Shown here: positions 1-46,892 of the stretch, piece by piece
How positions within the stretch are numbered: the stretch's first letter is position 1
Layout: every line of letters starts with the position of its first letter
Program-made: the position numbers and the translations under genes
Notes under the pieces: model-generated
What the model was told of the DNA's origin: nothing
The model's database searches: none
Seen by the model: the letters and a program-made list of their open reading frames with translations, nothing else
NCBI GenBank assembly: GCA_003165335.1
Contig: PLTD01000259.1
Coordinates: 1 to 46,892, forward strand
DNA length: 46,892 bases
DNA from: Rhodospirillales bacterium
Lineage (GTDB): Bacteria; Pseudomonadota; Alphaproteobacteria; BOG-932; Roseiterribacteraceae
Reading direction: 5' to 3'

Positions 1-1
1 G

Positions 2-517
2 ATCACCTGGAAATATCCGAGCTGTATCCTGCAGGGGGACAATTCGGTCGGCGAGTTCTATTCGGTGGCGATCACCAATAACCGCCAGCAGGCCGATACC
101 GGCACCAAAATGATCCATATCGGCAAGAACACGAAGTCGCGGATTATCTCCAAAGGCATCTCCGCCGGCCACGGCCAGAACACCTATCGAGGGCTGGTCC
201 GCGTTCTGCCGCGCGCCGAGGGGGCCCGCAACTATACGCAGTGCGACAGTCTGCTGATCGGCGACGCCAGTGGGGCCCATACGGTTCCCTATATTGAAAG
301 CCGCAATGCTTCAGCGACCATCGAGCATGAGGCGACGACAGCCAAAATTTCTGATGATCAGCTGTTCTATTGCCGCCAGCGGGGGCTTTCGACCGAGGAC
401 GCGGTGGCCCTGATCGTTAATGGCTTCTGCCGCGAAGTGATGCAGAAACTGCCGATGGAATTCGCGGTCGAGGCTCAGAAGCTGATCGGCATCTCGCTCG
501 AAGGGAGCGTCGGATGA
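2..517 (+). CDS. sufB: Fe-S cluster assembly protein SufB, C-terminal part (5' end outside window)
   Basis: SufB is the main scaffold subunit of the cytoplasmic SufBCD complex, on which Fe-S clusters are assembled. The window opens inside the gene. The frame starting at base 2 is open to TGA at 515-517 and encodes the last 171 residues. They carry the typical SufB C-terminal beta-helix and end, including the stretch [16 protein letters not shown] and a closing segment of the type [21 protein letters not shown]. The first ATG visible inside this stretch is not the true start. The stop overlaps the next gene (ATGA at 514-517), so this is the upstream member of a translationally coupled suf operon. 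The identification is secure; only the length is truncated by the window edge. Confidence 0.97.
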
Positions 518-771
518 GCGAAGAGGCTTGGTTTCGGCCAAAACGATACGGTTACGGCGCAACGCCAACCAACTGGAAAGGCTGGGCATTCACGTTCGAC
601 ATGGTCGCTCTGTTCGTGGCCATCCGCTTGCTGCTTCTGCCCTCCTATCCAGTTGCTTTCGTCTCGCTTCTCGTCGTTTGGCTGGCAGTACTGCTGGTTG
701 TCGTCAACGGAAAATGCTCGAGCCCTTTACGATGGCGCTGGGGCCAATCCGGCCACGAGGAGAAACGCTGA
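514..771 (+). CDS. Small two-helix membrane protein inside suf operon
   Basis: This is an 85-residue protein whose ATG overlaps the sufB stop and whose TGA overlaps the next ATG (769-773), so it is translationally coupled on both sides. Residues about 28-68 form two closely spaced hydrophobic helices (segments around [13 protein letters not shown] and [16 protein letters not shown]). An aromatic N-terminus precedes them and a basic tail follows. I do not recognise a family. The perfect operon junctions and clean membrane topology argue that it is real. Its position between sufB and sufC is not part of the textbook SUF set. A role in Fe-S assembly cannot be deduced from sequence. Confidence 0.75.
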
Positions 772-965
772 TGCCGATCATCAGAGTCGAAATGGTGGCG
801 GGCCGCACCCTCGAGCAGAAGCGTGAACTGGTCGAGATGCTGACGCGCGAAACCGCACGTATCGTGGGCTCAAGCCCGGCTTCGATATTCGTCGTGATCG
901 ACGATGTGAAAAAAGAAAACTGGGGCGCCGGCGGCAAGCTGTTGTCCGACACTCATCCGGATTGA
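771..965 (+). CDS. 4-oxalocrotonate tautomerase family protein
   Basis: This 64-residue protein begins Met-Pro-Ile-Ile, leaving Pro as the N-terminal catalytic base after Met removal, as in 4-oxalocrotonate tautomerase-like enzymes. The length matches the family (about 60-70 residues). The motif GSSPASIFVVIDDVKKENWGAGG resembles the conserved second half of these tautomerases. The start has a good ribosome site (AGGAG, 757-763 region) and overlaps the preceding stop as TGATG. sufC begins five bases after the stop. Such enzymes are usually tied to aromatic catabolism, so a copy inside a suf operon is unexpected. The substrate is unknown. The family assignment is firm and the cellular role is open. 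Confidence 0.88.
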   Translation: MPIIRVEMVAGRTLEQKRELVEMLTRETARIVGSSPASIFVVIDDVKKENWGAGGKLLSDTHPD

Positions 966-969
966 AATC

Positions 970-1722
970 ATGCTCTCTATTGAAAATCTGCACGTCTCGG
1001 TCGGCGACCGCGAAATTCTCAAGGGTCTGACGCTTGAGATCCCTGCAGGGGAAGTGCACGCCATAATGGGGCCCAACGGCTCAGGCAAATCGACGCTATC
1101 CTATGTGCTGTCTGGCCGCGAAGGATACGAGATTACGGCCGGGTCCGTGACCTATGACGGCAAGGACTTGCTGGCGATGCAGCCGGAGGAGAGGGCTGCG
1201 GCAGGCATCTTCCTTGCCTTCCAGTATCCGGTTGAGATTCCGGGAGTCCCCAACGCGACTTTCCTTCGCACGGCGGTCAATGCGGTTCGCCGCGGCCGTG
1301 GCGAAAAGGATCTCGACGCCATCCAGTTCATGCGGTTGGTGAAGGACAAGTCGCGCAAGCTCGGCATCACCGACGAGATGATGAAGCGCGCCGTCAATGT
1401 CGGCTTCTCGGGCGGCGAGAAAAAGCGCAACGAGATTTTGCAGATGGCGATGTTGGAGCCGAAACTGGCGATCCTCGACGAAACCGACAGCGGCTTGGAC
1501 ATCGATGCGTTGCGCGTGGTCGCCGACGGCGTCAATATGCTGCGCGACCCGGCGCGCTCAATGCTGGTCATCACCCATTATCAGCGCCTTCTGCAGTATA
1601 TCGTGCCGGATCGGGTACATGTGCTGGCGCACGGGCTGATCCGTCGTTCGGGCGGTCCAGAGTTGGCGCATGAATTGGAACAGACCGGCTATGCCGAGTT
1701 TGCCGACGGGAAGGCCGCATGA
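970..1722 (+). CDS. sufC: Fe-S cluster assembly ATPase SufC
   Basis: SufC is the ABC-type ATPase that drives conformational change in the SufBCD scaffold. The 250-residue product has Walker A GPNGSGKST (about residues 35-43), a Q-loop in FQYPVEIPGV, the SufC-type signature FSGGEKKRNE (about residues 148-157), Walker B with the catalytic Glu in LAILDETDSGLD, and an H-loop in VITHYQRLL. Length and motifs are those of functional SufC. It lies between the tautomerase-like gene and sufD. Its TGA overlaps the sufD ATG (1719-1722), which implies coupled translation. It is cytoplasmic. Confidence 0.98.
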   Translation: MLSIENLHVSVGDREILKGLTLEIPAGEVHAIMGPNGSGKSTLSYVLSGREGYEITAGSVTYDGKDLLAMQPEERAAAGIFLAFQYPVEIPGVPNATFLRTAVNAVRRGRGEKDLDAIQFMRLVKDKSRKLGITDEMMKRAVNVGFSGGEKKRNEILQMAMLEPKLAILDETDSGLDIDALRVVADGVNMLRDPARSMLVITHYQRLLQYIVPDRVHVLAHGLIRRSGGPELAHELEQTGYAEFADGKAA

Positions 1723-2975
1723 GCACCCTCGTCGAAAATCAACCGGCGTGGCTTTCGCGGCTGCGCGAAGAGGGCGCGGCGCGGTTCGGTCAGACCGGGT
1801 TGCCGACTCAACGGCAGGAAGCCTGGAAATATACCGGCCTCAACAGGCTTAAGGCATTCGGATTCGAGCCGGCGCCGGCCGGCGCGGCATCGGGGGAAGT
1901 GCCGGCCGCTCTGGTCGAAGGCACACAGCATCGGCTGGTGTTCGTCGACGGCCGGCTGGATGCCGCCACGATCGGGACTTTGCCCAAAGGCGTTATCCTG
2001 AAAGGCTTGGCGGATGTGCTGCGAAATCAGCCCGACATTGCCGAACCTTTGCTGGGCAAGCTTGCCAAGACCGGGGACCGCCCGATGGCAGCTCTCAACG
2101 CCGCCTGGTTCGAAGACGGGCTGGTACTGATCGTGCCGCGCGGCGTGACTATCGAGGGTCCGATTGAGGTCACATTCATTTCGGGTGATGCGACAGCCGC
2201 ATGCCATCCGCGGCTGATCGTCAGCCTGGGCGACCATGCCAATGCGCTTTTGATCGAGCGCCATCTGGGCGGAGCAGCCGGAGGTTTTGCCAATCAGGTC
2301 GCTGAAATCGAACTGGGCGCTGGCGCCCAGTTTCGTCACTATATTCTGCATGCCGAACCGAGTGTCTCGACTGCGGTCGAGACGGTTTCGACCAGGGTCG
2401 GCCGTGATGCGGCCTATCGCAGTTTTGCTCTGACTGCCGGCGGGGGTCTGGTCCGCCGTGAGGTCGAAGTGGCGTTATGCGAGACCGGTGCGGCTGCCCA
2501 AATCGACGGGGCCTATCTGGTCGATGGCGAGCGCCATAGCGATGCGACTATCCTGATCGACCATCAGGCACAGCATTGCGCGTCGCGCCAAACCCAAAAG
2601 GGCGTGATCGACGACGACGGCCGCGCCGTCTTTCAGGGCAAAATCCTGGTGCGGCCGCACGCGCAAAAGGCCGATGGTTATCAACTCAGCCAGACCCTAC
2701 TGCTGTCGCCGCAGGCGGAGATCGATGTAAAGCCCGAGCTTGAAATTCACGCTGACGACGTCAAATGCAGCCACGGTGCAACCGTCGGCAGGTTGGACGC
2801 GGATGCGCTTTTCTTTTTGCGCGCGCGCGGCATACCCGAGGCGGAAGCGCGGGGCCTGCTGATCCAGGGATTCATCGGCGGCGCGTTGGACGAGATCGAC
2901 CGGCCCGCAGTGCGCGAGGCCTTCGGCAAAACCGCTGCGGATTGGTTGCAGAGACGGTCGGAGAGCAGATCATGA
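1719..2975 (+). CDS. sufD: Fe-S cluster assembly protein SufD
   Basis: SufD pairs with SufB in the SufBC2D scaffold and is needed for iron entry. The 418-residue protein has the variable helical N-terminus (segment RQEAWKYTGLNRLKAF near residue 31) and the conserved beta-helix. It ends with the family hallmark of the type DDVKCSHGATVGRLD followed by FFLRARGIPEAEARGLLIQGF (about residues 347-391). The conserved Cys and His in KCSHGAT are present. It overlaps sufC upstream and sufS downstream (ATGA at 2972-2975). Nothing is broken or unusual. Confidence 0.97.
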   Translation: MSTLVENQPAWLSRLREEGAARFGQTGLPTQRQEAWKYTGLNRLKAFGFEPAPAGAASGEVPAALVEGTQHRLVFVDGRLDAATIGTLPKGVILKGLADVLRNQPDIAEPLLGKLAKTGDRPMAALNAAWFEDGLVLIVPRGVTIEGPIEVTFISGDATAACHPRLIVSLGDHANALLIERHLGGAAGGFANQVAEIELGAGAQFRHYILHAEPSVSTAVETVSTRVGRDAAYRSFALTAGGGLVRREVEVALCETGAAAQIDGAYLVDGERHSDATILIDHQAQHCASRQTQKGVIDDDGRAVFQGKILVRPHAQKADGYQLSQTLLLSPQAEIDVKPELEIHADDVKCSHGATVGRLDADALFFLRARGIPEAEARGLLIQGFIGGALDEIDRPAVREAFGKTAADWLQRRSESRS

Positions 2976-4240
2976 CATTGGCGACGATCGATCCCATTCA
3001 TCGGGCACGCCGCACCAACGGTTTCGATGTCGAACGCGTGCGGGAGGATTTTCCGATCCTCGCGCGCAAAGTGCACGGCAAGCCTCTGGTCTATCTCGAC
3101 AGCGCTGCGTCGGCCCAAAAGCCGCGCGCAGTGATCGATGCCATGTCGCGCTTCTATGAGGAAGATTATGCCAACATCCATCGCGGCGTGCATTTCCTCA
3201 GTCAACGCGCGACCGACGCCTTTGAGGCCGCGCGGGCGAAGGTCGCCCGGTTTCTGAATGCCGCCAAGGCGGACGAAATCATCTTTACCCGCAATGCGAC
3301 CGAATCGATCAATCTGGTGGCGCAAAGCTGGGGCCGCAAAAACCTCGGCCCGGGCGACGAAATCGTTCTGACCGAGCTTGAGCACCACGCCAATATCGTG
3401 CCATGGCAGATGCTGCGTGCTGAAAAGGGTTTCGAGATCAAGGTCGCGCCGATCGACGATACGGGTCAGATCCGGCTCGATGCGATGGCCAAGCTGATCG
3501 GGCCGCGCACCCGCCTCGTGGCCGTATCCCATATGTCCAATGCACTGGGGACGATTCTTCCCGTGCGCGAGATCGTTCGGATGGCGCATGCGAATGACGC
3601 CCTGGTTCTGATCGACGGCTGCCAGGCCGCTGTGCATAAGCAAATCGACGTTCAAGCTCTGGACGCGGATTTTTATGCCTTTTCAGCCCATAAGCTATAC
3701 GGGCCGACCGGCATCGGTGTGCTGTACGGAAAATATGCGTTGCTCGATGCCATGCCACCCTATCAGGGCGGCGGCGACATGATCGACCGCGTGACCTTCG
3801 CACGGACGACATTCAAGGAACCGCCGCACCGTTTTGAGGCCGGAACGCCGGCGATAACCGAAGCGATCGGGCTGGCGGCGGCAATCGACTATTTGGCCGA
3901 ACTCGGCCCCAGCCTTGTCGCCGATCACGAAGACGATGTGCTGGCCTATGCGACGGAAAAGCTAACTGCAATCGACGGGCTGACCATTCATGGGACTGCG
4001 GCCGAGAAGGGGGCGATTCTGTCCTTCACGATCGCGGGCGCTCATGCACATGACGTGGCGACTATTCTAGATCAGCAGGGTGTCGCGGTACGCGCCGGTC
4101 ATCATTGCGCCCATCCCCTGATGGACCGTCTGGGTGTCACCGCGACGGCGCGGGCATCATTCGCTCTCTATTCGACCCGGGCCGAAGCCGATGCGCTGGC
4201 GGATGCAATCGGCACGGTTAAGCGGATTTTCAAATTATGA
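2972..4240 (+). CDS. sufS: Cysteine desulfurase SufS (group II)
   Basis: SufS is the PLP-dependent enzyme that takes sulfur from cysteine and passes it as persulfide to SufU. The start chosen is the ATG overlapping the sufD stop, which gives 422 residues, a normal SufS length. Visible motifs are LDSAASAQKP near the N-terminus, the PLP-contact HHANIVPW segment, the DGCQAAVHK segment, the Schiff-base lysine in FSAHKLYGPTG (about residue 235), and the active-site Cys in RAGHHCAHPLM (about residue 377). A longer in-frame extension upstream lies inside sufD and is not used. The gene is coupled to sufU by an ATGA overlap. Confidence 0.98.
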   Translation: MTLATIDPIHRARRTNGFDVERVREDFPILARKVHGKPLVYLDSAASAQKPRAVIDAMSRFYEEDYANIHRGVHFLSQRATDAFEAARAKVARFLNAAKADEIIFTRNATESINLVAQSWGRKNLGPGDEIVLTELEHHANIVPWQMLRAEKGFEIKVAPIDDTGQIRLDAMAKLIGPRTRLVAVSHMSNALGTILPVREIVRMAHANDALVLIDGCQAAVHKQIDVQALDADFYAFSAHKLYGPTGIGVLYGKYALLDAMPPYQGGGDMIDRVTFARTTFKEPPHRFEAGTPAITEAIGLAAAIDYLAELGPSLVADHEDDVLAYATEKLTAIDGLTIHGTAAEKGAILSFTIAGAHAHDVATILDQQGVAVRAGHHCAHPLMDRLGVTATARASFALYSTRAEADALADAIGTVKRIFKL

Positions 4241-4704
4241 GCGACCTTCGCGATCTTTATCAGGAAGTAATCCTGGACCACGGCAAAGCGCCGCGGAATT
4301 TCGGCCATCCTGCCGGTGCCAACCGCACCGCCCACGGTCACAATGCGATGTGCGGTGACACGATCGACGTGTTCCTGACAGTCGACGACGAAGGCCGGAT
4401 TGCCGACGCCGCATTTCAGGGGCAGGGCTGCGCCATCTCGGTCGCTTCGGCGTCGATGATGACCGAGATGCTAAAGGGCAAGACTCAGGCGGATGCGCAT
4501 CATCTGTTCGAGACGATGCATGCCTTGTGCACGGGCCACGAAGACGAGGCCGATCTGGCCGATTTGGATGAGGATACGGCCGATCGCATGCAGATTCTGG
4601 CCGGCGTCAAGCAGTATCCGATGCGGGTGAAATGCGCGACGCTGGCCTGGCACACGATGGACAAGGCGATGAACGATAAGGCGAAAGAGGATCTTTCGGT
4701 ATGA
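4237..4704 (+). CDS. sufU: SufU-type sulfur acceptor / Fe-S assembly protein
   Basis: This 155-residue IscU-fold protein accepts persulfide sulfur from SufS. The zinc or cluster ligands of the SufU family are visible: Cys and Asp in AMCGDTIDVF, Cys in GQGCAIS, and Cys in VKCATLAW. The insertion between the second and third Cys that separates SufU from IscU is present. It sits directly after sufS with overlapping stop and start codons, the classical SufS-SufU pairing. No SufE gene is seen nearby, which fits SufU acting as the partner. Confidence 0.95.
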   Translation: MSDLRDLYQEVILDHGKAPRNFGHPAGANRTAHGHNAMCGDTIDVFLTVDDEGRIADAAFQGQGCAISVASASMMTEMLKGKTQADAHHLFETMHALCTGHEDEADLADLDEDTADRMQILAGVKQYPMRVKCATLAWHTMDKAMNDKAKEDLSV

Positions 4705-5087
4705 ACAGCATCGAAATGACGACGCCGGACGATGCCGGGATCGATATGGAAGCCGAGCCGCCTTCGATCGAGGCACCTGTCGGACATCCGCTACTGCCGG
4801 GGATAGTGACCGCGTTGAAAAGCGTATTTGATCCGGAAATCCCGGTGAATATCTATGAACTCGGTCTTATCTATAAGATCGACATTGATCCCGAGAACAA
4901 TGTCGCGGTGAAGATGACCCTGACCGCCCCGGGCTGCCCGGTCGCCGGCGAGATGCCGGAGCAGGTACGAGAGGCGGTAGCCGGCGTCGAAGGACTGGGC
5001 GACGTCGATGTCGAATTGGTCTGGGAACCGGGATGGAACCCGAGCCTGATGGCCGAGACGGCAAAGCTTCAACTCGGCATGTTTTAG
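4701..5087 (+). CDS. sufT: SufT / MIP18 (DUF59) family Fe-S maturation factor
   Basis: This 128-residue protein has a short acidic N-terminal extension and then a DUF59 domain. Key segments are VFDPEIPVNIYELGLIYKI and MTLTAPGCPVAGEMPEQV, which includes the conserved Cys, followed by a VELVWEPGWNPSLM tail. SufT proteins help deliver Fe-S clusters to targets. The gene overlaps sufU (ATGA, 4701-4704) and is followed by sufA after 11 bases. Length and motifs match the SUF-associated subfamily. Confidence 0.95.
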   Translation: MNSIEMTTPDDAGIDMEAEPPSIEAPVGHPLLPGIVTALKSVFDPEIPVNIYELGLIYKIDIDPENNVAVKMTLTAPGCPVAGEMPEQVREAVAGVEGLGDVDVELVWEPGWNPSLMAETAKLQLGMF

Positions 5088-5098
5088 GAGCGATCGCG

Positions 5099-5458
5099 AT
5101 GGGTATGCAGCTTCCGAAAGCGATGACTTTGACGGATTCCGCCGCCGAGCGTGTCCGGACCTTGGTAACCAAAGGCCAGGAATCCGGCAGCGAAGAGCAG
5201 ATACTGGGCTTGCGCGTTGGCGTAAAATCGCGCGGCTGCTCGGGCCTTAGCTATTTTGTCGAATATGCCAAGGAACGCAAAAAGTTCGAGGAGATGGTCG
5301 AGGATAAGGGTGTCAAAATATTTATCGACCCGGCCGCGACCATGTTCCTGCTGGGTAGCGAGATGGATTATGTCGAGGATGCCCTGCAATCGGGATTCGT
5401 CTTCAAGAATCCGAATGAGAAAAGCCGCTGCGGCTGCGGCGAAAGCTTCAACGTCTAG
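5099..5458 (+). CDS. sufA: A-type Fe-S carrier protein SufA/IscA
   Basis: This A-type carrier receives Fe-S clusters from the SUF scaffold and passes them to apoproteins. The ATG at 5099 is preceded by AGGAG (5086-5090) and gives 119 residues. A longer in-frame extension overlapping sufT is unlikely. The three conserved Cys are present: one in KSRGCSGLSY and two in the C-terminal SRCGCGESF. This is the last gene of the suf operon. It faces dusA tail to tail across only 18 bases. Confidence 0.96.
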   Translation: MGMQLPKAMTLTDSAAERVRTLVTKGQESGSEEQILGLRVGVKSRGCSGLSYFVEYAKERKKFEEMVEDKGVKIFIDPAATMFLLGSEMDYVEDALQSGFVFKNPNEKSRCGCGESFNV

Positions 5459-5476
5459 AAAGTTCGGGGCGGCGGC

Positions 5477-6481
5477 TTAGGCCGCTTGCGCATCGAATTG
5501 GCGCGGCACGGCCATGGCGGCCTGCCGCACAAGCTCAGGGCCGGATCCCGGGCGGTGAGCATCTTCCGACAAGATGCGCCGCCAGCGTCGGGCACCCGGC
5601 AGCCCCTGAAACAATCCCAGCATATGGCGCGTAATCGCCTTCAGCGGCGCGCCTTGCTTCAGGCGCTCTTCGATGAAGGGCAGCATCCGCTCGACCACGT
5701 CATGGCGCGACGGCAGGGGCGCGCCGGTCAGCGCCGAATCGATTTCCGCCAAGCGATAGGGGTCCTGGTAGGCGGTGCGGCCGAGCATGACACCATCGAC
5801 ATGGGCTAGGTGATTTTCCACGTCGGTTATGGACGAAATGCCGCCATTCAGGATGATGGTCAGATCCGGAAAGTCGGTTTTCAGGCGATAGCCGAATTCG
5901 TGGCGTAGCGGCGGAACCTCACGGTTTTCCTTTGGCGACAGCCCGTCCAGCACGGCGGTGCGGGCGTGCAGCACAATCGACGATGCGCCGCTTTGAGTTA
6001 TTTGCTGCACGAAATCAGCGAGATAACTGTATTCGTCGCGCGCGCCCAAGGGTGCAGGTTCGATTCCGATTCGGCATTTTACGGTAACGGGCGTTCCTTC
6101 AGCCCCCTCCACCATTGCCGCGACCAGTTCCGCTACGTGGTTGGGGTCGGCCATTAGGCACGCGCCGAACCGGCCCGACTGAACGCGGTCGCTGGGGCAG
6201 CCGCAATTGAGGTTGATCGCATCGTAACCCCAGCGCGCCCCCCACCTTGAGGCCTGCGCCAAATCTGCGGCGTCGCTGCCGCCAAGCTGAAGCACGACCG
6301 GGTGTTCCGACGGGTCGAAGTCGAGAAAGCGGCTGCGATCCCCATGCAGGATTGCGCCCGTGGTGACCATCTCAGTGTAAAGAACCGAATTGGGACTGAG
6401 CAGCCGCAGGAAGTGCCGGCAGTGCCGGTCCGTCCAGTCCATCATCGGGGCGACAGCGAGTATGTTCTGTTGCAAATTCAT
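5477..6481 (-). CDS. dusA: tRNA-dihydrouridine(20/20a) synthase DusA
   Basis: DusA is an FMN enzyme that reduces uridine in the D-loop of tRNA. The 334-residue reading from ATG at 6479-6481 matches the normal length. A 19-residue upstream extension is not supported. Motifs are VAPMMDWTDRHCR at the N-terminus, LNCGCPSDRVQSGRFGACLM with the catalytic Cys, VTVKCRIG, and NGGISS with the phosphate-binding glycines. The 5' end of dusA is a known integration hotspot for a family of tyrosine recombinases. A decayed integrase lies 114 bases upstream of this start, in divergent orientation. Confidence 0.97.
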   Translation of the reverse strand: MNLQQNILAVAPMMDWTDRHCRHFLRLLSPNSVLYTEMVTTGAILHGDRSRFLDFDPSEHPVVLQLGGSDAADLAQASRWGARWGYDAINLNCGCPSDRVQSGRFGACLMADPNHVAELVAAMVEGAEGTPVTVKCRIGIEPAPLGARDEYSYLADFVQQITQSGASSIVLHARTAVLDGLSPKENREVPPLRHEFGYRLKTDFPDLTIILNGGISSITDVENHLAHVDGVMLGRTAYQDPYRLAEIDSALTGAPLPSRHDVVERMLPFIEERLKQGAPLKAITRHMLGLFQGLPGARRWRRILSEDAHRPGSGPELVRQAAMAVPRQFDAQAA

Positions 6482-6594
6482 ATAGTTATGCAGTCGTATC
6501 GATGTTCTAATCGTGGATGTGTGCACGCTCGCGCGCACTCTTTTACGCGCTATTTAGTTTTATTTCGATCTCTCGGTGCACACAGAGCGCACAC

Positions 6595-6876
6595 GTGGCG
6601 ACGAATCCTAAACTTGCATCTGGAAATTGGTGTTTCCAGGTCGGGCGCAAGGGCCAGTATGTCAGCGAGGCCTTTCGGAGACAAAAGGATGGCGAGGAAT
6701 GGGCTTTCGACATCGAGCGAAGGATCGATCGGGGAGCGCAGATTGTAGTTTGAGCCAAGAAGGATCCGCTGACGGTTGGAGACTTGATCGATCTGCACGT
6801 GGCGGACATGATTGAGGTCGGCAAGCCGCCCGTTCGGTCTAGTCGTTCACTCTTGAAACGCTCAAAGCGAGCCTAG
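6595..6876 (+). pseudogene. Remnant of a site-specific integrase (N-terminal arm)
   Basis: From a GTG at 6595 the frame reads VATNPKLASGNWCFQVGRKG and continues through AFRRQKDGEEWAFDIERRID. This strongly resembles the N-terminal arm-binding part of alphaproteobacterial tyrosine integrases. A TGA at 6751-6753 interrupts it. The same frame then continues with LTVGDLIDLHVADMIEVGKP, the next conserved part of that domain, until TAG at 6874-6876. No catalytic domain follows, so the gene is truncated as well as interrupted. Its location just upstream of dusA suggests it once catalysed insertion there. The family call is from remembered sequence similarity, not a search. Confidence 0.7.
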
Positions 6877-7067
6877 GAAAAGTAAAGATCGCTGCGCCCC
6901 CCGCCAGAAGCTAATCAAGAAGATCATTCGGTATCGTCGGTTCCTTGCGTCGTGACCTAATAGGACTCCTTCTCTCCAATTATGCCAGACCACACACGAA
7001 ATTACTGACAGACCCCGTCCCAGGCGTCGGAGGCTGCATCGCTCCCTCCGGGCTTCCGCGCTCCTAA

Positions 7068-7427
7068 TCAGTTCCCCTTAGCCAGCGCGGCGCGGACGAA
7101 TTCGGGATCCTTCGCGATCAACTCCAACAACGCGGCTGCCGGTCCTGATGGCACGCGCCGCCCCTGCTCCATATCCCGCACCGCGCCTACGCTGAACCGG
7201 TAGGCGCGAGCGAACTCCGCTTGCGTCATATCCAGCCGCCTGCGCAGGCTCGCGACATCAACGGCCATTGCTCGGCGGCGCAACCGATCCGTCATGTCGG
7301 GCGCGACATCCGCGTCGGCCGCTATGTGCCGTGCGATTTCCTCATCTGTCGCCGCATCGGACTTAGACCAATCGTGACTCTTCAGCGCCTTTTGTGCTTC
7401 AGCCAGGGTGACTTTCACGGTAGGCAT
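7068..7427 (-). CDS. HTH (XRE-like) antitoxin of a BrnT-type module
   Basis: The 119-residue protein has a helix-turn-helix near residues 73-100 (LDMTQAEFARAYRFSVGAVRDMEQGRR) and a charged N-terminus. The ATG at 7425-7427 is preceded by an AGGAGAGAGAG ribosome site. A longer upstream reading lacks one. It overlaps the 3' end of the brnT-like reading frame by 29 bases, the usual arrangement when the toxin precedes its HTH antitoxin. It probably bound its own promoter and neutralised the toxin. It looks intact while the toxin gene is broken. Confidence 0.85.
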   Translation of the reverse strand: MPTVKVTLAEAQKALKSHDWSKSDAATDEEIARHIAADADVAPDMTDRLRRRAMAVDVASLRRRLDMTQAEFARAYRFSVGAVRDMEQGRRVPSGPAAALLELIAKDPEFVRAALAKGN

Positions 7428-7674
7428 CACTCTCTCTCCTATTTGCCCGGCGCAGCGAAATGATTCGGAAGCCATCGCCGCGCATCGTGTAAACACAAAC
7501 ATGTACGCGCACAGCAATCTCGCCAGTGGCGATCATGCGGATTTCGCCATATTCGCGACGGTCATCGATTTCCAACTCGTGTGGCGCTGACAACAGGATT
7601 GCGGCAAAGGCAAACGGTATGCCCCGTTCGGCAATGTTGGCGGCGTCTCACGCGGCGTCGAACTCGATTTCCAT
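7399..7674 (-). pseudogene. brnT: BrnT-family toxin gene with internal stop
   Basis: Read from ATG at 7672-7674 on the minus strand, the product begins MEIEFDAA and hits TGA (7648-7650) at codon 9. In the same frame the BrnT body resumes: NIAERGIPFAFAAILL, then DDRREYGEIRMIATG, VHVCVYTMRGDGFRIIS, and the closing LRRANRRESDAY. BrnT proteins are RelE-like ribonucleases of about 90 residues. The reading here is full length apart from the stop codon. Downstream initiation at a rare start could produce a fragment lacking the N-terminal strand. Inactive toxin is the simplest interpretation. Confidence 0.75.
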
Positions 7675-8146
7675 ATCCGGATAGTACGGCAAAGCCGTAT
7701 CGCCCAGAAGAGGAAAATTGCGGCATTGCCGTAGTTAATTGGTGAGGAGGCAGGATTGGGAGTAATGGGTGACATTGCGCGCTCCAAAGGCGTTGTTTGT
7801 CATCTCATCACATTATCGCGACCAAAAAGATGCGAGGGATTTTGAGGCAGAGCGAGCTACGACGCGCACGCTTGTGTGCAAATTGAGAAGATTGCTTGCC
7901 CCGATATGACCGCGCGAATACGCCGCCCAAAGCCCCGCTCATCACGACGTGAAACGAGCAGTTTAGGCGACACCGCTCAAATACCGCTTATAGCGAAAAA
8001 ATCGCTCTACTGCGGCCAATTGCAAATGGATATCGGATATTTGCGGCCGTGGTCGTTCACGCTGCTGCCGTATGTGATCCAGAGCCTCGGTTCGAAGCCG
8101 ATTCACAGATATGACCTAATCAATCGGCTTATCGACGGGTTGCTTT
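7675..8146. other. Intergenic stretch with no recognisable gene
   Basis: Open frames here (for example plus-strand 7876-8196) give basic, low-complexity-like translations with no motif I recognise, and no good ribosome site. The region sits between the broken toxin module and a decayed ATPase fragment, so it is probably old mobile-element debris. Confidence 0.4.
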
Positions 8147-8392
8147 TCAGAACGGCCAGAACGCCGATAGCGGAATTCCGAATATTCTGTCGCTGAAACT
8201 GAGCACGTCATTTCCCAAGTAGAAGACGATTCCTGTCACCTCCCAGGATTTGCCCGGTCCTTCGCTTTTGAACCAGCGGAGGTTCTTTAGATCGCCGCCG
8301 TTGAGGCTTACCGCCGCCTTGATTTCGATCGCGATTAGCGTCCGACCGGATCTGCGCCAGGAGTGGCCCGCGGCGGTTTTTTCAGGGTAACT
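8147..8392 (-). pseudogene. C-terminal remnant of a DUF4143-type AAA ATPase
   Basis: The minus frame ending at TGA 8147-8149 reads back to about 8392. It contains EKTAAGHSWRRSGRTLIAIE, then IKAAVSLNGGDLKNLRWF, and a tail VTGIVFYLGNDVLSF followed by IFGIPLSAFW. This is the pattern of the C-terminal nuclease-like end of DUF4143 ATPases (YRT-G-EID, then IEIK, then VVLY-G, then LPISALW). The ATPase portion is absent: the sequence upstream is an IS6-family transposase reading the other way. The fragment is too short to function. Recognition is by pattern, so confidence is moderate. Confidence 0.6.
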
Positions 8393-8425
8393 CGGCGGGG
8401 CCGGAGTACCTTGTTAAAATGATCG

Positions 8426-9118
8426 ATGAAGTCGGTGTCCTATGATCTTCATCGCTTTCCGCTTGATATATTCCGTCATCCGTTCTCGCTTTATTTCCGG
8501 TTCACGCTCAGCTTCCGGAATGTCGAAGATCGGTTGGCCAAATGTGCGATCGATGACAGTTTCGAGATGATGCGCTGTTGGACGTTGAAGTTTGGCCGGT
8601 TGTTTGTTCATAACCTGCGTCGGTCGCGATCATCCTCCGGGCGGCACCTGAATGAAAAGGTCGTCAGTATCGGCGGCCGGAATATGTCCTTATGGCGGGC
8701 GGTCGATGGCCAAGGAGAGGTGCTGGATATGCCGGTTCGGCGCCGCCCCAACAAGACCGCAGCATTGAATTTGTTGCGAAAGCTGCTCGAAAGTCATGCC
8801 ATCCACCCCGAGACGATCGTCACCGATCGGCTGGCATCGTATCGCGCAGCGGCCAAGGTTTTGGACCTCATTGGTGGGCACAAATCCGGCGGGAGGCGTG
8901 AGAATAATAGGGCGGAAAGCTCGCATCTGCCGATCCGGCGGCGAGAACGCCAGATGCAGGGATTCAGGTCGCAGGGCTCAGCTCAAAGATTTCTCTCAAC
9001 CCAGGCCGCGATCTACAACCATTTCAGCGTCCCGCGTCATCTGATTTCAATGGCAACTCTGCGCCTGTTGCGCACCAATACGAATGCTGTCCCGACGGCT
9101 GCAACTTTGGCCGCCTGA
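8426..9118 (+). mobile_element. IS6-family transposase, near full length but probably inactive
   Basis: The 230-residue product matches IS6-family transposases along its length. It has an N-terminal Zn-finger-like/HTH region ([15 protein letters not shown]), [51 protein letters not shown] and [16 protein letters not shown]. Of the DDE triad, the second Asp (VTD) and the Glu (NNRAE) are visible. The first position reads HLNEKV where relatives have HLDE, an Asp to Asn change (codon AAT) that should abolish catalysis. I could not identify intact terminal inverted repeats, so element ends are not given. It lies immediately outside the organosulfur genes and beside a truncated ATPase fragment. Confidence 0.85.
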
Positions 9119-9170
9119 AATACGCGGTCAGGGTCATTTGCACCCTGGACATGTTAACTTGCCAGGACCG

Positions 9171-9815
9171 CTAGTGTTCGGCCTCGACATAGGTCATGAC
9201 AAGGTAAGCGGCCGCATCTTCTTTCAGCGGGTTTCGGTAGGAATGAGGCTTGTCTGCTTCGAACAAGATCGCGTCACCTGCGGCAAGGCGTTGAATCTCG
9301 CTTTCGACAGTGATCTCAAGCGTTCCCTGCACAACCACCAGATTCTCAATCGTGCCGGCAGGGTGAGGCTCGGCGCTTTCAATACAGCCGGCCTTCAATC
9401 GAATTTCGTAAAATTCCGTCCTGCGTTCGCCATCGAAGGGGAAGAGTGCGCGTGAACTGAACTCGCCGGTGGCAGACGTCAGAATCTTCGTCTGACTCGC
9501 TCGCAGCACGCGCATGCGCTCTGCATCATGGGATGTGATGAGTGTTGAGAACGGCACCGCGAATGCGCTGGCGATCTTCCAGACGATATTGATTGTCGGA
9601 ACGCTGCGCGCGAGCTCTATTTGGTTCAGCATTGCGCGGCTGACGCCCGACATTTTTGCCAGAGCTTCCAGTGAAAGATTACGGCGCTGGCGCAGCCGTT
9701 TCATATTCTGGCCGACCAGCACTCCGAGATTCTCGTCGCTGTTCTTGTCGGCGATTATAGTAGGTACGGGAGCTTCGGCCGTACCGATTTTTTTCTTTTG
9801 CGCACGTGGTGCCAC
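9171..9815 (-). CDS. XRE-family regulator with C-terminal cupin domain (copy 1)
   Basis: This 214-residue cytoplasmic regulator has an N-terminal HTH at about residues 32-90 (NLSLEALAKMSGVSRAMLNQ, then IELARSVPTINIVWKIASAF). A cupin domain follows at about 130-205 (AEPHPAGTIENLVVVQGTLE, then ILFEADKPHSYRNP). Such proteins sense small molecules through the cupin and bind DNA as dimers. A close paralogue lies at 35096-35737 at the other end of the cluster, also on the minus strand. Together they bracket most of the organosulfur genes and are the best candidates for controlling them. The direct target is unknown. Confidence 0.92.
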   Translation of the reverse strand: MAPRAQKKKIGTAEAPVPTIIADKNSDENLGVLVGQNMKRLRQRRNLSLEALAKMSGVSRAMLNQIELARSVPTINIVWKIASAFAVPFSTLITSHDAERMRVLRASQTKILTSATGEFSSRALFPFDGERRTEFYEIRLKAGCIESAEPHPAGTIENLVVVQGTLEITVESEIQRLAAGDAILFEADKPHSYRNPLKEDAAAYLVMTYVEAEH

Positions 9816-10044
9816 TGGCTAACTCCGCATGAAGGGAACCCATGCGCCTTCCCGGCGGCTATGCTGCGTTCGCGCATCACATATGGAAAGGCCGCATTTA
9901 TTCCGTATTCATGCAATTAGACCCGCCGCTTGCGCAGGGCAACCTCTAACCATTGCCTGTATGCATCGCAATTGCGCTTTCGTGTCAGTGGCCAACGAAC
10001 TTCATCAATTTGAATGCATTGCCGGTAAGGCGAGATCCTCTGCT

Positions 10045-11196
10045 CTATTCTGCTGCCAATTGTGTGAGATGTGTCCCGCCCCGCACCAGCGGGATGACTT
10101 CTTCGCCGACGCGCAAAGCCTCCTCCAAATGCGGCGTACCGGCAAGAATAAAGCCCTCGACGCCGATATCGATCAGCGAGTCGATCGCTTCCGCAGCCTG
10201 CTGATAGCTGCCGACAACGCCCAGTGCAGGTGGGTCGCCCAAAGGCAGGAAGCCACCCCAAAATGCCCCGTGTTTCAAATCCTCAAGCCGCTTGTCAGGG
10301 CCGGGTTTCAAGTGCGCCGGCAGAATAGATCCGACTGCGTCGCCGCGCATTCTGCCATAGCGCCCCTCAAAGGCCGGCCAATCGACATTCGCCCATGCCC
10401 GCCGGATTTCTGACCAGGCTTCTTCCTCGGTCTGTCGGGCAAAGATATTGAAACGCACAGCCGGCTTCACGATGCGTCCTTCCTTTGACGCCAACTCCTT
10501 CACGCGATCGAACTTGACCCGCAACTGTTCGATTGGTTCCAAATGGGTCAGGTTGAAGTCGGCATGCTTGCCCTGGGCTTCGAGCGCCGCATCGGACGAG
10601 CCGGCGAAATAGAACTCAGGCCATACTTGGCCCGCCAACGGTTCCGGCAGACCTGCATTCTCGACTTGGAAGAACTTGCCCTGATAACTGAACGGTCCGC
10701 CGTTCCAGATTCCCTTAAAGACTTCCAGGAATTCTGTCGTTCGGCGATACCGGTCGTCATGGTCGATACGGTCGCCCCACCAAAGCTGCGCCGGGCCGCC
10801 GCCTCCGGTGATGATGTTGAAGAGAAGCCGACCTCCGGAAAGTCGCTGCAGACTCGCCGCTGCTTTGGCTGCATAGACGGGGTTCATCCAGGCCGGCTGG
10901 AAGGCGATCATCGTGCGGAATGTCCTGGTCTCTCGTGCTATCGCCGCAGCCGCCACCCAAGGGTCGTCCGTGTGGGGGAAAGACGGTATCAACGCGCCGT
11001 CGAAGCCGGCGATCTCGATGGCCTTTGCCACTTCGATGATATGTTCGTGATAGGGAATCCCGTCGCCATGGTCATCGCGCACGCCTGGGGCCTGATTCCC
11101 GGGTTGCAAAGGCGTCCAGTCGCCGCGTGTGGCCCGCGATGCGCCGATGTCGGACTTGTCCCCGTGCATGGGTATTCGCCAATGGAATTGGACCAT
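10045..11196 (-). CDS. SsuD-like FMNH2-dependent sulfonate/sulfone monooxygenase (1)
   Basis: This 383-residue luciferase-like monooxygenase belongs to the alkanesulfonate monooxygenase (SsuD) group. These enzymes use reduced flavin from a partner reductase and O2 to cleave C-S bonds. Visible features are FHWRIPMHGD at the N-terminus, FDGALIPSFPHTDDPW, the core RLSGGRLLFNIITGGG, DRYRRTTEFLEVFKGIW, and the PEFYFAGSSDAALE strand. No signal peptide is present, so it is cytoplasmic. It follows the 11219-12325 gene by 22 bases on the same strand and is probably its operon partner. The two are diverged paralogues and may differ in substrate. The substrate cannot be read from sequence. Confidence 0.93.
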   Translation of the reverse strand: MVQFHWRIPMHGDKSDIGASRATRGDWTPLQPGNQAPGVRDDHGDGIPYHEHIIEVAKAIEIAGFDGALIPSFPHTDDPWVAAAAIARETRTFRTMIAFQPAWMNPVYAAKAAASLQRLSGGRLLFNIITGGGGPAQLWWGDRIDHDDRYRRTTEFLEVFKGIWNGGPFSYQGKFFQVENAGLPEPLAGQVWPEFYFAGSSDAALEAQGKHADFNLTHLEPIEQLRVKFDRVKELASKEGRIVKPAVRFNIFARQTEEEAWSEIRRAWANVDWPAFEGRYGRMRGDAVGSILPAHLKPGPDKRLEDLKHGAFWGGFLPLGDPPALGVVGSYQQAAEAIDSLIDIGVEGFILAGTPHLEEALRVGEEVIPLVRGGTHLTQLAAE

Positions 11197-11218
11197 CGTA
11201 TCTCTCCTATAGGATCGG

Positions 11219-12325
11219 CTAGGCTGCTTCGCTGACGGATAGCCGGGCGCGGCTTCGGACCAGCGGAAGCAATTGTTCGCCGATCCGATAAGCCTCTTCT
11301 AGATGTGGGTTGGCCGACAGGATGAACGTGTCGATTCCCAATGTCCGATATTCTTCGAAACGATCCGCCAAAGCTTCATACCCGCCGACAAGGCTTGCGC
11401 CGCGCCCTGGTTGAATGAAATCGAGCCCACGCCACAAATTGTGTCCGCTCCCTAAAGTCTGCGGATCGCGGGGCAGGACGACGGCGGTTGGCAGCCCGGC
11501 CGTCTTCTCGCCGAACTCGTCCCAAAGGCGTCGGACCTGTGTCCAGGCCGCCTCGTCGGAGTATCGCGCGACGATGTCGGCCTGAAGAGCAAATTTCAAT
11601 GTCCTGCCGTGACCCGCAGCCAGGGCATCGAGTGTAGCGATGCGACTGGTGACAGCTCCCGGCGTGTCCAGCGAGAGTATGTGGACATCGGCGTGCTTGG
11701 CGCTTAGGGCGAGCGCCTCGGGTGTATCGCCTGAGAGATAGACGGTCGGAAAGGGTTGGGCCGACAAAGCGCCAGCGAAGCCACCGTTTTCCACTTCGTA
11801 ATAACGCCCATGATAGGTGAATGGCGCTTCGTTCCAGAACCCTTTGGCGACATCCAAAAACTCGTCGGCTCGGGCGACTTGCTCGACCACCGACCAGTTA
11901 TGACCATGCCAAGCACCGGCGCCGGGATCTTCGGTTACAAGATGCCAAGCTAATCGGCCGGTCGTCAGACGCTGAAAGCTGACCGCAATCTTTGCCGCAT
12001 AGACGGCGGACAGAAAGTGAGCGGGCAGGGCGGGCAAAAGGGTTAATCGCCTTACCTCCCGAGCGAACGCGCCGGCGACGATCAGAGGTTCTTCGCCTGA
12101 TGCGCTTTGAGGGATCGTCAGCCCGGAAAAGCCGGCGAGTTCGGCTGCACGGGCGATCTGAGACAAGTGATTATAATAACTATACCCATCGCGTTTCGAG
12201 CCTGTACGGGCGAATTGATGCTGATGGGTATGCAGGCGATTATAGTCGCCGCGGTTCCATAAATCTTCGCGCAGTGAACGGCCGTCACCGTCTACGGGCA
12301 AGCGCCAAAAGAATTCCAAACTCAT
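11219..12325 (-). CDS. SsuD-like FMNH2-dependent sulfonate/sulfone monooxygenase (2)
   Basis: This 368-residue luciferase-like monooxygenase begins MSLEFFWRLPVDGDG. It has the SsuD-type segments FSGLTIPQSASGEEP, FQRLTTGRLAWHLVTEDPG, RADEFLDVAKGFWNEAPFTY and FPTVYLSGDTPEALALSAKH, and ends with SANPHLEEAYRIGEQLLPLV. It heads a likely two-gene operon with the next gene at 10045-11196. A promoter-like AT-rich element with TTGACA (complement of 12389-12394) lies 64 bases upstream. An imperfect hairpin (12339-12372) lies in the presumed leader. Enzyme class is firm and substrate unknown. Confidence 0.93.
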   Translation of the reverse strand: MSLEFFWRLPVDGDGRSLREDLWNRGDYNRLHTHQHQFARTGSKRDGYSYYNHLSQIARAAELAGFSGLTIPQSASGEEPLIVAGAFAREVRRLTLLPALPAHFLSAVYAAKIAVSFQRLTTGRLAWHLVTEDPGAGAWHGHNWSVVEQVARADEFLDVAKGFWNEAPFTYHGRYYEVENGGFAGALSAQPFPTVYLSGDTPEALALSAKHADVHILSLDTPGAVTSRIATLDALAAGHGRTLKFALQADIVARYSDEAAWTQVRRLWDEFGEKTAGLPTAVVLPRDPQTLGSGHNLWRGLDFIQPGRGASLVGGYEALADRFEEYRTLGIDTFILSANPHLEEAYRIGEQLLPLVRSRARLSVSEAA

Positions 12326-12338
12326 TGTGTTCTCCGAC

Positions 12339-12372
12339 GAGACGATCCGGAATGAATATTCCGAACCGTCTC
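12339..12372 (-). promoter_or_regulatory. Imperfect hairpin in presumed leader of monooxygenase 2
   Basis: The outer arms GAGACG/CGTCTC and inner arms CGGAAT/ATTCCG pair around a GAAT loop, with a three-base internal mismatch zone. It lies between the candidate promoter at 12389 and the start codon at 12325. It could be an operator, an attenuator, or the end of the upstream desulfinase transcript. No U-tract is seen. Confidence 0.4.
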
Positions 12373-12388
12373 ACGGAGTTTGCCCGTT

Positions 12389-12405
12389 TGTCAATTATAT
12401 GAGAC
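12389..12405 (-). promoter_or_regulatory. Candidate promoter/operator for monooxygenases 1-2
   Basis: On the minus strand the sequence reads GTCTCATATAATTGACA. It resembles the island element TATCTGTTATATTGAC with one extra base. TTGACA could serve as a -35 box for the gene starting at 12325. Confidence 0.5.
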
Positions 12406-12443
12406 AAAGTGACACTATATAGGAGGATGGGAAGCGAAGAGCG

Positions 12444-13532
12444 TCAGCCTTTGGCTTCTGCTGCCCGGCGTTCGGATCTGAGTTTGATTGCCGCTTCAAG
12501 GGGACGTCGGTCGATCCAGTCTTCGAAGGAGAAATCATAGTCTGAGAAGCCGTGCAGCCAGAGGAATTTCTTCTGCTCCTCGAACAGCTTGAGCCGCTCG
12601 CCGGATAGGTTGGGGTGAAGCGATTTGTGAAACCCGTCGCGATAGGCCGCGGCGACCGCATCGCGGCTTCCGAATGTTTCGGTCTGCAGGATGTCGAGGA
12701 CTCCATCGAGATTATCCGCAGCCCAGTCGGCGGCGCGCAATGTCTGTTCGAGAAAGCGAACGACGAGGTCGAAATGGTTCTCGAGCAAGTCCTCGTGGAC
12801 GGTAATCGGGCGCGGGGTGCCATTATTGACGCGAAATCGCAGGTCCGGAATGCGATCGAGATCTATACCGACCACCACGCCGGCACGGCGCGCCGCATCG
12901 ACCGCCGATGCGCCTTTGACATAGACCGCGTCGACCTTGCCATCGACCAGCGCCTGGATATCCCACAGTCCTTCGATCGCACCAGGTGCTCTAGTGGGGC
13001 CTTGGAATCCGCCTCTTGCGCCACCGCTGCCAACCTCTACCAAGGAAACGTCATCGAAAGTGAGACCGGCATAAGCCAGGGCGCCCTTGTAGCCGTGCAG
13101 CGACATGGCCCGACTGATGCTGGAGCCGCGTGCGTGTTCGGCGATCGGGTTCTGTACGTAGGACGGCAGGGCTAAGCGCTTATCCTTTAGGTCTTTCGCT
13201 TCCGAAATGCCGGAATTCGGCCTCACGAGTATGGATTGCCATTCCTCAATCCAGGTAAGCCCGACCAGGCGGGTCGGCGCGCCTTGGGCGCGAGCCGGGA
13301 TTGCCAGAACGTTTCCCCCTTCGCGAATCAGTGAGGGCAGTTGATGGTCATAGTGATGGCGTCCAAGGCCAAGTTCCCGCGGAGCATCCTGCAGCGTGGA
13401 AATCGTGATGCCGTCATCGGCAAATTCGTTCGACAGCCATCCCAACTTATAGGCCAGTCCTGTCGCCGTCGGTACCGGGCACCGTGTAAACCATATCTGG
13501 TCGAGCGAAACGGCAAGCGCAGTATCAGGCAT
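12444..13532 (-). CDS. DszB-like sulfinate desulfinase (1)
   Basis: This 362-residue protein has the periplasmic-binding-protein fold of the DszB desulfinase family but no signal peptide, so it should be a cytoplasmic enzyme. DszB releases sulfite from an aryl sulfinate using Cys27, His60 and Arg70. Here Cys18 lies in FTRCPVPTATG, and His60 and Arg70 lie in HYDHQLPSLIREGGN, with the same His-to-Arg spacing and the following GG as in DszB. Further family segments are LVGLTWIEEWQSILVRP and GLTFDDVSLVEVG. It is divergently oriented to the TonB receptor across a 404-base regulatory region. The sulfinate desulfinase reaction is inferred from the triad. A binding-only role is the alternative. Confidence 0.85.
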   Translation of the reverse strand: MPDTALAVSLDQIWFTRCPVPTATGLAYKLGWLSNEFADDGITISTLQDAPRELGLGRHHYDHQLPSLIREGGNVLAIPARAQGAPTRLVGLTWIEEWQSILVRPNSGISEAKDLKDKRLALPSYVQNPIAEHARGSSISRAMSLHGYKGALAYAGLTFDDVSLVEVGSGGARGGFQGPTRAPGAIEGLWDIQALVDGKVDAVYVKGASAVDAARRAGVVVGIDLDRIPDLRFRVNNGTPRPITVHEDLLENHFDLVVRFLEQTLRAADWAADNLDGVLDILQTETFGSRDAVAAAYRDGFHKSLHPNLSGERLKLFEEQKKFLWLHGFSDYDFSFEDWIDRRPLEAAIKLRSERRAAEAKG

Positions 13533-13621
13533 CGGTAGGCTTCCTTAATTCGTTGGCGGTCCCCGTCCAGCTGATCGGATCTGGCAGCGGGTCTCACGAC
13601 GTTATCGACATGCGACGTAAT

Positions 13622-13640
13622 CGTCAATATAACAGATAAT
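13622..13640 (-). promoter_or_regulatory. Organosulfur element upstream of desulfinase 1
   Basis: The complement reads ATTATCTGTTATATTGACG, the best copy of the repeated element. It contains TATATTGAC, the complement of the exact nonamer GTCAATATA (13623-13631). It lies about 90 bases upstream of the desulfinase start. TTGACG could double as a -35 box. Confidence 0.6.
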
Positions 13641-13826
13641 GATCTCGCATAGTGCCGAAAGGGACATGCTTCGTCATTCAAATTCATGGCTTGATGATAC
13701 GGGTCGGTGGGGGGCGTGCATTGGGCTGGTATCGCCCCAAAACCCGCACAAAGAGTGGCGCTTCCCTCACTCCGCCCCATGGCAGATTGCCTAAAACCTG
13801 ATCGCGTTTGGAGGCGAGAGCGTCAT

Positions 13827-13856
13827 TTGACTGTTCCAGACATCTGTTATATTAGC
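13827..13856 (+). promoter_or_regulatory. Candidate promoter of TonB-OmpA receptor with organosulfur element
   Basis: A TTGACT-like -35 (around 13828) lies 15-16 bases before TGTTATATT, a TG-extended -10. The core CATCTGTTATATTA is nearly the same as the element upstream of the divergent desulfinase, in mirror orientation, about 80 bases before the receptor start. Confidence 0.55.
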
Positions 13857-13936
13857 GCTTTGAATGTTATCACGAACGGCCCGCCGCGATGGACATCGAG
13901 TCCGCGAGCGACTTTGTAAAAGGGATGTAAAAAACG

Positions 13937-16867
13937 ATGAATGCGATTCTCCTACGGTCAGTAAGTCCGCTTGCCATTGCCGGTAGTTTGTTGGTGATTG
14001 GCACCGCGACAGCTCAAGTAAATCCATCTTCCGACAATCTGGTTGTCGCTAGTTCGGATCAGATGCCCTCGGGCTCCAGCGATTCGGCAAATGGCGTCGA
14101 GGAAATTGTCGTGACGGCGACGAAACGCTCGGAGAAGGCGCAGGATGTTCCGATTGATCTAACGGTTATCGGGCAAAACGACCTTCAAGATCGGCCGCAA
14201 ATCAAGTCGGCTCAAGACATCATTTTGTTCATTCCCAGTGCGCAGGGGCCCACGACCGAAGGGCAATCTCGGCCGCGCTACTTTGTCCGCGGCATCGGAA
14301 CAAACAATGTGAACTTCAATGCTATCAGCCCGCTCGGTACCTATTTCGACGATATTTATATCGCCAATGTCTACGATCAGGCTCTTCCGCTCTATGACCT
14401 GGACCATGTCGAGGCCTTGTCAGGCCCGCAAGGCACGTTGTGGGGGAAGAACGCCAACGCTGGCGCGATCAATTTCATCTCAAAAGCGCCGACATTCACC
14501 CCAAATTTGGGGGGCTATGGAACGCTGGCTTATGGAAGCTTCGGCGAGATTCGCGCGGAGGGCGCACTCAACGGCGTGCTTGTCGACGATAAGGTCGCGG
14601 CTCGTTTGTCGTATTTTCATGACAGCCAGGATGGCTGGCAGACCAACATCGTTAACGGCGAAAAATACGGCAGTGGCTCCGACGACGCTGCGCGTCTTCA
14701 GCTTTTGGTCACGCCGATCGACGACCTCAGTGCCCTTGTGAATTTCCATTTCCGGCGCGCCGACAGTCAAGGCAGGGCCGCCGGATTTATCACCGATACT
14801 CTCGATGGCTTTAATCCCGCGACGACCTTCACCCCCTTTTACAAAGGGGTGCGGCAGCCTGCGAGCGCATACGATCAAGTGAATGTCGCCGGTCCTAACA
14901 ACGACCAACACGACGAAAAGGGCGGATCGGTGAAGGTCAATTGGGATCTCACCGATGCGACGCTTACCTCTATCTCGGGGTATGAACGCAACGACCGCGA
15001 AGCGACGACTGGCGCCACAGGCGGTGTGCCGGTTGCGGGCATTCCCGCGCCGCCGGCAGCCTTGAACCCCGCTCTTCGTCAGTTTTATGGCCCGGCGCCT
15101 GCGAACTCGATTCCGTCGAGCGCGGTGACTGCCGACACCTCGTTCTGGCAAGTCAGCCAAGAGTTGCGCTTGGCTTCGCCAACCAATCAACCCTTCACAT
15201 GGCTTGCCGGACTATATGCGTTCTGGGAACAGCAGAATACGCTGACCCAGACCGCAGTGCTGGCGCCCAACGTCGGCTCTATCGGTACCGCAGCCGCGGC
15301 TACTTCAGGCGCTTTCGGTCAGGGGCCGTCGTCTCCGCAGTTGACTTATTTTCCCTGGAAGCAAGACACGCTGAGTTATGCCGCCTTCGCCAATCTCGGT
15401 TATGAGGTTACGGACGATTTCAAGGTGAGTTCGGGCGTTCGCTGGTCGACTGAGCATACGTCCATCAATAGCTCGCTCAGCGATCTTCCAGGCGAAAGCC
15501 AGGCTGCGCTCAACGCCAATCCGGTGGCATTGAATAATATCAATTTGTCGAATTACACGAACGTCGCGACAAATCAGATCGCGAGCTTCGGCCAATCGCA
15601 AACCCATCGCCCCTGGACTTACGACTTCACACCGGAATACAGGGTTACAGAGGATATTCACGCCTATTTCCGCTATGCTCATGGTGTATTGCCGGCAAAC
15701 TATTCGTTCCAGCCGCTCCTCAATTCAGCGGGGAAATCTCTCGGGACATTCCAGCCGTTCGCCCTCAAGCAGGAAATATTGGATGACTTTGAACTCGGCC
15801 TAAAAACACAATGGTTCGACCATCGTCTGACGGCGAACGGCAGCCTGTTCCATTATGATTACCAAAATCCGGCGATCAACGTACCCACCGTCGTTCCAGG
15901 ATTGGCGGTGCCTGCGGTGCTGTTCCGCAATGCTGGTGGAGAGTCGGTGGACGGTGGCGATATAACGCTGAATGCACGGGTAACCGAGCAGTTCATTGTA
16001 GGTGGAAATGTCGGGCTCTTGAGGACCGTATATATCAATGACGCGGTCAATCAGGCGGCCGGTGTCGTTGGGCAGCAGGCACCGCGGTCACCGCACGTGA
16101 CGCTCGCAGCCTATGGGTCCTATGATCAGACGCTAGGCGACTACGGCGATGTCGTCTTTGCGGCCGACACCAATTTCAAGACGACCACATATTTCTACCC
16201 AACGGCCACAACGCAATCGGTTCCAAATGCGGCCGGATTCGTCGATCGTCAAAAGCAGGGGCCGTACGCGCTGGTCAATGCCAATATAACCTGGAATCCG
16301 GTTGCCGACGGTCCCTATGCGTTTCAATTTTCGGTCCTCAACCTTCTTGACCGGCGTTATATCGATCTCGAACTGCAGAACGGTTACGGGGCGAATGCGG
16401 TCTATAACGGGCAGCCGCGGAGCTTCCTGTTTTCGGCAACCTATAAGTTTGGCGGTCCGGAAAAGTCCCCCGCATCCAGCCAAGCGGCCTATGTTCCGCC
16501 ACCTGTTATTGCTCCCGCACAAGCGCCGCGAAGCTATCTCGTCTTCTTCGATTTCAACAAATCGGATTTGACGCAGGATGCGGTTCGCATCGTCGATCAG
16601 GCGGCGAAGAATGCGGCGCCGGCAAAGGTTACGAGGCTCGAAGTTACGGGTCATACCGACACGGTCGGATCGGATGCCTATAACCTGCGCTTGTCGCGGC
16701 GTCGGGCCGAATCTGTCGCCGCTGAACTTGAGGCGCAAGGTATTCCATCGAGCGAGATCGAGATCATCGCGAAAGGAAAAAGAGATTTGCTGGTACCCAC
16801 TGCCGATGGCGTCCGCGAACCTCAAAACCGTCGGGTACAGATCGTCTATGCAGGCGTATCTGCCTGA
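13937..16867 (+). CDS. TonB-dependent receptor fused to C-terminal OmpA-like domain
   Basis: This 976-residue outer-membrane protein starts with a signal peptide (to about TATAQ, residue 30). A TonB box (VEEIVVTATKRSEKAQDVP, about residues 55-73) and the plug domain follow (FVRGIGTNNV, VEALSGPQGTLWGKNANAGAINFISK). The 22-stranded barrel ends at SFLFSATYKFGG (about residue 838), where a normal receptor stops. A Pro/Ala-rich linker then leads to an OmpA-like peptidoglycan-binding domain at about 863-976 (VFFDFNKSDLT, VTGHTDTVGSDAYN, LSRRRAESVAAEL, VREPQNRRVQI). The receptor would import a scarce ligand using TonB energy while anchored to peptidoglycan. The neighbouring desulfurisation genes suggest an organosulfur ligand. 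No frameshift is visible at the junction. Confidence 0.93.
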   Translation: MNAILLRSVSPLAIAGSLLVIGTATAQVNPSSDNLVVASSDQMPSGSSDSANGVEEIVVTATKRSEKAQDVPIDLTVIGQNDLQDRPQIKSAQDIILFIPSAQGPTTEGQSRPRYFVRGIGTNNVNFNAISPLGTYFDDIYIANVYDQALPLYDLDHVEALSGPQGTLWGKNANAGAINFISKAPTFTPNLGGYGTLAYGSFGEIRAEGALNGVLVDDKVAARLSYFHDSQDGWQTNIVNGEKYGSGSDDAARLQLLVTPIDDLSALVNFHFRRADSQGRAAGFITDTLDGFNPATTFTPFYKGVRQPASAYDQVNVAGPNNDQHDEKGGSVKVNWDLTDATLTSISGYERNDREATTGATGGVPVAGIPAPPAALNPALRQFYGPAPANSIPSSAVTADTSFWQVSQELRLASPTNQPFTWLAGLYAFWEQQNTLTQTAVLAPNVGSIGTAAAATSGAFGQGPSSPQLTYFPWKQDTLSYAAFANLGYEVTDDFKVSSGVRWSTEHTSINSSLSDLPGESQAALNANPVALNNINLSNYTNVATNQIASFGQSQTHRPWTYDFTPEYRVTEDIHAYFRYAHGVLPANYSFQPLLNSAGKSLGTFQPFALKQEILDDFELGLKTQWFDHRLTANGSLFHYDYQNPAINVPTVVPGLAVPAVLFRNAGGESVDGGDITLNARVTEQFIVGGNVGLLRTVYINDAVNQAAGVVGQQAPRSPHVTLAAYGSYDQTLGDYGDVVFAADTNFKTTTYFYPTATTQSVPNAAGFVDRQKQGPYALVNANITWNPVADGPYAFQFSVLNLLDRRYIDLELQNGYGANAVYNGQPRSFLFSATYKFGGPEKSPASSQAAYVPPPVIAPAQAPRSYLVFFDFNKSDLTQDAVRIVDQAAKNAAPAKVTRLEVTGHTDTVGSDAYNLRLSRRRAESVAAELEAQGIPSSEIEIIAKGKRDLLVPTADGVREPQNRRVQIVYAGVSA

Positions 16868-16887
16868 TTAAACGATCGGCTCGTTTG

Positions 16888-16915
16888 CTGCCCGGTTGCC
16901 GTAGGCGCCGGGCAG
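16888..16915 (+). terminator. Hairpin after TonB-OmpA receptor gene
   Basis: CTGCCCGG (16888-16895) pairs with CCGGGCAG (16908-16915) 21 bases after the receptor stop. There is no U-tract on the plus strand, so it is a weak terminator at best. It may also stop the opposing minus-strand gene. Confidence 0.4.
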
Positions 16916-16973
16916 AAAACGATTCAAAGCTTACAATGGGGACGTCTCTAATGGCCGCAAACAAGCAAATTGC

Positions 16974-17291
16974 CTATGCGGGTTCGTAGCTTTCCAAATC
17001 CAATTGAACCGAGAATGTGTCATTCAGATATTGAATACGAAGGGTGGGATCAGCGAACGGCAATTTCGCGGCATAGATTGTACCATCCAGACGGACGCTT
17101 CTTGTCCTGCCGTCCGCCAGACGTCCCCATACAATGACGGATCCCAGCGGGGGCGAGGGTTTGACCGAGACATGCAGAGCAGATGTCACGGTTCCCGCCG
17201 GTACGCCTGACAGCGTAGTTTGAATATCGAATGGAAAGTCGTCCCAATCAGATCCGTTAGCTTTGTCGACCAAGTTATTGGGTGTGAACAT
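16974..17291 (-). CDS. Small uncharacterised protein (105 aa) divergent from ABC exporter
   Basis: The ATG at 17289-17291 is preceded by AGGAGAGG, which decides the start over a longer upstream reading. The product has no signal peptide or membrane helix. Its alternating hydrophobic pattern (SALHVSVKPSPPLGSVIVWG, RSVRLDGTIYAAKL, DTFSVQLDLESYEPA) suggests a small beta-sandwich. I do not recognise a family. It shares the intergenic region carrying the 17352-17381 inverted repeat with the divergent heterodimeric exporter, so it is probably regulated with the organosulfur genes. Confidence 0.75.
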   Translation of the reverse strand: MFTPNNLVDKANGSDWDDFPFDIQTTLSGVPAGTVTSALHVSVKPSPPLGSVIVWGRLADGRTRSVRLDGTIYAAKLPFADPTLRIQYLNDTFSVQLDLESYEPA

Positions 17292-17349
17292 TGCGCACCT
17301 CTCCTTCTGGCGGTTGCGAAGACCCCAGGGTAAAGGTTTTCGAATGATC

Positions 17350-17381
17350 GTCAATATAGCATATTATAATCCGCTATATTG
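17350..17381. promoter_or_regulatory. Palindromic operator-like site between small protein and ABC exporter
   Basis: CAATATAGC (17352-17360) and GCTATATTG (17373-17381) form a perfect 9-base inverted repeat spaced by 12 AT-rich bases that include TATAAT. The left arm contains the exact island nonamer GTCAATATA (17350-17358). The position between divergent genes suits a shared operator. Confidence 0.65.
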
Positions 17382-17477
17382 TTGATTGCTTGCTTTCGTT
17401 GATATACCTTCGACCGCAGAAATACTGCAGTGCGATCTGCGGCGAGAGCGGTCGCGCGCCAGTTCGATGGACCAATA

Positions 17478-19247
17478 ATGAAGAATTCCCCGCTGTTACG
17501 ATGTCTGGCTATTTATCGAGAGATGCCGGTGCGGTTTTTGATTACCGCAACCCTGTTCACGATCGTGAATGGCAGCCTCGCCGGACAGCAATGGCTGATC
17601 GGTCGCGCAGTGAACGAAGTCGGTCACGGGCTGGTGGTTGTTCGTGCGGCAGACGGCAGTCTGGATTACCACCGCGCCATATTTTGGCTGATGCTTTTGA
17701 CGGCGGTCGCCCTTGTCAGAGGAATTCTGCAGTTCGTCGCCGGTCTGACTTCGCTTAGCATCGGACAGGCGCTTTTGACCCGCATTCGGGCTCGGATTTT
17801 GACTCAGGTGCAGCGCCTCGATCTGGCCTATCACTGGCTGCATGGGGTGGGGGAACTGATCACGCGCACGACGCGGGACTCAGACAAGGTTCGCGACGCG
17901 CTGATCAATTTCTGGCGGCAGGTATTCGAGACAACGACGATCATTTTGGCGTCGGTCGGGATACTTTGCTGGTATGCGCCGTGGCTAGGCATCGTGCCTT
18001 TGATCCTGATGCTGAGCGGGCTTTCGATCCTGGTGCTGCAGACCGATCGCCTTGTCGCGCTCGATCGCGCCGTCGGAACGGCCTATGACGCAGTCAACCA
18101 GGACCTCACCGAAGGTGTGAACGGGGTTCGCGTGATAAAGGCATTCGGCTTGGAATCTGCGCGCATCGCGGGATTCAATGCTCAGGTCACCGCTTTTACG
18201 GTCGAGGCGCGCTCGGCACTTCTCTACGCGGCCTTACGGGTTCCCATTCCTCAGATCGTCATCGCGCTCGGTCATGTCTGGGTATTGGCCTATGGCGCCC
18301 ATCTCGTGGGCGCCGGTCGTCTCAATATCGGTGAACTGGTCGCATCGCTTCTGGTTGCGAACACGCTGGTTCTGCGTATCGAAGGCATCGGGAGGGTTAT
18401 GCAGGTTTTTGCCGATGCCCGATCGTCGGCGGCGCGGATATGGGAGGTTCTCGACGCTAAACCGCAGATTCTGGCCGGGACATCTACAGTTTTTGCCGGT
18501 CCGCTCGGCGTAAGCTTGGATTGCGTGAGCGTCGCTGCGCCGGGAGGAGGCAGCGATATTCTGCACGACTTGTCGTTTCGCATCGAACCTGGCGAACTCG
18601 TGGCCCTGGTCGGCACGACAGGGTCGGGCAAGAGTACTTTGATGGGGTTGCTGCCGCGCCTGGTCGACGCGGATGACGGCTCAGTTTCGATCGGTTCGTC
18701 CCAGGATGGCTGGCACAACCTCAAGGATCTCGATATCGGTCAGTTGCGTCGGCGCGTACATGTCGTGCCGCAGGAAAGCTTTCTTTTCTCCGACACTTTA
18801 GCTGAAAATTTGCGCATGGGTGCGCCCGACGCCAGCGAAGACGAGCTGCGCGAGGCGTTGCAGTTGGCGTCCGGCGAAGAAATTCTGGATGGTTTGCACG
18901 ACGGTTTCGACGCCAAACTCGGCGATCGCGGCGTAACCTTGTCGGGTGGACAAAGACAGCGTCTATGCCTGGCGCGGGCACTCCTGGCGAACCCGGCAAT
19001 TCTGGGGCTAGACGATGCCACGAGCGCCCTAGACGCTGCGACCGAGCGCGTGGTTCTAAACAATATCCGCAGTTTCCGCGACCAAACCGGGCGGGCGGTC
19101 ACCGTGCTGATCGTGTCCAGTAAACTATCGACCATCTTGCTCACCGACCGTGTCCTGCTGCTGGCTAACGGCCGTATAGCGGCTCATGGAACGCATGACG
19201 AATTGGCGGCGAGCAGCCCTGAATATCGCGATTTGATGGGACTCTAG
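17478..19247 (+). CDS. ABC exporter half-transporter A (degenerate ATP site)
   Basis: This 589-residue fusion has an N-terminal six-helix membrane domain (about 20-310) and a C-terminal ATPase (about 350-589). Walker A is GTTGSGKST (about 378-386) and the signature is the intact LSGGQRQRL. Walker B ends LGLDDATSALD, with Asp where the catalytic Glu should be. The H-loop reads VSSKLSTI, with Ser where His should be. These are the marks of the degenerate half of a heterodimeric type IV exporter. The partner gene follows after two bases. The start could also be an in-frame GTG at 17430. The substrate is unknown. The chain is expected in the inner membrane. Confidence 0.92.
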   Translation: MKNSPLLRCLAIYREMPVRFLITATLFTIVNGSLAGQQWLIGRAVNEVGHGLVVVRAADGSLDYHRAIFWLMLLTAVALVRGILQFVAGLTSLSIGQALLTRIRARILTQVQRLDLAYHWLHGVGELITRTTRDSDKVRDALINFWRQVFETTTIILASVGILCWYAPWLGIVPLILMLSGLSILVLQTDRLVALDRAVGTAYDAVNQDLTEGVNGVRVIKAFGLESARIAGFNAQVTAFTVEARSALLYAALRVPIPQIVIALGHVWVLAYGAHLVGAGRLNIGELVASLLVANTLVLRIEGIGRVMQVFADARSSAARIWEVLDAKPQILAGTSTVFAGPLGVSLDCVSVAAPGGGSDILHDLSFRIEPGELVALVGTTGSGKSTLMGLLPRLVDADDGSVSIGSSQDGWHNLKDLDIGQLRRRVHVVPQESFLFSDTLAENLRMGAPDASEDELREALQLASGEEILDGLHDGFDAKLGDRGVTLSGGQRQRLCLARALLANPAILGLDDATSALDAATERVVLNNIRSFRDQTGRAVTVLIVSSKLSTILLTDRVLLLANGRIAAHGTHDELAASSPEYRDLMGL

Positions 19248-19249
19248 CC

Positions 19250-21118
19250 ATGGCACTCCCGCGGGGCGAAAGCGCCCTTTCCGACATCGAGCTTGAGGAA
19301 CGACTGGCCAAAAGTGCGCTTGACCGCAGCATGCTGAGCAGGGTCGCTCCGCTGCTTCGTCCAGTGCGCGGTCGCATCGCCGCCGTGATCGCCATCGAAA
19401 TTTTGCTTGTTGTGGCCGTCTTCCTGCGTCCGCTCCTAATCGGCAGGCTGATCGATCACGGCTTCGCTCACACCAAGCCGCACTGGCAGGTGAACCAGGG
19501 CGTCGTCACGTGGATCAGCCTCGCCCTTGTCGCGACTTGGGTGACCCGATTCAGCCTCGGTGGCGTGTCCCAGTATTTGGCGGGAACTGCAGCCATTCGG
19601 GTTTTGAATGCCTTGCGCATGCGCGTGTTTGCTCATGTGCAAGGACTGAGCGTCGGCTATTTCGACCGTACAAAAGCGGGGCGGATTATTTCCCGCGTGG
19701 ATCGTGACGTCGACACTTTGGAGCCATTGCTGATCCAGGGACCACCCGAATTCCTGTCTGCCGTCCTGCGCTGCGCGATGTCCGGAATCCTACTTTGGTC
19801 GATCACACCCAGCCTGTTTTTCAGCCTGGTGGGCATCGTACCGATCCTTTTTGGGGCAACCGCGATCTTCAAGCGCATATCACAAAAGAACTGGGCGCGG
19901 GTCGCAGAGAATCGCAGCCGATTCAGCGCGCATCTGGTCGAAACCGTGTCGGGCGTCCGGCTGCTGAAACAAACAGTGCGAGAGCACTCCAACCTGCAGC
20001 GCTACCGGCAGTTGCTTCACGAGTTCGATTCTTCTCTGGTGAAGGGCAACTTGCGTTCGGGGTGGTTCGCGCCGTTCACCGCAGTGCTAACCACGATGGC
20101 GATGGCGGTTGTAATCGTGGTCGGCGCGCGCGGAATTGCCCTTGGCACGGTGACATTGGGTCAGGTCGCCCAAAGCCTGTTCTATGTTTTTATGTTCCTC
20201 GGTCCGCTGCAGGAACTCAGCGATCTGTTCGAACGCTATGCCAGCGGTATGGCTTGTGCGCAGCGGATATTCCTGATGCTCGACACCAAGGCCGAGATAA
20301 CCGATCGGCCCAATGCCGTAGAATTGTCGTCAGTCCGGGGCGACGTCGGGTTCAAGAATGTGCGGTTCGCTTATGACCCGCGCAAAGCCACGCCTGTGAT
20401 CCGGGATTTGGATCTGCATGTACCGGCCGGCGAGGTGCTCGCCATTGTCGGTCCCACCGGTCACGGCAAGAGTACTTTGGTTCAGTTGCTGACGCGCTTC
20501 TACGACGTTGGCGAAGGTGCCGTGACGATCGATGGCCACGATGTCCGTGATATCAATCAGCACAGCCTGCGGCGTCACGTCGGGGTTGTGCTGCAGGATA
20601 ATGTGCTCTTCGGTGGAACGATTCTCGACAATCTGCGGCTTGCGAAACCGGATGCCACGGATGCGGAGCTTATCGCCAAGGCGCGGGAACTCGGGGCAGA
20701 TGAAATCCTCGAAGGGCTTCCTCATCAGTACCACACGAATGTCGGCCCCTCGGGCGCGCGTCTTAGCCATGGTCAGCGGCAGCTAGTTTGTCTCACCCGG
20801 GCCTATGTCGCAGACCCGGCAATTCTTGTCCTCGACGAGGCGACTTCGGCAGTCGATGTTCATACCGAACGCCGCATCCAGCGCGCTCTGCGTCGGCTTT
20901 GCGAAGGACGCACAGCGATTATTATTGCGCACCGGTTGGCCACAATTCGCGACGCTGACCGGATCGTGGTCATCCGGCATGGCCAAATTGCCGAACTCGG
21001 CAATCACCGGACACTTATCAACGCCGGTGGCCCCTATTCGGCTCTCTACCAAGCCTATGAGACAGATAGCATCGGCGTTGTTGCCGAGAGCGTGCAGGTC
21101 CAGGCGGCGGCTGAATAG
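19250..21118 (+). CDS. ABC exporter half-transporter B (partner of A)
   Basis: This 622-residue membrane-ATPase fusion starts two bases after the stop of half A, so the two are surely co-translated. The N-terminal membrane domain spans about residues 45-340. The ATPase has Walker A GPTGHGKST (about 400), Walker B ILVLDEATSAVD with the catalytic Glu, and an intact AHRLATI H-loop. Its signature is LSHGQRQ instead of LSGGQ. In a heterodimer that altered signature faces the degenerate Walker motifs of half A, leaving one competent ATP site made from B's Walker motifs and A's LSGGQ. The transported molecule is unknown. Confidence 0.92.
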   Translation: MALPRGESALSDIELEERLAKSALDRSMLSRVAPLLRPVRGRIAAVIAIEILLVVAVFLRPLLIGRLIDHGFAHTKPHWQVNQGVVTWISLALVATWVTRFSLGGVSQYLAGTAAIRVLNALRMRVFAHVQGLSVGYFDRTKAGRIISRVDRDVDTLEPLLIQGPPEFLSAVLRCAMSGILLWSITPSLFFSLVGIVPILFGATAIFKRISQKNWARVAENRSRFSAHLVETVSGVRLLKQTVREHSNLQRYRQLLHEFDSSLVKGNLRSGWFAPFTAVLTTMAMAVVIVVGARGIALGTVTLGQVAQSLFYVFMFLGPLQELSDLFERYASGMACAQRIFLMLDTKAEITDRPNAVELSSVRGDVGFKNVRFAYDPRKATPVIRDLDLHVPAGEVLAIVGPTGHGKSTLVQLLTRFYDVGEGAVTIDGHDVRDINQHSLRRHVGVVLQDNVLFGGTILDNLRLAKPDATDAELIAKARELGADEILEGLPHQYHTNVGPSGARLSHGQRQLVCLTRAYVADPAILVLDEATSAVDVHTERRIQRALRRLCEGRTAIIIAHRLATIRDADRIVVIRHGQIAELGNHRTLINAGGPYSALYQAYETDSIGVVAESVQVQAAAE

Positions 21119-21144
21119 CGCCGTCTGCAGTTCATCAGCCGACG

Positions 21145-22005
21145 TTAGATAGAATAATTGATTGGCGCTGGGTTATGGAACTCGCCCAGGATTTCCTTTT
21201 TCAGCTTTAATATGCGGCTGTCTTCGCGATCTCGCGGCTGTGTCAGTCCGACGTCGATAACCTTGCTGATGCGTCCCGGCCGCGGCTGCAGCACGATGAC
21301 CTGATCGCCCAGGAACACCGCTTCTTCGATATCGTGGGTGACCATGATCATGGTCACTCCCTTCTGCAGCCATATGCGCTGCAATTCCTCCTGCAGATAG
21401 AGCCGGGTCAGCGCATCGACGGCGCCCAGCGGCTCATCCAGAAGCAGGATGTCCGGCTCGTTAACCAGGGCGCGTGCGATCGCCGCGCGTTGCGCCATGC
21501 CGCCTGAGACCTGATGGGGATAGGCCTTTTCGAATCCGTTCAGGCCGACCAGTGCGATGTGATCCTTGACCAGCAGCCGCTTGGTCGCGGTATCGATCGG
21601 CCGGCTTGAAAAGGCGCTGGCGATGTTCTGCTCGATCGTCAGCCAGGGGAATAGCCGGTGATCCTGGAAGACAAGCCCACGATCCAGGCTTGGTCCCGAA
21701 ACAGGGCGTCCTCCGAACAGTATCTCGCCTTCGAAATCGCGGTCCAACCCGGCGATCAAGCGAAGCAGTGTCGATTTTCCGCAGCCGCTGGCGCCGACGA
21801 TCGTAATGAATTGGCCTGGCTGGGCGACCAGGCTGATGTCCTGCAGCACCGGTAGTGGTCTTCGGTCGATATTGAAGCTCTTGCTGACGTTGCGCACGAC
21901 CAACTCAGTCGCGTGATGCCGCCTTGCGACGGCAATGGATGGTGGTTCGTGGGTTTCCCGAGCGCGGTTCGCGGTGGGCAACTGGACGATCTTGCTTACG
22001 GCCAT
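21145..22005 (-). CDS. ssuB: Sulfonate/taurine-type ABC importer ATPase (SsuB-like)
   Basis: This 286-residue ATPase belongs to the nitrate/sulfonate/taurine importer group. It has Walker A GASGCGKST (about residue 73), the Q-loop FQDHRLFPWLT typical of SsuB/TauB, the signature VSGGMAQRAAIARAL, Walker B ILLLDEPLGAVD and the H-loop MVTHDIEEAV. The variable N-terminal 35 residues extend the usual start. It follows two permease genes on the minus strand (22-base gap) and completes the importer with the divergent binding protein at 23783. The gene symbol gives the family and is not proof of sulfonate specificity. Confidence 0.93.
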   Translation of the reverse strand: MAVSKIVQLPTANRARETHEPPSIAVARRHHATELVVRNVSKSFNIDRRPLPVLQDISLVAQPGQFITIVGASGCGKSTLLRLIAGLDRDFEGEILFGGRPVSGPSLDRGLVFQDHRLFPWLTIEQNIASAFSSRPIDTATKRLLVKDHIALVGLNGFEKAYPHQVSGGMAQRAAIARALVNEPDILLLDEPLGAVDALTRLYLQEELQRIWLQKGVTMIMVTHDIEEAVFLGDQVIVLQPRPGRISKVIDVGLTQPRDREDSRILKLKKEILGEFHNPAPINYSI

Positions 22006-22027
22006 TTGTGGTCTCTCGATGGTCTGG

Positions 22028-22819
22028 TCAGGAAAAGGCGGGACGCCAGCGCAAAAGATGCCGTTCCAGGGCGGTGACGGCCGCGTTCATCGCCCAGCCG
22101 GTACCGCCAACTAGCAGTATGCCAAGAACGATCATGTCGATTCTGAACTGCTCGCGGCCGGCCTCCAAAAGATTGCCGAGGCCGGGTGCGGCGGACAGGA
22201 ACAGTTCGGCGCCGATCACCGATATCCAGGCGAAGGACAATGCGAGCTTCAGGCCGGTCAGCACGCCCGGAAGGGCATAAGGGACGAGCACGAACCGCAG
22301 CCGGTAGAGCAGCTTGAAGCGATAGAGCGCAGCGACTTCGCGATAGGCTGTCGGCAGGTTGCGAACGCTCTCATAGGTATTCAGAGCCATAGGGAAAAAA
22401 GCTGCCAAGGCGACGAGCGCAAGCTTGGCACTTTCACCCATGCCGAACCAAAGCCCGAGCAACGGTACGAGGCCAAAGATGGGAATCTGTCTCAAAGCCG
22501 TCAGTAACGGTCCGAACAGCCGGTCCATCCAGAAGGAAACTCCGAGAAGCAATCCGATCGCAGTACCGATCGATCCACCGATGGCGAAACCCAAGACAAC
22601 CCGGAGCAGGCTGGCGCGGTAATTCTCCCAAAGCGCGCCGCTTTTGACTAAATCTAATCCTGTATCGAAGACCGCACCGATCGACGCATCTTGGAAAAGC
22701 GGCCCTGACGCTTCGTGCCCTTTTAGCGCCCAGACGAAGAATATCAATGCAAGCGGCACCGTGCCGCGTAGATCGGGGAGATGGGGAAATCTCGCTTTAT
22801 GCTTGTTCATTGTGGACAT
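22028..22819 (-). CDS. ssuC: ABC importer permease (SsuC-like, 2)
   Basis: This 263-residue inner-membrane permease has about six helices and the EAA-type loop ALPGVLTGLKLALSFAWISV (about residue 187), which contacts the ATPase. FGLVPLLGLWFGMGESAKLA is a typical SsuC/TauC core segment. The gene starts nine bases after the stop of permease 1, and the two are paralogues, so the channel may be a heterodimer. An alternative start lies four codons in (MNKHK). Confidence 0.9.
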   Translation of the reverse strand: MSTMNKHKARFPHLPDLRGTVPLALIFFVWALKGHEASGPLFQDASIGAVFDTGLDLVKSGALWENYRASLLRVVLGFAIGGSIGTAIGLLLGVSFWMDRLFGPLLTALRQIPIFGLVPLLGLWFGMGESAKLALVALAAFFPMALNTYESVRNLPTAYREVAALYRFKLLYRLRFVLVPYALPGVLTGLKLALSFAWISVIGAELFLSAAPGLGNLLEAGREQFRIDMIVLGILLVGGTGWAMNAAVTALERHLLRWRPAFS

Positions 22820-22828
22820 CCCGGTGAC

Positions 22829-23608
22829 TTACCTTGAGGGCAATTTCCAGCTTGAGAAATGCGCTTCGACCTGCCGCAGCATTTGGTCGAGAATGAAGCC
22901 GACGACGCCGGTCACCACGACACCGACCATGACAACGTCGATCTGAAACATCTGGCGGCCCCAATCCATCATGTGGCCGATACCGCTGCTGGCGGCGAAG
23001 AGTTCGGCCGCAACAACGATCATCCAGCTGCGACTGAGCGCAAGTCGAACTCCCGTCAGGATTGAGGGTAGAGCCGCCGGTAGCACCAGGCTCCGCATCA
23101 GGGCCAATCGGTCGAATCGGAATAGAGCTGCGACGTCTTTTAGGTGACGCGGTACGTTGCGCACGCCGTCCAGAGTGCTGAGCGCGACGGGAAAGAAGGC
23201 GGCGTTCGCGATGATAATGATCTTGAAGGTTTCGCCGATCCCGAAGGCGACGATCAGCAACGGGGCCCAGGCGATGAACGGAACTTGCCGAATGACCGTG
23301 AAGAGCAGGCCGAAATAGCGTTCGAGCGCGGGATATAACCCCATCGCCATACCTGCGATGAGGCCGGCCCCCGCACCGATCGCGAATCCGCTCAGAACCC
23401 GTGCCCCGCTCGCTTTGATATTGTCGATTAGCTCGCCGTCGGCGAGCAGGTCGAGAAAGGTCCGAAACACCTGCTGGGGAGGGATGAGGATATTCGCGGC
23501 GAACAGATGCGTCTGTGCAACCAGCTCCCAGACCCCGATCAAGATGAAGGGGGAGAGCAGGGATGGAAGCCGCTTGAGAAGCCACCCGAATGCGGGAGAA
23601 AGCTGCAT
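22829..23608 (-). CDS. ssuC: ABC importer permease (SsuC-like, 1)
   Basis: This 259-residue permease is first in the minus-strand transporter operon. It has FIAWAPLLIVAFGIGETFKI and the EAA loop ALPSILTGVRLALSRSWMIV, both typical of SsuC/TauC permeases, with a hydrophobic profile of about six helices. It is transcribed away from the binding-protein gene at 23783, sharing a 174-base promoter region. Most sulfonate importers have one permease gene. Two in tandem suggest a heterodimeric membrane domain. Confidence 0.9.
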   Translation of the reverse strand: MQLSPAFGWLLKRLPSLLSPFILIGVWELVAQTHLFAANILIPPQQVFRTFLDLLADGELIDNIKASGARVLSGFAIGAGAGLIAGMAMGLYPALERYFGLLFTVIRQVPFIAWAPLLIVAFGIGETFKIIIIANAAFFPVALSTLDGVRNVPRHLKDVAALFRFDRLALMRSLVLPAALPSILTGVRLALSRSWMIVVAAELFAASSGIGHMMDWGRQMFQIDVVMVGVVVTGVVGFILDQMLRQVEAHFSSWKLPSR

Positions 23609-23671
23609 ATTCTACAACACCAATTAGTATTTTAGTTTTGTACCACGATGCCATCAGCATAATTGCGGTGT

Positions 23672-23700
23672 TTGACCGCGTCCAGCAGATTATCTAATAT
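23672..23700 (+). promoter_or_regulatory. Sigma70-like promoter of sulfonate-type binding protein
   Basis: TTGACC (23672-23677), a 17-base spacer and TAATAT (23695-23700) form a good promoter about 80 bases before the binding-protein start. The -10 lies within TTATCTAATATAGTGGAC, a looser relative of the organosulfur element. Confidence 0.65.
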
Positions 23701-23782
23701 AGTGGACATTAATCCGAAATAGCGCGACGGTCCAGCCGTCGACTTTTCGACAGATCCGTTTCAACTTGAACCGAGAAATCCC

Positions 23783-24877
23783 ATGCTCCTGAGCAGATTT
23801 TCCGCCGTCGCCCTCGCCGTAGTGTCTTTGTCGATATCGGCCCTGCCGGCACGTTCGGAAACCCCGCCGTCGGTCATCCGTATAGGGCTTCCCGGAAGCA
23901 TTGGGACCGACATGCGTGGCGGGCGTCGAAGCGCGACAAATGCGGAACTGGTGGAGGCTGTGAACAAGGAGTTCGAAAACAGCGGGATCAAAATCGAGTG
24001 GAGCTATTTCGTCAATGCCGGTCCCGGCATCAACGAAGCCTTCGCCGCCGACCAGATCGATTTTACGGAATACGGCGATTTTCCTGCCGTGATCGCACGG
24101 TCAGGCGGCATTAAGATCAAGCTACTTGCGCCGGGTTCGCGCGGCGCCAGCGAATCCTATTTGGTGGTGCCGTCGGATTCCACTGCCAAATCGATTGTTG
24201 ACCTCAAAGGGAAGCGCGTCTCGGTCAATATGGGGCGGCCATGGGTGCTGGCGCTCACCCGTCTCGTGGAATCGAATGGGCTGAAGCTGTCCGACTTTCA
24301 GCTTTACAATCTCGTTATGCCTGACGGTGACGCCGCAGTGGCCGCTCATAGCGTAGATGCAACCTATACGTTGGATGGGCTCCAAGTTCAGGCGCAAGGG
24401 GGAGGAAAGATCATCTGGTCTACCCGCGATGCGCCGCTGGATTGGAAATTCACGGCCGAGTTGTTTGGCGCTGAGACGTTCATCGACAAATATCCTGAAA
24501 CCACCGCACGCCTAGTGGCGGCTGCGATCCGTTCGGCGCACCATAATTCGCTCCCTGAAAATCGCGACGAGTACATACGCAACTATGCCGAGGGACAGTC
24601 GATTCCCTACGATCTTGTCGCTGAAAGCTGGAAAGGCAAGGATCTCAAAGCGGCCTTATCGCCGCTGTTCGATCCTTTCGTTACTGCGCATTACACCGAT
24701 GTGATTGCCTTCGCGCTACAGAACAAGCTCATACGCACGACATTTAATGTCGATGACCTGCTCGAGCCGAAATTCGCCAATCAGGCGCTCATCGCCTTGC
24801 AGTTGACCGATTTCTGGACGCCGGTCGATGGGAAGGGCAACCCGCTCCCCGCGCTGGCAAATGTTCCCACCCACTGA
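23783..24877 (+). CDS. ssuA: Sulfonate-type ABC substrate-binding protein (SsuA-like)
   Basis: This 364-residue periplasmic protein has a clear Sec signal peptide (MLLSRFSAVALAVVSLSISA, cleaved after about PARS). The mature part follows the SsuA pattern: VIRIGLPGSIGTD, VEAVNKEFENSGIKIEWSYF, NEAFAADQIDFTEYGDFPAV, then VDLKGKRVSVNMGRPW and DGDAAVAAHSVDATYTLD. It delivers the substrate to the permeases encoded divergently. It is the only exported member of this fold here; the three DszB-like relatives lack signal peptides. The exact ligand is unknown. Confidence 0.92.
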   Translation: MLLSRFSAVALAVVSLSISALPARSETPPSVIRIGLPGSIGTDMRGGRRSATNAELVEAVNKEFENSGIKIEWSYFVNAGPGINEAFAADQIDFTEYGDFPAVIARSGGIKIKLLAPGSRGASESYLVVPSDSTAKSIVDLKGKRVSVNMGRPWVLALTRLVESNGLKLSDFQLYNLVMPDGDAAVAAHSVDATYTLDGLQVQAQGGGKIIWSTRDAPLDWKFTAELFGAETFIDKYPETTARLVAAAIRSAHHNSLPENRDEYIRNYAEGQSIPYDLVAESWKGKDLKAALSPLFDPFVTAHYTDVIAFALQNKLIRTTFNVDDLLEPKFANQALIALQLTDFWTPVDGKGNPLPALANVPTH

Positions 24878-24993
24878 AGCTTTCGGCGAATCGAAGCGCG
24901 GCGTCGCATGTCTCGCCGACCGAGGAGCAGGGTGCTCACGAATTCGCGCTCAATCTGAGGCCATAATCCCGCAAGCGACGGGCGCCTTTATTG

Positions 24994-25035
24994 CTGATCA
25001 TCTACTATATAGACGGAATTGTTTTTATATTGACA
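24994..25035 (+). promoter_or_regulatory. Organosulfur elements upstream of the desulfurisation operon
   Basis: Two AT-rich elements precede the operon starting at 25162. TGATCATCTACTATATAGAC (24994-25013) shares TCATCTACTAT with the site at 30310-30320. TATATTGAC (25026-25034) is an exact complement of the island nonamer. A further TTATAACAGATAC lies at about 25065. Confidence 0.6.
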
Positions 25036-25161
25036 CACGCGTGCAATCATGGGATTTGAATCCGTTATAACAGATACTCGGATGGCCGGACTGACCCCGA
25101 TACCCAATCCGCGTTCCAATATTCAAGTTTCTTCAAGTCTCTTCTTGTGAAGGAGTTATTC

Positions 25162-25896
25162 ATGTCTGCAGCCCCCGGTCTTACCGACGACGCCCGCGCA
25201 TTCGTCACGCGCACTCAAGCAGAGGCGCGCAAAGCCGTTCAAGTACTCAAGGAAACCCGCGTACTGTCGCCCAGCGGAACGCTTTTCTTTACGGTTCGGA
25301 TTCCGGGCGAGGAAAAGCTGATCAATCTTGCCCATACCGGCCCATGGGGTGTCGATCCGGACGGCTTCAACACCAATGTCGTCGGTTTCGATGGAACCGC
25401 ATATCTGGGCAAGGTCAACGGACCGGCCGAAGGACGCTATACGAAGCTCTTCAGGCAGTATCCGGACATCCAGGCGATCTCGCATGTCCATACCCCCCAT
25501 CTAGGCGCCTATTCGCAGGCGCATGCTGTCCTTCCGCTGCTTTATGTGCCGAACCGCCGGTTCCGCTTTTCGGCGGAAATTCCCGTCTATGTCGACCGCA
25601 GGCAGGCTGAGGTCGATTTCATCCTCGACTCGCTGGCCAAGGATAAGGAAGTGCCGGCGATCGTGGAGGCTAATGGCGGCGCTACCGTGTGGAGTTGGAA
25701 AGGCCTCATCGGTTTGGCGAACGACATTCTTCTTCTCGAAGAGGGCGCACAGTTTCAATTATTGGCCGCGGCGCTGGGTGGCGCACTTCCGTTCGGTCCC
25801 GGCGTGCTGCAGCAGCAATGGCGCATGGGTGGCCTCGTGCCTCCGGATGCAACGGTCGACGACGATGGCACGATCCACGCCTTGGCGGCCGAGTGA
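25162..25896 (+). CDS. Class II aldolase/adducin-like protein (1), altered metal site
   Basis: The ATG at 25162 has AGGAG at 25151-25155 and gives 244 residues. Class II aldolase features include a Ser/Gly-rich phosphate or substrate loop near LSPSGTLFF and the metal-binding pair in ISHVHTPHLGAYS (His108, His110). The usual third ligand, the His of an NHG motif, is absent: the equivalent place reads ANGGATVW (Asn171-Gly-Gly). The paralogue at 29539-30207 has the same NGG. The protein may use a different metal geometry or a different chemistry. It is the first gene of a four-gene operon with DszA-, OYE- and DszB-like genes. Function is inferred only at fold level. Confidence 0.85.
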   Translation: MSAAPGLTDDARAFVTRTQAEARKAVQVLKETRVLSPSGTLFFTVRIPGEEKLINLAHTGPWGVDPDGFNTNVVGFDGTAYLGKVNGPAEGRYTKLFRQYPDIQAISHVHTPHLGAYSQAHAVLPLLYVPNRRFRFSAEIPVYVDRRQAEVDFILDSLAKDKEVPAIVEANGGATVWSWKGLIGLANDILLLEEGAQFQLLAAALGGALPFGPGVLQQQWRMGGLVPPDATVDDDGTIHALAAE

Positions 25897-25981
25897 TCCA
25901 ACTTCCAGGGGGAGGGCCGGCGCCAGTTTTTGGGCCGGTCCTTTCCATGAACTCCAGAACGGCAGCGCCCGGGAGAAAATT

Positions 25982-27343
25982 TTGAGCAAGAAGAAGCGGC
26001 AACTTGTGCTGGGCGTGTTCCTAACCCGGCACGGCCACCATCCGGGAGCTTGGCTGCAACCCGAATCGGTCGGCGGTGGTGACCCCGATTTCGCCTATTG
26101 GACCAAGCTGGTGAAAACTGCAGAGCGCGGGAAGTTCGATACGGCTTTCTTCGCGGATTTCGTGGGTCAGGGCGGCGATACGATTGAGGGCATCGAAAAA
26201 CGAGCGTCCTTCCTGGAGTTCGAGCCTTTAACGCTTGCGGGCGCTCTGGCCGGCGTCACCAAGGATATCGGGCTGGTGGCGACGGTGAACACCAACTTCA
26301 ACGAGCCCTATAACCTAGCCCGCCGCTTGGCTTCTCTCGACCATCTGACCGGTGGAAGGATAGGCTGGAACATTGTTTCCTCCCTTGGCGAGGGTGCCGC
26401 GAAAAGTTTCGGGGTAGAGGATCCGCTTGAGCATGCCGCGCGGTACGAGCGTGCCGGCGAGTTTGTCGATCTCGCCAAAAAACTGTGGGACAGCTGGGAA
26501 GACGGGGCCTTCGACCACCCCAATCGCGAGACTCGCACCTACCTCAACCCGGCGCACGCCCACCCGGCTCATCATGACGGCAAGTACTATAAGCTGGATT
26601 CGCTGCTCGATATCGCGCGCGGACCACAGGGTTATCCGGTCTTTGTACAGGCGGGCAACTCCGACACCGGCCGTGAATTCGCGGCCAAATATGCCGAGAT
26701 GATCTATGCATCGGCGCAAACGCTCGAAGATGCCCAAGCTTACTATAACGACGTTAAGAGGCGCATGCCCAAGTATGGGCGCCACCCCGACCAACTGAAG
26801 GTCACGCCTGGCCTATCCTATGCCATCGGCAGCTCGGAGCAGGAAGCGCAGGACAAATACGCGGCGGTCCAGAACGCAGTCGACTTCTCCGGACAGCTGA
26901 ATCTGATGGGTGTCGAGGTGAGCGGGTATCCGTTGGACGGCCCCCTACCCGACAATTTGCCCGAGCCGGCGAACGGCAAGGGCCGCTGGATACAGCTAAA
27001 GACGCTGGCGAGGCGGGAAAACCTGACAATCCGCCAGCTGATTCTGCGTTTCAATGTCGTACGCGGCCATCGCGTCGTTATCGGTACACCGGTAAGCGTC
27101 GCCGATCAGATCGAGGATTGGTTCGTCAATGGCGGTGCGGATGGTTTCAATCTGATCCCGCCTGTTTTGCCGAGTTCGCTCGACGATTTCGTCGATTTGG
27201 TGGTACCGGAGCTTCAGCGCCGGGGAATATTCCGGACGGAATATGAAGGCCGCACCTTGCGCGAAAATATGGGCCTGCTACGGCCGCCCAACCAATTCGC
27301 GCATGAGGATTCCGAACGGCCGGCACTTCTGAAGGCAGGATAA
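25982..27343 (+). CDS. DszA/NtaA-family FMNH2-dependent monooxygenase
   Basis: TTG at 25982, with GGAGA five bases upstream, gives 453 residues, the length of DszA, the dibenzothiophene-sulfone monooxygenase. Conserved segments are LGVFLTRHGHHPGAWLQPES, ERGKFDTAFFADFVGQGGD, LASLDHLTGGRIGWNIVSSL and PVFVQAGNSDTGREFAAKYA, with a C-terminal FVDLVVPELQRRGIFRTEYE as in DszA. Such enzymes insert oxygen next to sulfur using FMNH2 supplied by a separate reductase. The OYE-like gene begins three bases after its stop. The substrate may be a cyclic sulfone or related compound (inference). Upstream in-frame sequence belongs to the overlapping aldolase gene region. Confidence 0.92.
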   Translation: MSKKKRQLVLGVFLTRHGHHPGAWLQPESVGGGDPDFAYWTKLVKTAERGKFDTAFFADFVGQGGDTIEGIEKRASFLEFEPLTLAGALAGVTKDIGLVATVNTNFNEPYNLARRLASLDHLTGGRIGWNIVSSLGEGAAKSFGVEDPLEHAARYERAGEFVDLAKKLWDSWEDGAFDHPNRETRTYLNPAHAHPAHHDGKYYKLDSLLDIARGPQGYPVFVQAGNSDTGREFAAKYAEMIYASAQTLEDAQAYYNDVKRRMPKYGRHPDQLKVTPGLSYAIGSSEQEAQDKYAAVQNAVDFSGQLNLMGVEVSGYPLDGPLPDNLPEPANGKGRWIQLKTLARRENLTIRQLILRFNVVRGHRVVIGTPVSVADQIEDWFVNGGADGFNLIPPVLPSSLDDFVDLVVPELQRRGIFRTEYEGRTLRENMGLLRPPNQFAHEDSERPALLKAG

Positions 27344-27346
27344 GTC

Positions 27347-28405
27347 ATGAGCCTTTTCAGTCCTATCCGGCTCGGCGCGGTCGAGGTTTCCAACCGGATC
27401 GTGATGCCCCCCATGGGTCGAACGCGGGCGGATAAGGACCGGGCGCCAACCGCGCTGATGGAAACTTATTACGCGCAGCGCGCGAGCGCCGGCCTGATCA
27501 TCAGCGAAGGCAGCCAGGTATCGCCGCTCAGCATCAGCCGTCCCGGCTCGCCAGCAATCCACAACGATGCGCAGGTTGCCGCATGGCGACGCGTGACCGA
27601 CGCCGTGCATTCCCGCAACGGCCGGATTTTTCAGCAGCTCAGCCACCATGGCCGACGGGTGCTGCAATCGCGCCTGACCGAGGGTCAGCGTCCGATAGGG
27701 CCATCGGCGATTGCCGCGCCCGGTTTTCTGGAAACCAAGGCAGGCAAAGAGGCGTTCGCTGTGCCGCGCGCTCTGGAAATTCCTGAGATTGTGGTTCTGG
27801 TAGACGAGTATGGGGCCGCCGCGCGCAATGCCGAGGCTGCGGGATTCGACGGTGTCGAAATCCACGGCGCAAGTGGGCTTCTGGTCGACCAGTTTCTGCG
27901 GGACGGATCAAATAAGCGTACCGATCGCTACGGCGGATCTGTCGAGAACAGGGCCCGTTTCCTGCTTGAGATCGTCGATCGCATCGCCACGGTTCTTGAG
28001 TTTGGCCGGATCGGCGTCCGGCTTGCGCCGCATTTTCAAGGCGACCTCATCGCCGATTCCGATCCCGCGGCGACCTTCGGTTACGTGGCAGCTGAATTGG
28101 GTCGACGTCGCATTGCTTATCTGCATCTGGTCGAGCCGTTGTCGCTCGCTGAGGATAAGCGTCTTGCTGCCGAATTGCGTCGGACGTTTGGCGGACCGGT
28201 GATCGTCTGCGGTGAGTTCACGCTGGCCGATGCGCAACGGATTGTGGCGGAGGGAGGGGCCGATCTTGTCGCTTTCGGCCGCGCCTATATCGCCAATCCC
28301 GATCTGGTCGAACGATTCCGAAGCGACGCGCCGCTCAACGTGCCCGACCCATCGACCTTCTATAGCGGCGGCGCCGAGGGATACGTCGACTACCCGACCT
28401 TATGA
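27347..28405 (+). CDS. Old Yellow Enzyme-family flavoprotein with altered active site
   Basis: This 352-residue FMN-dependent alkene-reductase-type protein has MPPMGRTRAD, FQQLSHHGRR, GVEIHGASGLLVDQFLRDGS, KRTDRYGGSVENRARF and CGEFTLADAQRI. Classical OYEs have His-Gly-Ala-Asn-Gly-Tyr at the active site. Here the sequence is His173-Gly-Ala-Ser176-Gly-Leu178, so the substrate-binding Asn and the proton-donor Tyr are replaced. It lies between the DszA-like and DszB-like genes. It could reduce an unsaturated intermediate, or act mainly as an NAD(P)H:FMN reductase feeding the monooxygenases. Both ideas are inference. Confidence 0.92.
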   Translation: MSLFSPIRLGAVEVSNRIVMPPMGRTRADKDRAPTALMETYYAQRASAGLIISEGSQVSPLSISRPGSPAIHNDAQVAAWRRVTDAVHSRNGRIFQQLSHHGRRVLQSRLTEGQRPIGPSAIAAPGFLETKAGKEAFAVPRALEIPEIVVLVDEYGAAARNAEAAGFDGVEIHGASGLLVDQFLRDGSNKRTDRYGGSVENRARFLLEIVDRIATVLEFGRIGVRLAPHFQGDLIADSDPAATFGYVAAELGRRRIAYLHLVEPLSLAEDKRLAAELRRTFGGPVIVCGEFTLADAQRIVAEGGADLVAFGRAYIANPDLVERFRSDAPLNVPDPSTFYSGGAEGYVDYPTL

Positions 28406-28445
28406 CGGCGAACCGCGCCGATTGACCAAACAGAGGATGAAGACC

Positions 28446-29492
28446 ATGCCAGAAAAGCTCGACACGCTTTGGTATACCCGCTGCCCAGTACCGACTGCGC
28501 TTGGTATTGCTGTCCAGAAGCGCTGGCTTGAGGATGCGATCCGCAGCCATGGGGCGAAGGTAGAATCGCTTCGGGAATCGAACGATCAGGCTGTACGGGA
28601 ATCCCACTTCAGCCATACATTGAAAAATTCGGTCCGACACGGCGGCAATATTCCGGCGATCGGGGCCAAGGCATTGGGGCGCGATACGCGCCTCATCGGC
28701 CTGTCGTGGGCCGATGAGGCTCAGCTGATCCTGGCCAGTCCCGAATCTGGCATCCGCACGGTTCGGGATTTGAAAGGGCGCCGATTTGGCCTGCCGAACT
28801 GGAAAAATGTCGAAGTCGATTTTACCCGTGCCCAAGCGATCCGCGGGCTCGAAAACGCTCTCAGCCTTGAGGGGCTGGCGGTCAGCGAGGTCGAGCTGGT
28901 GGATTACGATCGAGACAACAGCTTCAGCGACGAGGCTACCAAAAATGTAGGCGGCACGCTGGTCAATGTCAGCCGGGCTCGAAACTCAAATCTGGAAGTC
29001 ATTGGGCTGCTGCGCGGAGAGGTCGACGCGATTTTTCTCAAGGGCGCACATGGCGCACAGGTTGCCAGCCAATTCGGGTTGGTGACAGTCATCGATACCG
29101 GCAGCCATCCCGATCCGCTGATTCGATCGAACAATGGGACGCCGAGGACACTGGCTGTCGACGGCAATCTGATCGACAACCATTTCGATGTCGCCGTTTC
29201 GATCGTCGAGCAGGTGTTGCGCGCCGAGACCTGGGCCGAGGCGCATCCCGAAGAGACCCGGCGTTACCTGGCGCGGGAAGTCAATGCCAGCGAATATTGG
29301 GTTACGGTGGCCTACAGCGAAAATGCTCATAAGCGTTTGAGGACGGACCTATCCGATCAGTCGGTCAATGCTTTGCAACATTTCACCGATTTTTTACACC
29401 GCTGGAAGTTCATTCCGCGGACGTTTGACGTGCGGGATTGGATCGATGTGCGCCCGCTTGAACAGGCGCGGAACGCAAAGATCGCGGTCTGA
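28446..29492 (+). CDS. DszB-like sulfinate desulfinase (2)
   Basis: The ATG at 28446 (GAGG nine bases upstream) gives 348 residues beginning MPEKLDTLWYTRCPVPTALG. An in-frame ATG three codons earlier is too close to the ribosome site. The DszB triad is complete: Cys13, His54 in ESHFSHTL, and Arg64 in VRHGGNIPA, with the family's His-x9-Arg spacing. There is no signal peptide. It is the last gene of the aldolase-DszA-OYE-DszB operon and ends at a strong hairpin. It would release sulfite from a sulfinate made by the DszA-like enzyme. It is clearly diverged from copies 1 and 3. Confidence 0.87.
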   Translation: MPEKLDTLWYTRCPVPTALGIAVQKRWLEDAIRSHGAKVESLRESNDQAVRESHFSHTLKNSVRHGGNIPAIGAKALGRDTRLIGLSWADEAQLILASPESGIRTVRDLKGRRFGLPNWKNVEVDFTRAQAIRGLENALSLEGLAVSEVELVDYDRDNSFSDEATKNVGGTLVNVSRARNSNLEVIGLLRGEVDAIFLKGAHGAQVASQFGLVTVIDTGSHPDPLIRSNNGTPRTLAVDGNLIDNHFDVAVSIVEQVLRAETWAEAHPEETRRYLAREVNASEYWVTVAYSENAHKRLRTDLSDQSVNALQHFTDFLHRWKFIPRTFDVRDWIDVRPLEQARNAKIAV

Positions 29493-29496
29493 AATA

Positions 29497-29528
29497 ATGC
29501 CGGCCCCGAGGCAGTTCGGGGCCGGCAT
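29497..29528. terminator. Bidirectional terminator hairpin
   Basis: ATGCCGGCCCCGA (29497-29509) pairs perfectly over 13 bases with TCGGGGCCGGCAT (29516-29528) around a six-base loop. It lies between the convergent ends of desulfinase 2 (29492) and the minus-strand aldolase-like gene (29539). It probably serves both. Confidence 0.75.
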
Positions 29529-29538
29529 TTCGCTTGCG

Positions 29539-30207
29539 TCAGCCGGCGTAGGCTTTCGACTTCTCCCACAGACCGGTCCGCGACCACTGAACTTCCAGGG
29601 CTCCCGGCGTGTAGACCTTGGCGCCGCCGATCTGTTCGGCGATCGCCTGGAACTTTGCCGACTCTTCGATCAGGAGGATCAGTTGGGCGGTTTTCGTGAT
29701 GCCGCTGCCCCAGAAATTGGCGCCGCCGTTGGATTCTAGGATACCGGGCGGCGGAGCAAGCTCAGGATGATTGTTCAGGCGCTCGCGGATGATGTCCAGG
29801 ACGGCGCGCTTGCGCTCCAGATGGTTGGGGATCTCGCGTGCAAGAAGATGGCGCTGGGCCGCGACATACAAAATCGGGAACGGCTTATGCGCCAGGGACC
29901 AGGCCGCCAGATAAGGCGTGTGGGCGTGGATGAATGTGTCCGCCTCAAGGCGCGGTTCGTTTAGCACCGACTCCGGATGATCCGAGAATTTCGACAATCC
30001 GATATTCAACTCATTATTGCGCGACCACGGCGGCGGGAAGCCGACCGTCAACAACAGATCCCGGTCCGGTATCTTATGCGCGATGTTGAAGATCAGGCTC
30101 GCGGCCAGAGTTCCCGATTTCTTGAGGAAATCGAAAGCATGCGCCGCATCGCTTTTTGCCTCGTCGACATATTTTGCGAGTTCCACATCGGTCTTGGTGT
30201 TCGACAT
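29539..30207 (-). CDS. Class II aldolase/adducin-like protein (2), altered metal site
   Basis: The ATG at 30205-30207 has a GAGAGGAAG ribosome site and gives 222 residues. A longer upstream reading is not supported. The metal pair is His94 and His96 in FIHAHTPYLAAWS. The position of the NHG third ligand reads SNGGANFW (Asn160-Gly-Gly), as in the paralogue at 25162. LYVAAQRHLLAREIPNHLER and ILLIEESAKFQAIAEQIGGA correspond to segments of the first copy, so the two form a distinct subfamily. It is divergent from monooxygenase 3 across a region carrying the island nonamer. The reaction is unknown. Confidence 0.83.
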   Translation of the reverse strand: MSNTKTDVELAKYVDEAKSDAAHAFDFLKKSGTLAASLIFNIAHKIPDRDLLLTVGFPPPWSRNNELNIGLSKFSDHPESVLNEPRLEADTFIHAHTPYLAAWSLAHKPFPILYVAAQRHLLAREIPNHLERKRAVLDIIRERLNNHPELAPPPGILESNGGANFWGSGITKTAQLILLIEESAKFQAIAEQIGGAKVYTPGALEVQWSRTGLWEKSKAYAG

Positions 30208-30292
30208 TTCGTAACTTCCTCTCCATTGGAATCGGGTAGGCGGGCCCTGCGGGGCGACCGTCCGCCGCAACACTAGCCTGTATCATGGCTAT

Positions 30293-30327
30293 GTCAATAT
30301 AACAGAGTATCATCTACTATGTGATCA
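30293..30327. promoter_or_regulatory. Organosulfur elements in divergent aldolase-2 / monooxygenase-3 region
   Basis: The exact nonamer GTCAATATA lies at 30293-30301. Its complement reads ACTCTGTTATATTGACA towards the aldolase gene, with TTGACA as a possible -35. Immediately beside it, TCATCTACTAT (30310-30320) repeats a sequence found at 25000 and points towards the monooxygenase. Confidence 0.6.
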
Positions 30328-30407
30328 ATAGCTGAGCTCAGGCGGTGTCCGCCGAGCTTCTGGCCGCTGGCTTACAGCCATTCCGACAGTGATTTAGGGA
30401 GTATATC

Positions 30408-31547
30408 GTGGAGATACACTGGTATTTGGTTCCACAGGAAGGACGCCTCCCGTTCCTGCAGCACAGCCGCAATGCCGGCGGCCGCTCGGTTCCCAACTAC
30501 GACTTTTTCCGGCAGCTCGCCGGTGCGATCGACTATAACGGCTATTCGGGGGCGCTGCTCGCGACTGGCGGCGGAGGGCACGATGCCTGGACAGTGGCGT
30601 CGTCGCTGATCCCGCTGACGGAGCGCATGAAGTTCATAATCGCTCAGCACCCCGGCTTGACCGCGCCACTGTTGCTCGCCCAGCAGGCAGCAACCTTTGA
30701 TCATTTCTCGAAGGGGCGGTTGATCATCAATGTCGTCAACGGCACCAATCCCCAGGGGCCCCCCTATGGGCGGTTTGAAGATCATGACGATCGCTATGCC
30801 TTGGCCGACGAATATTGGGGTGTGTGGCGGCGGATCATGCAAGGCGAGACAGTCACATTCGACGGGCGTTTTGTGAAAGTCCGCGATGCGCGCCTCAGCA
30901 TCGAACCCTTTCAAAAGCCCTATCCCGAACTCTATTTCGGAGGCTCGTCGCCTGCAGCAATGGCTGTCGCGGCGAAGCATGTCGATACATATCTGACCTG
31001 GGGTGAGCCGCCGCTGCAGGCCGCCGAGAAGATCGCGGCGGTGCGCGCGTTCGCGAAGGCTCAGGGCAGAACGCTGCGGTACGGGCTTCGGATCAACGTG
31101 ATCGTTCGCGACACTGAAGAAGAGGCCTGGGCGGTCGCGCAATGGATGTACGATCGTATCGACAAGACGGCCATCGATTTCCACCGTCGGCAATTATCCG
31201 CAACCGATTCGGTCGGGCAGTTGCGCCAGGCCGGGATCATCGGGAATCGGGAAATCTCCAAGAACGCGCGCGACCTCGAGCTCTTACCAAATTTGTGGGC
31301 GGGGCTCAGCTTGGCGATCGGCGGACCTTTAGCTTTCACGATCGTTGGCGATGCCCAAACGGTCGCCGAGCGGATTCGGGAATATGAAAGGATCGGGTTC
31401 GACGTCTTCATCCTGTCGTCCTTCCCGTTGATCGATGAGAGTCACCGTGTTGCGGAATATCTGTTCCCGCTGCTGAAACCCTCAGGCTCCCGCTATGCCG
31501 AGGAGGCGCTTGCCGATCAGCCGTATCGAGCAGTCGCCGCCGGTTAA
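30408..31547 (+). CDS. SsuD-like FMNH2-dependent sulfonate/sulfone monooxygenase (3)
   Basis: GTG at 30408, preceded by TTAGGGAG, begins a 379-residue luciferase-like monooxygenase (VEIHWYLVPQEG). SsuD-type segments are FFRQLAGAIDYNGYSGALL, FDHFSKGRLIINVVNGTNPQ, DDRYALADEYWGVWRRIM, PELYFGGSSPAAMAVAAKHV and GFDVFILSSFPLIDESHRVA. It is closer in style to SsuD than to the DszA-like enzyme at 25982. It precedes desulfinase 3 by 81 bases, but that gap contains a good separate promoter. Substrate unknown. Confidence 0.93.
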   Translation: MEIHWYLVPQEGRLPFLQHSRNAGGRSVPNYDFFRQLAGAIDYNGYSGALLATGGGGHDAWTVASSLIPLTERMKFIIAQHPGLTAPLLLAQQAATFDHFSKGRLIINVVNGTNPQGPPYGRFEDHDDRYALADEYWGVWRRIMQGETVTFDGRFVKVRDARLSIEPFQKPYPELYFGGSSPAAMAVAAKHVDTYLTWGEPPLQAAEKIAAVRAFAKAQGRTLRYGLRINVIVRDTEEEAWAVAQWMYDRIDKTAIDFHRRQLSATDSVGQLRQAGIIGNREISKNARDLELLPNLWAGLSLAIGGPLAFTIVGDAQTVAERIREYERIGFDVFILSSFPLIDESHRVAEYLFPLLKPSGSRYAEEALADQPYRAVAAG

Positions 31548-31552
31548 ATGAG

Positions 31553-31581
31553 TTGTCAATATATTGACTCTACGTATTATA
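31553..31581 (+). promoter_or_regulatory. Promoter of desulfinase 3 overlapping a perfect palindrome
   Basis: TTGTCA (31553-31558), a 17-base spacer and ATTATA (31576-31581) fit a sigma70 promoter 48 bases before the start. The -35 overlaps GTCAATATATTGAC (31555-31568), a perfect 14-base palindrome made of the island nonamer and its own complement. This is probably the operator in its most symmetrical form. Confidence 0.7.
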
Positions 31582-31628
31582 TATAAGACGCTGATGTTAC
31601 CTTAACGAGACTAACTAAGGATTCTCCC

Positions 31629-32699
31629 ATGACCAGCCTTGCCAATGACACGTCCCGTTCCGTCGATACGATCTGGTTCACCCGGTGCGCGGGCGGCGGG
31701 CGTGGCGGCGTTCCGACGGCCTCCGGAATTGCCTATAACCTCGGCTACCTGACCGAAGAGTTCAAAGCCGATGGCATCAAGCTGCTCACACTGCAGGAAG
31801 ACGCCGGGCCGGAGCTTCAGCACAATCATTACGATCACCAATTGGAAACACTGATCCGAGAGGGCGGCAACCTCTTTGCCATTCCGGCAAAGTCTCAAGG
31901 CGCGCGAACACGCCTGATCGGCCTAACCTGGATCGACGAGGGGCAGGCCATACTCGTTCGCCCCGATTCCACCATCCGCTCGGCGACCGACCTCAAGGGC
32001 AAGCGCTTAGCTCTGCCGGCATTTCGTCCCGCCGACATTACAGAGAATCGCCGCGGCCGCAGCATCGCTCGCTATATGAGCCTGCACGGTTACAAGGGAG
32101 TATTGGCTTCGGTTGGGCTAACTCTCGACGATGTAAAGCTGGTAGAGGTCAACGGCGATGTAGCGCCAGAACATGTTCGCGGCGGTTTTGAACAAAGCTA
32201 TCAGCCGTTGCTCGACGGCGAAGTCGATGCGATTTATGTGAAGGGTGCGCCGGCGGCCGATGCCGCCAGGCGGTACGGGTTGGTTACCGGGATCGACCTG
32301 GATAAGCTCGAGCGCCGCTTCCGTGTGAACAATGGCACGCCGCGGCCCGTGACGGTTCATGAGGATTTTCTCGAGAACCATTTCGACCTGCTCGTTCGGT
32401 TCCTTTACCAGACCTTGCGTGCTGCCGAATGGGCCAAGACCAATCTGAAATCCGTACTGGGGATTCTGCAAAGCGAGACCGGCTCGACCGCCGAAGGTGT
32501 GGCCGCGGCCTATAAAGATGGATTTCATCTTTCGCTGGCGCCTGACCTTTCGACCGAACGGCTCGAACTCTTCCGCCAGCAGAAGGACTTCCTGTTGACT
32601 TACGGCGTTCTTGATCGCGATTTCGATTTCGACGCCTGGGTCGACCAGCGTCCGCTCGAAGAGGCGCAGCGTCGTTTGCGGAAAGTTCTTGCTGCATAA
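31629..32699 (+). CDS. DszB-like sulfinate desulfinase (3)
   Basis: This 356-residue cytoplasmic protein is closest to copy 1 (shared segments include HYDHQLETLIREGGNLFAIP and RFRVNNGTPRPVTVHEDFLE). The triad is Cys20, His67 and Arg77 with the family spacing. It differs by a six-residue Gly-rich insertion directly after the Cys (RCAGGGRGGVPTASG where copy 1 has RCPVPTATG), which must reshape the active-site entrance. It has its own promoter and a downstream hairpin. The substrate probably differs from those of the other two copies. Confidence 0.86.
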   Translation: MTSLANDTSRSVDTIWFTRCAGGGRGGVPTASGIAYNLGYLTEEFKADGIKLLTLQEDAGPELQHNHYDHQLETLIREGGNLFAIPAKSQGARTRLIGLTWIDEGQAILVRPDSTIRSATDLKGKRLALPAFRPADITENRRGRSIARYMSLHGYKGVLASVGLTLDDVKLVEVNGDVAPEHVRGGFEQSYQPLLDGEVDAIYVKGAPAADAARRYGLVTGIDLDKLERRFRVNNGTPRPVTVHEDFLENHFDLLVRFLYQTLRAAEWAKTNLKSVLGILQSETGSTAEGVAAAYKDGFHLSLAPDLSTERLELFRQQKDFLLTYGVLDRDFDFDAWVDQRPLEEAQRRLRKVLAA

Positions 32700-32713
32700 T
32701 TAGCGGCATTCAG

Positions 32714-32746
32714 CTCCCTCGGCCGAGTAATCCTGGGCCGAGGGAG
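32714..32746 (+). terminator. Terminator-like hairpin after desulfinase 3
   Basis: CTCCCTCGGCC (32714-32724) pairs perfectly with GGCCGAGGGAG (32736-32746). A modest T-rich run (ATTGTCTT) follows. It lies 15 bases after the stop. Confidence 0.65.
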
Positions 32747-32769
32747 ATTGTCTTGCCGGGAAAGATCAA

Positions 32770-32994
32770 ATGACGAGCGCATTTGTCATTACGACCAATG
32801 ACCTCACGGTCGGTCTTCTTGCCCGTCAGGGAAAGGCGTTGCAGTTTGAAGCATATCACTCGTCCATGCTTCCCTTGCAGCACCGATGCTTTAGCACGCC
32901 TGAAGCCGCGACCCGCGCGGTGGAAAAGCTGATGGGCGGTCGGGTCAAGCCTGAGAAGCAGGCGATGACGGTTTCTTTTCGGCGGGTTTGGTAA
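32770..32994 (+). CDS. Small uncharacterised protein (74 aa)
   Basis: This 74-residue product begins MTSAFVITTNDLTVG, has no signal peptide or membrane segment, and ends SFRRVW. The centre contains CFSTPEAATRAVEKLMGGR, a probable helix. No family is recognised. It lies between the terminator of desulfinase 3 and the third ABC exporter. A poorly supported second open frame starts with TTG right after it (32996-33202). Being real is likely from its clean frame, but weaker than for its neighbours. Confidence 0.5.
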   Translation: MTSAFVITTNDLTVGLLARQGKALQFEAYHSSMLPLQHRCFSTPEAATRAVEKLMGGRVKPEKQAMTVSFRRVW

Positions 32995-33259
32995 GTTGCC
33001 CGTTTTAGGTCGGCTGCTCCTCCTACGCTTGCCGGCCTTCGATAGTCATCGAACCGACGATAGTGGGTCGCTGGCTGACATGGGATGTGACGCTGACCAG
33101 GAGAACCTTTCCGATTCTCTTGAAATCCGAACTCAGCGCGAGATATCACGATCGGATTACGAGGTTGTCGAGGCGTTGATCTCTGGTCTCATCAAGCTCT
33201 GATGCGGCCGATCCTGCGCAAACGGATCGCGACCCCGAATAAACGCGGATTATGAGACT

Positions 33260-35020
33260 ATGAAGAGTATCTGGCGTATCATCACAATGATTCCGGAATA
33301 TCGCGGACGCTTGGCAGCTGTCATTGCGGGCAGTGCGCTCCTTGGTCTGTCCAGCACAGCAATTCCCTATCTCTTCAAGGCAATCGTCGACACGATTGCG
33401 AAGCTTACGAGCCATCGCATCGAACCTGAACAGGCGCGGGCGCAGCTGGTTGAACTGCTGATCGCCTTCGCAGCGCTGCGTTTCGCTGTGGTGATTTTCA
33501 ATTATCTGCTGGCCCGGCAGGCCGACTCTTTGTGGCTGAGGACGGTGAGCACACTGCGGCAGCGCGTATTCGACACCATGGCCGCACTGTCGATCGACTA
33601 TTACGAGCGCACACGCGTCGGCGACGTGATGGATCGTTACAGCACGGTGACTTCCATCACCATGTGGCTGTTCCAGCTGAGTGAGGGCACGCTTGCAGGC
33701 ATTCTTCAGCTGTTTTTTGGAATATCGCTTCTTCTGATTAAGGCGCCACTGATCGGTGCACTGATGCTTGTGGTCATCCCATTCAACTTCTTCGCTTCGT
33801 TTCGAACCGTGTCACGAATCAAACCGTTCAGACGCAACTGGCACCGGCTTATCGGCATCATGGCGGGTTTGCTCAGCGAGATGGTCAGTCAAATGGCAAC
33901 GGTCCGCAGTTTCGCGGGCGAAAGAGCGATCAAAAATCGCTTCGAAACCTTGCAGCGAGAATGGTGGGATACTCGCGAAGTCGAGATGGGCTTGGACCAG
34001 CGAGCCGGAGTGCGCCTCAACCTGGTCAATGCGGTCGCAGTGACGGCATCCGTAGGCGTGGTCAGCCTTGAGGCGTTCCGCGGGCATATGACGGTCGGCG
34101 ACATATTGCTCGTGCTTACGCTGACACAGAGCCTCATCACCGCGGTGCAGCCGATCACCCGCACCATCAATACGGCCGGCGATGTCGATACATCGGCGGA
34201 GCGTCTCGTGGAGCTTCTGGCGAACGCGCCGACGGTTCTCGATGCGCCCGACGCCCGGCCGCTGGAGCACATTGATACGATCGAATTCCGCAACGTGTCG
34301 TTCGCCTATCCTGGCACGGACCATCCGAGCCTCGAGGATGTGTCGTTTCAGATCGAAGCAGGGAAGATACTGGCGTTGGTCGGGCCGAGCGGTTCGGGTA
34401 AGTCAACGCTGATTAAGCTGCTGATGCGGTTCTATGATCCGACCTCGGGCGAGATCGCCATCAACGGCGTCGACATACGCACCTACACCCAGGCTTCGAT
34501 CCGTGCTGCGATGGGCACCGTGCTGCAGGATGTTGCGCTGTTCAATGACACAATCGAGGACAATATCGGCTTCGCACGACCGGGGGCATCGCGGGAAGCC
34601 ATCCGCGAGGCTGCCGAGGCTGCCCATGCCGACGCGTTCATTCGCGGCCTGCCCGACGAATATATGACCCTGGTCGGCGAACGCGGCGTCAGGCTTTCGG
34701 GCGGCGAGAAGCAACGCGTCGCTATTGCTCGCGCGCTGTTGCGCGATCCCCAGATCATCATTCTGGATGAGGCAACAAGTGCGCTCGATTCGGAGTCGGA
34801 ACGGCTGGTCCAAGAAGGTCTCAATCGATTGATGCGCGGTCGGACGGCGATCGTCATCGCTCACCGTCTCAGCACGATCGCGGGGGCTGACCGAATCCTT
34901 GTCCTGCAACATGGACGGGTTTTGGAGATCGGCGATCATGGCTCGCTGCTGAAACGCCCGGAGAGTCTCTATGCCAAACTTCACACTCTCCAGCACGGGC
35001 GACAGCCGATCGAGGCTTAG
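33260..35020 (+). CDS. ABC exporter, single-chain homodimeric type
   Basis: This 586-residue fusion of a six-helix membrane domain (about 15-310) and an ATPase has every catalytic motif intact. Walker A is GPSGSGKST (about 374), the signature is LSGGEKQRVAIARALL (about 479), Walker B is IIILDEATSALD with the catalytic Glu, and the H-loop is IAHRLSTI. It should work as a homodimer, unlike the heterodimeric pair at 17478-21118. It resembles MsbA-like and HMT1-like exporters. The substrate is unknown. Placement inside the island suggests export of a product or detoxification (inference). Confidence 0.93.
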   Translation: MKSIWRIITMIPEYRGRLAAVIAGSALLGLSSTAIPYLFKAIVDTIAKLTSHRIEPEQARAQLVELLIAFAALRFAVVIFNYLLARQADSLWLRTVSTLRQRVFDTMAALSIDYYERTRVGDVMDRYSTVTSITMWLFQLSEGTLAGILQLFFGISLLLIKAPLIGALMLVVIPFNFFASFRTVSRIKPFRRNWHRLIGIMAGLLSEMVSQMATVRSFAGERAIKNRFETLQREWWDTREVEMGLDQRAGVRLNLVNAVAVTASVGVVSLEAFRGHMTVGDILLVLTLTQSLITAVQPITRTINTAGDVDTSAERLVELLANAPTVLDAPDARPLEHIDTIEFRNVSFAYPGTDHPSLEDVSFQIEAGKILALVGPSGSGKSTLIKLLMRFYDPTSGEIAINGVDIRTYTQASIRAAMGTVLQDVALFNDTIEDNIGFARPGASREAIREAAEAAHADAFIRGLPDEYMTLVGERGVRLSGGEKQRVAIARALLRDPQIIILDEATSALDSESERLVQEGLNRLMRGRTAIVIAHRLSTIAGADRILVLQHGRVLEIGDHGSLLKRPESLYAKLHTLQHGRQPIEA

Positions 35021-35095
35021 CTCAAAGACGATGACCTCAGCCCGCGAGGAGCCGGCAACCTCTATCAACAGCGAAGGTCAGATGTTTGCAGGTCG

Positions 35096-35737
35096 TTAAC
35101 CCAAAGACTCGGAATAGGTCATAACAAGATAGATCAAGGCCTGTTGATCGGTTAAGTTCCGGTAGTTGTGGGGTTGATCAGCCTGAAACCAAAGAGCATC
35201 GCCTTCGCCGATGCGGTAAATATTACCGGAAGCACTGATTTCAATTCGGCCTTTGACGACGACCAGATTTTCGACAGTACCGGCGCTATGCGCATCCGCG
35301 TTTTCGAATCCGCCGGCCGTGAGGCGAAGTTCGTAGAATTCGGTTTTTCGTTCGGCATCAAAGGGAAAGAGCGCGCGGGTGCTGAACTCGCCGGACGCGG
35401 ATGTAAGCACCTTAGATTGGTCGGCGGGCAGGACACGGGCTTTATGGCTGCTCGGCGCGGCAAGCAGCGCGGAGAATGGAACGTCGAACGCGCGTGCGAT
35501 CTTAAAAACGATATTGATGGAGGGGACGCTGCGGCCCAACTCTATCTGGCTGAGCATCGCCCGGCTGACCCCCGACAGCTTTGCTAGACTTTCTAACGAG
35601 TGACCGCGGCGCGTTCGGAACCGCTTAAGGTTCGGACCGACGATGGCCCCTATGTCGTCATCGTAGGGGGCGTTAGTGCGCGACGCTGCATCCTTAGCCG
35701 AACCTGGTTCGAGGCGCAGAGGAATTGGATCCACCAT
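35096..35737 (-). CDS. XRE-family regulator with C-terminal cupin domain (copy 2)
   Basis: The ATG at 35735-35737 gives 213 residues, the same architecture and nearly the same length as copy 1 at 9171. A 44-residue upstream extension lacks similarity and is rejected. The HTH reads LESLAKLSGVSRAMLSQIEL, then GRSVPSINIVFKIARAFDVP. The cupin reads SAGTVENLVVVKGRIEISAS, then ALWFQADQPHNYRNL. Recognition helices of the two copies are nearly identical, so both may bind the same operator while sensing different ligands. A looser organosulfur element lies upstream at 36001-36019. Confidence 0.9.
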   Translation of the reverse strand: MVDPIPLRLEPGSAKDAASRTNAPYDDDIGAIVGPNLKRFRTRRGHSLESLAKLSGVSRAMLSQIELGRSVPSINIVFKIARAFDVPFSALLAAPSSHKARVLPADQSKVLTSASGEFSTRALFPFDAERKTEFYELRLTAGGFENADAHSAGTVENLVVVKGRIEISASGNIYRIGEGDALWFQADQPHNYRNLTDQQALIYLVMTYSESLG

Positions 35738-36194
35738 CAGCCGCCAACCATGCTGTCGCCATCGATCCGCAAAATGGGAAGGATGTAATAGGCCGGCTTT
35801 TGCGTCGAAGGAGCCTCGTTCTTGCGCTCGGCATCCCAAGCGATATGAGACCGAACCGCGCCTGCGCATTTCCGGCGTCCAATGCGGACGGTCGCCAGAT
35901 CCACGACGTTATTTTGTTCGAATATAATTTTGCTACAGCCGGTTGCGGGCACTTTTCACACTCGGTCATTATTCCTGAAGAGCGACTATATACGACCCAA
36001 GTATCCAATAAAACAGATAATATGACGTTAGCAGAGATTTTGCTTTGCACAGCGCCGCGACGGCGGAAACCAACTGCGGCATAATCTCAACAGGGTCGCC
36101 TTGGCTCTAGTCATCTGTTAAAACACCAAAGCCGATGCGATGTTGATCGAGGATCATTCGCGCAAATGCGGCAGATACAAAATCTGGAACCCGT
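35738..36194. promoter_or_regulatory. Non-coding stretch with two looser organosulfur elements
   Basis: No convincing gene is seen. The complement of 36001-36019 reads TATCTGTTTTATTGGATAC, facing the regulator. CATCTGTTAAAACACC (36112-36127) faces the FAD protein at 36195, 68 bases from its start. Both resemble the core TATCTGTTATATTGAC but differ at several positions. Confidence 0.4.
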
Positions 36195-37637
36195 ATGACC
36201 AACATTGCCATTATCGGAGCGGGATTCAGCGGCACTTTGCTTGCGCTTCATTTGCTGCGTCGGTGTCCGGCTGGTTGCAATGTGACCTTGATCGAGCGCG
36301 CAGTTAAGTTTGGGCGCGGCGCAGCTTACGCGACGGGCAATCCCAATCACCTTTTGAACGTGCCGGCAGGCCGGATGAGCGCCTTTCACGACCGCTCCGG
36401 TGATTTTCTCGATTGGCTTAAACAGCAATCCGACCCCTGCTTGGACCTACCGCTGGGCGAGCACAGCTTTGTCCCGCGTCAGCTGTTCGGCGATTATGTT
36501 CGGCATCTGCTCAACCGCGAAATCAAGGCGTCTTCTCGGGACGTGAAATTGAAATTGACCCGGGGAGACGTGCAGGGGATCGAGCCGGCTGCGGGTGGTG
36601 TCGTTATCCGTCTCGATCGCGGCAGGTCGGTGCACGCGGATCTAGCTGTTCTGGCTGTCGGAAATTTTCCGCCCGAATCACCGCCGGTCGACGATCCGGC
36701 CTTCTATAACTCCAATCTTTATCGCTCCGACCCCTGGGCGTCCAACGCGTTTTCAGGGCTCAAATCCGATAGTCCGGTCTTGCTGATCGGCACCGGCTTA
36801 ACGATGGTGGATGCGACCATCTCCTTGCTCGACCACGGGCACAAGGGCCCCATCTATGCGCTGTCTCGCCGAGGGCTGCTGCCCCAAAGGCATGTTGCTT
36901 CTGTCGTGACACCGGCAGAGCGCGTAGAGCCAGTTCCCACGTCGCTGGTTCAACTCACGCAATTTCTGCGGCGTGAAGCCAAGCGCGCGGTTTGCGAAAG
37001 TGCAGATTGGCGCGCGGTCGTCGATGCGTTGCGTCCGTTCACCGGCGATGTCTGGGCTGAAATGTCTATGACCGACCGAGCACGTTTTCTGCGTCATATC
37101 CGTCCCTGGTGGGAAATCCATCGCCATCGCATGGCGACATCGGTCGCGGATCGAATAGAGGCCGCGATCGCGCGCGGCCAGCTCCGACTTAAGGCCGGCC
37201 GGATATTGTCGTTTCACGAGGATAACGGTCAGGTGGATGTCCGTTATCGTTTGCGCGGGACGGATCGTGTCGAAAGTCTGACCGCCGCGCGGGTGGTCAA
37301 TTGTTCCGGGCCAGGTTGCGATTACGCGCGGATTTCTCATCCTCTGATCCGCAACATGCTCGAAACCGGGATGGTTAGGCCCGACGCCCTTAGTCTCGGG
37401 TTAGATGTTACGAGAAATTGCGCTCTTAAAGATCGTCGAGGTGCAATCTCCGGCCGACTCTTCGCCGTCGGCCCTGTCACAAAAGCGGCTTTCTGGGAAA
37501 TGACCGCGGTGCCGGATATTCGCCGGCAATGCGAATATCTGGCCAATCACATCAGCAGTTTGGTTAAGGGGGCGTCGTCAAAGGGTCAGTCGTCTACGGA
37601 AGAGCTTCGGCGCGAGATTCGGAAGGTGATCGGCTGA
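36195..37637 (+). CDS. FAD/NAD(P)-binding oxidoreductase (PF13454-like)
   Basis: This 480-residue protein has an N-terminal Rossmann motif IAIIGAGFSGTLLALHLL followed by LIERAVKFGRGAAYATGNPN and HLLNVPAGRMSAF, the pattern of the NAD_binding_9 family. A second nucleotide-binding strand is VLLIGTGLTMVDATISLLDH (about residue 196). The C-terminal part contains VVNCSGPGCDYARISHPLI. It is cytoplasmic. The precise reaction is not known to me. Relatives are FAD-dependent oxidoreductases of mostly unassigned role. It is the last gene with an island-like upstream element and may belong to the regulon. Confidence 0.85.
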   Translation: MTNIAIIGAGFSGTLLALHLLRRCPAGCNVTLIERAVKFGRGAAYATGNPNHLLNVPAGRMSAFHDRSGDFLDWLKQQSDPCLDLPLGEHSFVPRQLFGDYVRHLLNREIKASSRDVKLKLTRGDVQGIEPAAGGVVIRLDRGRSVHADLAVLAVGNFPPESPPVDDPAFYNSNLYRSDPWASNAFSGLKSDSPVLLIGTGLTMVDATISLLDHGHKGPIYALSRRGLLPQRHVASVVTPAERVEPVPTSLVQLTQFLRREAKRAVCESADWRAVVDALRPFTGDVWAEMSMTDRARFLRHIRPWWEIHRHRMATSVADRIEAAIARGQLRLKAGRILSFHEDNGQVDVRYRLRGTDRVESLTAARVVNCSGPGCDYARISHPLIRNMLETGMVRPDALSLGLDVTRNCALKDRRGAISGRLFAVGPVTKAAFWEMTAVPDIRRQCEYLANHISSLVKGASSKGQSSTEELRREIRKVIG

Positions 37638-37707
37638 AGCCCGCACTGAAGTCCGGTAGCGAAGCCTTCCGGCTCGATAGCGGACATCTCAGTGAGCCCC
37701 GCAGGAC

Positions 37708-37816
37708 AAAAAAAGAGCCGCACGAAGGCGGCTCAAAGGCAGGGAGGAAACGCCCGTAGGGGCGTTGGATATGGCGGGGAAGATGCCATATCGACTGCAT
37801 TGATAGCGCAAAGCAG
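37708..37816 (-). ncRNA. Candidate trans-acting small RNA with three hairpins
   Basis: On the minus strand a -10-like TATACA (complement of 37823-37828) is followed by about 109 bases with three perfect hairpins. The first is GATATGGC/GCCATATC with loop ATCTTCCCC (37768-37792). The second is AACGCCC/GGGCGTT with loop CTAC (37749-37766). The third is GAGCCGC/GCGGCTC (37715-37734), followed by seven T, an intrinsic terminator. Pyrimidine-rich CUUCCCC and UUUCCUCCCUGCC are exposed in a loop and between hairpins. Such anti-Shine-Dalgarno motifs are typical of alphaproteobacterial regulatory RNAs. No gene on this strand needs the terminator. The 5' end is approximate. Confidence 0.72.
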
Positions 37817-37985
37817 ATGTCTTGTATAGCAGATACTTGTCCGTTTTATTATTTTAATCGATCCATTGCCCGCGCAATTCGTATTTTGAGCCTGTGCCTG
37901 CAACGACACACGGCCAACCTTGCCGTTGACAGCGCAGGTGCAGACCGATGCATGTCCTCGAACTTTTCTTGTGATTGTTAAGCGA

Positions 37986-38009
37986 TAATCATATTATGTA
38001 GTATGATTA
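37986..38009. promoter_or_regulatory. Candidate TetR operator
   Basis: TAATCATA (37986-37993) and TATGATTA (38002-38009) form a perfect 8-base inverted repeat with an 8-base spacer just upstream of the TetR gene. This is the usual size and place for an autoregulatory TetR operator. Confidence 0.6.
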
Positions 38010-38046
38010 ATTGGGGTGGTTCGAAGGTCTCGTTGGCGGGGTTCGG

Positions 38047-38706
38047 GTGACAAAGCTTCTTAGGAGAGGCGCAGATTTGCGCGTTGCCGGCAGGCGTACC
38101 GGGCGGCCGACACGACAAGATGCGAGTCGCAAAAGCGAGCGGCTGATGACGGTTGCCACCGATTATTTCGCCGAACACGGATTTGCCGGGACGACGATCG
38201 ATGCCATCGCGCAGGCCGCGGACATGGGCAAACAGGCCGTCTATACGCGTTTTACCGACAAGGAACGGCTGTTCGATGCCGTTATTCAAAGGCTGAAAGA
38301 GAAGGCGGTCTTCCAGCAGTTTCCACCCGACGACGACAGCTCGGTGACCGAGGGCCTGCCCCGGCGAATCGCGGCGATTTTCGCGGATGCGACGCGGCCA
38401 TATTCGATGACGGTGAGCAAACTTGCGCTACGCGAGGGCCGCCGTTTCCCCGATCTTGTGCCCCTGCTGGTCGAAGGGACCGCTCAGCGCTTTACCAGGC
38501 CGCTCGCTGCTTATCTCGATGCGCATAAACAGGCAGGCGAGGTGCGCGACATCGACACGATGGAGGCGGCGGCAATGTGCGTCGACCTGATCCTGGCCGA
38601 GATCACACTCTCAATCTGCACCGATGTTCCTATTTCGCAATTGCAAATCGATACCAGCGTCAAACGGATCGCCGACTTTACGCTGCGTGGAGTGTCAGCC
38701 CGCTGA
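38047..38706 (+). CDS. TetR/AcrR-family transcriptional regulator
   Basis: GTG at 38047 gives 219 residues. A TTG at 38011 would add 12 more but lies against the palindrome. The N-terminal HTH is at about residues 33-65 (LMTVATDYFAEHGFAGTTID, then AIAQAADMGKQAVYTRFTDK). The C-terminal ligand domain contains REGRRFPDLVPLLVEG. It probably represses itself through the inverted repeat at 37986-38009, and likely the Rieske oxygenase gene that starts 53 bases downstream. The inducer is unknown but may be an aromatic compound. Confidence 0.92.
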   Translation: MTKLLRRGADLRVAGRRTGRPTRQDASRKSERLMTVATDYFAEHGFAGTTIDAIAQAADMGKQAVYTRFTDKERLFDAVIQRLKEKAVFQQFPPDDDSSVTEGLPRRIAAIFADATRPYSMTVSKLALREGRRFPDLVPLLVEGTAQRFTRPLAAYLDAHKQAGEVRDIDTMEAAAMCVDLILAEITLSICTDVPISQLQIDTSVKRIADFTLRGVSAR

Positions 38707-38759
38707 CCGTCGATACCCATTCAAAAGCTCGAACAATAAATATCAACCGGGAGGAAAAG

Positions 38760-40022
38760 ATGAACGAAGGACAGATAGAACGCCAAGAGTTGCTGAGTGA
38801 CGAAGAAGCGATGGCCGCCACCGTCAAGATGCGCGCCAAGCTGGATGCCGGCGGGCTGACGGAGGTCAACCGGCAGACGATGATCGGCATTGCCGACCGG
38901 CTGATCGCCCTGGCCAAGGAGGGGCGCCCCACGCTGGCCGAAAGCGTTATGGAGGTCGATACCGGAATCTATACCGACCCGGCCCTATTCGAGGCCGAGA
39001 CTCATGCGATCTTCGACCGTTTTCCCTTTGTGGCCGGCCTGTCGCGCGATGTCGAAAAGCCTGGCGACTTTCTTAATACAAGTGATTTCGGTACGCCGAC
39101 CATCGTTACCCGCAATAAGGACGGGCAGATCAAGGCCTTCGTCAATTCCTGTCGGCACCGTGGTGCGGCCCTGGTTTACGAACCCAGCGGCAATACCGGG
39201 GCCGGATTCACCTGCCCCTATCACGGTTGGAGCTATAATCTGGACGGCAAGCTTTTGGGCATTACCTGCAATTCCAGCTTCGGCAACCCGGATAAGGGCG
39301 AGCACGGGCTGGTAGAGGTTGCAGCCGAGGAGCGCCATGGCCTGATTTTCGTCGCGACCAAACCGGGCGTCAGCCTGAACCTGGATGAATATCTGGGCGA
39401 CGAGTTGAACCAGGAATTACCGCACTGGGGCTTCGACAAGGTTCAGGCCAGCAAGGCTGCGCCGATTCCCCTGGACGGCAATTGGAAATTGTCGCTCGAG
39501 GCCTTCCTGGAATCCTATCATTTCGACTATGCGCACCGGGATAATCTGGCCCATTTCTATTTCGGCAACGTCGCCGACGTCACTCCGATGGGCAGGCATC
39601 TGCGCTTTTCCGTCCCGCACAAGAGCATCATGGAACTGGCCGACCAGCCGGTCGACGAATGGGTTCCCGAGAACCACATTACGCTCGCCTATATGCTGTT
39701 CCCGGGCACGATCCTGATCAATTCACCCCAAGTGCTGGAGTTCTTCCAGATCGTTCCGGTGTCGGTCGGAAAGTCGATCGTGCGCCATGCCTGCTATGCG
39801 CGGATGGATTTGAACGAGCCGGGCAACCGGGAAATGTTCGAAATGACGTGGGAAAGTGCCCATAGCATCGTGCTGAGGCAGGATCTGCCCTATGGCGTGA
39901 CCACGGCCCATGCCGGCGTCAAAGGAAAGGCGATGCCGAAGTTCCTGTTCGGGCGAAACGAAATGGCCTTGCAGCATATGCACGGTGAAATCCGCAAAGC
40001 CGTGGCCGAGGGCGCTTCATAA
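38760..40022 (+). CDS. Rieske non-heme iron oxygenase, alpha subunit
   Basis: The ATG at 38760 has CGGGAGG upstream and gives 420 residues. The Rieske cluster ligands are Cys131 and His133 (NSCRHRGA) and Cys152 and His155 (TCPYHGWSY). The mononuclear iron His pair is His254 and His259 in ESYHFDYAHRDN, so the enzyme looks complete. Such enzymes hydroxylate or demethylate aromatic or related substrates using electrons from a ferredoxin or reductase. No reductase, ferredoxin or beta subunit gene is adjacent, so partners must be encoded elsewhere. It is probably co-transcribed with the TetR gene. Whether it joins organosulfur metabolism is not shown. Confidence 0.94.
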   Translation: MNEGQIERQELLSDEEAMAATVKMRAKLDAGGLTEVNRQTMIGIADRLIALAKEGRPTLAESVMEVDTGIYTDPALFEAETHAIFDRFPFVAGLSRDVEKPGDFLNTSDFGTPTIVTRNKDGQIKAFVNSCRHRGAALVYEPSGNTGAGFTCPYHGWSYNLDGKLLGITCNSSFGNPDKGEHGLVEVAAEERHGLIFVATKPGVSLNLDEYLGDELNQELPHWGFDKVQASKAAPIPLDGNWKLSLEAFLESYHFDYAHRDNLAHFYFGNVADVTPMGRHLRFSVPHKSIMELADQPVDEWVPENHITLAYMLFPGTILINSPQVLEFFQIVPVSVGKSIVRHACYARMDLNEPGNREMFEMTWESAHSIVLRQDLPYGVTTAHAGVKGKAMPKFLFGRNEMALQHMHGEIRKAVAEGAS

Positions 40023-40058
40023 GGCGCAGCTTAAAGGGCCTAAAGCGCAGATAAAAAA

Positions 40059-40088
40059 TGGGCGGCGTCTCTTTCGGGACGCCGCCCA
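40059..40088 (-). terminator. Terminator of PEP-CTERM gene, possibly bidirectional
   Basis: TGGGCGGCGTC (40059-40069) pairs perfectly with GACGCCGCCCA (40078-40088). On the minus strand it is followed by a T-run (TTTTTTAT), so it ends the minus-strand PEP-CTERM transcript. It also sits 37 bases after the Rieske gene. Confidence 0.8.
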
Positions 40089-40111
40089 GTTATAATGCGC
40101 TCAGTGAAAAC

Positions 40112-40903
40112 TCAGATTTGCAGCTTGCGACGATTCCGGCGAACCAGGCCAAGTCCGGCGAGACCGGCGCCCAAAAGACCCAGGGTTCCAGGCTCAGGCG
40201 TCTGTGTGCCGCCGCCGCCCGTCTGGCTGATCGGCACGTGATAGATCAGCGAGGTGTCGATCGCGAAGCCGTTGCCGGTGTTGGCGCCGCTCGAATTGAT
40301 GATGACATAGGAAATATCAGCCGCGTCGCTGGTAATACCGGCGAATATAACGGTACCGGGGTGGGCAATTGAGGTACCCGTGCTAGTGCCGGAATCGGTA
40401 GCTGTTCCAATTACTCCGCCTGTCGCGTTATAGGCGGTTATGGTCTCGCCGTATGCGCCGGAATTCTTGATCTGCAGGTCGAGGCCGACACCGGTAACGG
40501 CGGTTGCAAAGCTGAGCGTAATGGCGCCATCGCTGGTGAATAGAACAGTCGTGCCGGTCGCGAACATGCCTTTCCAAGGCGTCTGACCCTGCACATAGGT
40601 GGTGAAGGGGTTCGTGTCGCCGCTCTGCACGGTGATCTGTTCATTACCGTTCGTGCCGCTGGTGGTCAGCGTCGAATTATTGGCGATGGATCCGTTGTTG
40701 CTCGGCTGACTCAGCGAGGCGTCGAACACGCCCCAGTCGACCGGGTCGGATACCGACGTTGCTAGAGCGCCGGTTCCCGAAGGCGTGAATGCATTTTGGA
40801 AGGCTGAAGCTGATGTATAGGTCGCCACCGTCGCGTTAGCCGCGCCAGCTGCCAAGACAAACGCGCTTGCCGCCGCCATCGGTAGGAGTGTTTTCATAAA
40901 CAT
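40112..40903 (-). CDS. PEP-CTERM sorting-domain surface protein
   Basis: This 263-residue exported protein has a signal peptide (MKTLLPMAAASAFVLAAGAA, cleaved after about ANA). The body is Ser/Thr/Gly-rich and largely beta-strand. The C-terminus reads PEPGTLGLLGAGLAGLGLVR and then a basic tail: the PEP motif, transmembrane helix and Arg cluster recognised by an exosortase. The final location is probably extracellular or in the exopolysaccharide matrix. The exosortase gene is not in the window. The first two codons (Met-Phe) may be excluded if Met3 is the start. Confidence 0.9.
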   Translation of the reverse strand: MFMKTLLPMAAASAFVLAAGAANATVATYTSASAFQNAFTPSGTGALATSVSDPVDWGVFDASLSQPSNNGSIANNSTLTTSGTNGNEQITVQSGDTNPFTTYVQGQTPWKGMFATGTTVLFTSDGAITLSFATAVTGVGLDLQIKNSGAYGETITAYNATGGVIGTATDSGTSTGTSIAHPGTVIFAGITSDAADISYVIINSSGANTGNGFAIDTSLIYHVPISQTGGGGTQTPEPGTLGLLGAGLAGLGLVRRNRRKLQI

Positions 40904-41725
40904 CGAAAGGTCCTCGCCTTAACATCAAATCGCCGCGGTTTTGCCGCTCGGTCCCAGCTATGCATACTGCATGCCAAGATTTTTTTCTTATTGATTACAG
41001 TAATTTAGAGATTCACGGCTACTTGGCTGTGCGAAATTGTAAAACATTCCGACACAGCAGGTCCATCTCAGAATGCGTCGCCTAAACCTGGCGTGGCTTG
41101 GATCAGAGGTCACAGGAAATGACAGTTAGGCCTGGTCTCTAAATTTAACAGTATTGGAGGCATAATTCCACTCAGCGGGCCCGCCAAGCCAGAAAAAGTA
41201 ACCTATTCATTAGAGAGATCGCAGATTTAGTACGCCAAGAACGGGACAAGGGCGGCTGAATAATGTGGTTTATATTGAAAAAGTGGCGATCTGAGTACGT
41301 CTGTAATTATTAGACCCAAGATCCCTTTTGCTAGAGAAGGTCAAAAATATTGACAGAGAAACATAGACTCTTATTAACAGTAACCATGCAGCAAGAGTTC
41401 TAATTGGGTTTCTTTCGGGTCTTCGGGACCGTCTAAGGTAACAACACTAGGCGCGATACTTTCTCATAGTCCCCGCCAGTATCGCTCTAAAGCCCTGTTA
41501 TAAAGTGTAAAATAATCTTGGGCATTTTGAAACTTGTCGGGAAACCTTACAATTGAATCAAATTTGAACTATTATTCGATTCCAAATTCAGAAAATCGGC
41601 CAAAAACGGACCTTGGTACGAATTTTGCATAAAGGTTAAGCCGATATTCAAGACGAAGAAATGCGGTCTGCGGGCGTTGTAAATTGACGTGTCCCCATTT
41701 CAGTAGCGAGGTAGTGAGGGTCATC
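40904..41725. other. AT-rich non-coding region between divergent surface-protein genes
   Basis: 822 bases without a convincing gene. It is visibly richer in A/T than the rest of the window and must hold the promoters of the PEP-CTERM gene and the adhesin gene. TTTGAA at about 41528 and TACAAT 16 bases later could be a promoter for the adhesin. No clear repeats were recognised. Confidence 0.4.
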
Positions 41726-44700
41726 ATGCGCAAGACACGCTCAATGGTTGCGGCGGCATCGACACAACGGGCGAAACAATTTTCGGCAACGCGGCAGCGT
41801 ATGCTGTTCGCCCTTCTGGCGTTTTCCAGCCTGACAAGCGGCGGTGCGGCTATGGCCGGCGGGGCGCTTCCGACCGGCGGCCAGTTCGTTGCGGGCACGG
41901 GCGCAATCGCCAACTCCGCCAACGGCCTGTCGATCAGCCAATCCTCCTCGCGCGGGATCATCGATTGGCAGAGCTTTTCAGTCGGCCAGGGACAGGGCGT
42001 CAATTTCGCAAACGGCACGGGTGCCACGCTCAATCGCGTGACCGGCGGAAATCTCTCCACCATCGCCGGTTCGCTGACCGCGACTGGTTCTGTCTATGTC
42101 GTCAATACTGCCGGCGTCGTTGTTTCTTCGACCGGCAAAGTGCTGACCACCGGCAGCTTCGTTGCCTCGACGCGCGATACGTCCGATTCGGCCTTCATGG
42201 CCGGGGGCGCTCTGCCTCTTTCCGGAACATCTGCGGGTACTGTCGTTAATCAGGGCTCAATCACTTCGACCAGCGGCGACGTAATATTGGTCGGTAAATC
42301 CGTTTCCAACTCCGGTTCGATCGCGGCGCCGCAAGGCACGGCCTCGCTGGCGGCAGGCGATGACGTTCTGCTTCAGGCGGCCGGCGATCAGGCGGTTCTG
42401 ATCAACGCCGGCAGCGGCGACGTCACCAATACCGGCACGATTGCGGCTGCTCAGGCCGAATTGAACGCGGCGGGCGGCAACGTCTATGCGCTGGCGACGA
42501 ACAACGGCGGAATCATCCGTGCCTCGGGCACGGCGACTAAGGACGGTCACGTCTATCTGACCGGCGGCGACGAGACCGAGGTCGACGGCACGGTTTCGGC
42601 GACCAATGCCGATGGCTCGGGTGGCAAGATCGTTGCAACGGCCAACACGGTCAACGTCGGCGCGACTGCTAAGGTTTCGGCCAACGGCACGACCAAGGGC
42701 GGGACAGTGCTGATCGGCGGCGACCGACATGGCGGGTCTATAGCGGCGGATGATTTTTCGACGACGCCTGTCGCCAATGCGCAGAAAACAACGGTCGCGG
42801 CGGGCGCGGTAATTTCAGCCGACGCGGGCAGTGCGGGCAATGGCGGCGATGTCGTAGTTTGGTCCGATCAGGCGACCAGCTATGCCGGCGCGATTTCCGC
42901 AAAGGGCGGCACAAAGTCCGGCAATGGCGGCTTTGTCGAGGTTTCGGGCAAGCAAACGCTGAGTTACTTAGGCACCGTGACTACGGCGGCTCCGGCCGGG
43001 ACCGAGGGCACGCTGCTGCTCGACCCGTCTGACGTCACGATCGTCAGTTCGGCCGGCACGGACGGCGTAACCACCACGACCAATGAAAGCACATCCACGA
43101 CGGGCGGGGTCACGTCCTATACGCCGACCGGGACGGGCAATACCAATTCGCCCAACAATAATTCGTCCTATATTCTCAATACGGATATTGAAACCGCGCT
43201 TGCCAGCAACAGCGTCACCATCACGACGTCAAACAGTTCCGGAACCGTATCGACGGGCGATATCAAGGTTGCAGCACCGATCTCATGGTCGAGCAACAAC
43301 TCGCTCAGCCTCGTCGCCGAAGGCGTCATTACCTTCGCCAACACCGCGGATAAAATCACCACGACTGGAAGCGGCGCCATTACTTTGAGCGCAGGCGGCT
43401 TGGGCTTGGCTACTGCGGGTACCGTTATAACGGACGGCGCGGATATTTCAGGAGCCGGCGGGACGGTTTCGCTGATTTCACCCAATGCGACATTCCGCGT
43501 TGTCATCAGCAATAACATCACGGTTTCCAATACAATGGCCAACGGTGCGGGCAAGATCGTGCTGCAGGCCGACCAGGTTCGTACAGGTACGGGTATCAAT
43601 CCGAATGCGACGATCACGACGCCGGGCGAAGTCGACGTTGTGCCGACGACTGCCGGGGCAGTTCAACTCGGCGATAATGACCCAACCGGGTCTTTCTTTT
43701 CGACTAATAATACTGTGCTGCTCGACAATAACGACGTCGGCAATATAACTGCCCACCTAGTTGTCGTCGGCAGTACCGCGACGACCACCTTGAGGTTGGT
43801 AGTCGCTGATACGGATCTAAACTCGAGCGACACAGGCGGCGAACAAGGCACGCTGTTTTTCGATGCCTATAATGCCGCGAATCTCAAACTGCTGACGGGA
43901 CCGAGCGGCTCCGTATCGCAGGACTCCACGAATGCTATTATCGTAAATGACCCAGGTCAGATATTCATTGGGACAGGCGGTTTGGCTGTCTCGACTGGCG
44001 GTGCGATCACTTTGAACAATGTCGCCAATTCGGTCGGCACGATTGCATTCCAACAAACCGGGATGGGTGCCGTCGGCGGCGATATTGGTTTTACGCGTCA
44101 GGGTGACGCAACAGACGGTGGCGTGGGCCTCGTGGTTGGGACGGTCGGTGATGTGAGCGGCATCACGACCATCGGTTCGCGCACGGTCACGCTGACCGCG
44201 AACGAGACCACGCCGAACGTGTTTTACACTCTAAATGCAGTGCCGTTCACGGTCGGGGCTTTGACCGTCACTCAGACGTCCGGCGCGGCGAATGCCATCA
44301 CCGCGACGAATCTCGACGTCGAAGGACCGCTTTCCAGCTTTACGCTGAATAATACGTCGAACGCGGTTTCCAAAGCCGCCGCCAATGTTGGCTCTCTGAC
44401 CCTTGCCGATAACATCAATCTGAACATCGGGACGGTCAACACGACCAGCGGCATCAACGGCGCCGGCAATATCATCATTACCGATAACGGCACGTTTACG
44501 ATCAACAGCGGCGACCCGATCAGCACGACCAGCGGCAATGTGACGATCGAGGACGGGTCGCCCAATTACGGCAACGGAACGGTCGCCGCGAATACCGGCT
44601 TCATCAATAACGACGGCACCAGCGCGTTCAATGTGACGGGCGGCGGATACTGGCGGGTGTATTCGCAGGACCCCCGCAACGACAGCGACGGCGGGCTGGA

Positions 44701-46892
44701 TGCCACAACCGGAACGACACACGCCAATTTCATACAATATAACGCGGCCAACTATTACGGCGATCCAACGGTCAGCGGCGGCAACGGAACGTCCGCCTCT
44801 CCGTCACCGTTCAGCCATGCGAACTCCGCGCTCAACGGCTCGGCCAGCGGCAACGGCTTCATTTACACCGTAGCACCTGCGGCGACCCAGACCGTCACCG
44901 CCACCCTGACCAAGACCTATGACGGGACGACGTCGGTCACCCAGAGCATAACGTCGGGCGAGTATTCGGCGGCGACCGGTGGCATCAACAGCGACACTTT
45001 CGGGGCGGTGACCGGCAATTACACCGGCAATACCGGGCTTTCCTACAGTTCGGCGCATGCCGGCACGCCGAGCGTCATCGGCTATTCGAACCCAAGCTCA
45101 GGTCTGACGATCACTGCGACGGACGCGCATAGCGTCACGATTTATGGCTATAGCGTCGACACGACGAACGACATAACCGGCCTCATCAATGCCGCGCCGA
45201 TCACTGTGGCCGGCACGAAGTCCTATACCGGCACGAGCGGTTTCACGACCGGTCAACTATCGGTGACCGGCGGCGCAATTCCGGGCGATACCGTGACCCT
45301 GATGACGGGGGCGGGATCATCGGGCACGAACGTGAATGTCGGCACCTACGCCGGCTCGACGCTTTCTGGGATCACCTTCAACGTCAGCGGCACCAACGGG
45401 AGCCTGCCCGGCGACTATCAGGCGCCGACTACGGGTACACTCCATATCACCACCGCGCCTCTGGTTCTGACCGCAGACGATCAGACCAAGCAATTCGGCA
45501 CTACCTTTACCTTCGACGGCACCGAATTCATGTCGTCCGGTTTGCAGAACAGCGAGACGGTGGGCACCGTAATCTTGACCAGCACGGGCGCCGCATCTGG
45601 CGCAACGGTTGGCGGATCCCCCTATCCCATCAACATAACCCCCGCATCTTTCTCGGGCGGCACATTCACTCCGTCGAACTACAGCATAAGTTACATTGCG
45701 GGCTCGATGACGGTGACCGCGCAGGTCATCACATTGGCGAGCGGCTCCAAGTTCTATGACGGCAACACCAACGTGCCGGCCTCCGATATTACGTCGCTCT
45801 CGAATTTGCAGAATGGCGATATGTTCGGCACGTCCCAGCTCGGCATTACCGGCACGGGCTCGGTAACTAGCGCCAACGCGGGCACCTATACCGGGACTGG
45901 CGCCACCTTCTCGGTTACGGGCCTGACCCTCACCGGCACCGACGCCGGCAATTATATTTTGGGCGCCGGCACCTTTACGATCAATCCGACGCCGTTGACG
46001 ATCACGGCGAACAGCAGGTCGAAGACTTACGGCCAGACCGTGACCTTCGCGGGAACCGAGTTCACCACCGGTATGGGTCAGTTGCAGAATGGTGAGACGG
46101 TCACCTCTGTGTCTCTGACCAGTCCGGGCGCGGCAGCGACCGCCAATGTCAGCGGTTCGCCCTACGGGATCACGCCTTCAGCGGCTGTTGGCGGAATGGG
46201 CTTCCTGACCTCGAACTACAACATCACCTATGATCCGGGCACGCTGACGCTGAGCCAGAAAGCTTTGACGATCACGGCGGGTAACCAATCGCGTGTTTAT
46301 GGGCCGACCGGTGGAACACTGGTTCTCGGTACGGGTGAGACGGCGAACTTCAACGACAGCGGGTTGGTCAACGGCGACACGGTGACCTCCGTGACGCTGA
46401 CCGGCTCGGGCGCGGCGACCTCGGCGACGACGGGCGTCGGCACGCTTACCGGCGCAATCACGGCCTCGGCCGCGGCTGGTTCGGGTCTGGGCAACTATGC
46501 GATCACCTATGACCCCGGCAATGTGACGATCACTCAGGCGCCGCTGACGATCACGGCGAACAGCACGACGAAGACCTATGGCCAGACGGTGACCTTCGCA
46601 GGCACCGAGTTCACGGACCTGGGGCTGGTGAACAGCGACTCGGTCACCTCGGTGACGCTGACCAGCGCCGGTGCTGCCGCGACGGCCAGCTATTCGGGTT
46701 CACCCTATTCGATCACGGCTTCGGCGGCGGTTGGCAGCGGGTTGAGCAACTACAACATCACCTATGATCCGGGCACGCTGACGCTAAGCCAGAAGGCATT
46801 GACGATCACGGCGGGCAACCAATCGCGTGTTTATGGGCCGACCGGTGGAACACTGGTTCTCGGGACGGGTGAGACGACGAACTTCACCGACG
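41726..46892 (+). CDS. Giant haemagglutinin-like (TpsA) exoprotein, 3' end outside window
   Basis: ATG at 41726 opens a frame that shows no stop to the window end (1722 codons). An extended signal region (residues 1 to about 43, with LFALLAFSSLTSGGAAMAG) precedes a filamentous-haemagglutinin secretion domain (FVAGTGAIANSANGLSISQS, IIDWQSFSVGQGQGVNF, LNRVTGGNLSTIAGSL). A beta-helical repeat region and LLLDPSDVTIV (about residue 430) follow. The C-terminal third is built of YDG/MBG-type modules beginning LTITANSRSKTYGQTVTFAG. It is probably secreted by a TpsB partner not seen here and acts in adhesion or biofilm. Minus-strand open frames under it are shadows. Confidence 0.9.
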   Translation, partial: MRKTRSMVAAASTQRAKQFSATRQRMLFALLAFSSLTSGGAAMAGGALPTGGQFVAGTGAIANSANGLSISQSSSRGIIDWQSFSVGQGQGVNFANGTGATLNRVTGGNLSTIAGSLTATGSVYVVNTAGVVVSSTGKVLTTGSFVASTRDTSDSAFMAGGALPLSGTSAGTVVNQGSITSTSGDVILVGKSVSNSGSIAAPQGTASLAAGDDVLLQAAGDQAVLINAGSGDVTNTGTIAAAQAELNAAGGNVYALATNNGGIIRASGTATKDGHVYLTGGDETEVDGTVSATNADGSGGKIVATANTVNVGATAKVSANGTTKGGTVLIGGDRHGGSIAADDFSTTPVANAQKTTVAAGAVISADAGSAGNGGDVVVWSDQATSYAGAISAKGGTKSGNGGFVEVSGKQTLSYLGTVTTAAPAGTEGTLLLDPSDVTIVSSAGTDGVTTTTNESTSTTGGVTSYTPTGTGNTNSPNNNSSYILNTDIETALASNSVTITTSNSSGTVSTGDIKVAAPISWSSNNSLSLVAEGVITFANTADKITTTGSGAITLSAGGLGLATAGTVITDGADISGAGGTVSLISPNATFRVVISNNITVSNTMANGAGKIVLQADQVRTGTGINPNATITTPGEVDVVPTTAGAVQLGDNDPTGSFFSTNNTVLLDNNDVGNITAHLVVVGSTATTTLRLVVADTDLNSSDTGGEQGTLFFDAYNAANLKLLTGPSGSVSQDSTNAIIVNDPGQIFIGTGGLAVSTGGAITLNNVANSVGTIAFQQTGMGAVGGDIGFTRQGDATDGGVGLVVGTVGDVSGITTIGSRTVTLTANETTPNVFYTLNAVPFTVGALTVTQTSGAANAITATNLDVEGPLSSFTLNNTSNAVSKAAANVGSLTLADNINLNIGTVNTTSGINGAGNIIITDNGTFTINSGDPISTTSGNVTIEDGSPNYGNGTVAANTGFINNDGTSAFNVTGGGYWRVYSQDPRNDSDGGLDATTGTTHANFIQYNAANYYGDPTVSGGNGTSASPSPFSHANSALNGSASGNGFIYTVAPAATQTVTATLTKTYDGTTSVTQSITSGEYSAATGGINSDTFGAVTGNYTGNTGLSYSSAHAGTPSVIGYSNPSSGLTITATDAHSVTIYGYSVDTTNDITGLINAAPITVAGTKSYTGTSGFTTGQLSVTGGAIPGDTVTLMTGAGSSGTNVNVGTYAGSTLSGITFNVSGTNGSLPGDYQAPTTGTLHITTAPLVLTADDQTKQFGTTFTFDGTEFMSSGLQNSETVGTVILTSTGAASGATVGGSPYPINITPASFSGGTFTPSNYSISYIAGSMTVTAQVITLASGSKFYDGNTNVPASDITSLSNLQNGDMFGTSQLGITGTGSVTSANAGTYTGTGATFSVTGLTLTGTDAGNYILGAGTFTINPTPLTITANSRSKTYGQTVTFAGTEFTTGMGQLQNGETVTSVSLTSPGAAATANVSGSPYGITPSAAVGGMGFLTSNYNITYDPGTLTLSQKALTITAGNQSRVYGPTGGTLVLGTGETANFNDSGLVNGDTVTSVTLTGSGAATSATTGVGTLTGAITASAAAGSGLGNYAITYDPGNVTITQAPLTITANSTTKTYGQTVTFAGTEFTDLGLVNSDSVTSVTLTSAGAAATASYSGSPYSITASAAVGSGLSNYNITYDPGTLTLSQKALTITAGNQSRVYGPTGGTLVLGTGETTNFTD
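46253..46892 (+). repeat. Tandem MBG-type module repeat, period 534 bases
   Basis: The segment starting AGCCAGAA at 46253 recurs at 46787 with very high nucleotide identity over the next 100 bases (shared reading TITAGNQSRVYGPTGGTL). The period of 178 codons covers two MBG-like modules. The array continues past the window end. Confidence 0.8.

Follow-up and report, generated by a model that had tools for sequence, protein, structure and literature searches.

The minus strand of the window, by which we mean the whole 46,892-nt stretch analysed, carries at 37793-37708 a compact predicted RNA of 86 nt, made of three consecutive hairpins and a 7-T terminator. The element is intergenic, with plus-strand genes on either side (36195-37637 and 38011-38706), and its terminator is the only one found in the region 37500-38100. 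Read 5' to 3' from about 37793 to 37708, the RNA runs CGAUAUGGCAUCUUCCCCGCCAUAUC-C-AACGCCCCUACGGGCGUU-UCCUCCCUGCCUUU-GAGCCGCCUUCGUGCGGCUC-UUUUUUU. A 5' hairpin with an 8-bp stem and the 9-nt loop AUCUUCCCC (37792-37768), delimited by the fold and by alignment of the copies described below, is followed by the middle hairpin AACGCCC-CUAC-GGGCGUU (37766-37749), supported by the fold and a covariance-model match. Between hairpins 2 and 3 lies the family 10-mer UUUCCUCCCU (37750-37741), an anti-Shine-Dalgarno seed identical to the 10-mer of SisA-D (PMC12559287), in which the first two U are paired in the predicted fold and the other eight bases are unpaired. The RNA ends in an intrinsic terminator (37734-37708), recovered by both terminator scan and fold, with a 7-bp stem at 37734-37715 and seven T at 37714-37708. 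Folding of the 86 nt yields -35.6 kcal/mol, against -17.2 +/- 2.5 for shuffled sequences (z -7.33; 0/200 shuffles as good), and a longer stretch of 108 nt gives z -5.19. The three hairpins and seven-T terminator reported by the first-pass annotation are present where it placed them, and so are its two pyrimidine-rich stretches, CUUCCCC in the loop of hairpin 1 and CCUCCCU separating hairpins 2 and 3.

Family membership and covariation

An Rfam scan of the whole window returned a single match, to RF00519 (suhB/mmgR), which spans the full-length model (1-77) and places an alpha-r8 (MmgR/SuhB family) small RNA at 37708-37793 on the minus strand with 45.4 bits, the curated cut-off being 41 bits. 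RyhB and anti-hemB were rejected as identities, their Rfam matches falling far under the cut-off. Covariation was assessed with a model built from seven genus copies, which found 49 matches in 54 sources. All three helices covary, with 95% of cells paired and 20/21 pairs changed on both sides, while 0/500 shuffles reach any of these measures and sliding the partner by 1-3 columns leaves 35-51% paired; the alignment, being fitted, leans to structure, yet the slid controls lie far below. Compensatory base changes in homologues, whose absence the first-pass annotation would have held against the RNA, are strongly present (20/21 pairs).

Judged by its sequence, the element is a member of the alpha-r8 family with the corresponding structure and exposed 10-mer, and it is very probably a trans-acting small RNA of that family (Rfam RF00519; MmgR of Sinorhizobium, SuhB of Sphingopyxis, SisA-D of Caulobacter). 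Rather than a new kind of RNA, it is a further copy of a family known from many Alphaproteobacteria. The earlier proposal of a small RNA gene with anti-Shine-Dalgarno stretches holds, but the RNA it took as unannotated belongs to RF00519. That the element is no small RNA gene but just an ordinary terminator or a 3' UTR is scarcely credible: it does end in an intrinsic terminator, but no convincing minus-strand gene lies just upstream, and family membership and the covariation of all three helices speak against this reading.

Copies in the genome, the genus and the class

The genome contains four RF00519 copies, on contigs C161 (55.1 bits), C126 (the window copy, 45.4 bits), C44 (40.9 bits) and C218 (31.7 bits), the last two below the 41-bit cut-off. 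More widely, at least one match was found in 32 of the 59 genomes searched, our own genome included. The 5' hairpin sequence GATATGGCAYCTTCCCCGCCRTATY is nearly invariant in three of the own-genome copies and in two copies in each of two congeners, the MAGs "Rhodospirillales bacterium RYN_452" and "Alphaproteobacteria bacterium BOG_genome_mining.73". The loop AUCUUCCCC and the stem sequence of this hairpin are found in this genus only; outside it, a 5' hairpin is present but with other sequences. In a scan of about 85,000 genomes, CTTCCCCGCC occurred upstream of the seed in 14 stretches, eight of which were read: the four congener copies, two alphaproteobacterial copies from elsewhere whose 5' part is built differently, and two stretches that show no alpha-r8 structure. 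Linkage to N-formylglutamate amidohydrolase (FGase) genes is usual in alpha-r8 RNAs but not obligatory, and extra copies elsewhere are normal (PMC12559287); here the FGase genes are carried by contigs C92 and C116, and none is on the contigs of the four copies.

Comparison with known members highlights both similarities and differences. MmgR of Sinorhizobium meliloti, which has three stem-loops and an anti-Shine-Dalgarno motif (PMC7143759), shares with the window copy the three stem-loops, the anti-Shine-Dalgarno 10-mer, the intrinsic terminator and the match to the covariance model. However, MmgR is a 77-nt, single-copy RNA repressed by PhaR/AniA, whereas the window copy is about 86 nt long, is one of four, has no intact PhaR-type palindrome and carries a genus-specific 5' loop. 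Like SisA-D of Caulobacter crescentus (PMC12559287), the copies described here are multiple dispersed siblings with the same seed; unlike SisA-D, three of them have a nearly identical 5' hairpin and their promoters, with the exception of that of the window copy, have a common motif. SuhB of Sphingopyxis granuli (PMC6563040) is the small RNA behind the Rfam family name, and its family identity with the window RNA is by name; it was reported as 61 nt long, and its target thnR, which it represses in an Hfq-dependent manner at the 5' UTR of the mRNA, belongs to another pathway (PMC6563040).

The homologs included some unusual arrangements. Three tandem alpha-r8 copies lie inside 600 bases in one genome (G036:C7:54432-55030; L009, L035 and L036), and one homolog has the seed and preceding bases doubled (GGACGTTTCCTCCCTTTCTAGGACGTTTCCTCCCT) in a single RNA (L020:1504-1531). 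Five weak RF00519 matches (L051, L055, L058, L061 and L064) carry GTCTCCCAGACGTGAAGCCTCCCTGT or a close variant, four of the five without a PhaR-type site, and apparently form a distinct related group of small RNAs.

The promoter of the window copy

No minus-strand promoter passes a consensus scan, and the one predicted is weak. When aligned with the sibling promoters, of which TTGACG-N17-TATATT with CGCAGNTGCR inside the spacer is an example, the sequence shows a probable -10 box TATCAA at 37805-37800 and, 17 bp from it, a probable -35 box TATACA at 37828-37823, with a start expected near 37793. TATACA, which had been taken for a -10-like box, is therefore more likely the -35. The same alignment reveals, at 37819-37806 on the minus strand, CTGCTTTGCG as the remnant of a PhaR-type palindrome that reads CGCAGNTGCR in the siblings. 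Of the genus copies that share the hairpin, only the window copy has lost the left half-site of this palindrome; an intact YGCR-N1/2-YGCR palindrome is absent from the window-copy promoter and present in the other shared-hairpin copies. In Sinorhizobium, PhaR (AniA) binds the mmgR promoter via a palindrome with the core YGCRNYGCR (PMC12542648), which the genus sequence CGCAGNTGCR resembles but for one extra base in the middle. Counted 30-120 nt upstream of the seed among loci L001-L069, a PhaR-type palindrome is present in 5/6 genus copies, and YGCR-N1/2-YGCR precedes 23/29 canonical copies from beyond the genus, whereas random 90-nt windows contain it in 19% of cases and scrambled patterns reach 0-2/29. 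Because the site is so frequent in alpha-r8 promoters, the tie to PHB granules described in Sinorhizobium may be widespread in the class. Among the genome's own proteins is one with the PHB accumulation regulatory domain of PhaR (PF05233). What is specific to the window copy is its promoter, in which half of the PhaR-type palindrome is gone. We infer that this copy is a paralog that has diverged and is no longer transcribed under the PhaR/PHB control suggested for its siblings.

Two other readings of this divergence were weighed. The first, that the window copy is a decaying duplicate whose promoter is broken and gives barely any transcript, we regard as unlikely. It would account for the weakest promoter among the aligned copies, for an altered post-seed linker (GCCTTT in place of AAACTC) and for the presence in genome G002 (97% complete) of two copies only, which align best with the other two siblings; but nothing is damaged in the seed, 5' hairpin, terminator or U-tail, and full pairing persists in the middle hairpin and terminator. 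Young and diverged, the window copy could be silent. The second reading, that a copy having escaped PhaR control was recruited into the regulation of the sulfur-scavenging genes nearby, is quite unlikely. The loss of the left half of the palindrome, unlike in aligned siblings, is compatible with it, as is the flanking gene at 36195-37637, which was not found in either congener (one of them only 65% complete), and which is why the window copy may sit in an accessory region. The promoter also matches the left half (TATCTG-TATA), and that half only, of a repeated element of the island promoters, TATCTGTTATATTGAC. This element, with 5 sites at up to 3 mismatches (0.1 expected) and 10 at up to 4 (0.7 expected), occurs at window positions 13623, 13841, 17350, 24999, 25061, 30293 and 36004 in upstream regions of a transporter/luciferase-type monooxygenase island, and is probably a regulator site. 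However, against TATCTGTTATATTGAC defined without the small RNA, its promoter has 6/16 mismatches, a chance-level match of which about 67 are expected, and there is no clear seed pairing at island gene starts. The promoter motif that the first-pass annotation had called similar to the island element, TATCTGCTATACAAGAC, occurs once in the window with no second copy within 3 mismatches, and is not enriched genome-wide (40 sites against 47 for the reversed pattern, at up to 2 mismatches). A motif derived from sites picked for their likeness to the small RNA ranked it 9th of 93,746 and was discarded, the choice being circular; with expectation-maximisation on the island promoters alone it ranked 29th to 57th. 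A part for the window copy in a sulfur response is not supported.

A diverged paralog outside PhaR control remains the preferred reading. With several siblings of a conserved carbon-status small RNA family now placed in an uncultured genus, and one of them diverged in its promoter but not in seed or structure, nature supplies a test of whether what sets alpha-r8 siblings apart is the timing of their synthesis and not their binding partners.

Predicted action and candidate targets

By analogy with characterised relatives, the window RNA would bind Hfq through its U-tail, and the single-stranded UUUCCUCCCU would pair with GGGAGG-type Shine-Dalgarno sequences, blocking translation of a set of mRNAs among which those of TonB-dependent receptors are plausible. 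A translation block by pairing with ribosome-binding sites is the most likely mode of action. In Caulobacter, alpha-r8 RNAs repress mRNAs via the 10-mer with Hfq; SisA represses a TonB-dependent receptor mRNA by pairing the 10-mer with its leader, as compensatory mutations confirmed in an E. coli supplied with Caulobacter Hfq (PMC12559287). The genome has 30 GGGAGGAA-N4..11-ATG sites and 5 of the reversed pattern, a count that mainly reflects ordinary Shine-Dalgarno sites and does not by itself imply enrichment in any gene class. Three of these sites, at G000:C108:283, C150:22996 and C235:21745 (G000 being the genome studied here), precede TonB-dependent receptor genes, which we consider candidate targets. 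Within the window, no convincing Shine-Dalgarno pairing was found at gene starts, the best pairing (-24.2 kcal/mol; 1% background level -23.2) being at a doubtful internal TTG start.

A second seed in the 5' loop was also considered and rejected. GGGGAAGAT precedes ATG at 12 sites in the genome, against 0 for the reversed pattern, but several of these share GGGGAAGATGTTAA within a repeat close to contig ends, and counts of GGGGAAGRT are similar in genomes that lack the shared hairpin. The CUUCCCC loop, proposed earlier as a further targeting site, thus finds no support in ribosome-site counts. It is distinctly improbable that this sibling left the PHB/PhaR circuit for a local island regulator while the genus-specific loop (AUCUUCCCC), as a second anti-Shine-Dalgarno site, added targets of its own. 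A repeat with GGCTTCAGCCGGGGGAAGATGTTAA is present on contigs C41, C100, C206 and C213 of the genome, mostly near contig ends, and may be the end of a mobile element at which the assembly broke.
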